Positions 1 to 64,000 of a stretch of 64,000 bases of DNA are shown in pieces. Position 1 is the first letter of the stretch, and the number at the start of each line of letters is the position of its first letter. Below the pieces are notes generated by a model that saw only the letters and a program-made list of their open reading frames with translations, had not been told where the DNA came from and did not search any database. The stretch spans positions 2,554,685-2,618,684 of the forward strand of contig NZ_JADDXR010000002.1 of assembly GCF_015330125.1 (NCBI RefSeq). The letters run 5' to 3'. The stretch is from Zobellia nedashkovskayae. GTDB lineage: Bacteria; Bacteroidota; Bacteroidia; Flavobacteriales; Flavobacteriaceae. The position numbers and the translations under genes were made by a program.

Positions 1-188
1 GAGGTCAAGCTTCAAATATTGAAATTCAGGCCAAAGAAATTATTAAGACCAAAGAATTGAGTGCTCGTATTTTAGCGGACAATTGTGGGCAAGATTATGA
101 AAAGGTATTGAAAGATTTTGATAGGGATTATTGGATGAATGCTGAAGAATCGATTGCTTATGGCATCGTAGACGGTATTTTGGAATAG
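1..188 (+). CDS. clpP: ATP-dependent Clp protease proteolytic subunit, C-terminal end (partial)
   Basis: This is the last 61 codons of a gene that begins before the window; the open frame runs from base 3 to a TAG at 186-188. The translation contains the ClpP C-terminal pattern IEIQAKEI, then GQDYEKV, then DRDYWMNAEES and YGIVDGIL. In ClpP this part carries the catalytic Asp region and the helix that contacts the opposite ring. ClpP is the serine peptidase barrel that degrades proteins fed by ClpX or ClpA. The catalytic Ser and His lie outside the window, so activity and paralogue type cannot be judged. A hairpin terminator follows directly. Confidence 0.85.
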   Translation, partial: GQASNIEIQAKEIIKTKELSARILADNCGQDYEKVLKDFDRDYWMNAEESIAYGIVDGILE

Positions 189-210
189 TAACTACAGCTT
201 AAGAAAATCA

Positions 211-253
211 AAAAGTCCTTCGTAATATAGAAATTATGAAGGACTTTTTTTTT
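211..253 (+). terminator. Rho-independent terminator after clpP
   Basis: The arms AAAGTCCTTC and GAAGGACTTT form a 10-bp stem around an AT-rich loop and are followed by a run of T. It lies 23 bp after the clpP stop codon and would end the clpP transcript. Confidence 0.85.
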
Positions 254-522
254 GGATATATATAGACGCTCTCGCGGAATTTTCATAATATTTACGTGCC
301 AACAAAGTCCTGAGGATGTCCGTCTTTTGTTAAAAAAATAATAAACTCGTAGCCAGAAACATCATGGTTTTAGACTTAATTTAAATATTGATCACTCTGG
401 TCTACGCCATGCACTTGCATAACAAACTAAGTTGTTTCTGTGGTCTATTACCCTGTATGTAGAGACTGTGATAGAATTTAGTACATTTACTATTTACGTT
501 TTTCTCATCATTTGAAATTATT
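254..522. other. Intergenic stretch between the clpP terminator and kmo, no feature seen
   Basis: With the terminator this makes a 334-base gap. No open frame of credible composition, no tRNA-like fold and no exact TAnnTTTG promoter element was found. The kmo promoter is presumably somewhere in 400-520 but I cannot place it. Confidence 0.5.
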
Positions 523-1863
523 ATGAAACAAATCTCCAAGAATATAGCCATAATAGGTTCGGGTCTTGTCGGGTCTTTATTGGCAATTTATCTCAAAAAA
601 ATGGGTCATACCATTACCGTTTTTGATAGAAGACCGGATATTAGAAATATAAAATTTTCTGGACGTTCTATAAACTTGGCGATGAGCAATAGAGGCTGGC
701 AGTCATTAGCCGAAGTTGGTATAGAAGAAGAAATAAAGAAAATAGCAATTCCTTTAGATAAGCGTGCCATGCACGTAATAGATAAGCCCATTTATTTTCA
801 AAAATACGGAAAAGAAGGTGAGGCCATATGGTCTATCTCTAGGGGTGTGTTGAACAAAAAAATGATTGACTTAGCAGAAGATGCTGGAGTTGAGTTTCGT
901 TTTGATGAAAAAGTATGGAATGTGGACCTGCCCGAAGCTACTTTGTTTACGGGAGACACGGAGAAAGGCGAGTGGAAAGAGTACAATTACGATATTATTT
1001 TTGGTTGTGATGGGGCATTTTCTCGTGTACGCCATAAAATGCAACGTCGTAGCCGTTTTGATTATTCCCAAAACTTTATAGATGTTGGTTATAAAGAACT
1101 TTCTATACCTGCCAATGAAGATGGTACCCATAAGTTAGATAAGAATTCTTTTCATATTTGGCCTCGTGGCAAGTTCATGTTAATTGCCATGCCTAATTTA
1201 GATGGTAGTTTTACGTGTACTTTATTTATGCCTTTTGAAGGCGAAACATCTTTTGATAGTATACAGACCAAGGAACAGGCAAAAGTCTTCTTTAAGACCT
1301 ATTTTCCAAATGTAAGAAAAGAGATAGAGAATCTTACGGAAGATTTCTTTAAGAACCCAACAAGTGCTATGGTAACCATGAAATGTTATCCTTGGACGTA
1401 TTGGGACAAAGTTGCTCTTGTGGGAGATTCTGCCCATGCTATAGTTCCATTCTATGGTCAAGGAATGAACGCTGGCTTTGAAGATATTTTTGTGCTAAAA
1501 CAAAAAATCCAAAAGCATGGCGATAATTGGGAAGCTATTTTTAAAGACTATCAGCAGGATCGAAAGCCCAATGCTGATGCAATAGCAGAACTTAGCTATC
1601 GTAACTTTATAGAAATGAGTAGTAAAACTGCCAATCCAAAGTTTTTATTACAGAAAAAAATTGAAAAACATTTTGCCAATTTGCATCCAGATAAATGGAT
1701 TCCGGCATATTCTAGGGTTACTTTTTCTAATAGACCTTATGCAGAGGCATTGGCTATGGGTGATGCCCAAGAAGAAATTATGCAAGAAGTAATGCAAATA
1801 CCTAACATTGAGGAAAAATGGGACAGTAAAGAAGTAGAACAGAAAATCCTAGACTTGATTTAG
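523..1863 (+). CDS. kmo: Kynurenine 3-monooxygenase
   Basis: A 446-residue FAD-dependent aromatic hydroxylase, close to the usual family length. It oxidises L-kynurenine to 3-hydroxykynurenine with NADPH and O2, a step of tryptophan breakdown that in several Bacteroidetes feeds NAD synthesis. The FAD dinucleotide fold is at residues 10-20 (IGSGLVGSLLA). The second FAD motif, GDSAHAIVPFYGQGMNAG, is at about 301-318, and the early segment FSGRSINLAMSNRGW is characteristic of KMO. The other kynurenine-pathway genes are not in the window. The gene stands alone and its stop overlaps by 4 bp the stop of the convergent DUF4174 gene. The aromatic hydroxylase class is sure; KMO is very likely from overall similarity. 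Confidence 0.92.
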   Translation: MKQISKNIAIIGSGLVGSLLAIYLKKMGHTITVFDRRPDIRNIKFSGRSINLAMSNRGWQSLAEVGIEEEIKKIAIPLDKRAMHVIDKPIYFQKYGKEGEAIWSISRGVLNKKMIDLAEDAGVEFRFDEKVWNVDLPEATLFTGDTEKGEWKEYNYDIIFGCDGAFSRVRHKMQRRSRFDYSQNFIDVGYKELSIPANEDGTHKLDKNSFHIWPRGKFMLIAMPNLDGSFTCTLFMPFEGETSFDSIQTKEQAKVFFKTYFPNVRKEIENLTEDFFKNPTSAMVTMKCYPWTYWDKVALVGDSAHAIVPFYGQGMNAGFEDIFVLKQKIQKHGDNWEAIFKDYQQDRKPNADAIAELSYRNFIEMSSKTANPKFLLQKKIEKHFANLHPDKWIPAYSRVTFSNRPYAEALAMGDAQEEIMQEVMQIPNIEEKWDSKEVEQKILDLI

Positions 1864-2294
1864 TCTTCTCTACTGCGTATTTCTGATAGGCGCATTGGCA
1901 TACCATCTATTTTATCGAATACGGCCTCTGGTGTTAGCGGAAAAGCCTGTGTTAGCTTAATGCCGCCATCTTTCCCTATCAACAAAACACCTTCAAAATC
2001 AGGAGTTAGCTTTAGCTGCTTGTAAACCATTTCTGCATCTAAGTTTGATTTACTACCGTCTTGGTTATTCACCTTTTTGGGATTCATAACAAAAAGAACA
2101 AGGTCGCGGTCAGTGAGTTTCTTTTGCTCTTTTGTAAATGTAGTTAGGTTTGTGCTTAAAGCATCACCGTCAATATCTTGTGCAACAAAGAGTAGAAGGC
2201 GATTTTTCCATTTATAACTATCCAGGTCTTGTCCAAACGTTTGGGTATAAGCCATTAGTGTTATAGTTAATATTGAGAATTTAATGAATTGCAT
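1860..2294 (-). CDS. Exported DUF4174 family protein
   Basis: A protein of about 144 residues that begins with a signal peptide (MQFIKFSILTITLMAYTQTFGQ). An in-frame ATG 24 bases upstream exists, but the later one gives a clean signal peptide, so I chose it. The mature part (KNRLLLFVAQDID..., then GVLLIGKDGGIKL) resembles the thioredoxin-like DUF4174 domain, which lacks a CxxC here, so no redox activity is implied. The C-terminal MRLSEIRSR is a common ending in this family. The function is unknown. The gene lies just after the terminator of the upstream operon, so it needs its own promoter or read-through. Family assignment rests on pattern recognition. Confidence 0.75.
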   Translation of the reverse strand: MQFIKFSILTITLMAYTQTFGQDLDSYKWKNRLLLFVAQDIDGDALSTNLTTFTKEQKKLTDRDLVLFVMNPKKVNNQDGSKSNLDAEMVYKQLKLTPDFEGVLLIGKDGGIKLTQAFPLTPEAVFDKIDGMPMRLSEIRSRED

Positions 2295-2323
2295 AAGTGA
2301 ATTTCCTTCAATACCCAATATAC

Positions 2324-2366
2324 TAAAAAAGCCACCCTCTTAAAAAGAGGATGGCTTTTATTTTTT
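2324..2366 (-). terminator. Rho-independent terminator of the Nif3/zinc-ribbon operon
   Basis: On the minus strand AAAAGCCATCCTC pairs with GAGGGTGGCTTTT across a short loop, and a T run follows. It begins about 15 bp after the stop of the gene at 2381-3160. Confidence 0.85.
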
Positions 2367-2380
2367 AGAAAAATGGGCTA

Positions 2381-3160
2381 CTACATTTTAGTAAACATTT
2401 TACCCATTTTAACTTGCTCTTCTTCTGCTAGTACAGGATCCACTAAGATTCTACCACTATGTTCATCAGTAATGATTTTTTTGCGAGAAGCAATCTCAAC
2501 TTGTACCTGTGGTGGAATAGTAAAGAAAGATCCACCTGAAGCTCCTCTTTCGATTGGAACAACTGCTAAACCGTTTTTCACGTTGTTACGGATACGAGTG
2601 TATGCCTTAACAAGACGCTCTTCAATATCACCTTGATATTTTTCAGATTGTGTTAAAAGTGCTTTTTCTTCTTTTTCGGTTTCAGCCAAAATAGCATCAA
2701 GTTCACTTTTCTTATGCTTCAAATGCGTTTCACGTTCAGATAAACGTTCTTTCGTTTCGGAAACAACTGATTTTTTCTGATCTATTTGTGCCTTGAATTC
2801 TTTGATGTTCTTATCAGCCAATTGAATTTCAAGTTCTTGAAATTCTAATTCTTTACTGATAGAGTTGAATTCTCTACTGTTACGAACATTCTTCTGTTGT
2901 TCAGTATACTTTTTTATAAGTGCTTTAGCCTCATCAATAAGGTTCTTCTTGGCACCAATCTCAAAATTGATAGTCTCAACATCTGTTTTCAACTTATCCA
3001 ATCTAGTTTTAAGACCAAGAACGTCATCTTCTAAATCTTCTACTTCTAAAGGAAGTTCGCCTCGTACGTTACGTATTTCGTCGATTCTTGAATCAATCAA
3101 TTGCAAGTCGTACAATGCCCTTAACTTTTCCTCTACCGTTGCTTCTGATTTTTTTGCCAT
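2381..3160 (-). CDS. Coiled-coil protein of the C4-type zinc-ribbon family, with the cysteines lost
   Basis: 259 residues. Residues about 10-190 form a long helical coiled coil rich in E, K and L, including the conserved NVRNSREFNSISKELEFQE segment. The C-terminal part keeps the family framework GASGGSFFTIPPQ and ITDEHSGRILVDP, but the four zinc-binding cysteines normally seen there (CGGC and CEHCGR in relatives) read S, S, D and S. The protein therefore should not bind zinc through this motif. The family is widespread and of unclear function, with proposed roles in nucleic-acid binding. It is 5 bp downstream of the Nif3-like gene on the same strand, an arrangement common in Bacteroidetes and suggesting one transcript. 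Confidence 0.85.
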   Translation of the reverse strand: MAKKSEATVEEKLRALYDLQLIDSRIDEIRNVRGELPLEVEDLEDDVLGLKTRLDKLKTDVETINFEIGAKKNLIDEAKALIKKYTEQQKNVRNSREFNSISKELEFQELEIQLADKNIKEFKAQIDQKKSVVSETKERLSERETHLKHKKSELDAILAETEKEEKALLTQSEKYQGDIEERLVKAYTRIRNNVKNGLAVVPIERGASGGSFFTIPPQVQVEIASRKKIITDEHSGRILVDPVLAEEEQVKMGKMFTKM

Positions 3161-3165
3161 ATACT

Positions 3166-4260
3166 TTATAAATACTTGATAGGATTGGTTTTACTTTCCG
3201 ATAAACGGATTGCAAAATTAGGGATTTTTTTCGTAAGATAGTCAACTAAAAGGTTTTTTGTAAACTGCTCGCTTTCATAGTGTCCGATATCCGCAATTAT
3301 CATTTTGCCTTCCGCTTTGTAAAATTCATGATATTTAATGTCCGCAGTAATCAAAATATCAGCACCAGAGGCTTTGGCGGCTTCAATAGCAAAAGCACCA
3401 CTGCCACCTAGAACAGCGACTTTTTGAATTTTTTTGTTCAATAATTCCGAATGGCGAATACCTTCAGCTCCCATTTTTTGCTTTACTATTTTTAGAAAAG
3501 TCATATCATCCATTGCGGTTTCAAGTTCGCCCACCATGCCTAAACCAATATTCTGATTGCTGTTTTCTAATGTAATTACTTCGTAAGCCACTTCTTCGTA
3601 GGGATGCGAAGTAAATAGGGCTTTCATTATTTTTGCCTGTTTTGCTTTAGAAAAGGTAATGTTTAATTGAATCTCTTCTTCGTAATGGATTTTTCCTATT
3701 TCACCAATTGTAGGGTTGGCCTTTTCTCCAGCTTTATAACTGCCCTGTCCGTTAGCGTTAAAGCTACAATTGCTGTAATTACCTATATTTCCTGCTCCAG
3801 CATCAAAAAGTGCTTCTCTGAGGGTCTCTGCATCCTTCACAGGGACGTATGTGGTTAGTTTTTTAATGGTTTCTTTCTGTGGTATTAATATTTTAGGATT
3901 TTTTATTCCAAGAACTTCGCAGATTTTAGCATTTACGCCTTCTGGTACGTTATCTAGAGCGGTATGCATGCTATAGATGGCAATGTCATTTTTGATAGCT
4001 TTTATAACTACACGTTCTACGTAGGATTTTCCAGTAAGCTTTTTCAATCCCCCAAAAATAATAGGATGAAAGCTGACAATTAGATTACATTTATTGGCAA
4101 TTGCTTCATCAACAACATTCTCTAAAGTATCTAAAGTTACGAGTATACGCGAAACTTTTGCATTGCCATCACCAACCAATAAACCAACGTTATCAAAGCT
4201 TTCTGCATAGGGTAAAGGAGCTAAATCTTCAATAATATCTGTAACTTCTTTTACGGTCAT
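3166..4260 (-). CDS. Nif3-like dinuclear metal centre protein (NIF3/DUF34 family)
   Basis: 364 residues, the long form of the family, with a central insertion of PII-like fold (about residues 130-235) between two halves of the metal-binding domain. Metal ligands are visible in SFHPIIFGG (about residue 64) and in the C-terminal DIGHYESEQF. The family forms hexameric rings binding two divalent metals. Its biochemical role is not settled; links to GTP cyclohydrolase-like activity and to metal homeostasis have been proposed. It precedes the zinc-ribbon relative on the same strand by 5 bp, and lies 47 bp from the divergent lpxK. Confidence 0.9.
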   Translation of the reverse strand: MTVKEVTDIIEDLAPLPYAESFDNVGLLVGDGNAKVSRILVTLDTLENVVDEAIANKCNLIVSFHPIIFGGLKKLTGKSYVERVVIKAIKNDIAIYSMHTALDNVPEGVNAKICEVLGIKNPKILIPQKETIKKLTTYVPVKDAETLREALFDAGAGNIGNYSNCSFNANGQGSYKAGEKANPTIGEIGKIHYEEEIQLNITFSKAKQAKIMKALFTSHPYEEVAYEVITLENSNQNIGLGMVGELETAMDDMTFLKIVKQKMGAEGIRHSELLNKKIQKVAVLGGSGAFAIEAAKASGADILITADIKYHEFYKAEGKMIIADIGHYESEQFTKNLLVDYLTKKIPNFAIRLSESKTNPIKYL

Positions 4261-4307
4261 TGCTATTTTTATGAGGTCTAAAGATAAAATATTATAATTT
4301 CGCCTTC

Positions 4308-5306
4308 GTGCAACTACTCAGAAAAATATTATTTCCCGTTTCATTGGTTTATGCGTTGGTGGTTTACTTGCGGAATTATTTCTACGATAAAGGAATTTTT
4401 AGTTCTAAAAGTTTTGAAACACCTACTATATGTATAGGAAACTTAAGTGCCGGTGGTACTGGTAAAACTCCTATGGTAGAGCTGTTGGTTGCTTTGTTAA
4501 AGGACAATTATAAAGTGGCCGTGCTGAGTAGGGGGTATCGCAGGAAGTCAAAAGGATTTGTTTTGGCTGATGATAGTGCTACTGTGGGAACTTTGGGTGA
4601 TGAGCCTTTTCAAATATTTTCTAAATTTTCCGATATAAATTTGGCTGTTGATGCAGACAGAAGAAATGGAATAGAAATTTTAGAAAAACGTTCTAAGCCA
4701 GACGTTATCATATTGGATGATGCCTACCAACACCGTAAGGTTATTTGCGGATTTTCAATACTCCTGACTTCTTTTGGTAATCTTTATGTTGATGATTGGT
4801 ATTTGCCAACAGGAAATTTAAGGGATAGTAAAAAGGAGGCTAGTAGGGCAGAGGTTATAGTGGTGACGAAATGCCCTAGTAATTTAAGTGTTGATGCTCG
4901 GAACGCAATAATGGCAAAACTGAAACCAGAACCTCGTCAAAAAGTATTGTTCTCTTACTTGGCCTATGATGATAGTTTAACGGCAGTTGATGATTCTATT
5001 TCGTTAGATGATTTAAAGACCAAAAAAGTTACCTTGGTTACTGGTATAGCCAATCCACAGCCATTAATTGATTATTTGAAGTTTAAAGGATTGAGATTTG
5101 AGCATTTAAAGTTTAAAGACCATCATGATTTCAGTAATTCAGAATTAGATATTCTAAGAGAAAAGAAATGTATTTTGACTACGGAAAAAGATTTTGTTCG
5201 CCTAAAAGATAAGGTGAGTAATCTTTATTTCATTCCCGTAAAGCATCAGTTTTTTGATGATGGGGAGTTGGTCTTAAAAGTAAGATTGCAAGAATTTATG
5301 AAGTAG
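4308..5306 (+). CDS. lpxK: Tetraacyldisaccharide 4'-kinase
   Basis: 332 residues. LpxK phosphorylates the 4' position of the lipid A disaccharide at the inner membrane, the step before Kdo addition. An N-terminal membrane helix (about residues 5-23) is followed by the Walker A motif SAGGTGKTP at 47-55, and by DDAYQHR and TTEKDFVRL, all typical of LpxK. The start codon is GTG: the residues QLLRKILFPVSLVY match the usual LpxK beginning and no ATG is suitable. It is divergent from the Nif3 gene. Its last 11 bases overlap the end of the convergent histidine kinase gene, so no terminator fits between them. Confidence 0.95.
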   Translation: MQLLRKILFPVSLVYALVVYLRNYFYDKGIFSSKSFETPTICIGNLSAGGTGKTPMVELLVALLKDNYKVAVLSRGYRRKSKGFVLADDSATVGTLGDEPFQIFSKFSDINLAVDADRRNGIEILEKRSKPDVIILDDAYQHRKVICGFSILLTSFGNLYVDDWYLPTGNLRDSKKEASRAEVIVVTKCPSNLSVDARNAIMAKLKPEPRQKVLFSYLAYDDSLTAVDDSISLDDLKTKKVTLVTGIANPQPLIDYLKFKGLRFEHLKFKDHHDFSNSELDILREKKCILTTEKDFVRLKDKVSNLYFIPVKHQFFDDGELVLKVRLQEFMK

Positions 5307-7524
5307 TGTTTTTAAGCTCTTTTTTATTGAAAATATTTTCGCCTATTTTTTGATAGAAGACTTCAGGTTTAAACGGTTTTGTAACTACATCATTACAGCC
5401 AGCAGCATAGAAACTTTCTAAACTATCGTCTAAAGAAATAGCGGTAAGAGCTATAATAGGGGTGACAATATCAAACTTTCTAATTTCAATCGTAGCTTCT
5501 TCACCGCCAATACCTGGCATATGAATATCCATTAAAATAGCATCATAGTAGTTTTCACGAGCCATATCTATTGCCTCGCCACCGTCGTTTGCAATGTCGC
5601 TCGTAATCTCCTTTTTGGTAAGCATTTTTTTGGTGATGACTTGGTTTATTTTGTTGTCTTCAACAATTAGAATATTTAAGCCCTCAAATTTAAAATCTTG
5701 AGGAGTTACTTCAAACGGAATATCATCTACAATACTATCCTTGCCCTTCATTGCTAGTTGAAAGAAGAATGTACTTCCAACACCCAATTCGCTCTCTAGT
5801 TCTATTTTACTTTCAAAAAGGCCTAATAAACTTTTAACTATAGTAAGACCAAGACCAGTACCACCGTACTCTCTGTTTATTTGTATTGAACCTTGTTCAA
5901 AACCATCAAAGATGTTCTGTTGTTGCTCTTTTGCAATACCTATACCGTTGTCTTTTACTTCAAAATAAAGCGTGACATCTTCATCATCCTTCTTCATTAA
6001 TTTGGCAGTGACCTTAACTTCGCCACCTTTGGTGAATTTTAAAGCGTTACCTACTAAATTCAGAAAAATCTGAGATAGTTTTAGCGGGTCGCTCATCAGG
6101 TGATAAGGTATTTTCGTATCGTAATCTAAAATGAGTGTGGTATTGTTAGTCTGTGCTCCTTGTTTAAGGGAGTCAATAACTTCCTGAAGTACTTTTTTCA
6201 GGTTGAATTCTACATTAAGAGGTTCCAATTTATCGGCGTCAATTTTATTAATTTGCAGGATGTCGTTTATGAAGTTCAACAAATAATCACCTGAAAATTT
6301 CAAAGCTTTAAGGTGTTCTTTCTGACCCTTGCTTGGGTTCTCCTCTAAGAGTAAATGCGTAAGGCCTGTTACTGCATAGAGTGGTGTTCTTAATTCGTGG
6401 CTAACCGTAGACAAGAAATTTGTCTTAGCTTCCATAGCATTTACAGCAGCATCTCTGGCAGCCTTTAGTTCATTATTTTTAGTCTGAAGTAAATCGTTGG
6501 TTTTTAATTTTATTTGGTTGTTTCTAAATAATGAAACTGCCAAAAGCGTAATGATTATTAATAGGGCAGAAGTCAATATTATGGTAATATCAGACTTGTT
6601 CTTTGATTCGTTCAGTTCTTCAATTTTTTGTTCTTGGCGCTTTATTTCATCGCTCATAAAATCGAACTGAATTTTTTCCGCGGTTTTTGCCTCGGTCTTC
6701 ATTTTTGCAATGTTGAAGAGCGAATCGCGAATTTGTAAAAGGTCTTTGTTGTTAGCTAGCGATTTATCATATTTACCAAGCCTCTCGTAAATCGTGGTGA
6801 GCATTTCATTGGCTTCCCATATTTCTTTGAAAAATTTATTCTTTTTTGCCAATTTCAGGGCGTTTTCGCCGTTTTCCGCACTTTCTACTAATTTTTCGGT
6901 GCTAAGGTTTAGTTGGGCTAAACCTAGATAAGCTCTAGTGGCCAGATAATCACTTTCGTAAATATCCGTATTGATAATAAGCGAGTTGAAATTTTTTGTG
7001 GCACTATCGTATTTTTCTAGTTTTAGATAGATATTACCTTCTGCCAGTAATATATTATTAAAGAAATTACGATCGTTATTGAGCTGTTTAGCTTCATTAA
7101 GCATGAAGATAGCTTGAAAATTTTTCTCGTCATGAAAGAGTAAAATGGCCTCAATATATTTTTGCATAGCGCTACCATAAGGATATTCTATGTCCTTAAG
7201 CAATGCCTTTGCTCTGTCCCAATAAAAGTATGTAGTCTCTTCTTTTTTAAGTTTCAGATAGACAAGAGCAAATTTGTGATAGCAATCTATGAGTGCTTTT
7301 ACATCTTCATTTTTCTCTGCTACTTTTGATGCCTTTTCTAGGGCTTCAAGAGCTAAGTCCGTTTGATCTCTATTACGGAAAGCTCTCGCTTCTTCAAAGT
7401 AGATACGAACATCACTATTTTCTACAATAAGACTATCTTGGGCCTGTGCGTTTTGCACAACCCAAATCAATACGAATATTGATAAGATTCTTTTTAAGCC
7501 GTTATGTAGAAAATCTAGTTTCAA
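5296..7524 (-). CDS. TPR-containing hybrid sensor histidine kinase/response regulator
   Basis: 742 residues. Order: signal peptide (1-28, ending NAQAQ), periplasmic TPR-like helical repeats (about 35-290), one membrane helix (about 314-335), a coiled-coil linker, HisKA with VSHELRTP and phospho-acceptor His376, HATPase with DNGIGI and GGTGLGL, and a C-terminal receiver domain with acceptor Asp666 in LMDIHMPG. There is no output domain, so it presumably relays phosphate to another protein. The start codon is TTG, giving the overlap TTGA with the GAPDH stop; no later Met would keep the signal peptide. Coupling with a glycolytic gene suggests, but does not prove, a link to metabolism. The ligand is unknown. 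Confidence 0.9.
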   Translation of the reverse strand: MKLDFLHNGLKRILSIFVLIWVVQNAQAQDSLIVENSDVRIYFEEARAFRNRDQTDLALEALEKASKVAEKNEDVKALIDCYHKFALVYLKLKKEETTYFYWDRAKALLKDIEYPYGSAMQKYIEAILLFHDEKNFQAIFMLNEAKQLNNDRNFFNNILLAEGNIYLKLEKYDSATKNFNSLIINTDIYESDYLATRAYLGLAQLNLSTEKLVESAENGENALKLAKKNKFFKEIWEANEMLTTIYERLGKYDKSLANNKDLLQIRDSLFNIAKMKTEAKTAEKIQFDFMSDEIKRQEQKIEELNESKNKSDITIILTSALLIIITLLAVSLFRNNQIKLKTNDLLQTKNNELKAARDAAVNAMEAKTNFLSTVSHELRTPLYAVTGLTHLLLEENPSKGQKEHLKALKFSGDYLLNFINDILQINKIDADKLEPLNVEFNLKKVLQEVIDSLKQGAQTNNTTLILDYDTKIPYHLMSDPLKLSQIFLNLVGNALKFTKGGEVKVTAKLMKKDDEDVTLYFEVKDNGIGIAKEQQQNIFDGFEQGSIQINREYGGTGLGLTIVKSLLGLFESKIELESELGVGSTFFFQLAMKGKDSIVDDIPFEVTPQDFKFEGLNILIVEDNKINQVITKKMLTKKEITSDIANDGGEAIDMARENYYDAILMDIHMPGIGGEEATIEIRKFDIVTPIIALTAISLDDSLESFYAAGCNDVVTKPFKPEVFYQKIGENIFNKKELKNTTS

Positions 7525-8531
7525 ACGTATTTATTTCTTTTAAGTACTAAAATAAGGTCTATAAGTCTACTACTATAACCGGTTTCGTTATCGTACCAAC
7601 CAATAATTTTGACCATTTTTCCGATAACCGAAGTCATCATAGAGTCAAACGTACAAGAATAATAACTATTGTTTATGTCTATTGATACTATAGGATCTTC
7701 TGTGTATAAAAGTATGTTTTTGAACTCTTTGCCTGCTTTTTCTCTGAAAACGGTGTTTATTTCTTCTATAGATGTTTCCTTTTTAACATTAAAAGTAATA
7801 TCTGTTAGAGATCCATTTGGCACTGGCACACGAATTCCACACCCACCAATTACGTCTGCTAAGTGAGGGAAAATCTTCGTAAGCGCTTTTGCCGCACCCG
7901 TGGTTGTGGGAACAATAGATTGCGAAGCCGCACGAGCCCTTCTAAGGTCATGATGTGGTTGGTCATGAAGGCTTTGGTCAGAGGTATACGAATGTATTGT
8001 GGTAATGTAAGCTTGTTCTATGCCACACAGATCATCAATTATTTTGATCATTGGTGCCGCATTATTGGTTGTACAAGATGCGTTTGAAATAATATCATCG
8101 TCAGCATTTATAGTAGTTTCATTAATGCCCAACACAATCATCTTAATATCATCATCTGCAGGTGGAGCGGATAAAATCACTTTTTTGGCCCCGTTTGCTA
8201 AATGTGGCTCAAGACTTTCTTTGGTTTTGAACTTCCCTGAACATTCCACCACAATATCTACATCATAATCAGACCATTTAATGTCGTTAGGAGTTTTGTG
8301 GTTGGTTAAGGCGATAGATTTATCGTCTACAAGAATTGTATTCTCTTTATAGCTGACCTGGTGATTAAAAACCCCGTGAATACTGTCATATTTTAATAAA
8401 TGTGATAGTGTTCGGGCATCTGCCAAATCGTTAATGGCAACTACATTTAGATTGGGGTGTTTGTCTAAAAGCCTAAAAAGTGTTCGACCTATTCGGCCAA
8501 ATCCGTTAATGCCTATATTGGTCTTCTTCAT
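7521..8531 (-). CDS. gap: Glyceraldehyde-3-phosphate dehydrogenase
   Basis: 336 residues, full length. It converts glyceraldehyde 3-phosphate, NAD and phosphate to 1,3-bisphosphoglycerate in the cytoplasm. The Rossmann motif GINGFGRIGR is at 7-16, Asp35 after the second strand favours NAD, catalytic Cys153 sits in SNASCTTN, and His180 in TTIHSYTSDQ. The residues after the catalytic Cys (NAAPMI) differ from the commonest CLAP type, as in a second GAPDH paralogue known in flavobacteria, so the role could be gluconeogenic or accessory. The stop codon overlaps the TTG start of the hybrid kinase by 4 bp, so the two are probably cotranscribed. Confidence 0.95.
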   Translation of the reverse strand: MKKTNIGINGFGRIGRTLFRLLDKHPNLNVVAINDLADARTLSHLLKYDSIHGVFNHQVSYKENTILVDDKSIALTNHKTPNDIKWSDYDVDIVVECSGKFKTKESLEPHLANGAKKVILSAPPADDDIKMIVLGINETTINADDDIISNASCTTNNAAPMIKIIDDLCGIEQAYITTIHSYTSDQSLHDQPHHDLRRARAASQSIVPTTTGAAKALTKIFPHLADVIGGCGIRVPVPNGSLTDITFNVKKETSIEEINTVFREKAGKEFKNILLYTEDPIVSIDINNSYYSCTFDSMMTSVIGKMVKIIGWYDNETGYSSRLIDLILVLKRNKYV

Positions 8532-8633
8532 AAAACAGGTGATGGCTAAAGAATAAAATATCTAAAGCTATTTTTCATTTGACAGTGAAATTGTTATTAT
8601 ACGGATTATCAATCCTCAGTGTAAAAAAAGCAA

Positions 8634-9509
8634 TTAGTGTATATGTTTGTGGGCCTTGTAAGAAGATCTCACTAGAGCACCACTTTCAACATGTCTGAAG
8701 CCCATTTCTAAGCCTATTTCTTCATATTTTTTGAATTGCTCTGGAAGAATAAATTCTTTTACAGGTAAATGTTTTTTGGAAGGTTGAAGGTATTGTCCAA
8801 TAGTGACTACATCTACATCGGCATCGCGCAAATCCCTCATGGTCTCTATTACTTCTTCCTCAAGTTCCCCTAAACCTAGCATAATTCCAGATTTAGTACG
8901 GTTTACACCATTGGCACGCAAATATCGTAAAGCCTCAAGGCTACGTTCATATTTTGCTTGTATACGCACTTCACGAGTAAGCCTTTTGACGGTTTCCATA
9001 TTGTGGGAAACAACCTCGGGACCTACTTCTATAATACGATCTAAATGTCTTTCTATTCCTTGAAAATCAGGAATCAATGTCTCAAGGGTCGTTTCGGGAT
9101 TCATTCTGCGAATGGCCTTTACGGTTTCCGCCCAAATGATAGAGCCCATATCTTTTAAATCATCTCTGTCTACAGAAGTAATAACGGCATGTTTGATGCC
9201 CATTATTTTAATTGAACGAGCTACTTTCTCAGGTTCTGCCCAATCTACGGTGTCTGGACGACCGGTCTGAACACCGCAAAAACCACATGATCTAGTACAA
9301 ACATTTCCAAGAATCATAAATGTAGCTGTACCTTCTCCCCAGCATTCACCCATATTTGGGCAGCTACCAGACGTACAGATGGTGTGAAGGTCGTATTTGT
9401 CTACTAAACTTCTAAGTTGAGTATACTTTTTACCTGTAGGAAGCTTAACTCTTAGCCATTTTGGTTTGCCTTTGGGAGGAATAACGTTACCTATAGTATC
9501 TGTGCTCAT
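8634..9509 (-). CDS. lipA: Lipoyl synthase
   Basis: 291 residues. A radical SAM enzyme that inserts two sulfurs into octanoyl groups on lipoyl domains, using SAM and two 4Fe-4S clusters. The auxiliary cluster cysteines are Cys45, Cys50 and Cys56 ([13 protein letters not shown]), and the radical SAM cluster cysteines are Cys71, Cys75 and Cys78 (CTRSCGFC). The C-terminal RSSY motif at 281-284 supplies the Ser ligand of the auxiliary cluster. It is separated by 102 bp from gap, and has its own promoter-like -7 element upstream. Confidence 0.97.
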
Positions 9510-9528
9510 AGTTTAGTGCAATTTTGTA

Positions 9529-9536
9529 CAAATATA
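9529..9536 (-). promoter_or_regulatory. Candidate -7 promoter element for lipA
   Basis: TATATTTG on the minus strand, an exact match to the Bacteroidetes TAnnTTTG element, ends 19 bases before the lipA ATG. No TTTG is seen at the expected -33 distance, so confidence is moderate. Confidence 0.45.
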
Positions 9537-9663
9537 CGATTTAGCGTTGCAGCACCGATGCTAATGAGTGGTTTTTGCTTTTAACTAAAAAGCACTTTTT
9601 GTGAGATTTAAGATAATACCTCATCAAAATAGAATTTGATATTTAATTCAGGTAGAGAGATTC

Positions 9664-10218
9664 CTACTTTTTCTGAATGACTTCAGCTAGAAGCTTTTTC
9701 GCTCTTAATAGTTTAACCTTAACGTTGTTAATAGGTTCATTAAGTTCTAGCGCTATATCCGCATAGCTCAATTCTTTAAAATACCTCAGGTTGATGACTT
9801 CTTGATAATGCGGCTTCAGTTTTTTAATATGCATTAAAAGGGTAGCCAAGTTCTGCTCTCTAATTAATTGATCTTCTCCAGATGGTGCATCGTCTAATAC
9901 CTTTTTAACCGCATCTTGATTTCCGCTGGTTTCAAGATTCCTTTTACGCTTCCGAATTAAATCTACGTGTATGTTCTTTGAAATGGTAATTAGCCAGGTA
10001 TTAAACTCGTAATCGGCATTATAGGTGCTTAATTTATCAAACGCCTTTGAAAAAGTCTGCACGGTAATATCTTCCGCATCACTCTCATTTTCAGTGCGTT
10101 TTAGCTGAAAACCGTAAACGCCGTTCCAGAAAGTATCTAAAAGTGTGCTGTAAGCAATTTGGCTGCCTGCAAGGGCTTTTTTTATGGTAATTTGAATATT
10201 GTCATCGGCTTTTGCCAA
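9664..10218 (-). CDS. ECF-type RNA polymerase sigma factor
   Basis: 184 residues with the two-domain ECF layout. Region 2 (about 20-90) includes ENESDAEDITVQTFSKAF and FNTWLITISKN. Region 4 (about 125-180) has the helix-turn-helix LRYFKELSYADIALELNE followed by VKVKLLRAKK. It redirects RNA polymerase to particular promoters, here unknown. Unlike the sigma factor at 11312 it has no anti-sigma gene next to it; its neighbour is the small Cys-rich membrane protein 25 bp upstream on the same strand, and the two are probably one transcript. Confidence 0.93.
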   Translation of the reverse strand: MAKADDNIQITIKKALAGSQIAYSTLLDTFWNGVYGFQLKRTENESDAEDITVQTFSKAFDKLSTYNADYEFNTWLITISKNIHVDLIRKRKRNLETSGNQDAVKKVLDDAPSGEDQLIREQNLATLLMHIKKLKPHYQEVINLRYFKELSYADIALELNEPINNVKVKLLRAKKLLAEVIQKK

Positions 10219-10243
10219 GAGTAGTTAGTTTGAAAATGAAAAT

Positions 10244-10462
10244 TTAAATTGAAGATTGAAGGTTTATGTTGTCTTCATTTTTACAGTCTTGTTCGCTCGG
10301 TAATTTACCGCACATACCACAAGCTTGCCCATCTTGATTCAAAAAAGGACTTTGACTAGCACAGGTGCCTGCAAATTTACCGTCTTTTTTTGCCCAGATT
10401 TTAATGGCTATTCCTGCAAATGCTAATGCCAATAAACCAATTGTCAATAATATGAGTTTCAT
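10244..10462 (-). CDS. Small Cys-rich single-pass membrane protein, unknown function
   Basis: 72 residues. Residues 1-23 form one hydrophobic helix (MKLILLTIGLLALAFAGIAI), then IKIWAKKDGKFAGTCASQ and a CGMCGK motif, with four cysteines in total (C34, C48, C51 and C60 by my count). The combination is well conserved in flavobacteria, where I know it only as membrane or secreted protein. The cysteines could bind metal or form a redox pair, but that is inference. It has a promoter-like element upstream and the sigma factor gene 25 bp downstream. Confidence 0.75.
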   Translation of the reverse strand: MKLILLTIGLLALAFAGIAIKIWAKKDGKFAGTCASQSPFLNQDGQACGMCGKLPSEQDCKNEDNINLQSSI

Positions 10463-10479
10463 ATAGATGAATTTTGAGA

Positions 10480-10487
10480 CAAAGATA
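10480..10487 (-). promoter_or_regulatory. Candidate -7 promoter element for the small Cys-rich gene and sigma factor
   Basis: TATCTTTG on the minus strand matches TAnnTTTG, 17 bases before the ATG at 10462 and directly after the preceding terminator. No clear TTTG is present at -33. Confidence 0.45.
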
Positions 10488-10494
10488 TAAAATT

Positions 10495-10522
10495 AAGCCC
10501 CGAAACGGAAGTTTCGGGGCTT
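10495..10522 (-). terminator. Terminator hairpin after the anti-sigma gene
   Basis: The 12-bp perfect stem AAGCCCCGAAAC / GTTTCGGGGCTT has a 4-base loop. On the minus strand AATTTTAT follows, a weak U tract. It lies 26 bp beyond the stop of the anti-sigma gene. Confidence 0.8.
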
Positions 10523-10548
10523 AATGATATCTTAAATAAGATGGTTGC

Positions 10549-11307
10549 TTAGAATGCTATATTCGCTACTATATTTTCTACGGACGGGCTTTTGTTTCCT
10601 CCCTTAGGCTCAATAGTAATATAACTTACAGCATCTTCTGCGTAAGGTAGTGCCAATAATTTTTCTTGACTGTTGGCCTCTTTGATAATTCCAAGGTTTA
10701 ACATTTCACCGTTAACCTCGGTCCACATTTGGTAGCATTGGTCTTTTGGTAAATGTGGAAGCTTACTTACATTAAGGTAAGAAAGTCTCTTAACAGGGTT
10801 TATATAGGCAACGGCCTTAAGTTCCTGTGCTTTTCTGTTTCCTTTAACCGTATATTTTTTAGTTTCTGGATTTTGAAGTACAATGAACTGGTTTCTAACA
10901 TCTTCTAACTGCGCGCGCATCGTTTCTTCTAAATCGTCAATTTTATTATTAACAATAGAGTTCTCTGATTGTAAGCTTTGATTTTGATCCCAGAAGAAAT
11001 AAGAAGAACCTGCAGAAATTAATACGGCAAAACTGGCAGCAACTGCCATGCGGTAAAAATTTCTTTTAAAGTTAGATTCTTTATTGATACTTGAAAGTAT
11101 TCTTTCTTTAAGGGCTTCTGGAGCTTTAACGGCATGCATTTTTGCATACGTTTCTAGGTTGTCTTGCAACTCTTCATAAGTTTTACGAACTTCTGGGTAC
11201 ATAGATAAGTAACGTTCTACTTGTAATGTTTCCTCAGTCGTTGTAGCACCCAAAAGATAGCTTTCCAGTAAATCGGAGTCTAAAAATAGTTTTATCTTTT
11301 CTTTCAT
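10549..11307 (-). CDS. Anti-sigma factor, RskA type
   Basis: 252 residues. The cytoplasmic N-terminal part (about 1-80) contains the anti-sigma segment ESYLLGATTTEETLQVERYL. One membrane helix follows (about 84-106, FYRMAVAASFAVLISAG), then a short coiled coil (about 110-140). The C-terminal periplasmic domain (about 150-252) matches the RskA C-terminal fold, with KDQCYQMWTEVNG and SYITIEPKGG. It should hold the sigma factor encoded 4 bp upstream at the membrane until a signal releases it. The signal is not known. A strong hairpin closes this two-gene operon. Confidence 0.92.
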   Translation of the reverse strand: MKEKIKLFLDSDLLESYLLGATTTEETLQVERYLSMYPEVRKTYEELQDNLETYAKMHAVKAPEALKERILSSINKESNFKRNFYRMAVAASFAVLISAGSSYFFWDQNQSLQSENSIVNNKIDDLEETMRAQLEDVRNQFIVLQNPETKKYTVKGNRKAQELKAVAYINPVKRLSYLNVSKLPHLPKDQCYQMWTEVNGEMLNLGIIKEANSQEKLLALPYAEDAVSYITIEPKGGNKSPSVENIVANIAF

Positions 11308-11311
11308 GGTA

Positions 11312-11878
11312 TTAGGATATCAGGTTTATTGATAACAACAACAACATTGTTGGGCCATAAATTTTCTTGAGTTCCCTAAGTCCGATCTTTAATCTAGATT
11401 TGATAGTTCCCAACGGAATATTAAGCTCATCGCTCGCTTCCTGTTGTGTCATCCCCTCAAAAAACAAGGCATCCAACACAATTTGGTATTTGGTCTCTAT
11501 TTTCTCTAAATTTTCACGGACGTCCATAAACTCTGGTCTTATGCTGTTGACGCCTAAATTATATACGTCAGAAACATCGATTTGGATTTCCTTATCGCTT
11601 TTTGTATTAACACTTCTTAATTTATCTATTGCAGTATTGCGTGTTATACGAAATAACCATGTAAAAAGTTTTGCTTTAGACGAGTCGTACGAATCAGATT
11701 TTTTCCAAATTTTGATAAAACTTTCCTGTAATACATCCTGTGCCAATTCCTCATTTCGAACTACTTTGTTGGCCACCCCCAAAAGCGTGTCGCCATAATG
11801 CTCATACAAGAGTGAAATGGCTTTTTCATCTCTTTCCTGAAGTAGTTCTACAATATGTTTTTCCAGTAGTGTACTCAT
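11312..11878 (-). CDS. ECF-type RNA polymerase sigma factor, SigK-like
   Basis: 188 residues. Region 2 (about 18-85) includes ELAQDVLQESFIKIWKKSD and FTWLFRITRNTAIDKLRS; region 4 (about 125-175) has ALFFEGMTQQEASDELNIP and GTIKSRLKIGLREL. The four-base gap to the RskA-type gene makes this a standard sigma/anti-sigma pair. The C-terminal end (about 176-188) is hydrophobic, which is unusual for a soluble sigma factor and might aid membrane docking. In many Bacteroidetes such pairs answer to oxidative or envelope stress, but nothing in the sequence names the signal. Confidence 0.93.
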   Translation of the reverse strand: MSTLLEKHIVELLQERDEKAISLLYEHYGDTLLGVANKVVRNEELAQDVLQESFIKIWKKSDSYDSSKAKLFTWLFRITRNTAIDKLRSVNTKSDKEIQIDVSDVYNLGVNSIRPEFMDVRENLEKIETKYQIVLDALFFEGMTQQEASDELNIPLGTIKSRLKIGLRELKKIYGPTMLLLLSINLIS

Positions 11879-12006
11879 GTTATAGTGCCGGAGTCAAAAA
11901 AAATGAATGTTTGGGCATCCAATTCAATTGCTAATACCGTATATGTTTAAACGCTAATTTATAAAATTGATTTTTATATAGACGTTTTCTAAAATATTAA
12001 TAATAT

Positions 12007-12033
12007 AAATGTGCACTTGGTAACTGCACATTT
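12007..12033. repeat. Perfect inverted repeat in the murB-sigma gap
   Basis: AAATGTGCA and TGCACATTT are separated by 9 bases. On the plus strand a short T run follows. No plus-strand gene precedes it, so it may be part of the termination region of the murB operon or a binding site. Confidence 0.4.
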
Positions 12034-12061
12034 AATTTTTGGTTAGTTTGGTTTGGTATAG

Positions 12062-12084
12062 CCCCCTAGATTTATCTTTGGGGG
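12062..12084 (-). terminator. Possible terminator of the aminotransferase-murB operon
   Basis: CCCCC pairs with GGGGG around a 13-base spacer that can add AGA/TCT. It begins 4 bp after the murB stop. There is no U tract on the minus strand, so termination efficiency is uncertain. Confidence 0.45.
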
Positions 12085-12088
12085 TTAT

Positions 12089-13105
12089 TTATTTTATGAT
12101 GTTTACTTCCGGTGATATACTAATGCCGAATTTCTTCTTCACTTCATCAATTATTCTATAGGCTAAGTTTAGTATCTCCTGACCTGTAGCTGTACCATGA
12201 TTAACAAGTACTAATGCCTGATTTTTGTGAATTCCTGCATCACCGAATCTCTTACCCTTAAAACCGCATTGTTCAATTAACCAACCTGCGGGTATCTTAA
12301 AACTTTCATCCGTAATTTTATAGGATGGAGCCTCTGGGTGTAGAGCAATGAATTTATTGTATTCTTCGATACTTATTACCGGATTTTTAAAAAAACTACC
12401 GCTATTGCCCAAAACTGCGGGATCCGGCAATTTACTTTGCCTAATTGCTATTACAGCATTTGAAATATCTTTTATAGTGGGGTTTAAAATTCCCATCTTT
12501 TCAAGTTCGGTTTCAATAGCTCCATAAGATGTATTTTTCTTATGGTTGTTTTTGCTTAGTTGAAAGGTTACCGAAGTAATAATATATTTTCCTTTTCCTT
12601 CGTTTTTGAAAAAAGAATCGCGATAACCAAACTGGCAATCTTCTTTTGAAAAGGTTTTTAAGGTTTGCGTTTCAATATGCATTGCTTCACAGGAAACGAA
12701 ATTGTCTTTTAACTCAACCCCGTAAGCACCTATATTTTGTATTGGCGCAGTACCTGTATTGCCAGGAATAAGAGACATATTCTCTAGTCCGCCATAACCA
12801 TTGTCTAGCGTCCATAACACCATTTGGTGCCAATTTTCTCCTGCCATGATTTTTAAAAAGACGTTGTCGTCACTTTCTTCAATGACTTCTTTGCCTTTTA
12901 AGTTAATGTGCATTACCAATGCATTTATATCATCGGTAATCAACATATTACTTCCACCGCTGAGAACAAATTTGTTTGGGTAACCATCTAGTTGAAGCCC
13001 CGCTTTAAGGTCCTCCAAACTATTAATTTCAATAAAGAATTGAGCTTTTGCATCAATTCCGAAAGTGTTATATGATTTAAGGGATATGTCTTTGGTAACC
13101 TCCAT
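12089..13105 (-). CDS. murB: UDP-N-acetylenolpyruvoylglucosamine reductase
   Basis: 338 residues, the long type I form. It reduces UDP-GlcNAc-enolpyruvate to UDP-MurNAc with NADPH, in the cytoplasm, in peptidoglycan synthesis. FAD-binding elements include LSGGSNMLI (about 47-55) and IPGNTGTAPIQNIGAYG (about 113-129). The catalytic Ser lies in LGNSGSFFKNP and the catalytic Glu in the C-terminal SPEVNII. The start ATG shares one base with the TAA of the aminotransferase gene (TAATG), so the two are translationally coupled. Confidence 0.96.
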   Translation of the reverse strand: MEVTKDISLKSYNTFGIDAKAQFFIEINSLEDLKAGLQLDGYPNKFVLSGGSNMLITDDINALVMHINLKGKEVIEESDDNVFLKIMAGENWHQMVLWTLDNGYGGLENMSLIPGNTGTAPIQNIGAYGVELKDNFVSCEAMHIETQTLKTFSKEDCQFGYRDSFFKNEGKGKYIITSVTFQLSKNNHKKNTSYGAIETELEKMGILNPTIKDISNAVIAIRQSKLPDPAVLGNSGSFFKNPVISIEEYNKFIALHPEAPSYKITDESFKIPAGWLIEQCGFKGKRFGDAGIHKNQALVLVNHGTATGQEILNLAYRIIDEVKKKFGISISPEVNIIK

Positions 13106-14295
13106 TAAGCTATATAACTTTTTAACGCCTCCTTTAGTATATTAACGGCTCTCTTTAAGTTTTCTTTGTCCAGAACATAGGCAATTCTAATTTGGTTCTT
13201 CCCAAGTCCTTCCGAAGCGTAGAATCCTGCTGCTGGTGCAACCATAACAGTTTCATTGTTCAACCTAAAATCTTCTAATAACCATTGTGCAAAATCATCG
13301 GCATCTGTAATAGGTAATTCTGCAATGCAATAAAAAGCACCTTGTGGTTTACCTACTTTAATACCTTCAATTTTTTCTAGTTCTTCAATAAGCACGTTTC
13401 TACGACCTACATATTCTTCTTTTACGTCATCAAAATAACTTTGAGGTGTTTCTAAAGCGGCTTCACTAGCAATTTGCGCGTAGGTTGGGGGTGATAATCT
13501 TGCTTGGGCAAATTTTAGAGCTGTCTTAATAACATCTTTATTCTTTGTAACCAGGCACCCAATACGAGCGCCACACATGCTGTATCTTTTGCTAACGGAG
13601 TCTACGATAATGGCATTCTCTTCCAATCCTTCTTCTTGTAAAATTGAGTAGTGTTCTTTTCCGTCGTAGGTAAACTCTCTGTATACTTCGTCTGCAATTA
13701 AAAATAGATCATGTTTTTTAACGATTGCAGCCAGTTTTTTGATTTCTTCTTTAGTATACAGGTATCCTGTAGGATTACCAGGATTGCATATAAGAATTGC
13801 TTTGGTTTTGGGAGTAATCAACTTTTCGAATTCTTCAATGGCCGGGAGGGCAAAATTAGAATCGATATGAGATATCACAGGAACAACTTTTACCCCTGTT
13901 GCGGTTGCAAAACCGTTGTAGTTGGCATAAAAAGGTTCAGGAATAATAATTTCATCATCATTATCCGCAATACTGCCCATAGTAAAAGCCAAAGCTTCGG
14001 ACCCACCAGTGGTAACTATAATATCTTTAGCTGTTACGTGAATATTGTTTTTGGCATAGTAAGCCGCAAGTTTTTCACGGTATTCTTCTGACCCTTCCGT
14101 ACGGCTATAGGCAATAACTTCTAGTGTATTATTTTTTACCGCATCTAGCGCTACCTGGGGCGTTTTTATGTCCGGTTGGCCAATATTGAGGTGAATTACT
14201 TTTGCCCCTTTTTTCTTTGCTTCTTCTGCATAGGGAACCAATTTTCTAATAGGAGATTCGGGCATAGAAAGCCCTTTATGTGATACTGATGGCAT
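13105..14295 (-). CDS. PLP-dependent aminotransferase, aspartate aminotransferase family (class I)
   Basis: 396 residues. Fold type I aminotransferase; the PLP Lys is in SVSKRYSMCGARIG (about residue 238), NPGNPTGYLYTKEE and ADEVYREF are the other PLP contacts, and a C-terminal Arg in NQIRIAYVL should bind the substrate carboxylate. The subgroup moves amino groups between aspartate, glutamate and related amino acids; the exact substrate cannot be read from sequence. It precedes murB with a one-base overlap. An N-terminal MPSVSHKGLSMPESPIRKL is typical of flavobacterial members. No promoter of the canonical form was found upstream. Confidence 0.9.
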   Translation of the reverse strand: MPSVSHKGLSMPESPIRKLVPYAEEAKKKGAKVIHLNIGQPDIKTPQVALDAVKNNTLEVIAYSRTEGSEEYREKLAAYYAKNNIHVTAKDIIVTTGGSEALAFTMGSIADNDDEIIIPEPFYANYNGFATATGVKVVPVISHIDSNFALPAIEEFEKLITPKTKAILICNPGNPTGYLYTKEEIKKLAAIVKKHDLFLIADEVYREFTYDGKEHYSILQEEGLEENAIIVDSVSKRYSMCGARIGCLVTKNKDVIKTALKFAQARLSPPTYAQIASEAALETPQSYFDDVKEEYVGRRNVLIEELEKIEGIKVGKPQGAFYCIAELPITDADDFAQWLLEDFRLNNETVMVAPAAGFYASEGLGKNQIRIAYVLDKENLKRAVNILKEALKSYIA

Positions 14296-14436
14296 ATAGG
14301 TTCAATTTAGTTACAAAAATGAGGAAACCAAATGAGAAAACCATACCAGATGGGAAAATCGTTTATTGATAATTTGTTAAAAAAGAACAGATGTATTTAT
14401 AAATATCGTAAATTATAAAGGGAAAAATGAGAAAAG

Positions 14437-15765
14437 TTGAAAACGCTACGATTACATATCATCTTTTTTTTAATGTTACTATCTTCTTTGGTAACAGCAC
14501 AGGGCTTCAACTTGCCCAAAGGTCAAAAAATTGAAAAATTAAAGTTTCAGCTAATAAATAATTTAATTGTAGTGCCCATTGAAGTAAATGGCACTGAATT
14601 ATCGTTTCTATTGGATTCTGGGGTGAGCACACCTATACTGTTCAATATATCGGAGAAAGATTCTATTCAAATAAACAATGTTTCTGAGATTACCATAAAA
14701 GGCTTTGGAGGTGATGTTCCTATAAAGGCACTGGTTTCTAATGGAAACCAATTTCGATTAAAAAATATAACCAACGAAGACCAAAAGCTATTCGTTGTGA
14801 TGGATAAAAGTATTAATTTTTCAACTTCCATGGGTATTCCTGTACATGGTATTATTGGATACGATCTTTTTAGGGATTTTGTAGTTGATATCAATTATAT
14901 ACGCAAGACCATTAAATTCCGAGATTCAGAAAGTTATGTGTATTCAAAAAATAAAAACAAGCAGGTTCTGCCATTATCTATCAGGTCTAAAAAGGCGTAT
15001 CTAAATACGGGGCTTTATCTAAAAGATAGAAAAGAGTTTTCTGTAAGGCTTTTGCTGGATACCGGAAGTAGCGATGCTCTCTGGCTTTTTAAGAATGATT
15101 CTATAGATGTGCCCGATAAGCATTATGACGACTTTTTGGGTAAAGGTCTTAACGGTAACATTTATGGAAAAAGAACCAAAGTAGATGGCCTGCGTATAGG
15201 TCGTTTTATGTTAAACGATGCAAAAGCTGCTTTTCCCGATAAAGAATCTATGCGGGAACTGAAGAATCTAACGGGGCGTAATGGTAGCATTGGTGGCTGC
15301 GTTTTAAAGCGTTTTAATGTGGTCTTTGATTACCAACGAAACCGTATTACCTTCAGCAAGAATTCTAACTTTGGCAAACCTTTTAAATACAACCTATCTG
15401 GATTAGACCTGCAACATGAAGGCATTCGTTATATAGCGGAAAGTATTGCGGATGACCAAGGAGTAGTATATAATCATAAAAGCGATTTTGGTAATGTGCA
15501 GTTGCTTTTTGAGGGTCAGACTAGATTAAGTGTTGCTCCAGAAATTATTGTGTCTGCCATTAGGGCAGGGAGCCCCGCGCATGAAGCGGGCCTGAAGGAG
15601 GGTGATGTTATCTTGGCGGTAAACGGTAAAAAAATTCACCGTTATAAGCTTCAAGATATTCTGGAGATGATCAATGAAAAAGAAGGGAAACGTGTTAAAT
15701 TACTTATTGAACGGTATAATTCTGATTTGCTCTTCTCCTTTGTTCTTAAGAATATGCTCAAATAA
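14437..15765 (+). CDS. Exported retropepsin-like aspartic protease with two DS/TG lobes and a C-terminal PDZ domain
   Basis: 442 residues. Signal peptide at 1-22, then two pepsin-like lobes, each with a catalytic-type Asp: LLDSGVSTP with Asp60 and LLLDTGSSDALW with Asp208. A flap-like segment HGIIGYDLFRDFVVDINY follows the first. A PDZ domain at about 350-440 has AGSPAHEAGLKEGDVILAVNG. The layout suggests a periplasmic protease whose two Asp come from one chain, unlike viral dimeric retropepsins. The start codon is TTG, because the only nearby ATG (14427) is in another frame. Substrates are unknown. It converges with DUF1573. Confidence 0.88.
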   Translation: MKTLRLHIIFFLMLLSSLVTAQGFNLPKGQKIEKLKFQLINNLIVVPIEVNGTELSFLLDSGVSTPILFNISEKDSIQINNVSEITIKGFGGDVPIKALVSNGNQFRLKNITNEDQKLFVVMDKSINFSTSMGIPVHGIIGYDLFRDFVVDINYIRKTIKFRDSESYVYSKNKNKQVLPLSIRSKKAYLNTGLYLKDRKEFSVRLLLDTGSSDALWLFKNDSIDVPDKHYDDFLGKGLNGNIYGKRTKVDGLRIGRFMLNDAKAAFPDKESMRELKNLTGRNGSIGGCVLKRFNVVFDYQRNRITFSKNSNFGKPFKYNLSGLDLQHEGIRYIAESIADDQGVVYNHKSDFGNVQLLFEGQTRLSVAPEIIVSAIRAGSPAHEAGLKEGDVILAVNGKKIHRYKLQDILEMINEKEGKRVKLLIERYNSDLLFSFVLKNMLK

Positions 15766-15792
15766 AAAAACCCAATCTTTCGATCGGGGTTT
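15764..15792 (-). terminator. Terminator between the convergent retropepsin and DUF1573 genes
   Basis: Read on the minus strand: AAACCC, a bulged C, GATC, a GAAA tetraloop, GATT, GGGTTT, then four further T. The T run makes it best suited to the DUF1573 transcript, though the hairpin also lies right after the protease stop. Confidence 0.7.
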
Positions 15793-15813
15793 AATTTAAA
15801 TTTTTAGATAATG

Positions 15814-16200
15814 TTATTTGCCATCCGCGGCTTTAACTTCACCTTTAATTTTAAGAACCTTAGTAGGTGTATCTGCATTAGAAATAACGGTTATTGCTTT
15901 TCTAATTGGACCTACACGGTTGGTGTCATATTTTACAGAAATCTCTCCTGTCTTACCCGGTAAAATTGGGTCTTCAGGTTTTTTAGGAATGGTACAACCA
16001 CAACTAGAGCTTACTTTGCTAATAATTAAAGGCGCTTGGCCGGTATTGGTAAATTCAAAAACGCGGACGCCATCGGCTCCTTTTTGAATTTCACCGTAGT
16101 CTACGGTTTCGGATTTGAATTCGATTTTAGCGGCCTTGTCCTGTGCGGTAAGGGATAATCCCATTAGGCCAACAAATAATACGAGTACAATTTTTTTCAT
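15814..16200 (-). CDS. Exported DUF1573 domain protein
   Basis: About 128 residues. A signal peptide (MKKIVLVLFVGLMGLSLTAQ) leads to one DUF1573 domain, an immunoglobulin-like fold of the ASH/MSP type. The core reads FEFTNTGQAPLIISKV, then SSCGCTIP with a CxC, and PGKTGEISVKYDTNRVGP. Bacteroidetes have many such exported proteins of unknown role. I use the ATG at 16200 and not the one at 16224, because a promoter -7 element covers 16222-16229 and transcription would begin after it. Confidence 0.9.
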   Translation of the reverse strand: MKKIVLVLFVGLMGLSLTAQDKAAKIEFKSETVDYGEIQKGADGVRVFEFTNTGQAPLIISKVSSSCGCTIPKKPEDPILPGKTGEISVKYDTNRVGPIRKAITVISNADTPTKVLKIKGEVKAADGK

Positions 16201-16221
16201 TTTATTAAATTTAGGGAATTT

Positions 16222-16253
16222 CAAAAATAAATCTTTTAAGATGAACCTCCAAA
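16222..16253 (-). promoter_or_regulatory. Promoter of the DUF1573 gene
   Basis: On the minus strand TTTG (16253-16250), 20 bases, then TATTTTTG (16229-16222). Both elements match the Bacteroidetes -33/-7 consensus. Transcription would start around 16215, about 15 nt before the ATG at 16200. Confidence 0.65.
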
Positions 16254-16399
16254 ATTCTTTTGTTATCTGTTAACGTTACTTATTTTTGTTTCGTATTTGA
16301 AACTAGGCAAAATTGCCATAAATTATATATAACGTAACTTCTTATTTCGGTCTTTATTGTTATGACCGTCAATCCTTAGACAAAAACCGTTCCAAAAAT

Positions 16400-19030
16400 A
16401 TGGATATCCCTTCTAAATATGACGCCCTAAAAGCTGAAAACCACTGGTATGATTACTGGATGGAGCATGATTATTTTTCATCTACCCCAGATGAAAGAGA
16501 GCCTTATACTATTGTAATTCCTCCTCCTAACGTAACCGGAGTGCTTCATATGGGGCATATGCTGAACGTCACTATTCAAGATGTATTGACCAGAAGGGCC
16601 CGTTTAATGGGTAAGAATGCATGTTGGGTACCGGGAATGGACCACGCTTCTATTGCTACAGAGGCTAAAGTTGTGGCAAAATTGAAAGCCCAAGGCATAG
16701 ATAAAGCCGATTTAACTCGCGAAGAGTTTTTAAAACACGCGTGGGATTGGACAGATGAGTATGGTGGGGTTATTCTTGGTCAGCTCAAAAAATTAGGTGC
16801 TTCGTGTGATTGGGATCGTACCAAATTCACCATGGATGACGATATGTATAAATCGGTCATTAAAGTATTTGTTGATTTATTCAATAAAGGATTGATATAC
16901 AGAGGGCACCGTATGGTAAATTGGGACCCAGAAGCGCAGACGACACTTTCCGATGAAGAAGTAATTTATGAGGAAAAACAGGGGCTTTTATATTACCTGT
17001 CATATCCAATTGAAGGTTCTGATGAGCGCGTAACCATTGCTACGACAAGGCCTGAGACTATATTAGGGGATACGGCTATCTGTATTAATCCTAATGATGA
17101 AAGGTATCATCATTTAAGGGGTAAAAAAGTAATTGTTCCTATATCAGGTAGGGTGATACCTATCATAGAAGATGAGTATGTAGATATTGAATTCGGTACG
17201 GGATGTTTGAAAATAACGCCAGCCCACGATATTAATGATAAGGCTTTAGGTGAAAAGCATGGCCTTGAAACTATAGATATCTTTAACGCAGATGCAACGC
17301 TAAATTCTTTTGGATTGCATTATGAGGGAAAAGACCGTTTTGTAGTTCGAAAAGAAATTACCAAGGAGCTTGAAGAAAAAGGATTTTTGGTCAAAAAGGA
17401 GAACTACGTTAATAAAGTAGGTACTTCAGAACGTACTAAAGCTGTTATTGAACCTCGTTTAAGTGATCAGTGGTTCCTAAAGATGGAAGATTTGGTAAAG
17501 CCGGCTATCAAAGCTGTTCTTGAAACGGAAGAGGTTAAATTCTTCCCTAAAAAGTTCGAGAATACCTATCGTCATTGGATGGAGAACATTCGCGACTGGA
17601 ATATTTCGCGCCAATTGTGGTGGGGACAGCAGATTCCTGCCTTTTATTTTGGTGATGGACAAGAAGATTTTGTAGTAGCAGAAACTGCAGTTGAAGCCTT
17701 AAAATTGGCTCAAGAGAAATCAGGAAATGCCAATTTGACAGAGGCAGACCTTAGGCAGGATGAAGATGCGCTAGATACTTGGTTTTCTTCTTGGTTATGG
17801 CCTATTAGTGTCTTTAACGGCATTTTAGAGCCGGATAATAAAGAGATAAATTACTATTATCCAACCAATGATTTGGTGACCGGTCCAGATATTATTTTCT
17901 TCTGGGTAGCTAGAATGATTATTTCTGGTTATGAATACCGTGATGAACGGCCTTTCAAAAATGTGTATTTTACTGGGTTGGTTCGTGATAAGCAGCGTAG
18001 AAAAATGTCTAAATCGCTAGGAAATTCTCCTGATGCACTTAAGTTGATAGAAGACTACGGAGCAGATGGTGTTCGTGTTGGACTTTTACTAAGCTCTGCT
18101 GCGGGTAACGACCTAATGTTCGATGAAGATTTATGCCAGCAAGGTAAGAATTTTGCCAATAAAATATGGAATGGTTTCCGATTGTTGAAAGGGTGGGAGA
18201 TTGCAGATTTGCCACAACCTGAAGCATCAAGATTAGGTATTGAATGGTATAGAGCTAAATTCAATAAAACCTTAGTAGAGATTGAAGACCATTTTAGCAA
18301 GTATCGTATTTCAGATGCCTTAATGGCAATTTATAAGTTGGTTTGGGATGATTATAGTTCATGGTTGTTGGAGATTATTAAGCCAGATTATCAGAAACCT
18401 ATAGATAGAACTACTTATGAAGCAGTAATTGTTTTATTTGAACAGAATTTAAAACTGTTACATCCGTTTATGCCCTTCTTGACAGAAGAAGTTTGGCAAC
18501 ACATTACAGAACGCACACCGGAAGATGCTTTGGTTATTTCTAAATGGCCAAAAGTAGAGAAGGTAGATGAAGCGCTTATAGAAAGTTTTGATGTGGCTGC
18601 AGAAGTGGTGTCCGGTGTTCGGAATATTCGAAAAGAAAAGAATATTCCAATGAAAGAGAGTTTAGAGCTTATGGTTCTCAACGAAGGGAATTTTGCTAAA
18701 ACTTGGGATGTGGTTATAGAGAAGCTGACCAATGTTGGTGAAGTTGCTTATGTTGATGCTACGGTTGAAGGTGCTTTATCTTTCCGTGTAAAAAGCAACG
18801 AGTACTTTGTTCCAATGAGCGGCGCAATTGATGTTGAGGCCGAAATTAAAAAGATTGAAGAAGAGTTGAAGTATACCAACGGCTTTTTGAAATCTGTTCA
18901 GAAGAAACTATCTAATGAGCGTTTTGTAAACAATGCACCAGAAAAGGTGATAACTATAGAGCGCCAAAAGCAAGCAGATGCTGAGGCAAAAATAGAAACA
19001 CTAGAGAAAAGTTTGGCAAGTTTGAAGTAA
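16400..19030 (+). CDS. valS: Valyl-tRNA synthetase
   Basis: 876 residues, the usual bacterial length. A class I synthetase that charges tRNA-Val and edits mischarged threonine. The HIGH-type motif is HMGH at 50-53 ([16 protein letters not shown]), and KMSKS is at 535-539. The editing domain (about 200-340) contains [12 protein letters not shown]. The tRNA-binding helical domain follows (about 610-780), and the C-terminal coiled-coil arm covers about 810-876. It stands alone with a strong terminator 24 bp after the stop. Confidence 0.97.
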
Positions 19031-19054
19031 GCTTTTTTTCTTAAAAATTAATGC

Positions 19055-19086
19055 AGCCGGATATTCTTTTATTAGAATATCCGGCT
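19055..19086 (+). terminator. Terminator of valS
   Basis: A perfect 13-bp stem, AGCCGGATATTCT with AGAATATCCGGCT, and a 6-base loop, followed by GTTCTGTT. The U tract is poor but the stem is very stable and lies just after the gene. Confidence 0.75.
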
Positions 19087-19500
19087 GTTCTGTTAAGTAA
19101 CCCTCAGGAGTGCTTTAATTACTTTTTGTTATTAAATGATTTTAAAAACATACTATTCTTTTGATTCATTTTTATTCTTTTCGTAGGTCTTGAGTGATTG
19201 AAACGTGAATTACGAACTACCAAATGAACTGAAATTCATTTATGACCGTATATTGTTATGTCTTGAGATTTTAACGACATCGAAAATTAGTTTGTATAGC
19301 TCCATATTCTTACTTGGGTACATGTTTTTTAAGATTTGTCTGATCTGCTTAAGTCATTGGAGGCCCCAATTGTCATAATTTTAAATGTTCCCCCATTGTA
19401 TGACTTCGGGGTCCTTCTTTTTTGTATTGCAAGTAAATTTTAGCCAGTATATCTTCTTATTTAATTTTTCATGTTTATATTTATGTAAAACCAACATAAC
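19087..19500. other. 414-base non-coding gap with a second terminator-like hairpin at 19359-19423
   Basis: No credible open frame was found. On the plus strand 19359-19414 can fold with arms GGA-CCCC-AA-GTCATA and TATGAC-TT-GGGG-TCC around an AT-rich loop (about 15 bp with bulges), then CTTCTTTTTT. This looks like an intrinsic terminator although valS already ended at 19086, so an unannotated short RNA may be transcribed in between. I found no exact TAnnTTTG promoter for it. Confidence 0.35.
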
Positions 19501-20094
19501 ATGAAAAAGATAACATTTTTTGCAGCTCTTTTATCAGTTTTTTTTGTGACTTCACAAGAAGCTGAGACCGAAATTCTATCACCTGAAATTCAAATTAAAA
19601 CAGCGGTTCTGCCTGCGCCAGAAGCAGATAAAGATGCTGCCATTGTCTATGGGTATGATAGTTCGGGGAATTTGGTGGTGTTGAGGGAGGGAACCAATAA
19701 TTTAGTATGTATTGGCGATGACCCAACAAAAGAAGGAGTGAGTGTGGCATGTTATTCCAAAACATTGGAACCTTTTATGAAAAGGGGTAGAGAATTGACC
19801 GCAGAAGGAAAAAACACAAAAGAAAAAAGAGAAATTCAAGGAGCCGAGGTTGCTGCAGGTAAATGGCAGATGCCTATAGTGCCAAGTATGCTTTATATTT
19901 ATTACGGTAGTGACGAGGCTTACGATAAGAAAACAGGTGAATTGGGAGATGGACAATACCGATATGTTATATACACTCCATTTGCTACGGTAGAATCCAC
20001 TGGATTACCATCAAAGCCTCATGAAAAAGGGATGCCTTGGTTAATGGATCCTGGTACTTTTCGCGCTCATATTATGGTAGGTCCTTTTAATTAA
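19501..20094 (+). CDS. Exported conserved protein of unknown function
   Basis: 197 residues with a signal peptide (MKKITFFAALLSVFFVTSQ, about 1-19). I do not recognise a named domain. The order of motifs, NLVVLREGTNNLVCIGDDP, then a Cys-containing VACYSK, then PSMLYIYYGS and a C-terminal FRAHIMVGPF, resembles a family of secreted hypothetical proteins found in several phyla, in which an LREGTNGW...CxPD segment and a final GPHxMIxxP are conserved. The two cysteines (about residues 76 and 85) could form a disulfide. It stands alone between two same-strand genes. No function is proposed. Confidence 0.75.
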   Translation: MKKITFFAALLSVFFVTSQEAETEILSPEIQIKTAVLPAPEADKDAAIVYGYDSSGNLVVLREGTNNLVCIGDDPTKEGVSVACYSKTLEPFMKRGRELTAEGKNTKEKREIQGAEVAAGKWQMPIVPSMLYIYYGSDEAYDKKTGELGDGQYRYVIYTPFATVESTGLPSKPHEKGMPWLMDPGTFRAHIMVGPFN

Positions 20095-20172
20095 ATTAGG
20101 ACCAATTAGAAAAAACGACTAAATTCTGTTGTTTATTATAGTTTCATTTTCTTTTAACTTAATCTACTTTAA

Positions 20173-21441
20173 GTGGAAACGTATGCTCAGGCACTCTTAT
20201 ATGCAATCCCATTTTTTGTGGCTCTACTAGCTGTTGAAATAGGTTATGGATATTTCATCAAAAATCAAAAGCATAAAGTAATGGATTCAGTTTCGAGTAT
20301 AAGCTCGGGCTTTACAAATATTATAAAAGATACTTTAGGCCTAGGTTTTATCCTGGTGACCTATCCTTTTTTATTGGAACATTTAGCGGTATTTAAAATG
20401 GAGAGTACGTGGCTATTGTGGTTTGTTGCATTTATTGTCATTGATTTTGCAGGATATTGGAATCATCGTCTAAATCATAAAATAAATTTTTTCTGGAATC
20501 AACATGTTATACATCATAGTAGTGAAGAGTTTAACCTAGCCTGCGCTTTACGACAGCCCATTTCTAATTTAGTAGGATATTTTCCATTGTTAATACTTCC
20601 TGCAGCTATTTTGGGTATTCCCAACGAAGTAATAGCCATATTGGCTCCTGTCCATCTTTTTGCACAGTTTTGGTATCATACCCAACATATAGGTAAAATG
20701 GGTTGGGCGGAATATATTATTGTTACACCATCCCAGCACAGAGTGCACCACGCTATAAATCCTGAATATATAGATAAGAACTTAGGGCAAATTCTTTGTG
20801 TGTGGGATCGGTGGTTTGGTACTTTTCAAGAAGAGTTAAAGGATGTTCCACCTCAATACGGTGTATTAAAACCAGCTTCAACTTGGAATCCAATACCTAT
20901 TAATTTTCAACATTTCTGGCGGTTGTTACAAGATGCTTGGCGTACAAGAAGCTACTATGATAAATTTCGTATTTGGTTTATGCCAACGGGCTGGAGGCCT
21001 GATGATGTCAAAGAGAAATATCCAATAACCATAATTGGAGATGTATATGGATTTACACGCTATGAAACACCTGCATCTAATGCTTTAAAATTCTATGTGG
21101 TTTTTCAATTGATAGCTACCACTCTCTTGTTATGGTTCATGTTCTATAATTTTGAGACTATAGGAGTTAGCGGTCTTTTACTTTTTGGATTTATAGTTTT
21201 TACTGGTATTTATGGGTACACTACTTTAATGGATAGAAAGCAACACGCTGCTTATGTTGAATTATTTAGAGGAGTGCTGGGCTTAGTATTGATAATTTTT
21301 ACAGGAGATTGGTTTGGCATGAATTACTATATATCCTTTGGGAGTTGGCTTGTTGTTTTTTACTTTTTAATTACTATATTTTCAGGATTATATTTCACGT
21401 ATTTTGAATCTTCCACTATAAAGAAAAATACAATAGCCTAA
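20173..21441 (+). CDS. Membrane-bound sterol desaturase/fatty acid hydroxylase family protein, resembling alkylglycerol monooxygenase
   Basis: 422 residues, with several membrane helices on both sides of the catalytic part. The eight-His di-iron set is present: HRLNH, HVIHHSSEEFN and SQHRVHHAIN, the last followed by IDKNLGQILCVWDRWFGTF. That string and the extra C-terminal helices (about 310-415) recall alkylglycerol monooxygenase, which cleaves ether lipids, more than plain sterol desaturases. The substrate cannot be decided. The start is GTG; no ATG fits. The gene is preceded by the exported unknown protein and followed by a creatininase-like hydrolase on the same strand with gaps of about 75 bp. 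Confidence 0.88.
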   Translation: METYAQALLYAIPFFVALLAVEIGYGYFIKNQKHKVMDSVSSISSGFTNIIKDTLGLGFILVTYPFLLEHLAVFKMESTWLLWFVAFIVIDFAGYWNHRLNHKINFFWNQHVIHHSSEEFNLACALRQPISNLVGYFPLLILPAAILGIPNEVIAILAPVHLFAQFWYHTQHIGKMGWAEYIIVTPSQHRVHHAINPEYIDKNLGQILCVWDRWFGTFQEELKDVPPQYGVLKPASTWNPIPINFQHFWRLLQDAWRTRSYYDKFRIWFMPTGWRPDDVKEKYPITIIGDVYGFTRYETPASNALKFYVVFQLIATTLLLWFMFYNFETIGVSGLLLFGFIVFTGIYGYTTLMDRKQHAAYVELFRGVLGLVLIIFTGDWFGMNYYISFGSWLVVFYFLITIFSGLYFTYFESSTIKKNTIA

Positions 21442-21515
21442 TTGGGTTTAACAAAGATAATTTTAGGAGCCTTTTAAAGAAAAGAGCTGTATCAAACTTT
21501 TAATTTAACACGGTT

Positions 21516-22277
21516 ATGAGACCTTTTATTTTAGCAGAAACGAATTGGGAAGCCTTAAAGGATGAAAAGTTCGATTTAGCCATATTACCTTGGGGTGCAA
21601 CCGAGGCACACAATTACCACTTGCCTTATGCTACGGATAATTATCAAGCAGACCATATGACTGCAGAATCTGCACGTGTAGCGTGGGAGAAAGGAGGGAA
21701 GCCTATAGTGTTGCCCACGCTTCCGTTTGGAGTTAATACAGGGCAGTCTGATATTTATCTAGATATTAACTTAAATCCAAGTACGCAATTCGCTATTTTG
21801 ACTGATATAGTAGAAGTGCTCAATAGACAAGGTGTTTATAAATTACTTATTTTTAATGGCCATGGCGGTAATAACTTCAAACCTTTGGTTCGTGAGCTGG
21901 GATATAAATTCCCTAAAATGTTTATCAGCTTTTGCTTCTTTCCAGGGGTGTTGAACAAGGATTTGTATTTTGATGAAAAAGGAGACCATGCAGATGAAAT
22001 GGAAACTAGTCTCATGCTTCATTTACGACCCGATTTGGTATTACCAAGAGAAAAATGGGGAGATGGAGCTTCTAAAAAATATAAAATTCAATCTTTTTCA
22101 GAAGGTTGGGCTTGGGCAGAAAGAGAGTGGTCAAAAATAAGTGAAGATACTGGTGTAGGTAACCCACATAAATCTACCAAAGAAAAAGGGGGGCGGTTCT
22201 TTAATGATGTTACCCAGAAAATGGGCGATTTTATCTATGAACTCTGTAAAGCGGATACGGAAGACCTTTACGAATAA
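21516..22277 (+). CDS. Creatininase family metal-dependent amidohydrolase
   Basis: 253 residues. Metal-binding residues of the family are visible: Glu and His in LPWGATEAHNYHLPYATDN, His in FNGHGGNN, and Glu in HADEMETSLML. The family includes creatinine amidohydrolase, enzymes of riboflavin and F420 synthesis (formamide hydrolases) and maturases of mycofactocin. Nothing nearby points to creatinine, so the substrate is open. It uses two divalent metals in the cytoplasm. It converges with the ACBP gene. Confidence 0.9.
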   Translation: MRPFILAETNWEALKDEKFDLAILPWGATEAHNYHLPYATDNYQADHMTAESARVAWEKGGKPIVLPTLPFGVNTGQSDIYLDINLNPSTQFAILTDIVEVLNRQGVYKLLIFNGHGGNNFKPLVRELGYKFPKMFISFCFFPGVLNKDLYFDEKGDHADEMETSLMLHLRPDLVLPREKWGDGASKKYKIQSFSEGWAWAEREWSKISEDTGVGNPHKSTKEKGGRFFNDVTQKMGDFIYELCKADTEDLYE

Positions 22278-22308
22278 AACAGGCTACAATAGTTGAAAAA
22301 AGTAATAA

Positions 22309-22575
22309 TTATTCTTTACCTCTAACTTCAACTTTAACGAGTTTAATATATGCCTTCATAGCATCATCTCGCTTAATGTTTTTAGCCTGAATTAGTGCAT
22401 TGGCTTTAAAAGCATTGATCAAAGGAGTTCTACTTCCCGGATTGCTATAGTTTCTATTCGCTATTTTATAATAAGCGTATAGCTTAAGCAGTAGATCGGC
22501 CGGCAGAGGTTCGGTAAAGTTATTCATGAACTCTACCGCCTTGTCGAAATCAGTATGTAATTTCTCCTTCTTCAT
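22309..22575 (-). CDS. Acyl-CoA-binding protein (ACBP family)
   Basis: 88 residues, the usual length of ACBP, a four-helix bundle that binds long-chain acyl-CoA. Family marks are DFDKAVEFMNNF, LLLKLYAYYKIANRNYSN and AFKANALIQAKNIKRDDAMKAYI, in which the Tyr, Lys and Trp/Phe positions for CoA contact are partly kept. ACBP is common in eukaryotes but scattered in bacteria. It is the last gene of the lipid operon and its start overlaps the end of psd by 26 bp, consistent with a role in supplying acyl groups to phospholipid synthesis. Confidence 0.85.
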   Translation of the reverse strand: MKKEKLHTDFDKAVEFMNNFTEPLPADLLLKLYAYYKIANRNYSNPGSRTPLINAFKANALIQAKNIKRDDAMKAYIKLVKVEVRGKE

Positions 22576-23233
22576 TCTTTTTTAGAACTGCGGCAACACA
22601 CGTTTCTGCACCGATTACTTTTTGGTTTAGTTTTACGGTAATTGCACAGTCTAACGGCAAAAACAAATCAACTCTTGACCCAAATTTTATGAAACCTGCA
22701 TCTTCACCTTGCTGAACGTTATCACCTTCTTCCGCATAATTGACAATACGTCTCGCTAAGGCACCAGCAATCTGTCTGTAAAGGATATCTCCAAATTTAG
22801 GTGTCCGTATAACTACAGTTGTTCGTTCGTTCTCTGTACTGGACTTAGGGTGCCAAGCTACTAAATATTTACCAGGATGATATTTTGAGTATTTTACACT
22901 TCCGCTTACGGGATAACGCGTAACATGAACGTTTATAGGCGACATAAAAATAGAAACCTGTATACGTTTGTCTTTAAAGTATTCGGTTTCTTCAACCTCT
23001 TCAATAACAACTACTTTTCCGTCAACGGGCGCCAAGATGTCATCAAAGTTTTTTGCTGCCCTACGTGTAGGGTTTCTAAAGAATTGCAAAATCAAAATTA
23101 AAAACACGAGAGCAATTAATTGAATTCCCAACCGTAGCCATGGAATGTCAATAGCATATTGAGAGCCAAGTACAACTAAAGCCACAATAAAAAAGGTGAT
23201 CAGGATAATTTTTTGACCCTCTCTATGAAACAT
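22550..23233 (-). CDS. psd: Phosphatidylserine decarboxylase, Psd-A type
   Basis: 227 residues, the short form. Two membrane helices (about 10-28 and 32-52) precede the catalytic part. INVHVTRYPVSG (about 100-111) is conserved, and the autocleavage site is Gly-Ser in KFGSRVDLFLP (Ser186), which would become the pyruvoyl group. It turns phosphatidylserine into phosphatidylethanolamine, the main lipid of Bacteroidetes. Overlaps of 11 bp with cdsA and 26 bp with the ACBP gene indicate a tight operon. Confidence 0.94.
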   Translation of the reverse strand: MFHREGQKIILITFFIVALVVLGSQYAIDIPWLRLGIQLIALVFLILILQFFRNPTRRAAKNFDDILAPVDGKVVVIEEVEETEYFKDKRIQVSIFMSPINVHVTRYPVSGSVKYSKYHPGKYLVAWHPKSSTENERTTVVIRTPKFGDILYRQIAGALARRIVNYAEEGDNVQQGEDAGFIKFGSRVDLFLPLDCAITVKLNQKVIGAETCVAAVLKKNEEGEITY

Positions 23234-24026
23234 GTGCGAAAATTTTTAAAGTTAAGTATGCAAAAGGTGCGGCAAATATTAAACTATCTAGGCGATCTAA
23301 CATGCCGCCATGGCCAGGTAAAATAGCACCACTATCTTTTACGCCTGCCGTTCTTTTAAATTTTGACTCAATTAAATCACCTAAGTTCCCCGTAACTACA
23401 ATTACAATAGCCAACATAACCCATTGCAGGGGATTTAAGATGGGCTCGTACTTAGCCATAAAATAAGCCGTTCCAACGGCGAAAACTAAACCACCAAGTG
23501 CACCTTCAATTGTTTTCTTTGGTGATACCGCAGAGAACAACTTTGTGCGCCCAAAGCTACGACCAACAATGTAAGCAAACGAATCATTTACCCAAATTAA
23601 GATAAAAATACCTATAATTAAAAATTTGGCAAAGTCATTATTGGTATATGGAATCATTGTAAGGAAAATGCAACCGCCTCCTACATAGAATAAGCCAATA
23701 AGAAATTTTTGAATTGTATTAAAGAGTTTAGTCCTTTTAGAAAAAAGAAAAAACAGAAGCATAAAGTTTACGGCTAGAGTACACCCTAAAAGAATGTAAA
23801 CCAGATACATATCACTTACGAAATATATATAGGCCCACCACAATATTAAATAGGCTCCATAAATATGGAGTCCCTTTAACCCAACAAGTTTTTTGTATTC
23901 ATTTAGACAGGCAAGTCCAAATATCATAAATAAAAAGTCGAAAGCATCCGAACTTAAAAAGACCACGGACAATAATAAAAAGATGTAAACAACTCCTGTA
24001 ATCGACCGCCTTAAAATTTCCTTCAT
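23223..24026 (-). CDS. cdsA: Phosphatidate cytidylyltransferase
   Basis: 267 residues, with about seven or eight membrane helices. The signature VKDSGAILPGHGGMLDRLDSL (first 20: VKDSGAILPGHGGMLDRLDS) is at about 228-248. It makes CDP-diacylglycerol from CTP and phosphatidic acid at the inner membrane, feeding the phosphatidylserine synthase and then psd, encoded next. Its start is 4 bp after the LUD-domain gene. Confidence 0.95.
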   Translation of the reverse strand: MKEILRRSITGVVYIFLLLSVVFLSSDAFDFLFMIFGLACLNEYKKLVGLKGLHIYGAYLILWWAYIYFVSDMYLVYILLGCTLAVNFMLLFFLFSKRTKLFNTIQKFLIGLFYVGGGCIFLTMIPYTNNDFAKFLIIGIFILIWVNDSFAYIVGRSFGRTKLFSAVSPKKTIEGALGGLVFAVGTAYFMAKYEPILNPLQWVMLAIVIVVTGNLGDLIESKFKRTAGVKDSGAILPGHGGMLDRLDSLIFAAPFAYLTLKIFAHVS

Positions 24027-24030
24027 ACTA

Positions 24031-24645
24031 TTATAGGTCTTCCAAAAGTAAAAGGTACAGGTTCTTAGAACTGCTTCCGTAAGTTAGGAAATCATCTGAG
24101 TTTCCTTCGTTTGCCTGAAAGTGCTTTAGTGTAGTAATGTTTGCGGGAATATTATGACCGTATTTTTTCTTAATCGTTTTTAAGCCTTCACCTATAGATT
24201 CCACTAGTTGACTAGTGGTAGCAAATACGATTACATTGTAAGGTAGTTCGTTAAGCTTTTTATCCATTAGTTGATTAGAACAAACCAATATAGATCCATT
24301 TTGAGCAATTAAATGCTCGCAAGTGGTGAAAAAGACTTCACTATCTCTGCTAGTATTTGTAAAGCTAATGTTTTCTTTTGCGAACTTTTCTTTGAGCTTT
24401 GGGTTCATGACATAGAAGGGGTGTTCCTGCCAGCTATTCTCATTAACGATATTCTTTACCGCTTGAGAAATTTCTGAAAAAGAATCGCAGTAAAGAAATT
24501 TACCACCATTTTGTTTAAAATGTATGGTAAATTTCTCATCTACAGGAATGTTCAGGTCGGGCATATGCGCACCTCTAGTTTCCGCTGTTTCTTTGGAAAC
24601 CTTCTTTTGCTTACCACCGCCGAATAATTTGTCAAATAGCCCCAT
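24031..24645 (-). CDS. LUD domain protein
   Basis: 204 residues. After a basic N-terminal stretch (MGLFDKLFGGGKQKK) comes a domain of the LUD/LutC type (about 50-204), seen in lactate-utilisation proteins. In flavobacteria this protein regularly lies between ftsH and cdsA, so a lactate role is doubtful. Family features are EVFFTTCEHLIAQNGSILVC, VIVFATTSQLV and the C-terminal YLLLLEDL. No catalytic residues can be named. It belongs to the operon rsfS-ftsH-LUD-cdsA-psd-ACBP. Confidence 0.8.
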   Translation of the reverse strand: MGLFDKLFGGGKQKKVSKETAETRGAHMPDLNIPVDEKFTIHFKQNGGKFLYCDSFSEISQAVKNIVNENSWQEHPFYVMNPKLKEKFAKENISFTNTSRDSEVFFTTCEHLIAQNGSILVCSNQLMDKKLNELPYNVIVFATTSQLVESIGEGLKTIKKKYGHNIPANITTLKHFQANEGNSDDFLTYGSSSKNLYLLLLEDL

Positions 24646-24703
24646 TTGCTCTTATAAAACTCAATGCGTGTTCTCCTCTAGTTAAAGAAAACGCTAAATA
24701 TTC

Positions 24704-26707
24704 TTATTTATTTTCCTCACCTTCTTCTGCTAACGTATCCTCGGCGGATGATTTTTTAGTAGAAATTTTTTCTTGTCCTTTTTTATCGAATTCTTCACCG
24801 AAATCTCTTTTACCGAAAATCTTCTCTAAATCTTCTTTAAAGATTACCTCTTTTTCCAGCAATCTTTCTGCAAGAATAGTAAGCTTATCTTTATTATCGG
24901 TCAATACTTGAATAGCTCTTTGGTACTGCTCTTCAATAATTCTAGATATCTCTTTGTCAATTTTTCTGGCAGTATCCTCACTATAAGGTTTGGAGAAACC
25001 GTATGAATCTTGTCCTGAAGAATCATAAAAGGTAACGTTCCCAATCTCGTCATTAAGACCATAGATGGTTACCATTGCTCTGGCTTGTTTAGTTACTTTT
25101 TCCAAATCGCTTAAAGCTCCTGTAGAAATCTTGTTGAAAATAACTTTTTCAGCAGCTCTACCTCCCATGGTAGCACACATTTCATCTAGCATCTGCTCTG
25201 GACGAACAATTAGGCGTTCTTCTGGTAAATACCACGCAGCACCTAAGGATTGCCCTCTTGGAACGATAGTTACTTTTACCAATGGAGCAGCATGCTCAAG
25301 CATCCAACTTGTAGTGGCATGACCCGCTTCATGGTAAGCAATAGTTTCCTTCTCACCAGGAGTAATTATTTTATTCTTTTTCTCTAATCCACCAACAATT
25401 CTGTCAACGGCATCCAAGAAATCTTGTTTAGTAACGGCTTTTTTCTCTTTTCTTGCAGCAATTAATGCAGCTTCATTACAAACATTGGCAATGTCCGCAC
25501 CAGAGAAACCAGGTGTTTGTCTCGCTAAAAATTCTGTATCTAAAGCTTCAGCAGTTTTAATAGGTCTTAGGTGAACTTCAAAAATTTCTTCACGTTCCCT
25601 AATATCCGGTAAGTCCACATATATCTGTCTGTCAAAACGTCCAGCCCGCATCAATGCTTTATCCAATACATCTGCACGGTTGGTAGCAGCTAATACAATA
25701 ACATTAGTGTTTGTTCCAAAACCGTCCATCTCAGTAAGTAACTGGTTGAGCGTATTTTCACGTTCATCATTAGAACCGGTAAAGTTGTTTTTACCACGTG
25801 CACGGCCAATAGCATCTATCTCATCAATAAATATAATGGCAGGTGATTTATCTTTAGCTTGTTTGAAAAGGTCACGTACTCTTGACGCACCTACACCAAC
25901 AAACATTTCTACGAAATCAGAACCAGATAGAGAGAAGAAAGGTACTTTGGCTTCTCCTGCAACAGCTTTGGCTAAAAGGGTCTTACCCGTTCCCGGAGGA
26001 CCTACAAGAAGGGCTCCTTTAGGTATCTTTCCACCAAGAGAAGTATACTTGTCCGGGTTTCTTAGAAATTCAACAATTTCTTCAACTTCTTCTTTTGCGC
26101 CTTCTAGGCCTGCAACATCTTTAAAAGATGTTCTAGTGTCTGTCTTTTCATCAAAAAGCTTTGCTTTAGATTTGCCGATGTTAAAAAGTTGACCACCAGC
26201 ACCGCCGCCGCCGCCGCCAGACATTCTACGCATCAAATAAATCCAAATACCAATTATTAAAACAAAAGGTAATATACCTAAAAGAAGATCCATTAGATAG
26301 TTATTGTCCGTATCATAATCGACAATAGTATCTAGGTTGTTTTCTTTTTTTATATTTTTGATTTCATTCTCAAAGTTCTGTAAATCACCATAATCCAAAA
26401 CATATTGCGGAACAACACCTGTTGAAGGAAGTAGTGGCTTTTCAGCTACATCTTTATGAACATCCTTTGCCATGGCTTCGTCTGTAAGAAAGACTTTAGC
26501 TTGACGGGTATTGGTAATGATCATAATTTCTTTGACATCACCATTTCTAAGGTATTCTTGTAACTCTGAAGTTGTTGTCTTTTTGGTGCTGGCTAAGTTG
26601 CCACTACCTATAAATTGAAAACCAATTAAAAGTATTGCAATCAATCCATAAATCCACCATGAACTGAACTTCGGTTTCTTTGTATTCGTGTTGTTATCTT
26701 TAGCCAT
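24704..26707 (-). CDS. ftsH: ATP-dependent zinc metalloprotease FtsH
   Basis: 667 residues. Membrane helices at about 18-34 and 139-160 flank a periplasmic domain. A poly-Gly linker (about 164-172) comes from a GCC/GCG-rich run at 26201-26219. Then come AAA ATPase Walker A GPPGTGKT (236-243), Walker B IIFIDEID, the second region of homology, and the zinc site HEAGH at 459-463. It forms hexamers that degrade damaged membrane proteins and regulatory proteins such as LpxC in enterobacteria. It starts 9 bp after rsfS. Confidence 0.97.
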
Positions 26708-26716
26708 TATTTTTTT

Positions 26717-27100
26717 TTACTGATTCAAACTGCTACTACTTTCTATCTTGGTCACTTTAGCATCTCCCCAAAGGCCCTCAATATCATAATACTCCCGAAT
26801 ATGTTTTTGGAAAACATGTACAACAACGTTTACGTAATCCATAAGCACCCATTCGGCATTATCTTCGCCTTCTACATGCCAAGGTTTATCTTGTATTGCT
26901 TTACTAACGATTTTACGAATCGACCCTACTATGGCGTTTACGTGTGTGTTTGAAGTACCATTACTAATTATAAAGTAGTCGCAAACTGTGTTTTCTATAT
27001 CTCTAAGATCAAGTAAATAAATATCATGACCCTTAACTTCTTCTATTCCCTGTAATATCAATGCAATTAGTTCATCTGCACTGGCTTTGCTTTTTTGCAT
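26717..27100 (-). CDS. rsfS: Ribosome silencing factor RsfS
   Basis: 127 residues. It binds uL14 on the 50S subunit and blocks joining of subunits when nutrients are low. Family features are KGHDIYLLDLRDIENTVCDYFIIS and the C-terminal YVNVVVHVFQKHIREYYDIEGLW. It is the first gene of the leftward ftsH operon; a TAACTTTG element (27127-27120, minus strand) 20 bp upstream could be its -7 box, without a clear -33. Confidence 0.95.
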   Translation of the reverse strand: MQKSKASADELIALILQGIEEVKGHDIYLLDLRDIENTVCDYFIISNGTSNTHVNAIVGSIRKIVSKAIQDKPWHVEGEDNAEWVLMDYVNVVVHVFQKHIREYYDIEGLWGDAKVTKIESSSSLNQ

Positions 27101-27184
27101 TCAAAAATTTTAGTTTGTACAAAGTTATTATTTTTTTGTTCTTTTAGACCTAGTTTTTTATAATAGATACAATATATTCTAAAT

Positions 27185-27925
27185 ATGCCTAGCATGAACA
27201 TAATCAAACTTGATGCCACGGACTCTACAAACGCACATTTAAAGCGTTTGTTGTCCGATGGTCTATGGGCTGATTTTACAGTAATTACCGCAAAAGAACA
27301 GCTAAAAGGCAAAGGGCAAATGGGGGCTAAATGGCAATCTGATTCCGGTAAAAACCTTACTTTTAGTGTGTTAAGGCAGGATTTGGGTTTGAGTGTTACT
27401 GATTATTTTATTTTGAATATTTGTGTAGCGTTAGCCGTTTATAAAACTTTAAGAGCACATCAAGTACCGGATTTAAGCATAAAATGGCCCAACGACATTC
27501 TGTCAGGTACTTCAAAAATTTGTGGTATTCTTATTGAAAATATCCTTTCTGGAAATTTAATAAATACGGCTATAATAGGAATTGGCCTTAATGTTAACCA
27601 AACCTTCTTTGGTGAACTGGAAAATGCGTCGTCTTTAAAACTGATACTCGGGAGCAATTTTGACTTAGACGAATTACTACATGAGGTTGTAAAAAACCTA
27701 AAATCCGTCTTTTTAAAGTCGAATGCTGATAGCAAGGAAAATCTCTGGAAAGCATATGAGCAAGTTCTTTTTAGAAAAGACAAACCCTCAACTTTTGAGA
27801 ATAAGCAAAATGAATTGTTCATGGGCTTTATTCGTGGAGTTTCACCAACCGGGAGACTTCAAATAACGCTTGAGGACAACGTGCTAAAAGAATTTGATAT
27901 TAAAGAGGTGAAATTGCTCTACTAA
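27185..27925 (+). CDS. birA: Biotin--[acetyl-CoA-carboxylase] ligase
   Basis: 246 residues, the short form with only the catalytic and C-terminal domains; the N-terminal DNA-binding domain of the E. coli repressor is absent, so it should not be a regulator. Motifs: DATDSTNAHLKR (about 10-21), KGKGQMGAKWQS (about 40-51), SIKWPNDI and GILIENI. It activates biotin to biotinyl-AMP and attaches it to carriers, among them the pyruvate carboxylase encoded at 38213. A second ATG at 27194 is possible. Its stop directly abuts that of the convergent SRPBCC gene. Confidence 0.95.
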   Translation: MPSMNIIKLDATDSTNAHLKRLLSDGLWADFTVITAKEQLKGKGQMGAKWQSDSGKNLTFSVLRQDLGLSVTDYFILNICVALAVYKTLRAHQVPDLSIKWPNDILSGTSKICGILIENILSGNLINTAIIGIGLNVNQTFFGELENASSLKLILGSNFDLDELLHEVVKNLKSVFLKSNADSKENLWKAYEQVLFRKDKPSTFENKQNELFMGFIRGVSPTGRLQITLEDNVLKEFDIKEVKLLY

Positions 27926-28318
27926 TTAAATCTTAGTTAAGTTGTCGGACAAAGTACCCATGAAATTTGTTATTGGGTGTTTGATCATCATAGCCATCAT
28001 AGCGTTAAACTGACCTTCAAAACTTAAAGAAACTTTACTTTCAGTATCGCTTACGGAAACAATATCCGCAGTAAGTGTAAATGGCAATTTATCGCTTGCA
28101 GCACCTAAAATAATCTGACTGTTAGGTGTTTGGGTTTGACGCTCCAATACAATTTGAGGCATACCTTTTAGTGCAAAAAGAAATCGATCTTCGTTTATTA
28201 CTTCAAACTTATCGATATTATCCGGCATCAATTTTTCAAAATTCTTTAGGTCGGTCAAGAAATCATAGACTTCTTTATCTCCTTTTGGAATATCTTTTTG
28301 AGGTGTTTCTATGTGCAT
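27926..28318 (-). CDS. SRPBCC (START-like) family protein
   Basis: 130 residues. The SRPBCC fold is indicated by DVYDFLTDLKNFEKLMPDNI-like helices at the start, a central beta sheet (RFLFALKGMP, FTLTADIVSV, KVSLSFEGQF) and a long C-terminal helix with ITNFMGTLSDNLTK. The fold forms a hydrophobic pocket for lipids or other ligands, but none is known here. It sits between birA and pyrE in many flavobacteria; it follows pyrE by 7 bp on the same strand and is likely cotranscribed. Confidence 0.8.
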   Translation of the reverse strand: MHIETPQKDIPKGDKEVYDFLTDLKNFEKLMPDNIDKFEVINEDRFLFALKGMPQIVLERQTQTPNSQIILGAASDKLPFTLTADIVSVSDTESKVSLSFEGQFNAMMAMMIKHPITNFMGTLSDNLTKI

Positions 28319-28325
28319 ATTAATA

Positions 28326-28967
28326 TTATTGTTGCCATTTAGATGGATTTTTTCTCCATTCTAATAAGGTGTTTAACTGATCTTCTTTAATAAATTTAGT
28401 GTCTGAAGCTTGTTCAATTAGATGCTCATAGTCACTCAGTGTATTTAAAGAAACATTTTTTTCTTCAAAATTACTTTGCGCAACATCAAAACCGTAAGTA
28501 AAAATGGCCAACATGCCTTTAACATTGGCGCCAGCCTCTGTTAAAGCGTCTACAGCATTCAAACTACTTTTTCCAGTACTAATTAAGTCTTCAATAACTA
28601 CAACAGTTTGGTTGGGTTCTAATTGCCCCTCTATCTGGTTTTTTCTTCCGTGAGATTTTGGCTCAGGTCTTACGTAAATGAAAGGAAGTCCTAAAAAATC
28701 TGCAACTAAAGCCCCTATTCCTATAGCGCCAGTGGCTACTCCGGCAATAATATCCGGTTTGCCATAAAGCGCTTCTACCTGCTTTGCCATTTCTTCCCTA
28801 ACGAAGTTTCTAATGGCAGGATAGGAGAGTATTATTCTATTATCACAATAGATTGGAGATTTCCATCCGGAAGCCCATGAGAAAGGATTTTCCGGTTTCA
28901 ACTTAATTGCATTAATTTGCAATAGAAGTTCGGCCGTTTTCTTGGCGGTATTTTTGTCTAAAACCAT
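28326..28967 (-). CDS. pyrE: Orotate phosphoribosyltransferase
   Basis: 213 residues. It joins orotate to PRPP to give orotidine 5'-phosphate in pyrimidine synthesis. The PRPP loop is VVVIEDLISTGKSSLNAV (about 116-133), RPEPKSHGRKNQIEG carries the flexible catalytic loop, and WASGWKSPIYCDNR is near the start. Its ATG lies only 7 bases from the divergent Nudix ATG, so its promoter must lie inside the Nudix coding region. Confidence 0.96.
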   Translation of the reverse strand: MVLDKNTAKKTAELLLQINAIKLKPENPFSWASGWKSPIYCDNRIILSYPAIRNFVREEMAKQVEALYGKPDIIAGVATGAIGIGALVADFLGLPFIYVRPEPKSHGRKNQIEGQLEPNQTVVVIEDLISTGKSSLNAVDALTEAGANVKGMLAIFTYGFDVAQSNFEEKNVSLNTLSDYEHLIEQASDTKFIKEDQLNTLLEWRKNPSKWQQ

Positions 28968-28974
28968 GACGCAA

Positions 28975-29562
28975 ATGTATAAAGTTTTTGTGAACGAATT
29001 GCCTTTGATCTTAACAAATAAACTCTCGGAAACCGGAGGTGGTGAATATTTTTTGCTAAACGAAGCTTCTATTCAAGAAGCAATAAAGGCGTTGAGGAAG
29101 AAAAAATTGACTGAAGCGTATATATATCACCCTAATCATGAGGATATTCTTAAGAAGTTCACTCATAAAATTCCACTAGTAGTTGCAGCTGGTGGAGTGG
29201 TTACCAATGACCTGGGAGAGGTACTGTTTATCTATAGAAATGATAAGTGGGATTTACCAAAGGGAAAATTGGATAAAGGTGAGTCTATAGAAGCTTGTGC
29301 CATAAGAGAAGTTATGGAGGAAACTGGTGTGAAAGATTTACGGATAGAGAACTTCCTTAGAATTACCTATCATATATTTAGCAATAATGGTGTATATACT
29401 CTAAAAGAGGTGCATTGGTATGCTATGAGAACTAGTTTTATGGGGAAACTTAAGCCAGAAAAGAAGGAAGGAATAATTAAAGCAAAGTGGAAAGGTCCCA
29501 AAAAGATTCAAGAAGCGCTCTTAAATTCTTACAACAACATAAAAATCCTTTTTGGGGCATAA
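28975..29562 (+). CDS. Nudix hydrolase
   Basis: 195 residues from the chosen start (MYKVFVNELPL); the open frame extends upstream into pyrE, but homologues begin like this. The complete Nudix box is GKLDKGESIEACAIREVMEE followed by TGV, matching GX5EX7REUXEEXGU. An N-terminal region of about 70 residues (SIQEAIKALRKKKLTEAYIYHP) is typical of a flavobacterial group. Nudix enzymes cleave nucleoside diphosphates linked to another group; the substrate is unknown. The 3' end is 3 bp from the convergent M14 peptidase gene. Confidence 0.92.
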   Translation: MYKVFVNELPLILTNKLSETGGGEYFLLNEASIQEAIKALRKKKLTEAYIYHPNHEDILKKFTHKIPLVVAAGGVVTNDLGEVLFIYRNDKWDLPKGKLDKGESIEACAIREVMEETGVKDLRIENFLRITYHIFSNNGVYTLKEVHWYAMRTSFMGKLKPEKKEGIIKAKWKGPKKIQEALLNSYNNIKILFGA

Positions 29563-29565
29563 GCT

Positions 29566-31341
29566 TTAGTTTTTCATTATTCTATATACCGGATATTGCA
29601 AATGGGCCGCTTCATAATGGTCCGAATGTTTATAAAGCCAATCTAGTTGCGCGTACCAATTGGTGCTAAATGTTGAGTCATTGGCTTTCTTTGAAAGGAA
29701 ACTGTCTCTCAATATTTGATTTTCTTCCAGCAGTTTTGCTGCTTCATCTTCAAAAACATACGGAGAGAAACCTTCTTTTTGTTGTAAAACCGAATCGAAA
29801 AAATTCCAATTAAAAAAAGAATCTTTGGTTTCAGGTTCCAAGGTTTCTAAAATATACCTGATACCTTCTTGTTCGGTAGGAATGATAATATCCCCTTGTT
29901 GAAATGTTTGTTTTTTAGTTGAGTTCAATACTTTAATGTCATAGTGTGGGTAATGACCCTCGTACGGGTAGTCTAAAGTCTTGTAGCTATCTATTTTATA
30001 TGATTGTACAGTTATTAGTGTGTCTTTTTTTATGGTGTTGTAGTCTATTTTATTAAGCTCTAATAGGGAAAGGACTTTATGCCATCCTTTTTTTAAAATA
30101 TAGGCTTCTGGAATTACCACGGAATCAACAGCTTTGTAAAAATTTTGATAGGCCACCTTTTTAGTAAAAGGTTTGGTCTTGTCATATTTTAGGCGCGTTA
30201 ATCCAGTAACTTCACTGGTAAGTGTGTCACCTTCGTAACCCTTAAAATCTAGAGTTGTTGTCTTTGTTGTATCTACCTGCCATTTGGTGGGGTAGTGGGT
30301 CCAATCTTTATGTCTGTGTTTGGCTTCTGCCCTAAGTTGTTTTATTTGTTTATAATCCGTCTCCGTTAGATCAATCATTTTAGTCATGAGAGTATAAGTG
30401 CCTTCCACTCTTTGCTTGTAAGGTTTAAGCATGTGAGTTTCTACCATCATGCCAAAAGTATTCCATAATGTGGTGTAACCCGTAGAGTATCTTGGGTAAT
30501 CCATAAATTGAGAAAATCCTTTTTCTGGTACTTCGTTAAAAACATTTACGTAAGGAGTAATATCCCATTTTGCATCCTGCAAAGATTTTTCTAAGGATGG
30601 CATCATTGTATTATTTATATAATTACCTAACTCACCACCCATTTTATTATGTTGTGTAAAAAGGTGGGTTAAAGTATATTGGTAATCTGCCCCATTGCTT
30701 ACATGATTATCTATAAAAATATCAGGGTTAACCATATGGAAGATTTGAAAAAATGTTCGCGCATTTTTTGTATCTGCCTTAATAAAGTCTCTATTGAGGT
30801 CGTAGTTTAACGTATTACCACGAAAACCGTATGATTTTGGTCCGTTTTGATTTGCTCTCGTTGTACTGTTTCTGTTAAGTGCCCCACCAACATTATAAAT
30901 AGGAATGGTGACCAATATGGTATTTTTTGGCGCCTTTAATTTGCCAGTAGCAAAATCCCTGTAGAGCATCATTGTAGCATCAATACCATCACTCTCGCCA
31001 GGGTGTATGCCATTGTTGATGAAAAGAATAGTTTTCTTGTCGCTTATTTTTTGAAAGTTGAAGTCCCCGTCGGGGTTATAGGTGATAATATGTAGTGGGT
31101 GACCGCTATCTGTATCACCAATAGTCTGCATATTTATTTCAGGAAACTCCTTGGCTAAGCGAATATAGAAATCAACTGTTTCTAGATATGTGGCAGTTTC
31201 AGTACCATTGCTAAGTTCAAAATGAGTTTTGTAATCTGCTGTTTTGTCTTGATGTTCCGTTTCGCATGAAAAACAAACGAGTACGACTACCAAAAGGATG
31301 GTAAATAAGAAGGGGTTAATATTCGTAGATATTCGTCGCAT
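29566..31341 (-). CDS. M14 family zinc carboxypeptidase, lipoprotein
   Basis: 591 residues. Signal sequence with a lipobox-like end, so that Cys26 (CFSC) could be lipidated. The M14 domain (about 55-300) shows the zinc ligands His113 and Glu116 in GIHPGESDG and His213 in DNHVSNG, and NYDLNRDF (about 179-186) for substrate binding. A long C-terminal region (about 330-591) has no domain that I recognise. Probably an envelope peptidase that trims peptides outside the cytoplasm. No terminator is seen between it and the convergent Nudix gene. Confidence 0.9.
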   Translation of the reverse strand: MRRISTNINPFLFTILLVVVLVCFSCETEHQDKTADYKTHFELSNGTETATYLETVDFYIRLAKEFPEINMQTIGDTDSGHPLHIITYNPDGDFNFQKISDKKTILFINNGIHPGESDGIDATMMLYRDFATGKLKAPKNTILVTIPIYNVGGALNRNSTTRANQNGPKSYGFRGNTLNYDLNRDFIKADTKNARTFFQIFHMVNPDIFIDNHVSNGADYQYTLTHLFTQHNKMGGELGNYINNTMMPSLEKSLQDAKWDITPYVNVFNEVPEKGFSQFMDYPRYSTGYTTLWNTFGMMVETHMLKPYKQRVEGTYTLMTKMIDLTETDYKQIKQLRAEAKHRHKDWTHYPTKWQVDTTKTTTLDFKGYEGDTLTSEVTGLTRLKYDKTKPFTKKVAYQNFYKAVDSVVIPEAYILKKGWHKVLSLLELNKIDYNTIKKDTLITVQSYKIDSYKTLDYPYEGHYPHYDIKVLNSTKKQTFQQGDIIIPTEQEGIRYILETLEPETKDSFFNWNFFDSVLQQKEGFSPYVFEDEAAKLLEENQILRDSFLSKKANDSTFSTNWYAQLDWLYKHSDHYEAAHLQYPVYRIMKN

Positions 31342-31375
31342 ATATCAAAAATAAGCAAAAACAGGTAAGCTTATA

Positions 31376-31780
31376 CTATGCAATTTTGGTAATCTCGGCA
31401 ACGTGTTCTTTACGGATGGGTTTGTTGTTGAAGGTAATGGTATGGGCGGTTTTTTTCTTAAAACCTTCCCAGTTTTGTAAATCTATAGTGTCAATAGAAG
31501 AGGTGATAATGTTTACTCTTACCTTATCTGTTAGGTTTAGGGTAATAAATTCTTCTAGGAATTGCCAGCCGTCCATAATTGGCATGTTAATGTCCAAGAA
31601 AATTACCTGAGGAACTTTTTTATTTTCTTCAATTCTCTTTTTAATACCATCTATTGCGAACTTGCCATTACGGTATACGGTAATATCATTACAATCAACC
31701 ACAAGACTTAACATCTTTTGAATGCCAAAAACGGTAATAGGGTCATCGTCAATAATGCAAATACTTTCAATTTTGTTCAT
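31376..31780 (-). CDS. Single-domain response regulator
   Basis: 134 residues, a receiver domain alone: acidic pair DDD at 11-13, phospho-acceptor Asp63 in IFLDINMP, Thr/Ser in IITSSID, and Lys in FNNKPI. No output domain. Its start overlaps the end of the PAS histidine kinase by 14 bp, so it is the cognate partner by position. Such stand-alone receivers act by protein contact or as phosphate relays. Confidence 0.93.
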   Translation of the reverse strand: MNKIESICIIDDDPITVFGIQKMLSLVVDCNDITVYRNGKFAIDGIKKRIEENKKVPQVIFLDINMPIMDGWQFLEEFITLNLTDKVRVNIITSSIDTIDLQNWEGFKKKTAHTITFNNKPIRKEHVAEITKIA

Positions 31781-33620
31781 TAAAATATATTTTGAAGGTA
31801 GTACCTACGCCTACCTCACTAGCAACTGTCACTTTGCCGTTCATTGCCTCTATTTGATTTTTGGTTATGTAAAGACCAATGCCTCTAGAATCACTATGAT
31901 CATGAAAGGTCTTGTACATGCCAAATAATTTCTCTCCGTATTTTTTAAGGTCAATACCCAAGCCGTTATCTTCAATAGATAGAACTATAAATCCGTTTTC
32001 ACTTGTTGCACTCAACGTAATCAATGGTGGTCTATCCGGGTGTTTATATTTTACAGCATTTGTAATGAAATTCATGAGAATACTGTCTATATATGAAGGA
32101 ATAACTTTGATTGCCGTATGCTCTGATATGGCATTTATTATTTTAGCATTATTGTTAACTAAGAATTCTTTTAGATTTCGTTTTACGGAAACTATGCGCT
32201 GATTTAGTCGAATAGGTTTACGCTCAAGATTAATGTTGGTATTGATTGCTACTACCTCATTCAGGTTTTCTAATGTCTCCAATAAATTATCTGATGCATG
32301 TGTAAGCATTTTTACAATATGGGTCTTTTCTTCCTCGTTTTTTTCGTTGGTAAGAAAATCCAATAACATGGAGAAGTTAGCGGTATGTGAACGCAGATTG
32401 TGAGAAACAATGTGAGCAAAGTTTACCAGTTTCTTGTTCTGTTGTGAGGTAACGTTAATAAGGTCACGTAATTCTTGTTCTTTTTGCTTGATATCCGAGA
32501 TATCCATACTGATGCCTACTAGACCCTGAGCTTTACCGTTGTTTCCTTTTAAAGGTATTTTAGAGGTAAGAAAAGTAGCAATTCTACCATCTTTAGTTTC
32601 GTTTATAGTCTCTCTGCTTAATATAGGAATAAGAGTTTCCATTACCTGCAGGTCTTCAGCTCTGGAAAGAGATGCAACCTCATCATTAAAAAGGTCGAAA
32701 TCACTTTTTCCCAATAATTCATCGGGACTGTCAACTCCCATGTAGTCGCATTCCGATTTATTGACCAGAATTTTTCTAGATTCAGTATCTTTTATAAATA
32801 CGTTTAATGGTAAGTTGTCAATAAGTGTACGAAGCAAAAGTTCATTTTCTTTGGTCTTAGCCTCTGATTGTACTTCCTTTTCAATATTTTGTAAAGTTCC
32901 TTTAACGCCAACTATTTTGCCATCTAAATAAGTAGGCATAGCGGCTATCTGAACCCAAATTTCTTTTCCTTTGTAGGTTTTGAACTGTAATTTTTCATTC
33001 CATTTTGTACCCTTGCTCATGGTTTCATGAACAAGCATAGATACGGTGTTTCTGCTATATCCATCTTTATAGGAAGAAATGGCAGCATCAAATGTAAATT
33101 CGTAATCTTCATTAACTTCATATATTTTACGAATTACATCGCAACATACGAGTTTGTCATTTAAAATATCGTAATCCCAAACTCCAATCTGACTAATTTC
33201 GCACATAGCATCCAAAAGGGATTGAAGTCTATCTGTTTGTTCATTTTTGAGTTTGTTTGTAGTAATATCTTCAAAATTTATAATAAGACCAATAGTCTCA
33301 GCCGTATCATTTTGCCATGCTGTGCACGCCCATTTATACCATTTTGAACCTGCAGCACTTTTTAAGGTGTAATTTAAATTAGCATGATGAGACTCATCCG
33401 TAAGATAATTGTAAAGCTTTTTCTCCCAATTATCACTAAGAGTTGTAAAAAGTTCATTGATTGGTTTGCCAAAAGTGTTTTTAGCTTCAAAAGAAAAGTC
33501 ACTCATAAACTTGTCGGACGCATAAATAACCTCGAACTTTTTGTTCGTGAAAACAGTGGCCGTTGGCAGCTGTTTTACAAGGGGGTTATTCAGTTTGGTT
33601 TTGGTTCCGTTCAAGGTCAT
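31767..33620 (-). CDS. PAS-domain sensor histidine kinase
   Basis: 617 residues, no membrane helix, thus cytoplasmic. Three PAS-like domains in a row: about 15-125, 130-250 and 260-380, the last with RKILVNKSECDYMG. Then a HisKA-like segment VSHNLRSHTANFSMLL with His407, and an HATPase with NAVKYKHPDRPP, EDNGLGIDLKKYG and SRGIGLYITKNQIE. The SHNLRS form is common in Bacteroidetes. It is the first gene of a pair with a single-domain response regulator, overlapping by 14 bp. The stimulus is unknown. Confidence 0.92.
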   Translation of the reverse strand: MTLNGTKTKLNNPLVKQLPTATVFTNKKFEVIYASDKFMSDFSFEAKNTFGKPINELFTTLSDNWEKKLYNYLTDESHHANLNYTLKSAAGSKWYKWACTAWQNDTAETIGLIINFEDITTNKLKNEQTDRLQSLLDAMCEISQIGVWDYDILNDKLVCCDVIRKIYEVNEDYEFTFDAAISSYKDGYSRNTVSMLVHETMSKGTKWNEKLQFKTYKGKEIWVQIAAMPTYLDGKIVGVKGTLQNIEKEVQSEAKTKENELLLRTLIDNLPLNVFIKDTESRKILVNKSECDYMGVDSPDELLGKSDFDLFNDEVASLSRAEDLQVMETLIPILSRETINETKDGRIATFLTSKIPLKGNNGKAQGLVGISMDISDIKQKEQELRDLINVTSQQNKKLVNFAHIVSHNLRSHTANFSMLLDFLTNEKNEEEKTHIVKMLTHASDNLLETLENLNEVVAINTNINLERKPIRLNQRIVSVKRNLKEFLVNNNAKIINAISEHTAIKVIPSYIDSILMNFITNAVKYKHPDRPPLITLSATSENGFIVLSIEDNGLGIDLKKYGEKLFGMYKTFHDHSDSRGIGLYITKNQIEAMNGKVTVASEVGVGTTFKIYFNEQN

Positions 33621-33824
33621 GTGGTAATTTCTTACTAAACTAGGCGCATTTGGCGTGATAACTAAACCTTTGTTGTGAATAGTATCAAACTCGTTGTGAT
33701 GTTAGGATAATAGGATGTTTGGCTTGATTAAAAAATCATTTTTGTTGTATTTACCTACAAAATACAAATAATTTATAACAATACCTCCCCCTGAAATATC
33801 ATATTCAGAAATAAATTTAAAAAT

Positions 33825-34280
33825 TTAAGATATGCGTACAGTATCGGGCACAAGGCTAGTGTAGTCGCCACCGTTACGAATTACGTCTCTAACGATAGAA
33901 GAACTAATGTAAGATTTTCCTGAACTTGTGAGTAAAAAAACGGTTTCTATCTCAGATAATTTTCTGTTAGTATGCGCAATAGCTTTTTCAAATTCAAAAT
34001 CTCCAGGATTGCGTAAGCCTCTTAAAATAAAATTGGCATCTACTTTCTTACAGAAATCTACTGTAAGACCTTCGTATGTAAGAACTTTTATTTTTGGTTC
34101 ATCTTTAAAAGCGGTTACAATAAACTTCATACGTTCTTCTAATGAGAACATATACTTTTTATCGGCATTTACACCAATAGCTATTATAATCTCATCAAAA
34201 AGGGTGATACCTCTTTGAATAATATCAGAATGACCTAAGGTAAGTGGGTCAAATGAACCTGGAAATATAGCGCGTCTCAT
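33825..34280 (-). CDS. coaD: Phosphopantetheine adenylyltransferase
   Basis: 151 residues. Makes dephospho-CoA from 4'-phosphopantetheine and ATP, the fourth step of CoA synthesis. The nucleotidyl transferase motif is PGSFDPLTLGHSDII (7-21) and the second is SSGKSYISSSIVRDV (ISSSxVR type). The gene follows ddl by 45 bp on the same strand, as in many flavobacteria. Confidence 0.96.
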   Translation of the reverse strand: MRRAIFPGSFDPLTLGHSDIIQRGITLFDEIIIAIGVNADKKYMFSLEERMKFIVTAFKDEPKIKVLTYEGLTVDFCKKVDANFILRGLRNPGDFEFEKAIAHTNRKLSEIETVFLLTSSGKSYISSSIVRDVIRNGGDYTSLVPDTVRIS

Positions 34281-34325
34281 ATGTTCTGTAGAAATTTTGG
34301 AGCTAGTTTGCCCGTTCTTGTAAAG

Positions 34326-35309
34326 TTATATTTTTTTACTTAAAGCTTCATCCACGGCACTAGTAAACAATTCTTCTAGTGTAATACCGGCCTTTTCTGC
34401 CTGCTGCGGTAAAATACTTTCAGTAGTAAGACCAGGCGTGGTATTCATCTCCAACATGTAGGGTTCGTCACCAATAAAAATAAACTCGCTTCTGGAATAG
34501 CCTTTCATTTTTAATACCTCGTATGCACGTTTGGCAAGTTCTTCAACCTTTTCTTGCTGTATTTTGGAAATACGAGCGGGAGTAATTTCTTGAGATTTAC
34601 CCTCATACTTTGCTTCGTAATCAAAAAAGTCGTTCTCTGTTACAATCTCTGTTATAGGTAAAACTTTTGTTTTGCCTTTATAGGTTATCACACCAACTGA
34701 AACTTCTGTACCGTCTAGAAAAGATTCAATGATAATTTCATCATCTTCTTTGTAGGCATTTTCTATGGCACTCTTTAGACTCTCCTTTTCATGAACTTTA
34801 GAAATACCAAAACTGCTTCCGGCCTTATTTGCTTTTACAAAACAAGGTAAACCTACTTTTTCGATTATCGCCTCTTCATCTATTTTATCGCCTAAGTTTA
34901 AATAATATGACGCCGCAGCGTTTATTCCGTAAGGTTTTAGAACGCTTAGAAGGTCTCGCTTATTAAATGTAAGAGCAGATTGGTAATAGTCGCAAGACGT
35001 CTGTGGCATACTCAGTAGCTCAAAATAAGCTTGCATAAGTCCATCTTCTCCCGGTGTGCCATGAATTGCATTAAACACACAGTCAAAACTCAAGGTCTCA
35101 TTTCCTAGGTTTACGGTAAAATCGTTTTTATTTACGGGGTGTTCTTTTTCGCTCTCATCAACATAGACCCATTTATCCTTAAAAATATGGATAGGGTAAG
35201 TATTGAACCTTTCCTTATTAATGTAGGTATGCACCACATTTCCACTTTTTAGCGAAATTTTATATTCACTACTGTAACCACCCATAATAATGGCAATATT
35301 TTTCTTCAT
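34326..35309 (-). CDS. ddl: D-alanine--D-alanine ligase
   Basis: 327 residues. An ATP-grasp enzyme that makes the D-Ala-D-Ala end of peptidoglycan precursors. The N-terminal IIMGGYSSEYKISLKSG carries the first D-Ala site, NAIHGTPGEDGLMQAYFELL is typical of Ddl, FVKANKAGSSFGISKV is the ATP region, and FIFIGDEPYMLEMNTTPGLT holds the Mg ligands. It is divergent from the PASTA gene. Confidence 0.96.
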   Translation of the reverse strand: MKKNIAIIMGGYSSEYKISLKSGNVVHTYINKERFNTYPIHIFKDKWVYVDESEKEHPVNKNDFTVNLGNETLSFDCVFNAIHGTPGEDGLMQAYFELLSMPQTSCDYYQSALTFNKRDLLSVLKPYGINAAASYYLNLGDKIDEEAIIEKVGLPCFVKANKAGSSFGISKVHEKESLKSAIENAYKEDDEIIIESFLDGTEVSVGVITYKGKTKVLPITEIVTENDFFDYEAKYEGKSQEITPARISKIQQEKVEELAKRAYEVLKMKGYSRSEFIFIGDEPYMLEMNTTPGLTTESILPQQAEKAGITLEELFTSAVDEALSKKI

Positions 35310-35376
35310 ACGACCGTTTAAAATTTACTCAATAAAACGAAACCGAAATTAAACAAAAAAAGCAACACGAGTTCAC

Positions 35377-35384
35377 TATATTTG
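35377..35384 (+). promoter_or_regulatory. Candidate -7 promoter element for the PASTA-rluD operon
   Basis: TATATTTG on the plus strand, an exact TAnnTTTG match, ends 19 bases before the PASTA gene ATG. There is no TTTG at the expected -33 site. Confidence 0.45.
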
Positions 35385-35403
35385 TTGCGTTAAAAGGAAC
35401 CCG

Positions 35404-35991
35404 ATGCGTAATTTTTTCAATTTTTTAAAAAGTAAGGTATTTTTTATTCAAATAGGTCTAGCCATATTGGTTTTGATACTCTTTGTTTTTTTTACGTTAC
35501 GTTGGTTGAGTTCAACCACAAATCATGGTGAATTTGTTGAAGTACCGGACTTTGCTAAAATGTCTGTACCAGATATGCGCGAAGCTGCAGAGGAGGCAAA
35601 ATTAAGATACGAAGTCTTGGATTCTGCTAATTTCAATCCGGATTATCCTAGATTCTCTATTATTGAGCAAACTCCTCCCGCAGGTAATAAGGTAAAGGAA
35701 AATCGTAAAATTTACTTTACGGTAAATCCATCTGGTTATAAAAAGGTTTCTGTACCTAATATTATACAAGTTACACAACGTAATGCAGAGTCTATGCTTC
35801 GCGCCGTTGGTTTAGACGTGCAACGCGTTACGTATATAGATCAGTTGGGTAAAGACATGGTCTACTATATAAAGTATAAAGGCAAACAAATTAAACCTGG
35901 TGATAAACTTCCTAAAACTTCAAAAGTAGAATTGGTTTGTGGCAATGGTTCTATAACGGATAAAGCAAGGGTTCAAGCAGATTCAGAATAA
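35404..35991 (+). CDS. PASTA domain membrane protein
   Basis: 195 residues: one membrane helix (about 15-35), then two PASTA domains (about 45-112 and 115-185), with VPDFAKMSVPDMREAAEEAK and VPNIIQVTQRNAESMLRAVG as their starts. PASTA domains bind muropeptides or beta-lactams in kinases and PBP2x, but here there is no kinase or transpeptidase part. Its position beside ddl suggests a link to cell wall synthesis. It is 3 bp upstream of the pseudouridine synthase gene. Confidence 0.9.
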   Translation: MRNFFNFLKSKVFFIQIGLAILVLILFVFFTLRWLSSTTNHGEFVEVPDFAKMSVPDMREAAEEAKLRYEVLDSANFNPDYPRFSIIEQTPPAGNKVKENRKIYFTVNPSGYKKVSVPNIIQVTQRNAESMLRAVGLDVQRVTYIDQLGKDMVYYIKYKGKQIKPGDKLPKTSKVELVCGNGSITDKARVQADSE

Positions 35992-35994
35992 TAC

Positions 35995-37020
35995 ATGCAA
36001 ACACCAGAAAATCAAGAATTAAACGATGACGAGCTTTTTGAGCATCACCGTGTCATAGCCTCTAAAGGGCAAGAGCCATTAAGAGTAGATAAATTCTTAA
36101 TGAACTTTATTGAATACGCTACCCGAAATAAAATTCAACAATCTGCTAAAAGCGGACATATTTGGGTTAATGGGACTATCGTAAAGCAAAATTATAAGGT
36201 AAAACCAAATGATGAGGTAAAGGTTTTGTTTGAACATCCACCTCATGAATTTCTTTTGGTTCCAGAAGATATTCCTATAGATGTTGTTTATGAGGATGAT
36301 GTTCTGCTAGTAGTTAATAAACCTGCTGGCATGGTAGTACATCCTGGCCATGGTAATTATACTGGTACTCTTATAAATGCACTTTTACACCATGTTAAAG
36401 ATTTACCTACAAATAGTAATGAGCGCCCTGGTCTGGTACACCGTATAGACAAGGATACTTCAGGTCTTTTGGTGGTAGCCAAAACGGAAGCAGCTATGAC
36501 GCATTTGGCGAAACAATTCTTTGATAAAACTTCTGAAAGGGAATATGTTGCCTTGGTTTGGGGTAATGTTAAAGATGAAGAAGGTACTATAGAAGGTAAT
36601 ATTGCAAGAAATCCTAAAAATCGTCTTCAGATGCATGTTTTTCCTGATGGAGATGAAGGTAAAGAAGCCGTAACGCATTACTCTGTAATAGAGCGGTTAG
36701 GTTATGTTACTTTAGTTTCGTGCAAATTAGAAACTGGCCGTACCCATCAGATAAGAGTGCACATGAAATATATTGGCCATACGCTTTTTAACGATGAGCG
36801 CTATGGAGGTGATAAAATTTTAAAAGGAACCACATTTACAAAATATAAACAGTTTGTAGATAATGCTTTCAAGATTTTACCGCGCCAGGCATTACACGCC
36901 AAAACGTTAGGTTTTGTACACCCTGTAACTGGAGAAACTATGCGATTTGATTCTGAAATTCCTCAAGATATGGTAGAGTGTATTGAGAAATGGAGACATT
37001 ACTCACATCACAGCAGTTAA
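35995..37020 (+). CDS. rluD: 23S rRNA pseudouridine synthase, RluD/RluA family
   Basis: 341 residues. An N-terminal S4 RNA-binding domain (about 25-85, LRVDKFLMNFIEYATRNKIQ and SGHIWVNGTIVKQNYKV) precedes the catalytic domain. The catalytic Asp is in VHRIDKDTSGLLVVAKTE, and GRTHQIRVHMKYIGH is conserved. RluD modifies 23S helix 69 in E. coli; the exact sites are assumed by family. Start 3 bp after the PASTA gene stop, so same operon. Confidence 0.92.
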   Translation: MQTPENQELNDDELFEHHRVIASKGQEPLRVDKFLMNFIEYATRNKIQQSAKSGHIWVNGTIVKQNYKVKPNDEVKVLFEHPPHEFLLVPEDIPIDVVYEDDVLLVVNKPAGMVVHPGHGNYTGTLINALLHHVKDLPTNSNERPGLVHRIDKDTSGLLVVAKTEAAMTHLAKQFFDKTSEREYVALVWGNVKDEEGTIEGNIARNPKNRLQMHVFPDGDEGKEAVTHYSVIERLGYVTLVSCKLETGRTHQIRVHMKYIGHTLFNDERYGGDKILKGTTFTKYKQFVDNAFKILPRQALHAKTLGFVHPVTGETMRFDSEIPQDMVECIEKWRHYSHHSS

Positions 37021-37127
37021 CTTATAAATAACATTGATACCAATATCAATAACTCTTTTCTTTAGCTTTAGGTCGCGTTGATAATCATCAGTATTTTTAC
37101 CTTAAGTTTTTGAAAATAGATACTAGT

Positions 37128-37889
37128 ATGAAAATTGTTATCTCACCTGCAAAATCATTGGATTTTGATAAAGATTATCCCAGATTTAGGGAAACACAGC
37201 CTCAATTTTTAGATGAAGCCTTAAAGCTGAACAAAATTTTAGCCAAGAAAAACCCTAAAGACCTATCTGAACTGATGGGTATTTCAGATAAATTGGCACA
37301 GCTTAATTATGAAAGGAATCAAAGTTTTGAGGTTCCTTTTACATTGAAAAATGCCCGTCCTGCTATTTATGCTTTTAATGGTGATGTCTATCAAGGTTTA
37401 GACGCCTATAGCATGCCCGCGCGTAATGTGGAGAAACTACAAGAAAAACTACGAATTCTCTCTGGTCTTTATGGCTTTTTACGTCCTTTAGACTTAATGC
37501 AACCCTATCGTTTGGAAATGGGTACACAACTAAAAGTGGGTAGAAAGAAGAATCTTTACGAATTTTGGAAAAAGACTTTAACCGATGAATTAAATTCAGA
37601 GTTGAAAGATGATGAACTTTTCATCAACCTAGCCAGTAACGAATATTTTAGTGCAATAGATAAAAAGGCATTAAAGGTGCCTGTAATAAGTCCCGTTTTT
37701 AAAGACTGGAAGAATGACAAGCTTAAGATAATCAGCTTTTATGCTAAAAAAGCCCGTGGTTCTATGGTACGTTACATCATAGATAAAGATGTAAACACGT
37801 TAGATGATCTTAAGGGGTTCAACTATGACGAGTATGAATATAGTGAAGCACATACCGTAAAAGAAAACGAACCCGTTTTCATTAGATAA
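37128..37889 (+). CDS. yaaA: Peroxide stress protein YaaA (DUF328 family)
   Basis: 253 residues from the ATG at 37128; the open frame allows a TTG start 18 bases earlier, but [13 protein letters not shown] is the usual beginning. Other marks are [38 protein letters not shown] and [13 protein letters not shown]. In E. coli YaaA reduces DNA and protein damage from peroxide by lowering free iron and binds DNA. Its stop TAA is next to the stop of the convergent bTHX gene. Confidence 0.93.
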
Positions 37890-38018
37890 TTATTTCTTTT
37901 TTTTAATATCAATTTTTTCTTCCACGGTAGGGCGTCTCTTGATTTTTCTTGGTCGCCTTGCCCCAAAAGAGCGATTTGCTATTTTGCCTCTTCTTGATTT
38001 TTTATCTCCTCGTCCCAT
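37890..38018 (-). CDS. Small ribosomal subunit protein bTHX (30S ribosomal protein THX)
   Basis: A 42-residue very basic protein, read on the minus strand from an ATG at 38018 to a TAA at 37890. It begins MGRGDKKSRRGKIANRSFGA and continues with RRPRKIKRRP, matching the THX pattern known from Thermus and Bacteroidetes (MGKGDKKTRRGKI, then a basic stretch). In Thermus THX sits in a cavity of the 30S head and stabilises rRNA. It is short enough to be missed by automatic calling. Its stop codon is immediately after that of yaaA, in a convergent layout without a hairpin. Confidence 0.9.
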   Translation of the reverse strand: MGRGDKKSRRGKIANRSFGARRPRKIKRRPTVEEKIDIKKKK

Positions 38019-38212
38019 ATCTTTTCATTCTTTGTTTTAATATACAGTTTTAGATTTACAACTTCAAATGAAGTGTTTAAAAACAACTTTATTGGATTAA
38101 AGAAGCGTCACAAAATTCCTTTAATTAATAAGGATAACATATTGCTATCCTACGTCAAAAAAGTTAAGTTTGTTTGAATCAGTTTTTGTATACGAATTTA
38201 AACAACGCACAA

Positions 38213-41200
38213 ATGAAGATAGAAAAGGTATTAGTAGCGAATAGAGGAGAGATTGCTATACGTATTTTCAGGGCCTGTGTTGAGATTGGAGTGCGTACAG
38301 TGGGTATTTATACCTATGAAGACCGGTATTCCTTACACCGCTATAAAGCTGATGAATCCTACCAAATAGGGGAAGACAACGAACCGCTAAAACCGTATTT
38401 GGATATTGACGCCATTATAAAGGTGGCCAAAGAGAATAATGTAGATGCCATTCATCCAGGTTACGGATTTCTATCTGAAAACGCCAAGTTCGCTCAAAAA
38501 TGTGAGGATAACGGTATTGTTTTCGTTGGGCCTAAAGTATCTGTATTAAAAGCACTGGGAGATAAAATTACTGCTAAAGAGGTAGCCGTAGCGAATAATA
38601 TTCCTGTTATTCAAAGTAGTGATAAAGATTTAAAAGATGTAAAAATAGCCATTAAGGAAGCCAAAAGAATTGGTTATCCGTTAATGTTGAAAGCAGCTTC
38701 TGGTGGTGGTGGTCGTGGAATGCGAGTTATTAGAACTCAAGAAGAGCTAGAAAAAGGCTTTCCAGAAGCTAAAAGAGAATCGTTGAACGCCTTTGGCGAT
38801 GATACCGTTTTCTTGGAGAAGTTTGTTGAGAACCCAAAACATATAGAAGTACAAATAGTTGCAGATACCCATGGTAACATAGTTCACCTTTTCGAACGTG
38901 ATTGTTCGGTGCAAAGAAGGTATCAGAAGGTTATAGAATTTGCACCATCCATAGGGCTTCCTCAAGAGACAAAAGACAGTCTTTATAAATATGCAATTGA
39001 TATTTGCAAGGCGGTCAATTACAATAACATTGGTACAGTAGAATTTCTGGTAGATGATGATGGCAGTATTTACTTTATTGAGGTAAACCCTCGTATACAG
39101 GTAGAGCATACGGTTACAGAAATGATAACCAATATAGATTTGGTAAAGGCACAACTGTTTATTGCTGGCGGGTATAAGTTATCGGATACCCAGATTAAGA
39201 TACCTAGTCAAGAATCTGTTCAGGTAAATGGTATTGCACTGCAGTGTAGAATTACTACAGAGGACCCTTCCAATGACTTTAAGCCAGATTATGGCGTAGT
39301 AACTACCTATAGAAGTGCTTCTGGTTTTGGAATTCGTTTAGATGCGGGAAGCATTTATCAAGGCGTGGTTATTTCTCCTTTCTTCGATTCTATGTTGGTA
39401 AAGGTTTCTGCACGCAGCCGAACGTTAGATGGCTGTTGTAGAAAAATGAGACGTGCTTTGGCAGAGTTCCGTATTCGTGGTGTAAATACCAATATGGCTT
39501 TTCTTGATAATATCCTAAAGCATGATACTTTCCGGGAGGGAAAAGTAACTGTTAATTTTATAAAAAATGAACCTAAACTTTTTGAGTTTGTAGAGCCTAG
39601 AAATAGAGCTAACAAGCTTATTACTTTTATAGGGGAAACTATTGTAAACGGTAACCCCGATGTTAAAAATTATGACCCTAACCGAAAATTCACAAAACCG
39701 AAAGTTCCATCGTTTTTAAAAACAGACAGCTTTCCTAAGGGAACAAAAGATTTGTTGACCGAGATGGGTCCGGAGAAATTTTCCCAGTGGTTGAAAGCGG
39801 AGAAAAAAGTACATTTTACGGATACTACCATGCGTGACGCCCATCAGAGTTTATTGGCAACTCGTATGCGAACGGTAGATATGATGAAAGTAGCCGAAGG
39901 TTACGCTAAAAACCATCCTGAGATATTTTCTATGGAGGTTTGGGGCGGTGCCACCTTTGATGTTTGTTTACGGTTTTTACATGAAAATCCTTGGGAACGT
40001 TTAGCCCTTTTGCGAAAATCCATGCCAAATGTATTGCTGCAAATGCTTATTCGTGGCTCTAACGGAGTTGGATATACCGCATATCCTGATAACCTAATCG
40101 AAAAATTTGTAGAGGAATCCTGGAATACTGGAGTAGATGTTTTTAGGATTTTTGATTCATTAAATTGGATGAAATCCCTTGCGCCATGTATTGAACATGT
40201 GCGAAAGCGAACGGGAGGCCTAGCAGAGGGTTCCATCTGTTATACAGGTGATATTTTAGACCCTTCCAAAACAAAATACGACCTAAAATACTACATACAA
40301 CTAGCTAAGGATATAGAGAATGCCGGCGCCCATATTCTTGGTGTAAAAGATATGGCAGGACTTTTAAAACCAAATGCAGCTTTTGAGTTAATTTCAGCAT
40401 TAAAATCAGAAATCAACATTCCTATTCACTTGCACACGCATGATACTTCTTCGGTGCAGACCGCTACCTATTTAAAAGCGATTGAAGCTGGTGTAGATGT
40501 GGTGGATGTTGCTTTAGGAGGTCTTTCGGGGCTTACCTCACAACCTAACTTTAACTCGGTTATTGAGATGTTGCGCTTTAATGAGCGAGAGAACAAAATG
40601 AATACTGATAAGTTAGCCGAGTATTCTGATTATTGGGAAGGTGTAAGAAATTATTATTACACTTTTGAATCTGGATTGAAGTCAGGTACGGGAGATGTGT
40701 ATCACCACGAAATTCCTGGGGGACAATATTCCAATTTAAAAGGTCAAGCTATTGCATTAGGTCTTGAAACCAAGTTTACGGACGTAACTAAAATGTATGC
40801 TGAGGTTAACCAAATGTTTGGTGATATTGTAAAAGTTACACCAAGTTCTAAGGTAGTAGGCGATATGGCCCAATACATGGTTAGTAATAACCTTACTGTG
40901 GCTGATATAATGGAAAAAGGTGAGGATATTTCCTTTCCGGAATCTGTAAAAAGCTTTTTCAGGGGAGACCTAGGGCAACCTGTTGGTGGATTCCCTAAGA
41001 AATTACAGAAGATTGTTTTAAAGGATGAGAAACCATATACCAATAGACCTAATGCGCATCTAGAACCTATAGATTTTGATAAGGAGTTCAAAGCTTTTAA
41101 AAGAAAGTTTAGTAAGGGAATGGGTAGACCACTTGAAATGACCGATTTACTTTCGTATCAATTATATCCAAAAGTGTTTACGGATGCATATAACAACCAT

Positions 41201-41665
41201 GTAAAATATGGCAATGTAGTGAACATACCTACCAAAAATTTCTTTTATGGTATGGATGTGGGCGAAGAAATTATGGTAGAACTTGAAGGCGGAAAGAACG
41301 TTTTGATTTCTTTGATGCTTAAGGGTGAACCAGATGAAGCTGGAAACGTTAGTATTTTCTTTAAAATCAATGGACAGCTTAGAAATGTACTGATAAAGGA
41401 TACGTCTGTAAAAGTCGAAAAGCAAGAAAACATAAAAGCAGACTCAGCCGATCCAAAACAAATTGGAGCACCGTTGCAGGGGCTATTATCTAATGTGTTG
41501 GTTAAAACGGGACAGGAAGTCAAAAGAAATCAACCGCTGTTTGTTATCGAGGCCATGAAAATGGAAACCACGGTAACAGCAACAGAGGAAGGAGTTGTCG
41601 CTAAAATTCAATTGAAAGGTGGTTCTTTGGTTAATTCGGAAGATTTGGTGTTGACCCTTAAATAG
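38213..41665 (+). CDS. pyc: Pyruvate carboxylase
   Basis: 1150 residues from the ATG at 38213; an upstream in-frame start at 38174 would add 13 unconserved residues. Order: biotin carboxylase ATP-grasp domain (about 1-450, with LKAASGGGGRGMRV and IEVNPRIQVEHTVTE), HMGL-like carboxyltransferase (about 530-800, FTDTTMRDAHQSLLATRMRT), tetramerisation part, and biotin carrier with Lys1116 in EAMKMETT. It carboxylates pyruvate to oxaloacetate. With ppc nearby the cell has two anaplerotic routes in this window. Biotin would be attached by birA. Confidence 0.97.
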   Translation: MKIEKVLVANRGEIAIRIFRACVEIGVRTVGIYTYEDRYSLHRYKADESYQIGEDNEPLKPYLDIDAIIKVAKENNVDAIHPGYGFLSENAKFAQKCEDNGIVFVGPKVSVLKALGDKITAKEVAVANNIPVIQSSDKDLKDVKIAIKEAKRIGYPLMLKAASGGGGRGMRVIRTQEELEKGFPEAKRESLNAFGDDTVFLEKFVENPKHIEVQIVADTHGNIVHLFERDCSVQRRYQKVIEFAPSIGLPQETKDSLYKYAIDICKAVNYNNIGTVEFLVDDDGSIYFIEVNPRIQVEHTVTEMITNIDLVKAQLFIAGGYKLSDTQIKIPSQESVQVNGIALQCRITTEDPSNDFKPDYGVVTTYRSASGFGIRLDAGSIYQGVVISPFFDSMLVKVSARSRTLDGCCRKMRRALAEFRIRGVNTNMAFLDNILKHDTFREGKVTVNFIKNEPKLFEFVEPRNRANKLITFIGETIVNGNPDVKNYDPNRKFTKPKVPSFLKTDSFPKGTKDLLTEMGPEKFSQWLKAEKKVHFTDTTMRDAHQSLLATRMRTVDMMKVAEGYAKNHPEIFSMEVWGGATFDVCLRFLHENPWERLALLRKSMPNVLLQMLIRGSNGVGYTAYPDNLIEKFVEESWNTGVDVFRIFDSLNWMKSLAPCIEHVRKRTGGLAEGSICYTGDILDPSKTKYDLKYYIQLAKDIENAGAHILGVKDMAGLLKPNAAFELISALKSEINIPIHLHTHDTSSVQTATYLKAIEAGVDVVDVALGGLSGLTSQPNFNSVIEMLRFNERENKMNTDKLAEYSDYWEGVRNYYYTFESGLKSGTGDVYHHEIPGGQYSNLKGQAIALGLETKFTDVTKMYAEVNQMFGDIVKVTPSSKVVGDMAQYMVSNNLTVADIMEKGEDISFPESVKSFFRGDLGQPVGGFPKKLQKIVLKDEKPYTNRPNAHLEPIDFDKEFKAFKRKFSKGMGRPLEMTDLLSYQLYPKVFTDAYNNHVKYGNVVNIPTKNFFYGMDVGEEIMVELEGGKNVLISLMLKGEPDEAGNVSIFFKINGQLRNVLIKDTSVKVEKQENIKADSADPKQIGAPLQGLLSNVLVKTGQEVKRNQPLFVIEAMKMETTVTATEEGVVAKIQLKGGSLVNSEDLVLTLK

Positions 41666-41681
41666 GTATACTTTTGTACTT

Positions 41682-42347
41682 ATGTTTTCACACACGCATC
41701 CTTATGAGCCTTTCATTTTTGAGCAAGCGGAAAAGCTGATTGTCGGCACATTACCGCCGCCTAGATTCACGACTGGAGAACTGAAAATAGATGATGTAGA
41801 TTTTTGCTATGGCAGTAGAAATGGTATGTTGTGGCCTATTTTAGATCGTATTTTTGATTTAGGTCTGGTATATGAAAATACCAATTTGGCCATTGAGCAA
41901 CGCAAGAACTTCTTGCTCTCAAATAAAATTGCGGTTTGTGATATTGTAGAAGCCGCGGAGCGGGATAAAGTAGATGCTTCAGATTTGGGAATGCAAAATG
42001 TTCAGCTAAGAGATGTAGTTAACTATTTAGAAATTTATCCGAACCTAAAAACGGTTCTCTTCATGGGCGGTAACAGCAAAAACGGACCAGAATACTTCTT
42101 TAGAAAACTTTTGAAAGCTTCAGGATTAAAATTGAAAACGATTTCTGACCAAGTGCCACGTGTGTACGAACTACAACTTCCTGAATCAAAACGTATCATA
42201 CGAACCGTTTCTCTAACGGCGCCATCAGGAGCGGCAAATAGGGCGGTGGGCAGTTTGGACTCTTATAAACGGATGAAAGCTGCAGATGTCAATTTTAACA
42301 CATTGGATTTTCGGGTTATGCAGTACCGCGATTTTTTTACTCGATAA
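41682..42347 (+). CDS. Uracil-DNA glycosylase superfamily protein
   Basis: 221 residues. The superfamily fold is suggested by LIVGTLPPPRF (about 18-28; first motif), YGSRNGMLWPILDRIF, a central VLFMGGNSKNGPEYF, and the late SLTAPSGAANRAVGS (third motif in place of HPSPLS). The order resembles the mismatch/hypoxanthine-type glycosylases and not classic family 1 Ung, and the first motif lacks the usual catalytic Asp of GQDPY. It may excise damaged bases or have another role. It follows pyc by 16 bp, so it is probably cotranscribed with it. Confidence 0.75.
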   Translation: MFSHTHPYEPFIFEQAEKLIVGTLPPPRFTTGELKIDDVDFCYGSRNGMLWPILDRIFDLGLVYENTNLAIEQRKNFLLSNKIAVCDIVEAAERDKVDASDLGMQNVQLRDVVNYLEIYPNLKTVLFMGGNSKNGPEYFFRKLLKASGLKLKTISDQVPRVYELQLPESKRIIRTVSLTAPSGAANRAVGSLDSYKRMKAADVNFNTLDFRVMQYRDFFTR

Positions 42348-42491
42348 TCAAGATTAAATGATCTAAGGCTTGCCTCGAAATCCAAATGTATTTCTTTTAA
42401 TGCTTAATGGGCTTACCTTGAGGTAGTTTACTTCCTAAGATATCTATCTTATTTCCGCTTAAAAAAACACCAATGAAATAGTCATAAACTA

Positions 42492-42525
42492 AAAAGAGTC
42501 TCATCGGTTACGACAAGACTCTTTT
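42492..42525 (-). terminator. Terminator-like hairpin with T run on the minus strand
   Basis: AAAAGAGTC and GACTCTTTT form a 9-bp stem around a 16-base loop that can add TCG/CGA. The T run extends only on the minus strand, so it ends a leftward transcript. The nearest annotated minus-strand gene upstream is more than 2.8 kb away, which suggests an unannotated short transcript in 42530-42750. Confidence 0.55.
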
Positions 42526-42569
42526 ACGAGAACACTATATGAAAATGAAAAATTTTGATTCGGTATTAA

Positions 42570-42647
42570 TTACATGGTAAAGGTACTGCCTTGTTCTACT
42601 TCTGGGTAATTATTGTTGTCAAGGTTGTTGTTTTTGTGGTGTAGCAC
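42570..42647 (-). CDS. Possible small Asn-rich open reading frame
   Basis: 25 residues from a GTG: LHHKNNNLDNNNYPEVEQGS then TFTM and TAA. The frame stays open for about 35 codons further upstream (with a DYYHSNTSYNKNTV stretch) but has no ATG. A leftward terminator-like hairpin follows 45 bases after the stop. The residue use is skewed to Asn and could simply reflect A-rich DNA. No family is recognised. Confidence 0.22.
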   Translation of the reverse strand: MLHHKNNNLDNNNYPEVEQGSTFTM

Positions 42648-42753
42648 TGTATTTTTGTTATAAGACGTATTGGAGTGGTAATAGTCGTGGATTATTACCG
42701 ATATTTACGAATCGAAATCGATATATAATTGTCTTTAAATTTTAATATAACCT

Positions 42754-45300
42754 ATGCCGCATTCAGAAAGATTGGTTGAGTTTAAAACATCGGTCAACAA
42801 TAAGTTTAATGTTTACAATAGTCTGTTCTTAAATTTGCCCTATCGGGATATTGAGAATGTGGGTATGCTTATTCCATTATTGTTGGATCAATGCCAAAAA
42901 GGCTTAAGTTCTGGTCTTAACCCTCAAGAAATTCTCGAAGGGTTTTTTCAGAATTACGTGGAAATAAAATCAGAGAAGGATCAAATCGATTTTATGTTCA
43001 AAATCATCCAATATGTCGAAAGACAGGTGGTTTTGTATGATAGTGTTGAGGATGCTGCTTTTCCTAAGCTACAGGAGCACACAAGTTCACTATCTATAAA
43101 GGATTACTTTCAGTTAGTTGATAAAAACAAAAGTTGGGACAAGGTATCTAAAAAGCTATCTACTTTTAGCGCACGTTTAGTACTTACTGCGCATCCTACC
43201 CAGTTCTATACCCCAGCGATATTAGATATAATTGAAAAATTACGTTCTCTTATATTAGAGGATAAGATAGATGATATTGATATTGCTCTACAGCAATTAG
43301 GTCTTACCTCTTTGATTAACTCTAAAAAACCTACACCATTAGATGAGGCAAAGAATATTATTTATTTTCTGCGTCATGTCTATTACAATGCGGTGGGTGA
43401 TTTATACTCTTATATTAAAGAGAATATCAACAAAGCAGATTTTGAGAATCATAATATCATGAAGTTAGGCTTTTGGCCTGGAGGAGACCGTGATGGTAAC
43501 CCTTTTGTAACTGCAGATATTACTAAAGATGTTTCAGATGAACTTCGTGTTACCTTAATGAAGTGCTACTACAATGATTTAAAAATCATTCAAGAGAAGT
43601 TAACCTTTAAAGATGTTCAAGAACCGTTGCAAAAGCTTAGAAGGAACTTGTATGCTGCGATGTTCGATTCTAAAAAAACAGTAGGATATGATGATATTTT
43701 ACAACCACTACTTGATACAAAAGAGTTATTGGTCAATAAATATCATAGCCTTTATTTAAAGGATTTAGAAAAATTTATTGATAAGGTTAAAATTTTCAAG
43801 ACCCATTTTGCTACGTTAGACGTTAGACAGGATCACAGCAAGCATTTGTTGGCAGTTGAAACTATTCTGAAAAAGAATAAGTTGATTAAGGAAGATATCA
43901 ATGAGCTTTCGCAGGATGAATTGATTGATATTATTATCAACAGAGATATAACAGTTAATGCAGCTGATTATTCTGAGGATATAATTAAGGATACCATAAC
44001 TAATATAAAACAATTAAAAGGTATTCAGGATGCTAATGGTGAAGACGGTTGTAATCGTTATATTATTAGTAACTCTGAGGATATATTTTCAGTATTATTC
44101 GTTTTTGGATTGTTCAGATGGTGTGGCTGGAAGAAAGAAGAAATCAGTTTTGATATTGTGCCTTTGTTTGAAACTATGATTGGTATGGACGGTGCTGAGA
44201 ATACTATGCAGACACTTTTTGATTTACCAGAATACAATGCACATTTAGAAAGAAGAAATAAGAAGCAGACTATTATGCTTGGTTTTTCTGATGGAACCAA
44301 GGATGGTGGTTATTTAAAAGCCAACTGGGCTATTTTCAAGACTAAGGAAACACTGTCAAAAGTCTGTGATAAAAATGGATTCAACGCTATTTTCTTTGAT
44401 GGACGTGGTGGCCCACCGGCACGTGGTGGTGGTAAAACACATCGTTTTTATGCTGCACAGACTAAGACTGTTGCCAATCATGAAATTCAGTTGACCATAC
44501 AAGGTCAAACTATTACAAGTACATATGGTACCAAGGAACAATTTATTCACAACAGTGAGCAATTATTGACTGCGGGACTTTCAAATAACCTTTTTGGTAA
44601 AGAGAATGTGATTTCTAAAGAGCATAGAAAACTAATAGAGCAACTTTCTGAGTTGAGCTTTGGTAAGTATGATGCCCTTAAGCAGCATGATAAATTCATG
44701 CCGTACCTAGAGAACCGAAGTACTTTAAAATACTATCAAAAAGCAAATATTGGCAGTAGACCGGGTAAGAGAGGTAATAAGAAAAAGTTAGAGCTTTCTG
44801 ATTTAAGAGCTATATCTTTTGTAGGTTCATGGAGTCAGTTGAAACAAAATGTTCCTGGTTACTTTGGGTTGGGGACAGCTATTCAAACTATTAAGGATGA
44901 AGGCAGACTGTCAGAGCTTAAAAAACTGTATAAAGAAGTTCCTTTCTTTAAAGCGTTGATGAGCAATAGTATGATGTCTCTTTCTAAATGTTATTTTGAG
45001 CTTACGAGCTATATGCAGAAGGATGAAGAGTATGGCGCTTTTTGGAATATTCTTCATGAAGAATATCTATTATCTAAGAAAATGTTACTTCTGATTTCAG
45101 GAAGTAAAATTTTGATGGAAAATGAAGCTATTTCTCGTGAGTCAATCAGAATACGTGAGAATATTGTTCTTCCGTTATTGGTTATTCAGCAGTTTGCATT
45201 GCAGAAAATAGGACAAGATAAAGGGTTTAAAGACGAGTATGAAAAAATCGTCACTCGCTCGCTCTACGGTAATATTAATGCCAGTAGAAACTCAGCATAA
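42754..45300 (+). CDS. ppc: Phosphoenolpyruvate carboxylase
   Basis: 848 residues, typical length. It makes oxaloacetate from PEP and bicarbonate. The catalytic His147 is in LTAHPTQ, the Arg-rich loop is GRGGPPARGG at 550-559, and GFWPGGDRDGNPFVT and MLGFSDGTKDGGYL are further family segments. The C-terminal end reads YGNINASRNSA, whereas most relatives end in RNTG, a small change at the allosteric and catalytic tail. A strong terminator follows 6 bp after the stop. Confidence 0.97.
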   Translation: MPHSERLVEFKTSVNNKFNVYNSLFLNLPYRDIENVGMLIPLLLDQCQKGLSSGLNPQEILEGFFQNYVEIKSEKDQIDFMFKIIQYVERQVVLYDSVEDAAFPKLQEHTSSLSIKDYFQLVDKNKSWDKVSKKLSTFSARLVLTAHPTQFYTPAILDIIEKLRSLILEDKIDDIDIALQQLGLTSLINSKKPTPLDEAKNIIYFLRHVYYNAVGDLYSYIKENINKADFENHNIMKLGFWPGGDRDGNPFVTADITKDVSDELRVTLMKCYYNDLKIIQEKLTFKDVQEPLQKLRRNLYAAMFDSKKTVGYDDILQPLLDTKELLVNKYHSLYLKDLEKFIDKVKIFKTHFATLDVRQDHSKHLLAVETILKKNKLIKEDINELSQDELIDIIINRDITVNAADYSEDIIKDTITNIKQLKGIQDANGEDGCNRYIISNSEDIFSVLFVFGLFRWCGWKKEEISFDIVPLFETMIGMDGAENTMQTLFDLPEYNAHLERRNKKQTIMLGFSDGTKDGGYLKANWAIFKTKETLSKVCDKNGFNAIFFDGRGGPPARGGGKTHRFYAAQTKTVANHEIQLTIQGQTITSTYGTKEQFIHNSEQLLTAGLSNNLFGKENVISKEHRKLIEQLSELSFGKYDALKQHDKFMPYLENRSTLKYYQKANIGSRPGKRGNKKKLELSDLRAISFVGSWSQLKQNVPGYFGLGTAIQTIKDEGRLSELKKLYKEVPFFKALMSNSMMSLSKCYFELTSYMQKDEEYGAFWNILHEEYLLSKKMLLLISGSKILMENEAISRESIRIRENIVLPLLVIQQFALQKIGQDKGFKDEYEKIVTRSLYGNINASRNSA

Positions 45301-45305
45301 AAATG

Positions 45306-45336
45306 AAGCCCTTACTTTTAAAGTAAGGGCTTTTTG
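45306..45336 (+). terminator. Terminator of ppc (probably bidirectional)
   Basis: AAGCCCTTACTTT and AAAGTAAGGGCTT form a long near-perfect stem, followed by TTTTTGTTTT on the plus strand. Minus-strand termination of the gene at 45363 is also possible. Confidence 0.9.
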
Positions 45337-45362
45337 TTTTAGTGTAAAGTGATTTTGCTTTC

Positions 45363-46334
45363 TTAATCCTCATAAACTTTAAACTCAGCACCCATACCGT
45401 AATTGCGATGTCCGCTTTGAAGTAATTTTGAGTTGGGATTATAGTTGCGGTCAAAAACTTGCCATTTTTTATCGTTAAAAAATATGCGGCGTACAAAAGT
45501 CCTTTGATTAGCTTCACCTTTTACGAATGGTAATAAGGGTCGGAATGAGGTAGATATTTTTTGAATACCTCGGGCAGTCTTTATTTCTCGGTATTTTTTG
45601 GTCTCAACTAGTTTTCCGTTAGTATTGGCATATCCTAAAACTTGGATAGAAACAAAAATGCCAGACTCGGGTATAAAAATAGATTTGGATAGTAAATCCA
45701 GCTCAAAAACCTTATCGGCTTTTTCATCCATGGCAAAAACTACGTTCTCGTAGGGAATACCGGCTCCTGGTGATCCATTATTGTTTTCGTAGAATTGAGC
45801 TCTAAAAATAGTAGCAAATTTTCCTTTGCCCTTAGATTTGTATTCAGATTCTGCATTAACGGGGAGATACAGTTTAGAAATTTGCGATACGTTATTTTCA
45901 TATCTATTAAATAATACCGCTACTTCACTTTCTACGGTTGGTAACCAACAAGCAAAAATGTCTTTATGGGTTTCTGCCTTCTGTTTTCTGAATTTAAATT
46001 TTCCTTGTTTAGGAGCTGAAACTATGACTTCTCCAAGTTGTGAAACTTCCGGGTCTAGAGAAACAATATTGGTTGCTGCATTAATCTCATTAGCTATAGT
46101 TACCATTTTCTCTCTATATCCAAGTGCGGAAATATAAAGAGTATCTATATCCGGATATTTCTTTTGAGAAAAAATGAAAAGGCCTTCTTCATCAGCAAAA
46201 GTGCCTAACCCATCGCCAAATGATATCGTGGCAAAAGAAATGGGAGAACTATCTTTAGTATCTATAATTTTGATTTCTTGCGCATTGCCGTAGCAGGCGG
46301 CGAGAAAGAAAAGAACTAATATGTATCGTTTCAT
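45363..46334 (-). CDS. Exported protein with carboxypeptidase-regulatory-like domain
   Basis: 323 residues. Signal peptide 1-18 (ending CYGNAQ). Residues about 20-105 form a CarboxypepD_reg-like beta sandwich (KDSSPISFATISFGDGLGTF, ADEEGLF, ISALGYREK, LGEVIVSAP), as found at the start of TonB-dependent receptors. The rest (about 110-323) has no receptor barrel that I recognise. Such stand-alone proteins are common in Bacteroidetes and unknown in role. The gene is after the trp operon on the same strand, separated by 48 bp from the small membrane protein gene. Confidence 0.85.
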   Translation of the reverse strand: MKRYILVLFFLAACYGNAQEIKIIDTKDSSPISFATISFGDGLGTFADEEGLFIFSQKKYPDIDTLYISALGYREKMVTIANEINAATNIVSLDPEVSQLGEVIVSAPKQGKFKFRKQKAETHKDIFACWLPTVESEVAVLFNRYENNVSQISKLYLPVNAESEYKSKGKGKFATIFRAQFYENNNGSPGAGIPYENVVFAMDEKADKVFELDLLSKSIFIPESGIFVSIQVLGYANTNGKLVETKKYREIKTARGIQKISTSFRPLLPFVKGEANQRTFVRRIFFNDKKWQVFDRNYNPNSKLLQSGHRNYGMGAEFKVYED

Positions 46335-46381
46335 GGCGTAAACAATTATGTACGGAGAAATTGCCGTTAAAGGCGTGTACT

Positions 46382-46609
46382 TTATTGAGAACGGGATTTA
46401 CTGATTTTCAGTATTAAAAGCCGAAGTAATAAAATAAAAGGAAAACCGTGTAATAGGACATCAAACCAATCTTTGAGTTGCATATTTATCGCGCCGCCCA
46501 TTATCCATTTAACCTTACCCCAAATATGAGGCTCAGGAAAAAAGGGAGCAAGGCCAATAGTGAGGCAGAGCAGTATTACAATCTTCCAGTTGTTAATAAG
46601 GTCTTTCAT
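46382..46609 (-). CDS. Small membrane protein downstream of trpA
   Basis: 75 residues from the ATG at 46609 (the open frame continues upstream into trpA, but MKDLINNWKIVILLCLTIGL is the natural start). Two membrane helices, about 8-24 and 50-70, with the conserved-looking LAPFFPEPHIWGKVKWIMGG between them. Similar small proteins sit beside trpA in other flavobacteria and are sometimes named RND transporter, which the size does not support. Function unknown. Confidence 0.75.
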   Translation of the reverse strand: MKDLINNWKIVILLCLTIGLAPFFPEPHIWGKVKWIMGGAINMQLKDWFDVLLHGFPFILLLRLLILKISKSRSQ

Positions 46610-46634
46610 TAACGTGTATTTTAATTGAAGCCTA

Positions 46635-47399
46635 TCATCTAATAGTTTTTGTAAACGCTGAAATTCCGTCCACACCATGACCATTTAAATGTTTGATAAA
46701 GGCAGAGCCGATAATGGCACCCTTTGCAGATTTTGTGGCTTGCTCAAAAGTCTCGGAGTTGCTTATTCCAAAACCGACTATTTGAGGATTATCTAGTTCC
46801 ATATCTGCAATTCGTTGAAAATAAGTTTGCTGCTCATCACCAAATCCAGACTGGGCTCCTGTAACACTTGCCGAACTTACCATATAGATAAATCCGTTTG
46901 AGACTGAATCAATAAAACGAATACGTTCATCAGAAGTCTGCGGTGTAATCAAGAATACATTGATGAGTCCGTATTTTTCGAACATCTCTTGATATTCTTC
47001 ATGATAAACATCTACAGGTAAATCGGGTATAATAAGTCCGTCTATGCCAATTTCTTGACACTTTTTGCAAAACGCTTCAACGCCATATTGAAACATAGGA
47101 TTAAAATACCCCATGATAATAAGTGGAATGGAAACGGATTTTCTAATATCTTTCAATTGATTGAAAAGAATTTCGGTAGTCATGCCATTTTTAAGCGCTG
47201 CTGTGGAACTTTTTTGAATGGTTGGTCCATCTGCCAGTGGATCACTGAACGGAAGGCCAATTTCAATCATATCTACTCCGTTTTTCTCTAACTGTTGAAT
47301 GATTTCTACGGTATCAGCCAATTTTGGGTATCCTGCCGTAAAATATATGGAAAGCAATTTTCCATCTTCTTTCAGTTTTGTGTTGATTCTATTTGCCAT
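46635..47399 (-). CDS. trpA: Tryptophan synthase alpha subunit
   Basis: 254 residues. Cleaves indole-3-glycerol phosphate to indole and glyceraldehyde 3-phosphate, passing indole to TrpB. The catalytic Glu is in MIEIGLPFSDPLADGPTIQ and the catalytic Asp in IDGLIIPDLPVD. VSSASVTGAQ and GFGISNSETF bind phosphate. It is the last biosynthetic gene of the trp operon, 91 bp after trpB. Confidence 0.97.
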   Translation of the reverse strand: MANRINTKLKEDGKLLSIYFTAGYPKLADTVEIIQQLEKNGVDMIEIGLPFSDPLADGPTIQKSSTAALKNGMTTEILFNQLKDIRKSVSIPLIIMGYFNPMFQYGVEAFCKKCQEIGIDGLIIPDLPVDVYHEEYQEMFEKYGLINVFLITPQTSDERIRFIDSVSNGFIYMVSSASVTGAQSGFGDEQQTYFQRIADMELDNPQIVGFGISNSETFEQATKSAKGAIIGSAFIKHLNGHGVDGISAFTKTIR

Positions 47400-47490
47400 A
47401 GTTTCAAATCTGTTTTTCCTTTTTTAATAGGATGGAGTAAGTTAGTCAACAACATATGTTATCATATTCATGAAACTTCCCCCATATATT

Positions 47491-48675
47491 TTATAGATTA
47501 AAATATTCAATATAATTGTTGAGGTCTTTATCACCACGACCAGATAGGTTGATGACCACAATGTCCTCAGGCTTGAATTTTCGGCACTCAAGAATTGCAA
47601 GTGCATGCGAAGATTCTATAGCAGGAATAATACCTTCCATTTTAGATAAGAGTAAACCTGCATTCATGGCATCATCATCTGTAATAGATATAAATTCACC
47701 CCTTCCAGAAGTAAATAAATTGGCATGCATAGGACCAACACCAGGATAATCCAATCCTGCAGAAATAGAATACGGCTCTGTAATTTGTCCGTCACCTGTC
47801 TGCATTAATAAGGTTTTGCTACCGTGAATGATACCCACTTTTCCTAATGCAGATGTTGCAGCACTTTCGCCAGTATCTATTCCTTTTCCAGCAGCTTCTA
47901 CAGCTATAATACCAACATCAGGATTGTCTAGATAATGGTAGTAAGCTCCAGCTGCGTTACTTCCTCCGCCAACACATGCCACTACATAATCAGGGTTTTC
48001 ACGACCTTCTTTTTCTTTTAACTGCCATTTGATCTCCTCGGAAATAACAGATTGAAACCGCGCCACCATATCAGGATAGGGGTGTGGACCCACAACACTA
48101 CCAATAATATAATGTGTATCTACGGGGTTATTAATCCAATCGCGAATAGCCTCGTTGGTGGCATCTTTTAAAGTTCTACTACCAGAAAGTGCTGGTCTGA
48201 CTTCTGCACCCAACATTTTCATACGGGCCACATTAGGGGCTTGACGTGCAATATCTATTTCGCCCATGTAAACGATGCACTCTATACCCATAAGCGCGCA
48301 AACCGTAGCGGTGGCAACCCCATGTTGTCCGGCACCGGTTTCTGCTATGATTCTATTTTTGCCCAATTTCTTGGCCATAAGAATCTGCCCGATGGTATTA
48401 TTTACCTTGTGAGCTCCTGTATGACAAAGGTCTTCCCGTTTTAGGTATATTTTGGTATTGTATTTCTTTGAAAGTCTATCTGCAAAATAAAGTGGAGTAG
48501 GACGCCCCACATAATCTTTAAGTAATTGGTCAAACTCTTTTTTAAAAGAAGGTTCTTCCATGATACGGATGTAGTTCTGCCTGAGTTCTTCTGTATTCGG
48601 GTAGAGCATTTCAGGAATGAATGCGCCTCCAAACTCACCGTAATATCCTTTTTCGTCCGCTTGATACGTTTTCAT
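47491..48675 (-). CDS. trpB: Tryptophan synthase beta subunit
   Basis: 394 residues, started at the second ATG (48675) because [20 protein letters not shown] matches homologues; 48681 is also possible. Joins indole and serine to make tryptophan. The PLP Lys is in HTGAHKVNN (about residue 85), the glycine loop is GGGSNAAG, and [15 protein letters not shown] is conserved. Fifth enzyme gene-block of the operon, 31 bp after trpF. Confidence 0.97.
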
Positions 48676-48712
48676 AGTCATTCGTATTAGGTATTGGCAT
48701 AGAACAGATGAA

Positions 48713-49405
48713 CTACTGTTTTAAGCCAAGTTCTTTTTTAAATTCTTTTACTTTCTCAACATCTTTTAACCCAGGCTCTATTTCAAACTTACTGTTCACA
48801 TCAATAGCATGACAGTATTTTGCTTCCGGTCTTTTCATAAATTCGTTCAGGGAATCAATTTCATTTAAGCCAATGCCACCGCTCAGAAAATAAGGTTTCG
48901 TAGAGGGGTAGTCCTGTAAAACGCCCCAATTAAAAGCATAACCGTTTCCCCCGGGCAATTCTCCTTTAGTATCAAAAAGATAGAAATCACATACACCTTC
49001 GTAGGGTTTCAAAAGATCAAAATCAAAATCATTTTTTATAGAGAATACTTTTATAATCTGAATCTGCTTTGCTTTTTGCTTAAGTTCGGCACAATATTCA
49101 GGAGTTTCTTTACCATGTAATTGTACTAACAAAAGATTATAGTCTTCAATTCTATTAAGAACCGTTTGAATACTAGCATCTACAAATACCCCTACCTTTT
49201 TAATGGTGTGAGGCACTGCGGCCATAGGGCCTGAAAAATGTCGTTTTGATTTATCCCAAAAAATAAAGCCTAGGTAATCGGGTTTTAAACCGGCAATTTC
49301 GGACGTATTTTTTTTCATACCACAGACTTTCAATTTCAAGGGTGCCGTTTCCACGGTAGAAGGCCGCTCTTTTTTGGTAGAATAATTATAGTCCATTTTA
49401 GCCAT
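48713..49405 (-). CDS. trpF: Phosphoribosylanthranilate isomerase
   Basis: 230 residues. A TIM barrel that isomerises phosphoribosylanthranilate to CdRP. The catalytic Cys is in LKVCGMK and the catalytic Asp in [27 protein letters not shown] and [16 protein letters not shown] are the phosphate site and C-terminal motif. The first about 25 residues ([20 protein letters not shown]) are an extension not needed for the barrel. Starts 16 bp after trpC. Confidence 0.95.
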
Positions 49406-49421
49406 TACTGTTGGGTCGCAA

Positions 49422-50204
49422 TTACGACAATTGATTTATAAATTCTTTTGCACTCGCACCAGGGTTATCGGTCTTCATAAAATTTTCACCAATTAAAAAA
49501 CCTTGGTAGCCATAAGGTTTTAAATCTTTAATGGCCTCTATAGAACTGATTCCGCTTTCGGAAACCTTTACGAACTCATCTGGAATTAATCTAGAAAGCG
49601 CTTTGCTGGTTTCTAAACTAACCTCAAAAGTCTTTAGATTTCGATTATTTACACCTAACATGTCAAGGCTGGGCATAATACTTTTATGCAGTTCGGCTTC
49701 GTTGTGTACTTCTAATAATACATCTAAACCAAGACTTTTTGCAAGTTCTGAAAAGGTCTTTATTTCCTCTTTGGATAAAATAGCTGCAATCAAAAGAATA
49801 ACATCTGCTCCGTGCGCTTTGGCCTCTAATATTTGAAATTCGTTAATGATAAATTCTTTTCGCAATAAAGGCATTTGCACTGCTGCGCGAGCCAATATCA
49901 AATCGTCTAAAGAACCGCCAAAATATTTCCCGTCCGTTAAAACGGACATACCACAAACTCCTGCATTTTCATATCCTGTGGCTACATCTTGAACATTCAG
50001 ACCTTGATTAATTTCTGATTTTGATGGCGAACGACGCTTGTGTTCCGCAATAATGCCAGAACTACTATTGCGAAGCGCATTACTCAAAGAAACCGTGTTA
50101 CGAGAGAACATTACCGAATTTTCTAATTGTGAAACCGGTATAAGAGACTTTTTTAAGTCTACTTCTTTACGTTTGTCGGCTACTATTTTATCTAGAATGT
50201 TCAT
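49422..50204 (-). CDS. trpC: Indole-3-glycerol phosphate synthase
   Basis: 260 residues, separate from TrpF, unlike the E. coli fusion. Turns CdRP into indole-3-glycerol phosphate. Motifs include IIAEHKRRSPSKSEINQ (about 53-69, catalytic Glu and Lys), VLTDGKYFGGSLDDL, LLRKEFIINEFQI and ESGISSIEAI. Starts 23 bp after trpD. Confidence 0.97.
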   Translation of the reverse strand: MNILDKIVADKRKEVDLKKSLIPVSQLENSVMFSRNTVSLSNALRNSSSGIIAEHKRRSPSKSEINQGLNVQDVATGYENAGVCGMSVLTDGKYFGGSLDDLILARAAVQMPLLRKEFIINEFQILEAKAHGADVILLIAAILSKEEIKTFSELAKSLGLDVLLEVHNEAELHKSIMPSLDMLGVNNRNLKTFEVSLETSKALSRLIPDEFVKVSESGISSIEAIKDLKPYGYQGFLIGENFMKTDNPGASAKEFINQLS

Positions 50205-50227
50205 ATTTCTGTTCTTTGCGGCTACTT

Positions 50228-51223
50228 TTAATTTTTGCTCAATTCTTGCAACTTTCTTAATGCATTTAGGCCTTTACCGGCCAACAAAGATTCTTTGGCC
50301 AATTCAAAACCTTCTTTAGGGCTTAAATTCTTGACCGTTGCAATTGCAATTCCAGCATTTGCACATACTACATTGTTCTGAGCTTCTGTACCACGTCCTT
50401 GTAGTACGTTCATGAATATCTGTGCAGAATCTTCAATAGAATCGCCACCAACAATTTGGGATTGCATAATTTTCTGCACCCCAAAATCTTCAGGCTTAAG
50501 CATGCTTTCACGGGTATTGGAAATGGTTTTTGTACTTCCCGTCAACGATATTTCGTCATATCCATCCAATGCATGGAGCACCGTGAATTTTTTGTCTGTA
50601 TTTTGGTAGAGGTAGCCGTACATTCTGGCCAACTCTAAATTGAATACACCCACTATTTGATTCTTTGGGAAAGCAGGGTTTACCATTGGCCCTAACATGT
50701 TGAAGAATGTTTTTACGGCCAATTCTTTTCTAATAGGACCTACATTTTTCATGGCAGGGTGAAATAAAGGAGCGTGTAGCACACAAATACCCGCTTCATC
50801 AATAGATTTTCTTAGGAAGTTGGCTTCATTACTGAATTTGATTCCTAGAAACTCCATTACATTACTACTTCCGCATTTTGAAGAAACTCCGTAATTACCA
50901 TGTTTAGTAACATGTACACCGGCACCTGCCGTTACAAATGATGATAAAGTAGAGATGTTGAACGTATCTTTTCCGTCACCACCTGTTCCACAAAGGTCAA
51001 TAGGGTTATATTCGGAAAGGTCAATGGCTAAACATAACTCTAAAAGTGCGTCACGAAAACCTTCTAGTTCATCTATAGTAATGCTACGCATCATATAAAC
51101 CGTTAAAAATGCGGCTATCTGACTTGTATTGTAATCTCCTTTTGCAATGTTCACCAACACTTGTTTTGCTTCTTCTTTAGGAAGAATATCGTGATTGATG
51201 AGCTTATTTAATGTTTCTTTCAT
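50228..51223 (-). CDS. trpD: Anthranilate phosphoribosyltransferase
   Basis: 331 residues. Moves phosphoribose from PRPP to anthranilate. Motifs: CGTGGDGKDTFNISTLSSF (about 79-97), KHGNYGVSSKCGSSNVMEFL, and NMLGPMVNPA. It is a single-function protein, not fused to TrpG. Starts 57 bp after trpG. Confidence 0.97.
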   Translation of the reverse strand: MKETLNKLINHDILPKEEAKQVLVNIAKGDYNTSQIAAFLTVYMMRSITIDELEGFRDALLELCLAIDLSEYNPIDLCGTGGDGKDTFNISTLSSFVTAGAGVHVTKHGNYGVSSKCGSSNVMEFLGIKFSNEANFLRKSIDEAGICVLHAPLFHPAMKNVGPIRKELAVKTFFNMLGPMVNPAFPKNQIVGVFNLELARMYGYLYQNTDKKFTVLHALDGYDEISLTGSTKTISNTRESMLKPEDFGVQKIMQSQIVGGDSIEDSAQIFMNVLQGRGTEAQNNVVCANAGIAIATVKNLSPKEGFELAKESLLAGKGLNALRKLQELSKN

Positions 51224-51280
51224 GGTACTGTTCTTACTACTATGAGGTGCTATTTAATATGTTTCGTGCGATTTCTTAAT

Positions 51281-51844
51281 TTAGTTTTTTACCCAGTTGG
51301 CAAGAATTTTTTTGCCTTCAGGAGTCAAAACCGATTCCGGATGAAATTGCACTGCAGAAACATCAAAAACTTTATGGCGAAGTGACATAATCTGACCGTT
51401 TTCGTCAACAGAAGTAGCTTCTAGGCTTTCCGGTAAATTGGGGTCCACAACCCAAGAGTGGTAGCGCCCAACCAGTAATTTTTTAGGTAAACCTTCAAAA
51501 TTAGCGTCGTCTTTTATTAGTGTTATTTCAGTGGCTATACCGTGATAAACGTCTTCTAGATTGATTAGAGAGCCACCAAAAACCTCGCAAATGGCCTGTT
51601 GTCCTAGACAAACTCCAAAAATACTTTTAGTAGGCGCGTATTTGGCAATGATTTCTTTTAGAAGTCCTGCTTCATCTGGAATACCGGGACCTGGCGATAG
51701 TACAATTTTATCAAAAGCATCTACCTCTTCTAAAGTTAGTTGATCGTTACGTTTTACAGTAACCTGACAATCTAAGTCCTCTAAATAATGAACTAAATTG
51801 TAAGTGAAACTATCGTAGTTGTCTATTACTAAAATCTTTTTCAT
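51281..51844 (-). CDS. trpG: Anthranilate synthase component II (glutamine amidotransferase)
   Basis: 187 residues. Supplies ammonia from glutamine to TrpE. Class I amidotransferase triad: Cys79 in FGVCLGQQAI, His168 and Glu170 in AVQFHPES. DNYDSFTYNLVHYL is at the start. Such proteins may also serve PabB in folate synthesis. The gap to trpE is 2 bp, so translation is coupled. Confidence 0.97.
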   Translation of the reverse strand: MKKILVIDNYDSFTYNLVHYLEDLDCQVTVKRNDQLTLEEVDAFDKIVLSPGPGIPDEAGLLKEIIAKYAPTKSIFGVCLGQQAICEVFGGSLINLEDVYHGIATEITLIKDDANFEGLPKKLLVGRYHSWVVDPNLPESLEATSVDENGQIMSLRHKVFDVSAVQFHPESVLTPEGKKILANWVKN

Positions 51845-51846
51845 CG

Positions 51847-53244
51847 TTATATAGTTTCAGCTATTTTCAAAGCTTTGGTAAGTGCGCCCAATTTGTTATA
51901 AGTTTCTTGCAGTTCATCTTCAGGGTTTGAGGCAGCGACAATACCTGCACCTGCTTGGTAATGCAACTGGTGATTTTTACTTAAAAATGTACGAATCATA
52001 ATGGCGTGATTAAAATTGCCATCAAAATCCATAAAACCAATGGCGCCGCCATAATAACCGCGACTGGTTTTCTCGTATTTTTCAATAAGCTGCATGGCCA
52101 TGTGTTTTGGTGCACCGCTCAAAGTACCTGCTGGGAAAGTATCTGCCACTACTTTCATGGTAGGGATATCTTTCTTCTTTTTCCCCATTACTTTTGATAC
52201 CAAATGAATAACATGAGAGAAGAACTGTACCTCTCTGTAATTGGTAACCTCTACCATACTTCCGTTTCGGCTCAAATCGTTTCGGGCCAAATCAACTAAC
52301 ATTACATGTTCACTATTCTCTTTATCATCTTCCGTAAGTTCTTTTGCTAAGATGGCGTCTTGTTCATCGTTTCCGGTACGTTTAAAAGTTCCCGCAATAG
52401 GATGAATTTCGGCATTACCGTCTTTTACAATAAGTTGAGCTTCAGGAGAACTTCCAAATATTTTAAAATCGCCATAATCAAAGTAAAACAAATATGGGGA
52501 TGGGTTTACAGAACGTAGCGCTCGGTACACATTAAATTCATCTCCTTTAAAACCTTGAGAGAAACGGCGAGACAATACTAGTTGAAAAACATCACCGCGT
52601 TGGCAATGCTTTTTAGCTAACCGTACATGCTCTCTATATTCTTCATCCTCTAAATTAGAAGTGGCCTCGCCATCTAAAGTAAATTTATAGGAAGCAAAAG
52701 TGCGTACATCTAAAATATGAGCAATTTCGGTTGTGTTTTCTTCTGTGTTGAAGCAATGTGCAAAAATATAAGCTTCATTTTTCTGGTGATCTATTGCGAT
52801 GATATTTTGGTAAACCGCATAATAGATATCAGGAATGGAAACGGAATTGTCTTTTTTGCTAATTTTAACGTCTTCATAGTAACGCACGGCATCGTAGGCC
52901 ATGTATCCAAAAATACCGTTGTTTATGAATTTGAAATCACTTTCCTCAGCTTCAAATTTTTTGCTAAAATCATGAAGAACTTTTACTACGTCTGTGTCCT
53001 TAGTAATTTCTGTTTCATTGGAAGTTTGGTCAGGAAAGTGCTCAACAATAGTTTCGTTCTCAATTTTTATAGAAGCAATGGGGTTGCAGCAGATGTAAGA
53101 AAAACTATTGTCCGCCGCGTGGTAGTCACTACTTTCTAACAAAATACTATTCGGAAAACGATCTCTAATTTTGAGATAAACGCTTACCGGCGTGATTGTA
53201 TCTGCAAGAATTTTTTTGTGAAAAGATTTTAATTTGTACTTCAT
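51847..53244 (-). CDS. trpE: Anthranilate synthase component I
   Basis: 465 residues from the ATG at 53244 (MKYKLKSFHKKILADT); an upstream ATG at 53265 lies inside the attenuator hairpin and would be a poor start. Converts chorismate and ammonia to anthranilate. The tryptophan feedback site LLESSD is at 35-40, so inhibition by Trp is expected. The chorismate-binding core shows RRFSQGF, NPSPYLFYFD, SSPEAQL, PIAGTFKRTG and SGAPKHMAMQLI. First enzyme gene of trpEGDCFBA, preceded by a leader attenuator. Confidence 0.97.
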   Translation of the reverse strand: MKYKLKSFHKKILADTITPVSVYLKIRDRFPNSILLESSDYHAADNSFSYICCNPIASIKIENETIVEHFPDQTSNETEITKDTDVVKVLHDFSKKFEAEESDFKFINNGIFGYMAYDAVRYYEDVKISKKDNSVSIPDIYYAVYQNIIAIDHQKNEAYIFAHCFNTEENTTEIAHILDVRTFASYKFTLDGEATSNLEDEEYREHVRLAKKHCQRGDVFQLVLSRRFSQGFKGDEFNVYRALRSVNPSPYLFYFDYGDFKIFGSSPEAQLIVKDGNAEIHPIAGTFKRTGNDEQDAILAKELTEDDKENSEHVMLVDLARNDLSRNGSMVEVTNYREVQFFSHVIHLVSKVMGKKKKDIPTMKVVADTFPAGTLSGAPKHMAMQLIEKYEKTSRGYYGGAIGFMDFDGNFNHAIMIRTFLSKNHQLHYQAGAGIVAASNPEDELQETYNKLGALTKALKIAETI

Positions 53245-53264
53245 GTTGATAGTATTCAAATGCA

Positions 53265-53291
53265 AAAGGCTTGTCGTGATGACAAGCCTTT
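53265..53291 (-). terminator. Attenuator terminator of the trp operon
   Basis: On the minus strand AAAGGCTTGTC, loop ATCAC, GACAAGCCTTT, then one more T: an 11-bp perfect stem, 27 nt after the leader peptide stop and 20 nt before trpE. It would stop transcription before trpE unless prevented. A further TTTG occurs shortly after, so the U tract is short (about 4). Confidence 0.85.
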
Positions 53292-53318
53292 ATATAGTTT
53301 TACTACAATGATGCTAGC

Positions 53319-53375
53319 TCACGATATCTGTCGAGAGTTGTTCCACCACCAAGTATTTGAGTTATTTCTGTTCAT
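53319..53375 (-). CDS. trpL: trp operon leader peptide with three consecutive Trp codons
   Basis: 18 codons read MNRNNSNTWWWNNSRQIS, then TGA. Codons 9-11 are TGG TGG TGG (53351-53343). No tryptophan-rich peptide would be expected by chance here; three of 18 residues are Trp in a row, just ahead of trpE. When charged tRNA-Trp is scarce the ribosome would stall on the WWW codons and change the fold of the downstream RNA so that the terminator does not form. An ATG 21 bases upstream (53396) is in frame but precedes the promoter -7 box, so it would not be transcribed. The antiterminator partner is not obvious by eye. Confidence 0.88.
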   Translation of the reverse strand: MNRNNSNTWWWNNSRQIS

Positions 53376-53380
53376 TGGTC

Positions 53381-53411
53381 CAAATATAGAAATCATTTTT
53401 AAAACCACAAA
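53381..53411 (-). promoter_or_regulatory. Promoter of the trp leader and operon
   Basis: On the minus strand TTTG (53411-53408), a 19-base spacer, and TATATTTG (53388-53381). This is a full match to the Bacteroidetes -33/-7 consensus. The leader ATG begins 5 bases after the -7 box, so transcription would start at or almost at that ATG. Confidence 0.75.
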
Positions 53412-53422
53412 CCGATTGTTTG

Positions 53423-53460
53423 AAAAAATAAAGCCCTGCAATCACAATGAAAGCAGGGCT
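53423..53460 (-). terminator. Terminator of yceI
   Basis: AGCCCTGC and GCAGGGCT form an 8-bp stem around a 13-base loop, followed on the minus strand by TTATTTTTT. It begins 24 bp after the yceI stop and separates that gene from the trp promoter. Confidence 0.9.
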
Positions 53461-53484
53461 TAAATTTTTTATTGTAAAAATAAT

Positions 53485-54060
53485 TTAGAATTCTAAATCA
53501 ACAACAAGGTCAAACTCGTCATAAATAGCCTTGTCACCTAAGTTTTCAAAGAAACTACCTGAACCATATTTAATGTCATAAGCAGTTCTGTCTACTTTTA
53601 CAGAAGCAGTTGCTTTGCTACCATAAACAGATACGTCAAAAGTTATGGGTTTTGTAATACCTTTAATAGTTAGGTCTCCCGTAACTTCGTATGCGTTTTT
53701 GCCAGTGGCTTCAACACCAGTGAAAACCAATGTGGCTTCTGTATTTTTCTCAGTAGAAAAGAAATCTTCGGATTTTAAATGTCCTTCTAGTTTCCCTTTT
53801 GACTCACCTTCAAGATCAGTAGTGACAAGAGTAGTCATATCTACCACAAATTCACCACCGGTAAGTTTGTCGCCGTCAAAAGCCAAGGAACCTGATTTTA
53901 AATTTACAGTACCAGTATGAGAACCAGTCACTTTATATGCTTTCCAAGTAACTGTACTTGTTTCTGTTTTTACTTCTTTTTTCTCTTCTGCCACAGGCTC
54001 TGTTGCTGTTGCAACTCCAAATACTAGGGCTAGTGCTAAACTAAATACTCCTTTTTTCAT
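53485..54060 (-). CDS. YceI family exported lipid-binding protein
   Basis: 191 residues. Signal peptide about 1-20 (MKKGVFSLALALVFGVATAT). The YceI lipocalin-like barrel covers about 35-190, with VTWKAYKVTGSHTGTVNLKS, GEFVVDMTTL, LEGHLKSEDFFSTEKN, VTGDLTIKGITKPITFDV and the end YDEFDLVVDLEF. The barrel binds isoprenoid-type lipids in characterised members. The gene is 37 bp after the MarR gene on the same strand, so it is a probable target. Confidence 0.93.
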   Translation of the reverse strand: MKKGVFSLALALVFGVATATEPVAEEKKEVKTETSTVTWKAYKVTGSHTGTVNLKSGSLAFDGDKLTGGEFVVDMTTLVTTDLEGESKGKLEGHLKSEDFFSTEKNTEATLVFTGVEATGKNAYEVTGDLTIKGITKPITFDVSVYGSKATASVKVDRTAYDIKYGSGSFFENLGDKAIYDEFDLVVDLEF

Positions 54061-54096
54061 AATCGATGTTTAAAATTTAATTAATAATTAGTGTTT

Positions 54097-54546
54097 CTAT
54101 TCAAATTTATTGAACAATATGTTCAGTTGCTCCATTTCCTTGTCCGATAGATTTTGAAGCACATTATCTTCAGCTTCGGACATTGAGGTATCCATTTTTT
54201 TCAAAATAAGAAGTCCCTCTTCTGTTATACGTATTTCAACCTTTCGTCGGTTCGATGGGCAAACCTTTCTTTCTACATACCCTTTTAATAAAAGTTTATC
54301 TACTAAACGGGTAGTATTACTCATTTTGGTGACCATACGCTCATTAAGAGTGGCCAAACTTGCTGGTTTTTCATTTTGGCCCCTTAAAATGCGCAGTACA
54401 TTAAACTGTTGTAATGATACGCCGTAAGGTTTTAGAGCAGCGCTTAAAGCCTCTGTAATTGTATTATTGACCAATAAAAAGTGAATCAGCGTTCGGCTTT
54501 TTAGAGGAATTTCTTTTTCTGTCTTTATAATATCTTCAACATTCAT
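54097..54546 (-). CDS. MarR family transcriptional regulator
   Basis: 149 residues. Winged helix-turn-helix at about 45-110: QFNVLRILRGQ, TKMSNTTRLVDKLLLKGYVE and RRKVEIRITEEG (the wing). N- and C-terminal helices mediate dimerisation. MarR proteins usually repress their own and neighbouring genes and are released by small ligands. A 12-bp palindrome that overlaps the presumed -7 box 14 bp upstream is a good operator candidate. It is followed by yceI on the same strand. Confidence 0.93.
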   Translation of the reverse strand: MNVEDIIKTEKEIPLKSRTLIHFLLVNNTITEALSAALKPYGVSLQQFNVLRILRGQNEKPASLATLNERMVTKMSNTTRLVDKLLLKGYVERKVCPSNRRKVEIRITEEGLLILKKMDTSMSEAEDNVLQNLSDKEMEQLNILFNKFE

Positions 54547-54559
54547 GTCAATACAACTA

Positions 54560-54576
54560 TTGTATATACAAATGTA
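54560..54576 (-). promoter_or_regulatory. Candidate MarR operator overlapping a -7 promoter element
   Basis: TTGTATATACAA (54560-54571) is a perfect 12-base palindrome. On the minus strand TACATTTG (54576-54569), a TAnnTTTG match, overlaps its edge. The ATG of the MarR gene is 13 bases downstream. Binding there would block transcription. The -33 region reads TTTC in place of TTTG. Confidence 0.5.
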
Positions 54577-54706
54577 TATTTAATGTTTGATGTGATGAAA
54601 TTTGCGACAGGTAATTTTTTGTTAAATATTTAGGAAATGCCTTTGCGTCAAAAACCGTAATTTTGAGTTTTAATTGATATTCGCGGTAGCGATAAAAAAT
54701 AACGTT

Positions 54707-55018
54707 ATGAATTTATCACAAGAAGAGTGGGAAGAGCAATTGGCAAAAGATGACAATGCGCTTATCTTAGATGTTAGAACTCCACAAGAAATAGAAGAAG
54801 GTTATATTCCTAATTCTACTAATATAGATTTTTATTTGGGACAAGATTTCTTGAACGAAATAGAAAAGCTTGATAAGAGTAAGAACTACTATGTGTATTG
54901 CCGTAGTGGTAACCGAAGCGGTCAGGCCTGTGCCATTATGAATAGTGTAGGTATTGAGAATACCTATAACTTGGAAGGTGGTTTCATGAATTGGGACGGA
55001 GCAATAGAAGGAGAGTAG
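54707..55018 (+). CDS. Rhodanese-like domain protein
   Basis: 103 residues from the ATG at 54707 (MNLSQEEWEEQL); the longer frame from 54674 adds an unlikely extension. One rhodanese domain with LDVRTPQEIEEGYIPNS and the active-site loop CRSGNRSG around its Cys. It could move sulfane sulfur, but partners are unknown. A TAATTTTG at 54658-54665 may be its -7 box. It is divergent from the MarR gene. Confidence 0.9.
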   Translation: MNLSQEEWEEQLAKDDNALILDVRTPQEIEEGYIPNSTNIDFYLGQDFLNEIEKLDKSKNYYVYCRSGNRSGQACAIMNSVGIENTYNLEGGFMNWDGAIEGE

Positions 55019-55182
55019 TTAATTTTATATTACGTTCATCTAAGTAAGTTTCAAAAACTAGAGAAAATAGAGTCCTCAATAGGTGTCTTGTAAAGGTGTC
55101 TTTGGGGATTTGTTGTTTCTTGTAATTTAGTTTTTACAAATATTGTATCTACATTGTGCAAACGAAAGATAAACAGTGTGCC

Positions 55183-56457
55183 ATGCGTGAAGACCTTCTT
55201 CATTTTATTTGGAAGTATAAAAAATTACAGCTTACCGACTTGGAAACCACCCAAGGAGAACGTGTGTCTCTTTTAGATTTTGGTACGCACAACTTGTTGG
55301 CAGGCCCTGATTTCTTTAATGCTAAAATAAATATTGATGATCAGGTTTGGGCAGGTAATGTAGAGATGCATCTAAAATCTTCGGACTGGTACGCGCATCA
55401 TCATGAGGAAGATGAGAACTATAATAATGTTATTCTTCATGTTGTTTGGGAGGATGATGGCGAGGTTTTTAGAAATGATAATAGTAGTATTCCCACCTTA
55501 GAACTTCGTAAGTACATTCCATTACAGCTTTTGCAATCCTATCAAAAGCTATTCGATAAAAATGAAACACGTTTTATTAACTGCGAAAAAGACATTAAAG
55601 ACGTTGATGATTTCTTGGTTAAAAATTGGTTAGAGCGACTTTATTTTGAAAGGCTAGAGGCGAAAGCCGAATTTGTATTTGACCTTTTGAAAAAATCCAA
55701 CAATGATTGGGAGCAGGTTCTTTTTACTTTGCTTTTAAAGACTTTTGGACTTAAGATAAATGGAGCATCTTTTTTAAGCTTGGGTTCTGCTCTTGATTTT
55801 TCTGTTTTTAGAAAACAGCAAGAGAATGTTTTTCAGATGGAGAGCTTGTTGTTTGGTATGACTCATTTATTAGAAGATGAAGAAGTCTTGGATGAAAACT
55901 ATATACAACTCAAAAAAGAGTACGCTTACCAGAAGAAAAAATATAATTTAAATGATAAAAGCGTTCTGAAACCACAATTCTTCAAACTAAGACCGCCCAA
56001 TTTCCCAACTATCCGCTTATCGCAATTGGCTAATCTATACGCTACACATTCATCATTGTTTCAAAAAGTAGTAACGGCAGCAGGTGTAGATGAAATGTAC
56101 ATGTTGTTTGGGGTTTCTGCTAGCCCGTATTGGAACAATCATTTTACATTTGGTAAGGAATCAAAAAAGAATACAAAAAAACTTACCCCAAAGTTCATTG
56201 ATCTATTGATGGTCAATGCTATTTTACCACTACAATTTTGTTATGCCAAATACCAGGGTAGGGATGTTAATGAGAGCATTATTCATATCATCTCAAAAAT
56301 TAAAAAAGAAGAAAATACTGTAGTGCGTAATTTTAAAACACACGGTCTCGTTGTTGCCAGTGCGCAAGAGAGTCAAGCTTTGTTGCAACTGTATAATGAG
56401 TATTGTACTCAAAACAAATGTTTGCAATGTGTTATAGGTACTAGTTTATTGCGTTGA
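55183..56457 (+). CDS. DUF2851 family protein
   Basis: 424 residues from the ATG at 55183 (MREDLLHFIWKYKKL); a GTG at 55156 would add nine residues. Recognised by LLDFGTHNLLAGPDFFNAKI, WAGNVEMHLKSSDWYAHHH and NVILHVVWEDD. The family is Bacteroidetes-centred and of unknown function; the conserved GPDFxxAxI and VEMHxxxSDW segments suggest an enzyme-like core related to nuclease-type folds, but that is inference. The C-terminal end has CTQNKCLQCVIG with paired cysteines. Confidence 0.85.
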   Translation: MREDLLHFIWKYKKLQLTDLETTQGERVSLLDFGTHNLLAGPDFFNAKINIDDQVWAGNVEMHLKSSDWYAHHHEEDENYNNVILHVVWEDDGEVFRNDNSSIPTLELRKYIPLQLLQSYQKLFDKNETRFINCEKDIKDVDDFLVKNWLERLYFERLEAKAEFVFDLLKKSNNDWEQVLFTLLLKTFGLKINGASFLSLGSALDFSVFRKQQENVFQMESLLFGMTHLLEDEEVLDENYIQLKKEYAYQKKKYNLNDKSVLKPQFFKLRPPNFPTIRLSQLANLYATHSSLFQKVVTAAGVDEMYMLFGVSASPYWNNHFTFGKESKKNTKKLTPKFIDLLMVNAILPLQFCYAKYQGRDVNESIIHIISKIKKEENTVVRNFKTHGLVVASAQESQALLQLYNEYCTQNKCLQCVIGTSLLR

Positions 56458-56531
56458 AATGGTTAAATTTGATTTCTTGATTATGATAAATACTCTTTTA
56501 AGAGTTTGTCCTGTCTATACACAGATTTAAT

Positions 56532-56759
56532 ATGAACATTTTCTACAAATTACTTTATTATTTTCAGAAACGTGGTTTTGAGGTATGCCGTAGAATTGCG
56601 GAAAGATTAGGTATTAGGGCTAGAGTAGTCCGTACATCATTTATCTATCTAACTTTTGTAACCCTTGGTTTTGGTTTTGCACTTTATTTGTTTTTGGCTT
56701 TTTGGCTAGGAATAAAAGATCTGATGTATACAAAACGTACTTCCGTTTTTGATTTATGA
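56532..56759 (+). CDS. PspC-domain membrane protein
   Basis: 75 residues. A PspC-like core (about 18-65): VCRRIAERLGIRARVVRTSF, then a long membrane helix LTFVTLGFGFALYLFLAFWLG. PspC proteins are small membrane components tied to envelope stress, though here there is no PspA nearby. The last bases (ATGA) overlap the start of the potassium channel gene by 4, so the two are coupled. Confidence 0.8.
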   Translation: MNIFYKLLYYFQKRGFEVCRRIAERLGIRARVVRTSFIYLTFVTLGFGFALYLFLAFWLGIKDLMYTKRTSVFDL

Positions 56760-57769
56760 AGATTACACAATTCTTTCAGTCTAGAATGAATATAGCGCTG
56801 ACTTTAATGTCAAGCGTGCTAATAATTGGTGTTCTGGGTTATCGTTTTCTATCGGAGCTTTCTTGGATAGATGCGCTTTACATGACCATTATTACAGTTA
56901 CTACTGTAGGTTTTTCCGAAGTTGGGCCAATGGATACCCAAGAAAAATTATTCACTGTAGTATTGATTATACTTAGTATTTTCATTTTTGCATTTGCTAT
57001 CTCGGTTATTACCGAATATATTTTGAGTAGAAATTCACTAGAGGAATTAAAAAACAAAAAAGTGAAAAATAAGATAGAAAACCTTACTGATCATGTTATT
57101 GTATGTGGTTTTGGTAGAAACGGAATGCAGGCCGTTAAACGATTGACAGCCTACAATAAGTCATTTGTAATTATCGAAAGGGATAAGGAGGTTATTGAAA
57201 AATATGATGAAGATGTTCTATTTGTGGAAGGCGATGCTAACGAAGACGAAGTTTTACAAGCAGCAGGTATTAATCGTGCTAGGTATCTGATAACAGCACT
57301 TCCCGATGATGCTACCAATCTTTTTGTAGTGTTATCTGCAAGACAATTGAACAAAGCACTTTTTATAGTTACCAGAGCATCTTTGCAGACTTCACAGAAA
57401 AAATTGCTTTTGGCCGGCGCCGATAAAGTAATTATGCCAGATAAAATTGGTGGAGACCATATGGCTTCATTGATTGTAATGCCTGACTTAATTACTTTTA
57501 TGGATAAGCTGGGTGTAGAAGGCGAACATACCACCAATTTGGAAGAGGTTGCTATTGAAGATTTTAAAGAACAAGTGGAATGTAATTCTTTGCGTGATTT
57601 AGATCTTAGAAGACGAACAGGCTGTACCATAATTGGTTACATAGAACCGGATGGTAATTACATCATTAATCCTGAAGCAGATTTACAATTGCAACCAATG
57701 AGTAAAGTTATTGTTTTGGGTAGGCCAGAGCAAATACGGAAATTAAATGAAATGTTTAAGATAGGTTAA
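56756..57769 (+). CDS. Potassium channel family protein with RCK (TrkA-N/TrkA-C) domains
   Basis: 337 residues. Two membrane helices (about 13-32 and 63-90) flank a pore helix and filter TTVGFSEVG (49-57); the usual filter is TVGYGD, so the Tyr-Gly-Asp is Phe-Ser-Glu here. An RCK nucleotide-binding domain follows (about 110-235, HVIVCGFGRNGMQAVKRL and EGDANEDEVL) and a TrkA-C domain at about 255-335. Opens K+ flux under ligand control in relatives. Overlaps the PspC-like gene by 4 bp. Confidence 0.9.
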   Translation: MKITQFFQSRMNIALTLMSSVLIIGVLGYRFLSELSWIDALYMTIITVTTVGFSEVGPMDTQEKLFTVVLIILSIFIFAFAISVITEYILSRNSLEELKNKKVKNKIENLTDHVIVCGFGRNGMQAVKRLTAYNKSFVIIERDKEVIEKYDEDVLFVEGDANEDEVLQAAGINRARYLITALPDDATNLFVVLSARQLNKALFIVTRASLQTSQKKLLLAGADKVIMPDKIGGDHMASLIVMPDLITFMDKLGVEGEHTTNLEEVAIEDFKEQVECNSLRDLDLRRRTGCTIIGYIEPDGNYIINPEADLQLQPMSKVIVLGRPEQIRKLNEMFKIG

Positions 57770-57878
57770 TCCCATCTACGTTAATTGAACATTATTATTT
57801 GATTGTGTTACTATTTTTTATGATATTGCCGCAATTGTGTTAAAACCATTGATGAGCACTGAACCGACAAAAATACAT

Positions 57879-59951
57879 ATGAAGAAATTTACCTTATTGT
57901 TTTTCCTACTACTTGGTGTAGTGGCCTTTTCTCAAGAACTTGTTGTAAAAGGCAAGGTTTACAATCCGTCAGCACAAATAAACGATGGTGTTATTGAGTT
58001 AGATGTAACGGGAGGGACACCTCCATATGTTTATAAATGGAGTAATCAGTCAACTGCTTTGTCTTCTAAAAGAGCCAGTGGGCTTGTAGAAGGTGTGCCT
58101 TATGATGTATTGATTACCGATTCTGCGGGTAATTCGGAAACAAAAGTATTTGAAATAGAACCCGCAGCAATAGCTGAAATTTTTAATGGTACAATGACCC
58201 CTGCGGTAAGCGCATTGGGTGCTATACTTTTTTGGGATCCTTTTGCTGCTGTAGGGATTTATGATCCTGTAGTTTACGCAGATGTTAAATTGGTGGGTAC
58301 CCCGGGGTGGACCAATGAAACTGAAAATAGATTCGTTCTCAAAAAATGGCTGAAGCCTGAAGGAGCTAAGGTCAAGAAAGGTGATAATATCGCTATAGTT
58401 TCGAGTAATGATGAACAAGATTTAACTGTCACTGCTACTGTTACTGGAGAATTAAAGTATTTGGTAAGTGAAGGTAAAGTCATTTACAATTCTGAAAATG
58501 CAAAACATGTTATTGAGTCGGGCGCGCATTACTTAGCAGAAATTAAGTATGATGAGCCTTTGGTTATGGTACATCCAAATGGAGACCCAATTACTAAGCC
58601 TATCCCCTTTATTGTAATTTGGTTGGTCTTAGGAGCTACTTTCTTTACGATTAGAATGGGCTTTATTAATATTAGAGGCTTTGGGCACTCTATTGATTTA
58701 GCAAGAGGAAAGTATGATGATCCTGATGCACCTGGTCAAGTAACACATTTCCAGGCTTTGGCAACAGCGGTATCAGGTACAGTAGGGCTCGGTAATATTG
58801 CGGGTGTTGCAGTAGCCGTTTCCTTAGGTGGTGCAGGAGCAACATTTTGGATGATTGTTTGTGGTTTATTGGGGATGTCTTCTAAATTTGTTGAATGTAC
58901 GTTAGGTGTAAAATATAGAGATATATTACCAGATGGAAGGGTTTTTGGAGGCCCAATGAATTATTTAAGGTACGGACTAGAGAAGCGTGGTATGAAAGGC
59001 TTTGGTAAAGTCTTAGCAGGTTTCTTTGCTGTCTTGGCAATTGGCGCATCTTTTGGTGGTGGAAACATGTTCCAGGCGAATCAATCTTTTGAGCAATTGG
59101 CAGGACAATTTCCAGCTTTGGTTGGTCAAGGATTTTGGTTTGGTGTTGTTACGGCAATTCTTGTAGGTGTTGTAATTATAGGTGGAATTAATAGTATAGC
59201 TAATGTTACGGGTAAGATTGTTCCTTTAATGGCTTCGGTTTATATCATAGCGGCTTTGGCAGTGATTATTATGAACATTGAAAACATAGGGCCTGCATTT
59301 ACGGCAATATGGGAAGGAGCTTTTAGTCCATCTGCTTTAAAAGGTGGGGTTATAGGTGTTCTGGTAATTGGCTTTCAGAGGGCGGCCTTCTCTAATGAGG
59401 CGGGCGTTGGTTCCGCGGCCATTGCGCATAGTACTGCAAAAACCAATCATCCTCCATCAGAAGGTTTTGTAGCTCTTCTTGAGCCTTTCTTAGATACGGT
59501 GGTAGTTTGTACGCTTACAGCTCTCGTGCTTATTTTTACAGGTATGCACGAAGTAGAAGGTATGGCAGGAGCACAGTTGACTTCAGATGCATTCGGAAGC
59601 CAAATTTCATGGTTTCCATACGTATTGGCTTTAGCGGTATTCCTTTTTGCTTTTTCTACAATGATATCATGGTCATACTATGGCATGCGTGCTTGGACAT
59701 ACCTTTTTGGAAAAAGTAAAAAATCAGAGATGGTCTACAAGATGCTTTTCTTAGTATTTGTAGTTATTGGCGCTTCTGTTAGTTTGGGAGCTGTATTGGA
59801 TTTCTCAGATATGATGATTCTGGCCATGTCGTTCCCAAATATCATTGGTCTTTATATCATGTCGGGTGAGGTTAAGAGCGACTTAGGTACATACTGGAAG
59901 AAACTTAAGAAAAACGAACTTTTTAAAAAGCAGATAACCGCTAAGGAATAG
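57879..59951 (+). CDS. Alanine:cation symporter (AGCS) with an N-terminal SprB-like domain and an inserted lipoyl-like domain
   Basis: 690 residues from the ATG at 57879, which gives a signal peptide ([19 protein letters not shown]); the open frame extends 14 codons upstream. Residues about 20-95 resemble an SprB/PKD-type repeat ([18 protein letters not shown]). A hydrophobic helix at about 106-128 ([20 protein letters not shown]) is followed by a hammerhead-like region at about 135-235 ([31 protein letters not shown]) lacking the Lys of lipoyl or biotin carriers. The AGCS transporter core begins at about 243 (with [20 protein letters not shown]). Normal AGCS members have neither extra part. 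It should import alanine or glycine with Na+; the extension role is unknown. Confidence 0.85.
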
Positions 59952-59972
59952 TTAATATATCTTATTTAGCGG

Positions 59973-60869
59973 ATGAAAAATTTCAAATCCCACTTCAGGT
60001 TCAATAAGCAAGAACGAAGTGGGGTTTTTTATTTGCTGTTCATAATAGTAACGCTTCAGTTAGCATATTTCGTTCTTCGTTCATCCGGAGCTGCTGAGAT
60101 TAATAATTCTTTTATTGAGAATGAACCATTACAAGCACGGATAGATAGTCTAAAGGTTCGGGAGCAACTAAAAGACTCTATTAAGATTTACCCTTTTAAT
60201 CCTAATTATATAACGGACTTTAAGGGCTATACCTTGGGGTTGTCCGTAGAAGAAATTGATAGGTTACATGATTTCAGAAATAATGGAAAATTTGTAAATT
60301 CGGCAGAAGACTTTCAAAAAGTAACCCAAGTTTCAGATTCCTTGCTACAAATAATTTCTCCTTATTTTAAGTTTCCTGAATGGACGCAGCGCAAAGCAAA
60401 GTCCACTTCATCTTATAAAAGATCATCTACAGAACAAGAAAGAGGTGTTAGAAAGGCGGAATCAAAATTTGCAGTTTCCGATTTAAATTCTGCAACTATT
60501 GAAGAACTTCGGCAAATTAACGGAATTGGTGAAAAGCTTTCTGCTAGAATTGTAAAATTTCGGGATAGGTTAGGAGGGTTTTTGGTAAATGAACAATTGT
60601 ATGATGTGTATGGTTTGGAGCCTGAAGTTGTAGAACGAACTTTGAAACGATTTCAAGTGCTGAAAAAACCAATTATCGAGAAAATTAACATAAATACAGC
60701 ATCAGCTAAAAATCTATCTAAATTAGTATATCTTCAAAAAAGTGTCTCTGAGGGCATAGTAAATTACAGAACTGACAAAGGAACTATACTTTCTTTTGAT
60801 GAATTATCAAAAATAGAAGATTTTCCATTTGAGAAGATTGATAGAATTAAGTTATATTTGACCCTATAA
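59973..60869 (+). CDS. Helix-hairpin-helix (ComEA-like) membrane protein
   Basis: 298 residues. An N-terminal membrane helix (about 18-37, FYLLFIIVTLQLAYFVL) is followed by three HhH-type repeats: about 65-115, about 155-210 (DLNSATIEELRQINGIGEKL, SARIVKF) and about 228-295 (KININTASAKNLSKLVY, EGIVNYR). The second and third match the ComEA-type DNA-binding repeat. Such proteins bind DNA at the cell surface in competence, but no other competence gene is visible here. It is 11 bp ahead of the acyl-CoA dehydrogenase gene. Confidence 0.9.
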   Translation: MKNFKSHFRFNKQERSGVFYLLFIIVTLQLAYFVLRSSGAAEINNSFIENEPLQARIDSLKVREQLKDSIKIYPFNPNYITDFKGYTLGLSVEEIDRLHDFRNNGKFVNSAEDFQKVTQVSDSLLQIISPYFKFPEWTQRKAKSTSSYKRSSTEQERGVRKAESKFAVSDLNSATIEELRQINGIGEKLSARIVKFRDRLGGFLVNEQLYDVYGLEPEVVERTLKRFQVLKKPIIEKININTASAKNLSKLVYLQKSVSEGIVNYRTDKGTILSFDELSKIEDFPFEKIDRIKLYLTL

Positions 60870-60880
60870 ATTTAATTGCA

Positions 60881-62050
60881 ATGCAAAGCATGTACTTTAC
60901 GGAAGAACATCAATTATTTAGAGAGAGTCTCCGAGATTTTTTAAAGAAAGAAGTAGTACCTCATATAGATAAATGGGAAGCTTCGGGAACCATAGAATCC
61001 TTTATTTGGAAAAAATTTGGTGATATGGGCTATTTTGGTCTCGCAACCCCTGAAACTTATGATGGTTTAGGGTTGGATCTCTTCTATACGGTTATATTTC
61101 TGGAAGAGCTCCAGAGGATAAATTCAGGTGGTTTTGCAGCTGCCATGTGGGCGCATGCCTATTTGGCCATGACCCATTTGAACACAAATGCAAATGACGA
61201 ACAGAAAAAAGCATATTTAATTCCAAGTGTGCATGGTGAAAAAATAGGTTGTTTAGGTGTAACGGAGCCTTTTGGTGGTAGTGATGTTGCTGGCATGCGA
61301 ACGACTGCGGTAAGAGAAGGTGATAGTTATATAATAAACGGATCAAAGACTTTTATTACTAATGGTGTTTATGGAGATTATTGTATTCTTGCGGCAAAGA
61401 CCGATCCGTCTGCGGGTAATAAAGGAATAAGTATTTTTATTGTTGATTTGGATAAGGAAGGTGTTTCGGCCAATAAGTTGAATAAATTGGGCTGGCGTGC
61501 ATCAGATACTGCAGAGCTTGCTTTTGACAACGTAAAAATACCAGCAAGCAATTTAATGGGTGAGGAAGGAAAAGGCTTCGCTTTTATAATGGAAGCTTTC
61601 GCTTTAGAACGTTTGGTGATGGGTATCAATGCTCATGCCAGAGCAGAATGGGCTTTGGACTATGCACAGCAATATATGTCCGAGCGGGAAACGTTTGGTA
61701 AATCTATCAATCAGTATCAGGCGTTAAGACACAAGTTTGTAGATCTGCATGCGGATATGGATTTGTGTAAGCAATATAATTACGGCGTAGTTTATAAGAT
61801 GGGCAAAGGTGAATATGTTGTTCGAGAAGCCACTATTTCTAAGTTAAAGTCCACTGAAATGGCAGATAAGGTTGCTTATGACTGTTTGCAGTTCTTAGGA
61901 GGTTACGGTTATATTGAAGATTATCCTATGGCACGCATGTTTAGAGATAGTCGTTTAGGGCCAATAGGAGGTGGGACCTCTGAAATACTTAAAGAGATAA
62001 TTGCAAAAATTGTTATAGATAAAAAAGAATATAGAATGCCAAAAGAGTAG
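60881..62050 (+). CDS. Acyl-CoA dehydrogenase
   Basis: 389 residues. FAD-dependent enzyme that desaturates acyl-CoA in beta-oxidation or amino-acid breakdown. Marks: CLGVTEPFGGSDVAGMRTTA (FAD and substrate), FITNGVYGDYCILAAKTDP, QYMSERETFGKSINQYQALR and QFLGGYGYIEDYPMARMFRD. The end, IGGGTSEILKEIIAK, is of the long-chain or isovaleryl group type; chain specificity cannot be told. An ATG three codons in (60890) is also possible. It follows the HhH gene by 11 bp. Confidence 0.94.
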   Translation: MQSMYFTEEHQLFRESLRDFLKKEVVPHIDKWEASGTIESFIWKKFGDMGYFGLATPETYDGLGLDLFYTVIFLEELQRINSGGFAAAMWAHAYLAMTHLNTNANDEQKKAYLIPSVHGEKIGCLGVTEPFGGSDVAGMRTTAVREGDSYIINGSKTFITNGVYGDYCILAAKTDPSAGNKGISIFIVDLDKEGVSANKLNKLGWRASDTAELAFDNVKIPASNLMGEEGKGFAFIMEAFALERLVMGINAHARAEWALDYAQQYMSERETFGKSINQYQALRHKFVDLHADMDLCKQYNYGVVYKMGKGEYVVREATISKLKSTEMADKVAYDCLQFLGGYGYIEDYPMARMFRDSRLGPIGGGTSEILKEIIAKIVIDKKEYRMPKE

Positions 62051-62145
62051 TGGATATATAGACCGAGGAGTTGTTCATGTTTTTTTGGATACGCCGTTTT
62101 CTGGTATATTTAAAAATAAGTAGTGCTCAATTGTAAATTAGTTTA

Positions 62146-62153
62146 TATATTTG
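62146..62153 (+). promoter_or_regulatory. Candidate -7 promoter element for rpsU
   Basis: TATATTTG matches TAnnTTTG. Transcription would start at about 62158-62160, leaving a leader of roughly 28 nt that holds the Shine-Dalgarno sequence. No TTTG was found at -33. Confidence 0.55.
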
Positions 62154-62170
62154 CCGCCTTAATCATAAAG

Positions 62171-62180
62171 AAAGGAGGTT
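62171..62180 (+). promoter_or_regulatory. Strong Shine-Dalgarno sequence of rpsU
   Basis: AAAGGAGGTT ends 7 bases before the rpsU ATG (AGGAGG to ATG spacing 9), fully complementary to the anti-SD of 16S rRNA. Nearly no other gene in the window has one. In Flavobacterium, bS21, bS18 and bS6 hide the anti-SD, and rpsU with its strong SD is translated better by ribosomes that lack bS21, an autoregulation. Confidence 0.85.
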
Positions 62181-62187
62181 GTAGCCA

Positions 62188-62382
62188 ATGTTAATTATAC
62201 CAATAAAAGAAGGAGAAAACATCGATCGCGCTTTGAAACGTTTCAAGCGTAAATTTGATAAAACGGGTACGATGCGCAGATTGCGTAAGCGTCAACAATT
62301 CACAAAACCTTCAGTTCAGCGCAGAGCGCAGATACAGAAAGCAGAATACATTCAAGGTTTAAGAGATAAAGAAGAAATCTGA
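62188..62382 (+). CDS. rpsU: Small ribosomal subunit protein bS21
   Basis: 64 residues, basic. Characteristic beginning MLIIPIKEGENIDRALKRFK and the basic middle KFDKTGTMRRLRKRQQF. It binds near the 3' end of 16S rRNA. In Flavobacteriia it takes part in covering the anti-Shine-Dalgarno, and its own gene keeps a strong SD, so its level is likely self-controlled. Followed by a terminator and by xerC. Confidence 0.96.
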   Translation: MLIIPIKEGENIDRALKRFKRKFDKTGTMRRLRKRQQFTKPSVQRRAQIQKAEYIQGLRDKEEI

Positions 62383-62409
62383 TAAATCTTGTGTAGTGTA
62401 CAAATAGAT

Positions 62410-62438
62410 AAATCCCATCATATGATGGGATTTTTTTT
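62410..62438 (+). terminator. Terminator of rpsU
   Basis: A perfect palindrome with arms AAATCCCATC and GATGGGATTT (62410-62433), followed by T (eight in a row from 62431 to 62438). It lies 28 bp after the stop. Confidence 0.93.
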
Positions 62439-62532
62439 GTTTAAAATATTTTTCTCCATGTAATTACAATGTCTATTTCCTCTTAGCGTTGTTAAATCTG
62501 CCCTTTGTTGTCAACTTTACTAACTTCGTAGT

Positions 62533-63423
62533 ATGTCTTTGGAACCCTTTATATCATATCTAGCTTTAGAGAAGAACTATTCCGTTCATACGGTAACAGC
62601 GTATAAAAGAGATTTGGAGGCTTTTGTTGATTTCTGTGACCATAATTACGATGATAAAAATATTGATGCTGTAGCGTATGGGATTGTAAGGAGTTGGATT
62701 GTAAGTTTGGTGGATTCTGGCGTTTCTAATAGATCTGTAAACAGGAAGATGGCATCTCTAAAAGCGTACTATAAATTTCTTCAAAATATAGGAGCTATAG
62801 AGGTAAATCCGTTAGCTAAGCATAAGGCTCTTAAAACCGCAAAGAAAATTGAAGTTCCTTTTTCGGAAATTGAAATGCAAAAGGTGCTTTCTCAAATTGA
62901 GTTTGCAGAAGATTTTGAGGGAGTTAGGGATCGCCTCATTATTGAGTTGTTGTATACGACGGGCATGCGTAGGGCAGAGCTAATTAATTTGAAAATGATA
63001 GATATTGATGTTTCGCAACAACTTTTAAAGGTTTTGGGAAAAAGAAACAAAGAGCGTATTCTACCAGTGTTGCCTTCTGTCGTAATACTTTTAGAGGTGT
63101 ATTTGAAGGAAAGGAAAGCACTTGAAGAAATAACCGATGAAGCATTTGTTTTTTTGTTGAAGTCGGGTAATAAACTATATGAAAACCTTGTTTATCGATT
63201 AATAAATAAGTATTTTAGTAAGGTGTCGTCTAAGGTAAAGAAGAGTCCTCATATTCTTAGGCATACTTTTGCGACCCATCTGCTGAATAAAGGGGCGGAT
63301 ATGAATTCTGTAAAAGAGTTGTTGGGTCATGCAAGTTTAGCGTCTACACAGGTATATACTCACAATAGTATTGCCGAGCTAAAAAAGGTGCACGCCAAGG
63401 CTCACCCTAGGGGTAAGAAGTAA
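62533..63423 (+). CDS. xerC: Tyrosine recombinase XerC/XerD type
   Basis: 296 residues. Resolves chromosome dimers at dif sites with FtsK. N-terminal SAM-like domain (about 1-85), catalytic domain with Arg146 (TGMRRAE), Lys170, His240 and Arg243 (HILRHTFATHLLN), His266 (LLGHASL) and nucleophile Tyr275 (VYTHNS): the full set. In flavobacteria this gene lies between rpsU and hpf. XerC versus XerD cannot be decided from one copy. Confidence 0.95.
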   Translation: MSLEPFISYLALEKNYSVHTVTAYKRDLEAFVDFCDHNYDDKNIDAVAYGIVRSWIVSLVDSGVSNRSVNRKMASLKAYYKFLQNIGAIEVNPLAKHKALKTAKKIEVPFSEIEMQKVLSQIEFAEDFEGVRDRLIIELLYTTGMRRAELINLKMIDIDVSQQLLKVLGKRNKERILPVLPSVVILLEVYLKERKALEEITDEAFVFLLKSGNKLYENLVYRLINKYFSKVSSKVKKSPHILRHTFATHLLNKGADMNSVKELLGHASLASTQVYTHNSIAELKKVHAKAHPRGKK

Positions 63424-63463
63424 TTGGGTGATTTTACATTGTTTAACATAAAAACTATAACCT

Positions 63464-63766
63464 ATGAAAGTAAATGCGCAATCAGTTAATTTTAATGCGG
63501 ATCAAACGCTTATCGACTTTTTACAGACCAGACTTGATAAGCTTGAAACCTTCTACGATAAGGTAATTAGTGCAGATGTTTATATGAAGGTGGAGAACAC
63601 CAGTTCAAAGGAAAATAAGATAGTAGAAATTAAATTGAATATACCTGGCGATAAATTCATGATAAAAAAGCAATGTAAGAAATTTGAGGAGGCAGTGGAC
63701 TCTGCTTGTAACTCCTTGGAAAGGAAGCTAATAAAACATAAAGAAAAATCTCGTGTACAAGCTTGA
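63464..63766 (+). CDS. hpf: Ribosome hibernation promoting factor / RaiA family
   Basis: 100 residues, the short form. The beta-alpha-beta fold is seen in MKVNAQSVNFNADQTLIDFL, TRLDKLETFYDKVISADVYM and KIVEIKLNIPGDKFMIKKQ, with a basic C-terminal helix. It binds the 30S decoding region and silences ribosomes when growth stops. Follows xerC by 40 bp and leads into the tRNA cluster. Confidence 0.93.
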   Translation: MKVNAQSVNFNADQTLIDFLQTRLDKLETFYDKVISADVYMKVENTSSKENKIVEIKLNIPGDKFMIKKQCKKFEEAVDSACNSLERKLIKHKEKSRVQA

Positions 63767-63787
63767 TAAATTTTTTTCATTTTTTGT

Positions 63788-63817
63788 TTTGAATAAACAA
63801 AAAAACGTATACATTTG
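63788..63817 (+). promoter_or_regulatory. Promoter of the tRNA cluster
   Basis: TTTG (63788-63791), an 18-base spacer and TACATTTG (63810-63817), both matching the Bacteroidetes consensus. The start would be at about 63822-63825, inside the terminator hairpin described next, about 45 nt ahead of tRNA-Thr. Confidence 0.7.
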
Positions 63818-63818
63818 C

Positions 63819-63845
63819 AGTCCGTTAGAAATAGCGGACTTTTTT
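63819..63845 (+). terminator. Terminator of hpf overlapping the tRNA transcript start
   Basis: AGTCCGTTA, a GAAA tetraloop and TAGCGGACT form a 9-bp stem (one G-U pair), then TTTTTT. It ends messages coming from hpf. It starts two bases after the -7 box of the tRNA promoter. Confidence 0.8.
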
Positions 63846-63867
63846 ATGCCGGAAACAGCGTAGAAAG

Positions 63868-63941
63868 GCCGATGTAGCTCAGCTGGCTAGAGCAGCTGAT
63901 TTGTAATCAGCAGGTCGTGGGTTCGAGTCCCTCCATCGGCT
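63868..63941 (+). tRNA. tRNA-Thr (anticodon TGT)
   Basis: The cloverleaf is complete: acceptor GCCGATG with CATCGGC, D arm GCTC/GAGC, anticodon stem GCTGA/TCAGC around TTTGTAA with anticodon TGT (reads ACA), T arm GTGGG/CCCTC with one T-T mismatch around TTCGAGT. The discriminator is T. Length 74, CCA not encoded. Confidence 0.95.
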
Positions 63942-63968
63942 CTTAAGTTCTTTAAAAAAAATTGGTTT

Positions 63969-64000
63969 GGGGAGATACTCAAGCGGCCAACGAGGGCAGA
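63969..64000 (+). tRNA. tRNA-Tyr, 5' part (cut by the window end)
   Basis: The last 32 bases begin GGGGAGATACTCAAGCGGCC, the usual start of flavobacterial tRNA-Tyr, and end at the anticodon stem (GGGCAGA). The anticodon is outside the window. In these genomes tRNA-Thr, tRNA-Tyr, tRNA-Gly and a second tRNA-Thr usually lead to tuf, which fits. Confidence 0.75.

What the first reader, a model, noticed from the sequence alone, without database searches (positions are those of the whole stretch)
53244..53411. trp operon leader: near-leaderless WWW peptide and attenuator in a Flavobacteriaceae
Read directly on the minus strand: a TTTG/TATATTTG promoter, an 18-codon frame with TGG TGG TGG at codons 9-11, a stop, 27 nt, an 11-bp terminator hairpin, then trpE 20 nt later. 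This is the classic layout of ribosome-mediated attenuation. It is unusual in that the -7 box ends 5 bases before the leader ATG, so the mRNA would have almost no 5' leader and no Shine-Dalgarno, yet must be translated promptly for attenuation to work. I could not find a clear antiterminator; only GACAG (53332-53328) with CTTGTC in the hairpin arm is a weak candidate. The mechanism could therefore differ from the E. coli one.
Basis: partly seen in the sequence, partly recalled or inferred. Interest (0 to 1): 0.78.

Follow-up and report, generated by a model that had tools for sequence, protein, structure and literature searches.

The report
Trp operon attenuator, Bacteroid-trp type
A marine flavobacterium carries in front of its tryptophan genes a tiny reading frame with three tryptophan codons and an RNA switch that probably shuts the genes off when tryptophan is plentiful; the family was named in 2010, and what is added here is the missing half of the switch and signs that the little frame starts at the very end of its messenger.

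Summary
In detail: promoter boxes, 18-codon leader with WWW at codons 9-11, TGA, 27 nt, 11-bp hairpin, 20 nt, trpE. It belongs with a known kind: Rfam RF01692 Bacteroid-trp, described in 2010. The window's copy scores 44.8 bits, cut-off 49; the 8 other genomes of the genus that were searched exceed it. All 110 trpE loci fetched by two searches carry leader and terminator. Here UCGUGA is complementary to the terminator's loop plus two bases of its 3' arm (UCACGA). Across 21 families own leader-terminator pairs fit better than swapped ones (p=5e-5), though the window's copy alone does not stand out. Ensemble folding with the ribosome masked at W10/W11, at the stop, or absent gives E. coli-like logic. 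Rfam's model stops at the terminator's 5' arm. Near-leaderlessness is plausible and largely clade-specific: 4-8 nt from -7 box to ATG in 75 of 108 loci. No transcript or expression data. Verdict: ordinary attenuation in a known family, with refined anatomy.

The parts
53408..53411 (-). -33 element TTTG of a Bacteroidota sigma-A type promoter
   Evidence: sequence; the -33 consensus is recalled, not tested
53381..53388 (-). -7 box TATATTTG, 5 nt before the leader ATG
   Evidence: a TAnnTTTG-type box upstream of the leader in 108 of 110 loci
53319..53375 (-). leader peptide frame MNRNNSNTWWWNNSRQIS* (trpL-like)
   Evidence: WWW or WW leader in 110 of 110 loci
53343..53351 (-). UGG UGG UGG, codons 9-11
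   Evidence: WWW in 108 of 110, WW in L030 and L098; start codon 8 codons upstream in 105 of 110 (whose script looked there first)
53331..53337 (-). region 1, CUCUCGA, pairs with UCGUGAG (1:2 hairpin, U-U mismatch)
53319..53324 (-). region 2, UCGUGA, overlapping the stop codon
   Evidence: (C/T)GTGA in 110 of 110; UCGUGA itself in 101 of 109
53293..53307 (-). small hairpin P2, UGUAGU-AAA-ACUAUA, between stop codon and terminator
   Evidence: folds; covariation not tested
53265..53291 (-). terminator hairpin (3:4) AAAGGCUUGUC-AUCAC-GACAAGCCUUU; poor U-tract
53274..53279 (-). region 3 core, UCACGA: last four loop bases plus two bases of the 3' arm, complementary to region 2
51850..53244 (-). trpE, first gene of trpEGDCFBA
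   Evidence: Pfam PF04715 + PF00425

Best explanation
This is a trp operon attenuator of the Bacteroid-trp kind. Transcription starts at or one base before the leader AUG and a ribosome loads on the 5'-terminal AUG (inferred). With enough Trp-tRNA the ribosome runs to the UGA, covers UCGUGA (region 2) and the terminator 3:4 forms, so RNA polymerase stops before trpE. With Trp-tRNA scarce it stalls on the UGGs and covers region 1; region 2 is freed and pairs with UCACGA in the terminator loop and start of its 3' arm, helped by weaker pairs to the 5' arm, so hairpin formation is delayed and the polymerase goes on into trpEGDCFBA. Without translation 1:2 forms in most copies and the terminator wins in the end. 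Shown: sequence, conservation, complementarity, predicted folds. Inferred: transcription start, ribosome positions, kinetics, tryptophan response.
For: Leader and terminator in 110 of 110 fetched loci and TGGTGG upstream of trpE in 13 of 13 further loci, 8 of them from other families. The leader stop starts 3 nt after the start of region 2 in 88 and 8 nt after it in 16 of 109. 2:3 pairs formed in 98.4% of cells. Swap test: 42 loci -14.86 own against -10.71 +/- 0.43 permuted, 0 of 2000 as low; one per family, 21 families, p=5e-5, the floor of 20000 permutations. Ensemble folding of 74 of 75 thinned leaders: stalled at W10 or W11, mean P(2:3) >=0.94 while 1-6 nt of the 3' arm are out; ribosome at stop, P(3:4) 0.84 at 4 nt; no ribosome, P(1:2) 0.87 before the arm emerges and P(3:4) 0.86 at 6 nt. 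Null: with the ribosome on W11 and 4 nt out, shuffled spacers exceed 0.9 in 20%, real ones in 100%. E. coli trp gives the same order of states.
Against: No expression or transcript data. For the window's own copy (L001) the pairing does not stand out: shuffle p 0.144, and 7 of 20 foreign terminators pair as well or better; and without a ribosome its best fold with 2 or 4 nt of the 3' arm out is 2:3, not 1:2. Within the family 2:3 hardly varies, so there is no covariation there (0 pairs changed on both sides); covariation is only between families, read by eye. Per-locus shuffles reach p<=0.05 in 16 of 42; L113, L114 (first leader), L116, L189 and L196 pair no better than shuffles. The own terminator ranks first in 6 and among the best seven in 15 of 21 families. 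1:2 covariation rests mainly on one pair, and a slid control scored higher. With 10 nt of the arm out the terminator wins in every state, so antitermination must be a matter of timing. The U-tract is weak.
Confidence: 0.85

Rival explanations
1. The same attenuator, but the leader is not leaderless: transcription starts further upstream, and translation starts at an upstream in-frame ATG (53396) or on a normal 5' UTR.
For: An in-frame ATG lies 21 nt upstream, inside the promoter region. 30 of 108 relatives have 13-30 nt between box and ATG. Leaderless mRNAs are only 5.5% in F. psychrophilum (PMC9723704, passage).
Against: The upstream ATG precedes the -7 box and most rows lack it. The 4-8 nt gap fills one clade (68 of 70 rows). 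That group lacks the A at -3 (3 of 53 with gap <=6, against 25 of 30 with gap >12), as expected if the bases before ATG are promoter and not mRNA.
Confidence: 0.2
2. The control is not by transcription termination: the hairpin with its poor U-tract mainly pauses polymerase, or sets Rho access or translation of trpE, with the leader ribosome acting on that.
For: U-tract UUUUGCAU; the terminator scan did not list it on the minus strand.
Against: 109 of 110 loci have >=5 U in the 8 bases after the stem core; trpE starts 20 nt beyond the hairpin and takes no part in the predicted switch.
Confidence: 0.12
3. The leader frame is a small protein or trans-acting leader RNA with its own role, as for S. 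meliloti peTrpL, and not mainly an attenuator.
For: Precedent in S. meliloti (PMC7298713, passages read).
Against: The peptide tail varies in sequence and frame while the RNA motif (C/U)GUGA does not.
Confidence: 0.05

Closest known systems
Rfam RF01692 Bacteroid-trp (Weinberg et al. 2010, PMC2864571; Table 1 passage seen)
   Same: Same place, phylum and length; full-model match 1-131, E 2e-4; 8 of 8 genus-mates pass the cut-off.
   Different: The window's copy is 4.2 bits under the cut-off. Rfam's model ends at GGCUUGUC, the terminator's 5' arm, so it has neither the whole terminator nor the UCGUGA:UCACGA antiterminator; its hairpin has 12 flagged non-standard positions here.
E. coli trpL attenuator
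   Same: Trp codons, three mutually exclusive pairings, same order of states in the same simulation.
   Different: Here region 2 pairs with terminator loop and 3'-arm start more than with the 5' arm (in E. coli the 5' arm: recalled); no Shine-Dalgarno and nearly no 5' UTR (inferred).
Sinorhizobium meliloti trpL / rnTrpL (PMC7298713, passages read)
   Same: Leaderless leader: the RNA starts with the ATG of a 14-codon trpL frame.
   Different: Alphaproteobacterium (recalled); no homology implied; its antiterminator was not compared here.
F. psychrophilum trp leader (PMC6414381, one passage read) and leader-peptide clues in its transcriptome (PMC9723704, passages and section 19 read)
   Same: Bacteroid-trp element upstream of trp, compared there to E. 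coli attenuation.
   Different: No antiterminator sequence named in the passages read.

Membership tests
RF01692 Bacteroid-trp | full-length covariance-model match upstream of trp genes in Bacteroidota | tested here: met
   1-131 of 131, E 2e-4, 53395-53281 minus
RF01692 Bacteroid-trp | score over the curated gathering cut-off (49 bits) | tested here: not met
   44.8 bits for the window; the copies of 8 of 8 other same-genus genomes searched score 51.0-64.5, over the cut-off. I therefore call it an ortholog of accepted members, not a formal Rfam hit
RF01692 Bacteroid-trp | Rfam consensus hairpin forms | tested here: inconclusive
   12 positions flagged as non-standard pairs
ribosome-mediated trp attenuator | short frame with tandem Trp codons before trpE | tested here: met
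ribosome-mediated trp attenuator | intrinsic terminator before the first gene | tested here: met
   11-bp hairpin, weak U-tract; not listed on this strand by the simple scan
ribosome-mediated trp attenuator | antiterminator exclusive with terminator and freed by a stalled ribosome | tested here: met
   in silico only:
ribosome-mediated trp attenuator | 1:2 hairpin that protects the terminator without translation | tested here: inconclusive
   mean P(1:2) 0.87, but covariation weak and the window's own copy prefers 2:3 with 2-4 nt of the arm out
ribosome-mediated trp attenuator | trpE read-through depends on charged tRNA-Trp | not testable with these tools
   needs an experiment
leaderless mRNA | transcription starts at or next to the start codon | not testable with these tools
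   box-ATG gap fits; no transcript data
T-box or riboswitch control of trp | match to a described RNA family of that kind | tested here: not met
   no such match at gathering in the window or at E<=5 around the leader

The most novel reading that the evidence does not exclude
Flavobacteriaceae trp attenuators switch by blocking the nucleation site of the terminator: the freed strand invades the terminator's loop and the first bases of its 3' arm instead of mainly its 5' arm, so it acts just before the hairpin can close; and in the Zobellia-Maribacter-Flagellimonas clade the whole sensor is a 5'-terminal-AUG (leaderless) frame, a solution to fast ribosome loading without Shine-Dalgarno that relatives solve with an A-rich 5' UTR.
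Probability: 0.55. Interest if true: 0.5.

Novelty: new member of a known kind. Interest (0 to 1): 0.36.

Why it matters
Bacteroid-trp stands in Rfam as a hairpin cut off at the terminator. The antiterminator proposed here gives it a testable switch and a reason for its invariant bases. The split between near-leaderless and A-rich-leadered copies of one switch is a natural experiment on how ribosomes that do without Shine-Dalgarno load in time for attenuation. Otherwise it is the textbook mechanism in another phylum.

Tried and rejected
GACAG with CTTGTC as antiterminator: GACAG in 16 of 110 loci. Other regulators: no T-box or riboswitch family match; TRAP-like binding sites were not tested. 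RNAalifold on the alignment gave only the terminator; I take it that 1:2 and 2:3 are left out because they exclude each other or the terminator. Covariation of 2:3 inside the family: none, the bases are nearly invariant. A second use of the switch in a genome: the pattern TGGTGG...CGTGA...CACGACA hit 139 of 199 genomes of the family, its reversed control 4 of 199; G000 has one hit, and in the listed rows paired forward hits are one locus shifted by 3 bases; the listing was cut, so this is not exhaustive. Of 23 ilvD hits I printed 7 upstream regions: G000's shows no leader that I would accept, L241 has an Ile-rich frame followed by a hairpin.

Rows left out or set by hand: L085, L116 and L172 got no terminator, and ten loci were skipped (L157, L163, L183, L185, L186, L192, L193, L198, L203, L204); L203 has TGGTGG at -160 and was not resolved. 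In one search the terminators of L114, L116, L145, L172, L197 and L201 were set by hand; L124, L125, L144, L146 (two leaders), L147, L182 (its nearer leader) and L206 were dropped as duplicates or mis-called hairpins; L085 stayed out. One search used 74 of 75 thinned leaders. In one search no -7 box was assigned for L061 and L109 (one search gave L109 a gap of 18).

Full report
What is there. On the minus strand of the window, TTTG (53411-53408) and TATATTTG (53388-53381) precede an 18-codon frame, MNRNNSNTWWWNNSRQIS, with ATG at 53375 and TGA at 53321-53319. After 27 nt comes an 11-bp hairpin with a 5-nt loop (53291-53265), and 20 nt later the ATG of trpE (53244). Pfam matches fit trpE, trpG, trpD, trpC, trpF, trpB, trpA in this order. 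The upstream neighbour is a YceI gene followed by its own hairpin with a T-run (53461-53423, read by eye), so the trp promoter seems to stand alone. The 132 nt fold better than each of 200 shuffles.

Relatives. Two searches with TrpE gave 110 loci (30, the best 80 of 346; the closest named one is Zobellia barbeyronii). They are the best TrpE matches, so they lean to this family, and they include near-duplicates (106 distinct proteins; 75 leaders after thinning). All 110 have a TGGTGG leader and the terminator and (C/T)GTGA within 30 nt of it; 108 have WWW, two WW. In 7 of them (L033, L070, L072, L076, L083, L093, L095) a GIY-YIG-like coding sequence lies between terminator and trpE (Pfam PF01541 tested for the L070 copy only); the long frame is open in L070, L072, L076 and L093 and shorter or interrupted in the other three. 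Thirteen further trpE upstream regions, 5 from this family and 8 from other families of the order, all hold TGGTGG. Of 83 upstream regions printed (order and phylum draws, some of them repeats of earlier loci) I accept a WW or WWW leader with terminator in 73 by eye; two have W-L-W (L157, L163); eight have none that I accept or resolved. TrpE itself was found at E<=1e-90 in 71 of 148 genomes of the order and 97 of 198 of the phylum.

The switch. In the family the bases after WWW vary, with two exceptions. UCGUGA or a one-base variant lies near the stop codon (UCGUGA in 101 of 109), whatever the reading frame: the stop begins 3 nt after its first base in 88 and 8 nt after it in 16 of 109. Its reverse complement UCACGA lies in the terminator: last loop bases plus first two bases of the 3' arm. 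I know of no need of termination itself for a conserved loop, yet here it is conserved. The pairing holds in 98.4% of cells, but the columns hardly vary, so the family itself gives no covariation. Between families the sequences do change and stay complementary. Read by eye: L111 UCGCGA with UCGCGA; L119 GCGAG with CUCGC; L114 UGCGGGA with UUUCCGCA and L117 UGUGGG with CCCACA; L115 and L122 GAGAAGC with GCUUCUC; L155 UGAAUCGG with CCGAUUCA; L166 GAUGAAC with GUUCAUC. In others, such as L168, region 2 pairs with the terminator's 5' arm in the usual way (CGGGGUUCUG with CAGAACCCCG). Test: the energy of each leader tail with its own terminator (5' arm, loop, six bases) against swapped terminators. 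Forty-two thinned loci: -14.86 own, -10.71 +/- 0.43 permuted, none of 2000 as low. One per family, 21 families: -15.76 against -11.91, p=5e-5, and the same p after removing row and column means. Against it: single-locus shuffles reach p<=0.05 in only 16 of 42; L113, L114 (first leader), L116, L189 and L196 do no better than shuffles; the window's own copy has p 0.144 and is outdone or matched by 7 of 20 foreign terminators; the own terminator ranks first in 6 of 21 families and among the best seven in 15.

Three states. For 74 of the 75 thinned leaders I computed ensembles with the ribosome's stretch masked and the terminator's 3' arm emerging base by base. Stalled with the A site on W10 or W11: region 2 pairs with region 3 at mean P >=0.94 while 1 to 6 bases of the 3' arm are out. 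Stalled on W9: 0.80 at 1 base, >=0.95 at 2-4, 0.78 at 6. At the stop codon: terminator 0.84 at 4 bases. No ribosome: the 1:2 hairpin 0.87 before the arm emerges and 0.67 at its lowest (3-4 bases), 2:3 at most 0.25, the terminator 0.86 at 6 bases. With 10 bases out the terminator wins in every state (0.90 or more), so antitermination must be a matter of timing. E. coli trp run with a matching mask and a generic measure shows the same order. Shuffling the spacer, with the ribosome on W11 and 4 bases out, drops the share of leaders above 0.9 from 100% to 20%. In the window's own copy the antiterminator is UCGUGA with UCACGA plus GC with GU and AGC with GCU around the small hairpin P2; without a ribosome its best fold holds 1:2 before the arm emerges and at 11 bases, but 2:3 at 2 and 4 bases. 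The 1:2 hairpin is the least secure part: 74% of cells paired, 18 of 19 both-side changes in one pair, and a slid control scored higher.

The 5' end. In 108 of 110 loci a TAnnTTTG-type box was found; the gap to the start codon is 5 nt in 47, 4-8 nt in 75, 13-30 nt in 30. In F. psychrophilum this box lies at -12 to -5 and leaderless mRNAs are 5.5% of those mapped (PMC9723704, passages). So +1 here would be the A before ATG. The short-gap group ends mostly in CA before ATG and has A at -3 in 3 of 53 (gap <=6); the long-gap group is A-rich, with A at -3 in 25 of 30 (gap >12). On a quick TrpE tree 68 of the 70 rows of one clade (support 92) have the short gap; 4 of the 72 short-gap rows lie elsewhere, and the label needs six changes. 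This is inference from sequence; no transcript start was measured. Leaderless trp leaders have a precedent in S. meliloti (PMC7298713, passages).

What is known. At Rfam's gathering threshold nothing is reported in the leader. With the E-value threshold the leader matches RF01692 Bacteroid-trp over the full model at 44.8 bits, cut-off 49. The 8 other genomes of the genus that were searched are over the cut-off, as are 26 of the 60 genomes of that search, and 7 of 20 sampled leader loci. The family comes from Weinberg et al. 2010 (Table 1 seen in PMC2864571: marked y for RNA, y for cis-regulatory, n for switch) and a later paper compares it to E. coli attenuation in F. psychrophilum (PMC6414381, one passage). 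A search for the family name gave three papers. The transcriptome paper reports strong clues for leader-peptide attenuation before amino-acid operons and names pheA and hisG elements (PMC9723704, section 19). The model in Rfam stops at GGCUUGUC, which is the 5' arm of the terminator, so the antiterminator's partner is outside it. I saw no paper that names this antiterminator in the listings; the library holds open-licence papers only, and supplements could not be read.

Verdict. A sound observation, ordinary mechanism, known family. What I add is the antiterminator, its loop-directed position in Flavobacteriaceae, its counterpart in other families of the phylum, and the largely clade-wise near-leaderless start.

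Noticed in passing
L033, L070, L072, L076, L083, L093, L095, between terminator and trpE: A GIY-YIG-like coding sequence lies between the attenuator and trpE in 7 of 110 loci (Pfam PF01541 for the L070 copy), with leader and terminator still present.
   Followed up: partly
L114 and L117 (same family f2): Two WWW leaders, each with its own terminator, stand in tandem before trpE.
   Followed up: partly
L210 (G000, upstream of hisG) and L226 (G000, upstream of pheA): Leader frames with His runs (MKNRTTHHHFHIHAQAR) and Phe runs (MTKQFFFSGFYFYFFFKRGMGLL) followed by hairpins; the his leader starts 7 nt after a TAnnTTTA box. A His-run frame was listed in 8 of 8 hisG loci printed, of 15 found.
   Followed up: partly
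window 53267-53256: The U-tract of the trp terminator is poor in the window and in its closest relatives L002-L010 (UUUUGCAU or UUUUCCUU) and in L034 (UUACUCAU), while loci with a long box-ATG gap have longer U-runs.
   Followed up: partly
L123: Region 2 lies in a second pair of Trp codons just before the stop, so the sensed codons may double as the antiterminator strand.
   Followed up: no
L185, L186: The sequence just before trpE reads as the end of trpB, so trpE is internal there and no leader stands before it (by eye).
   Followed up: no
Rfam RF01692, seen against window 53395-53281: The model ends in the 5' arm of the terminator; extending it should raise scores of missed members such as the window's own copy.
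   Followed up: no
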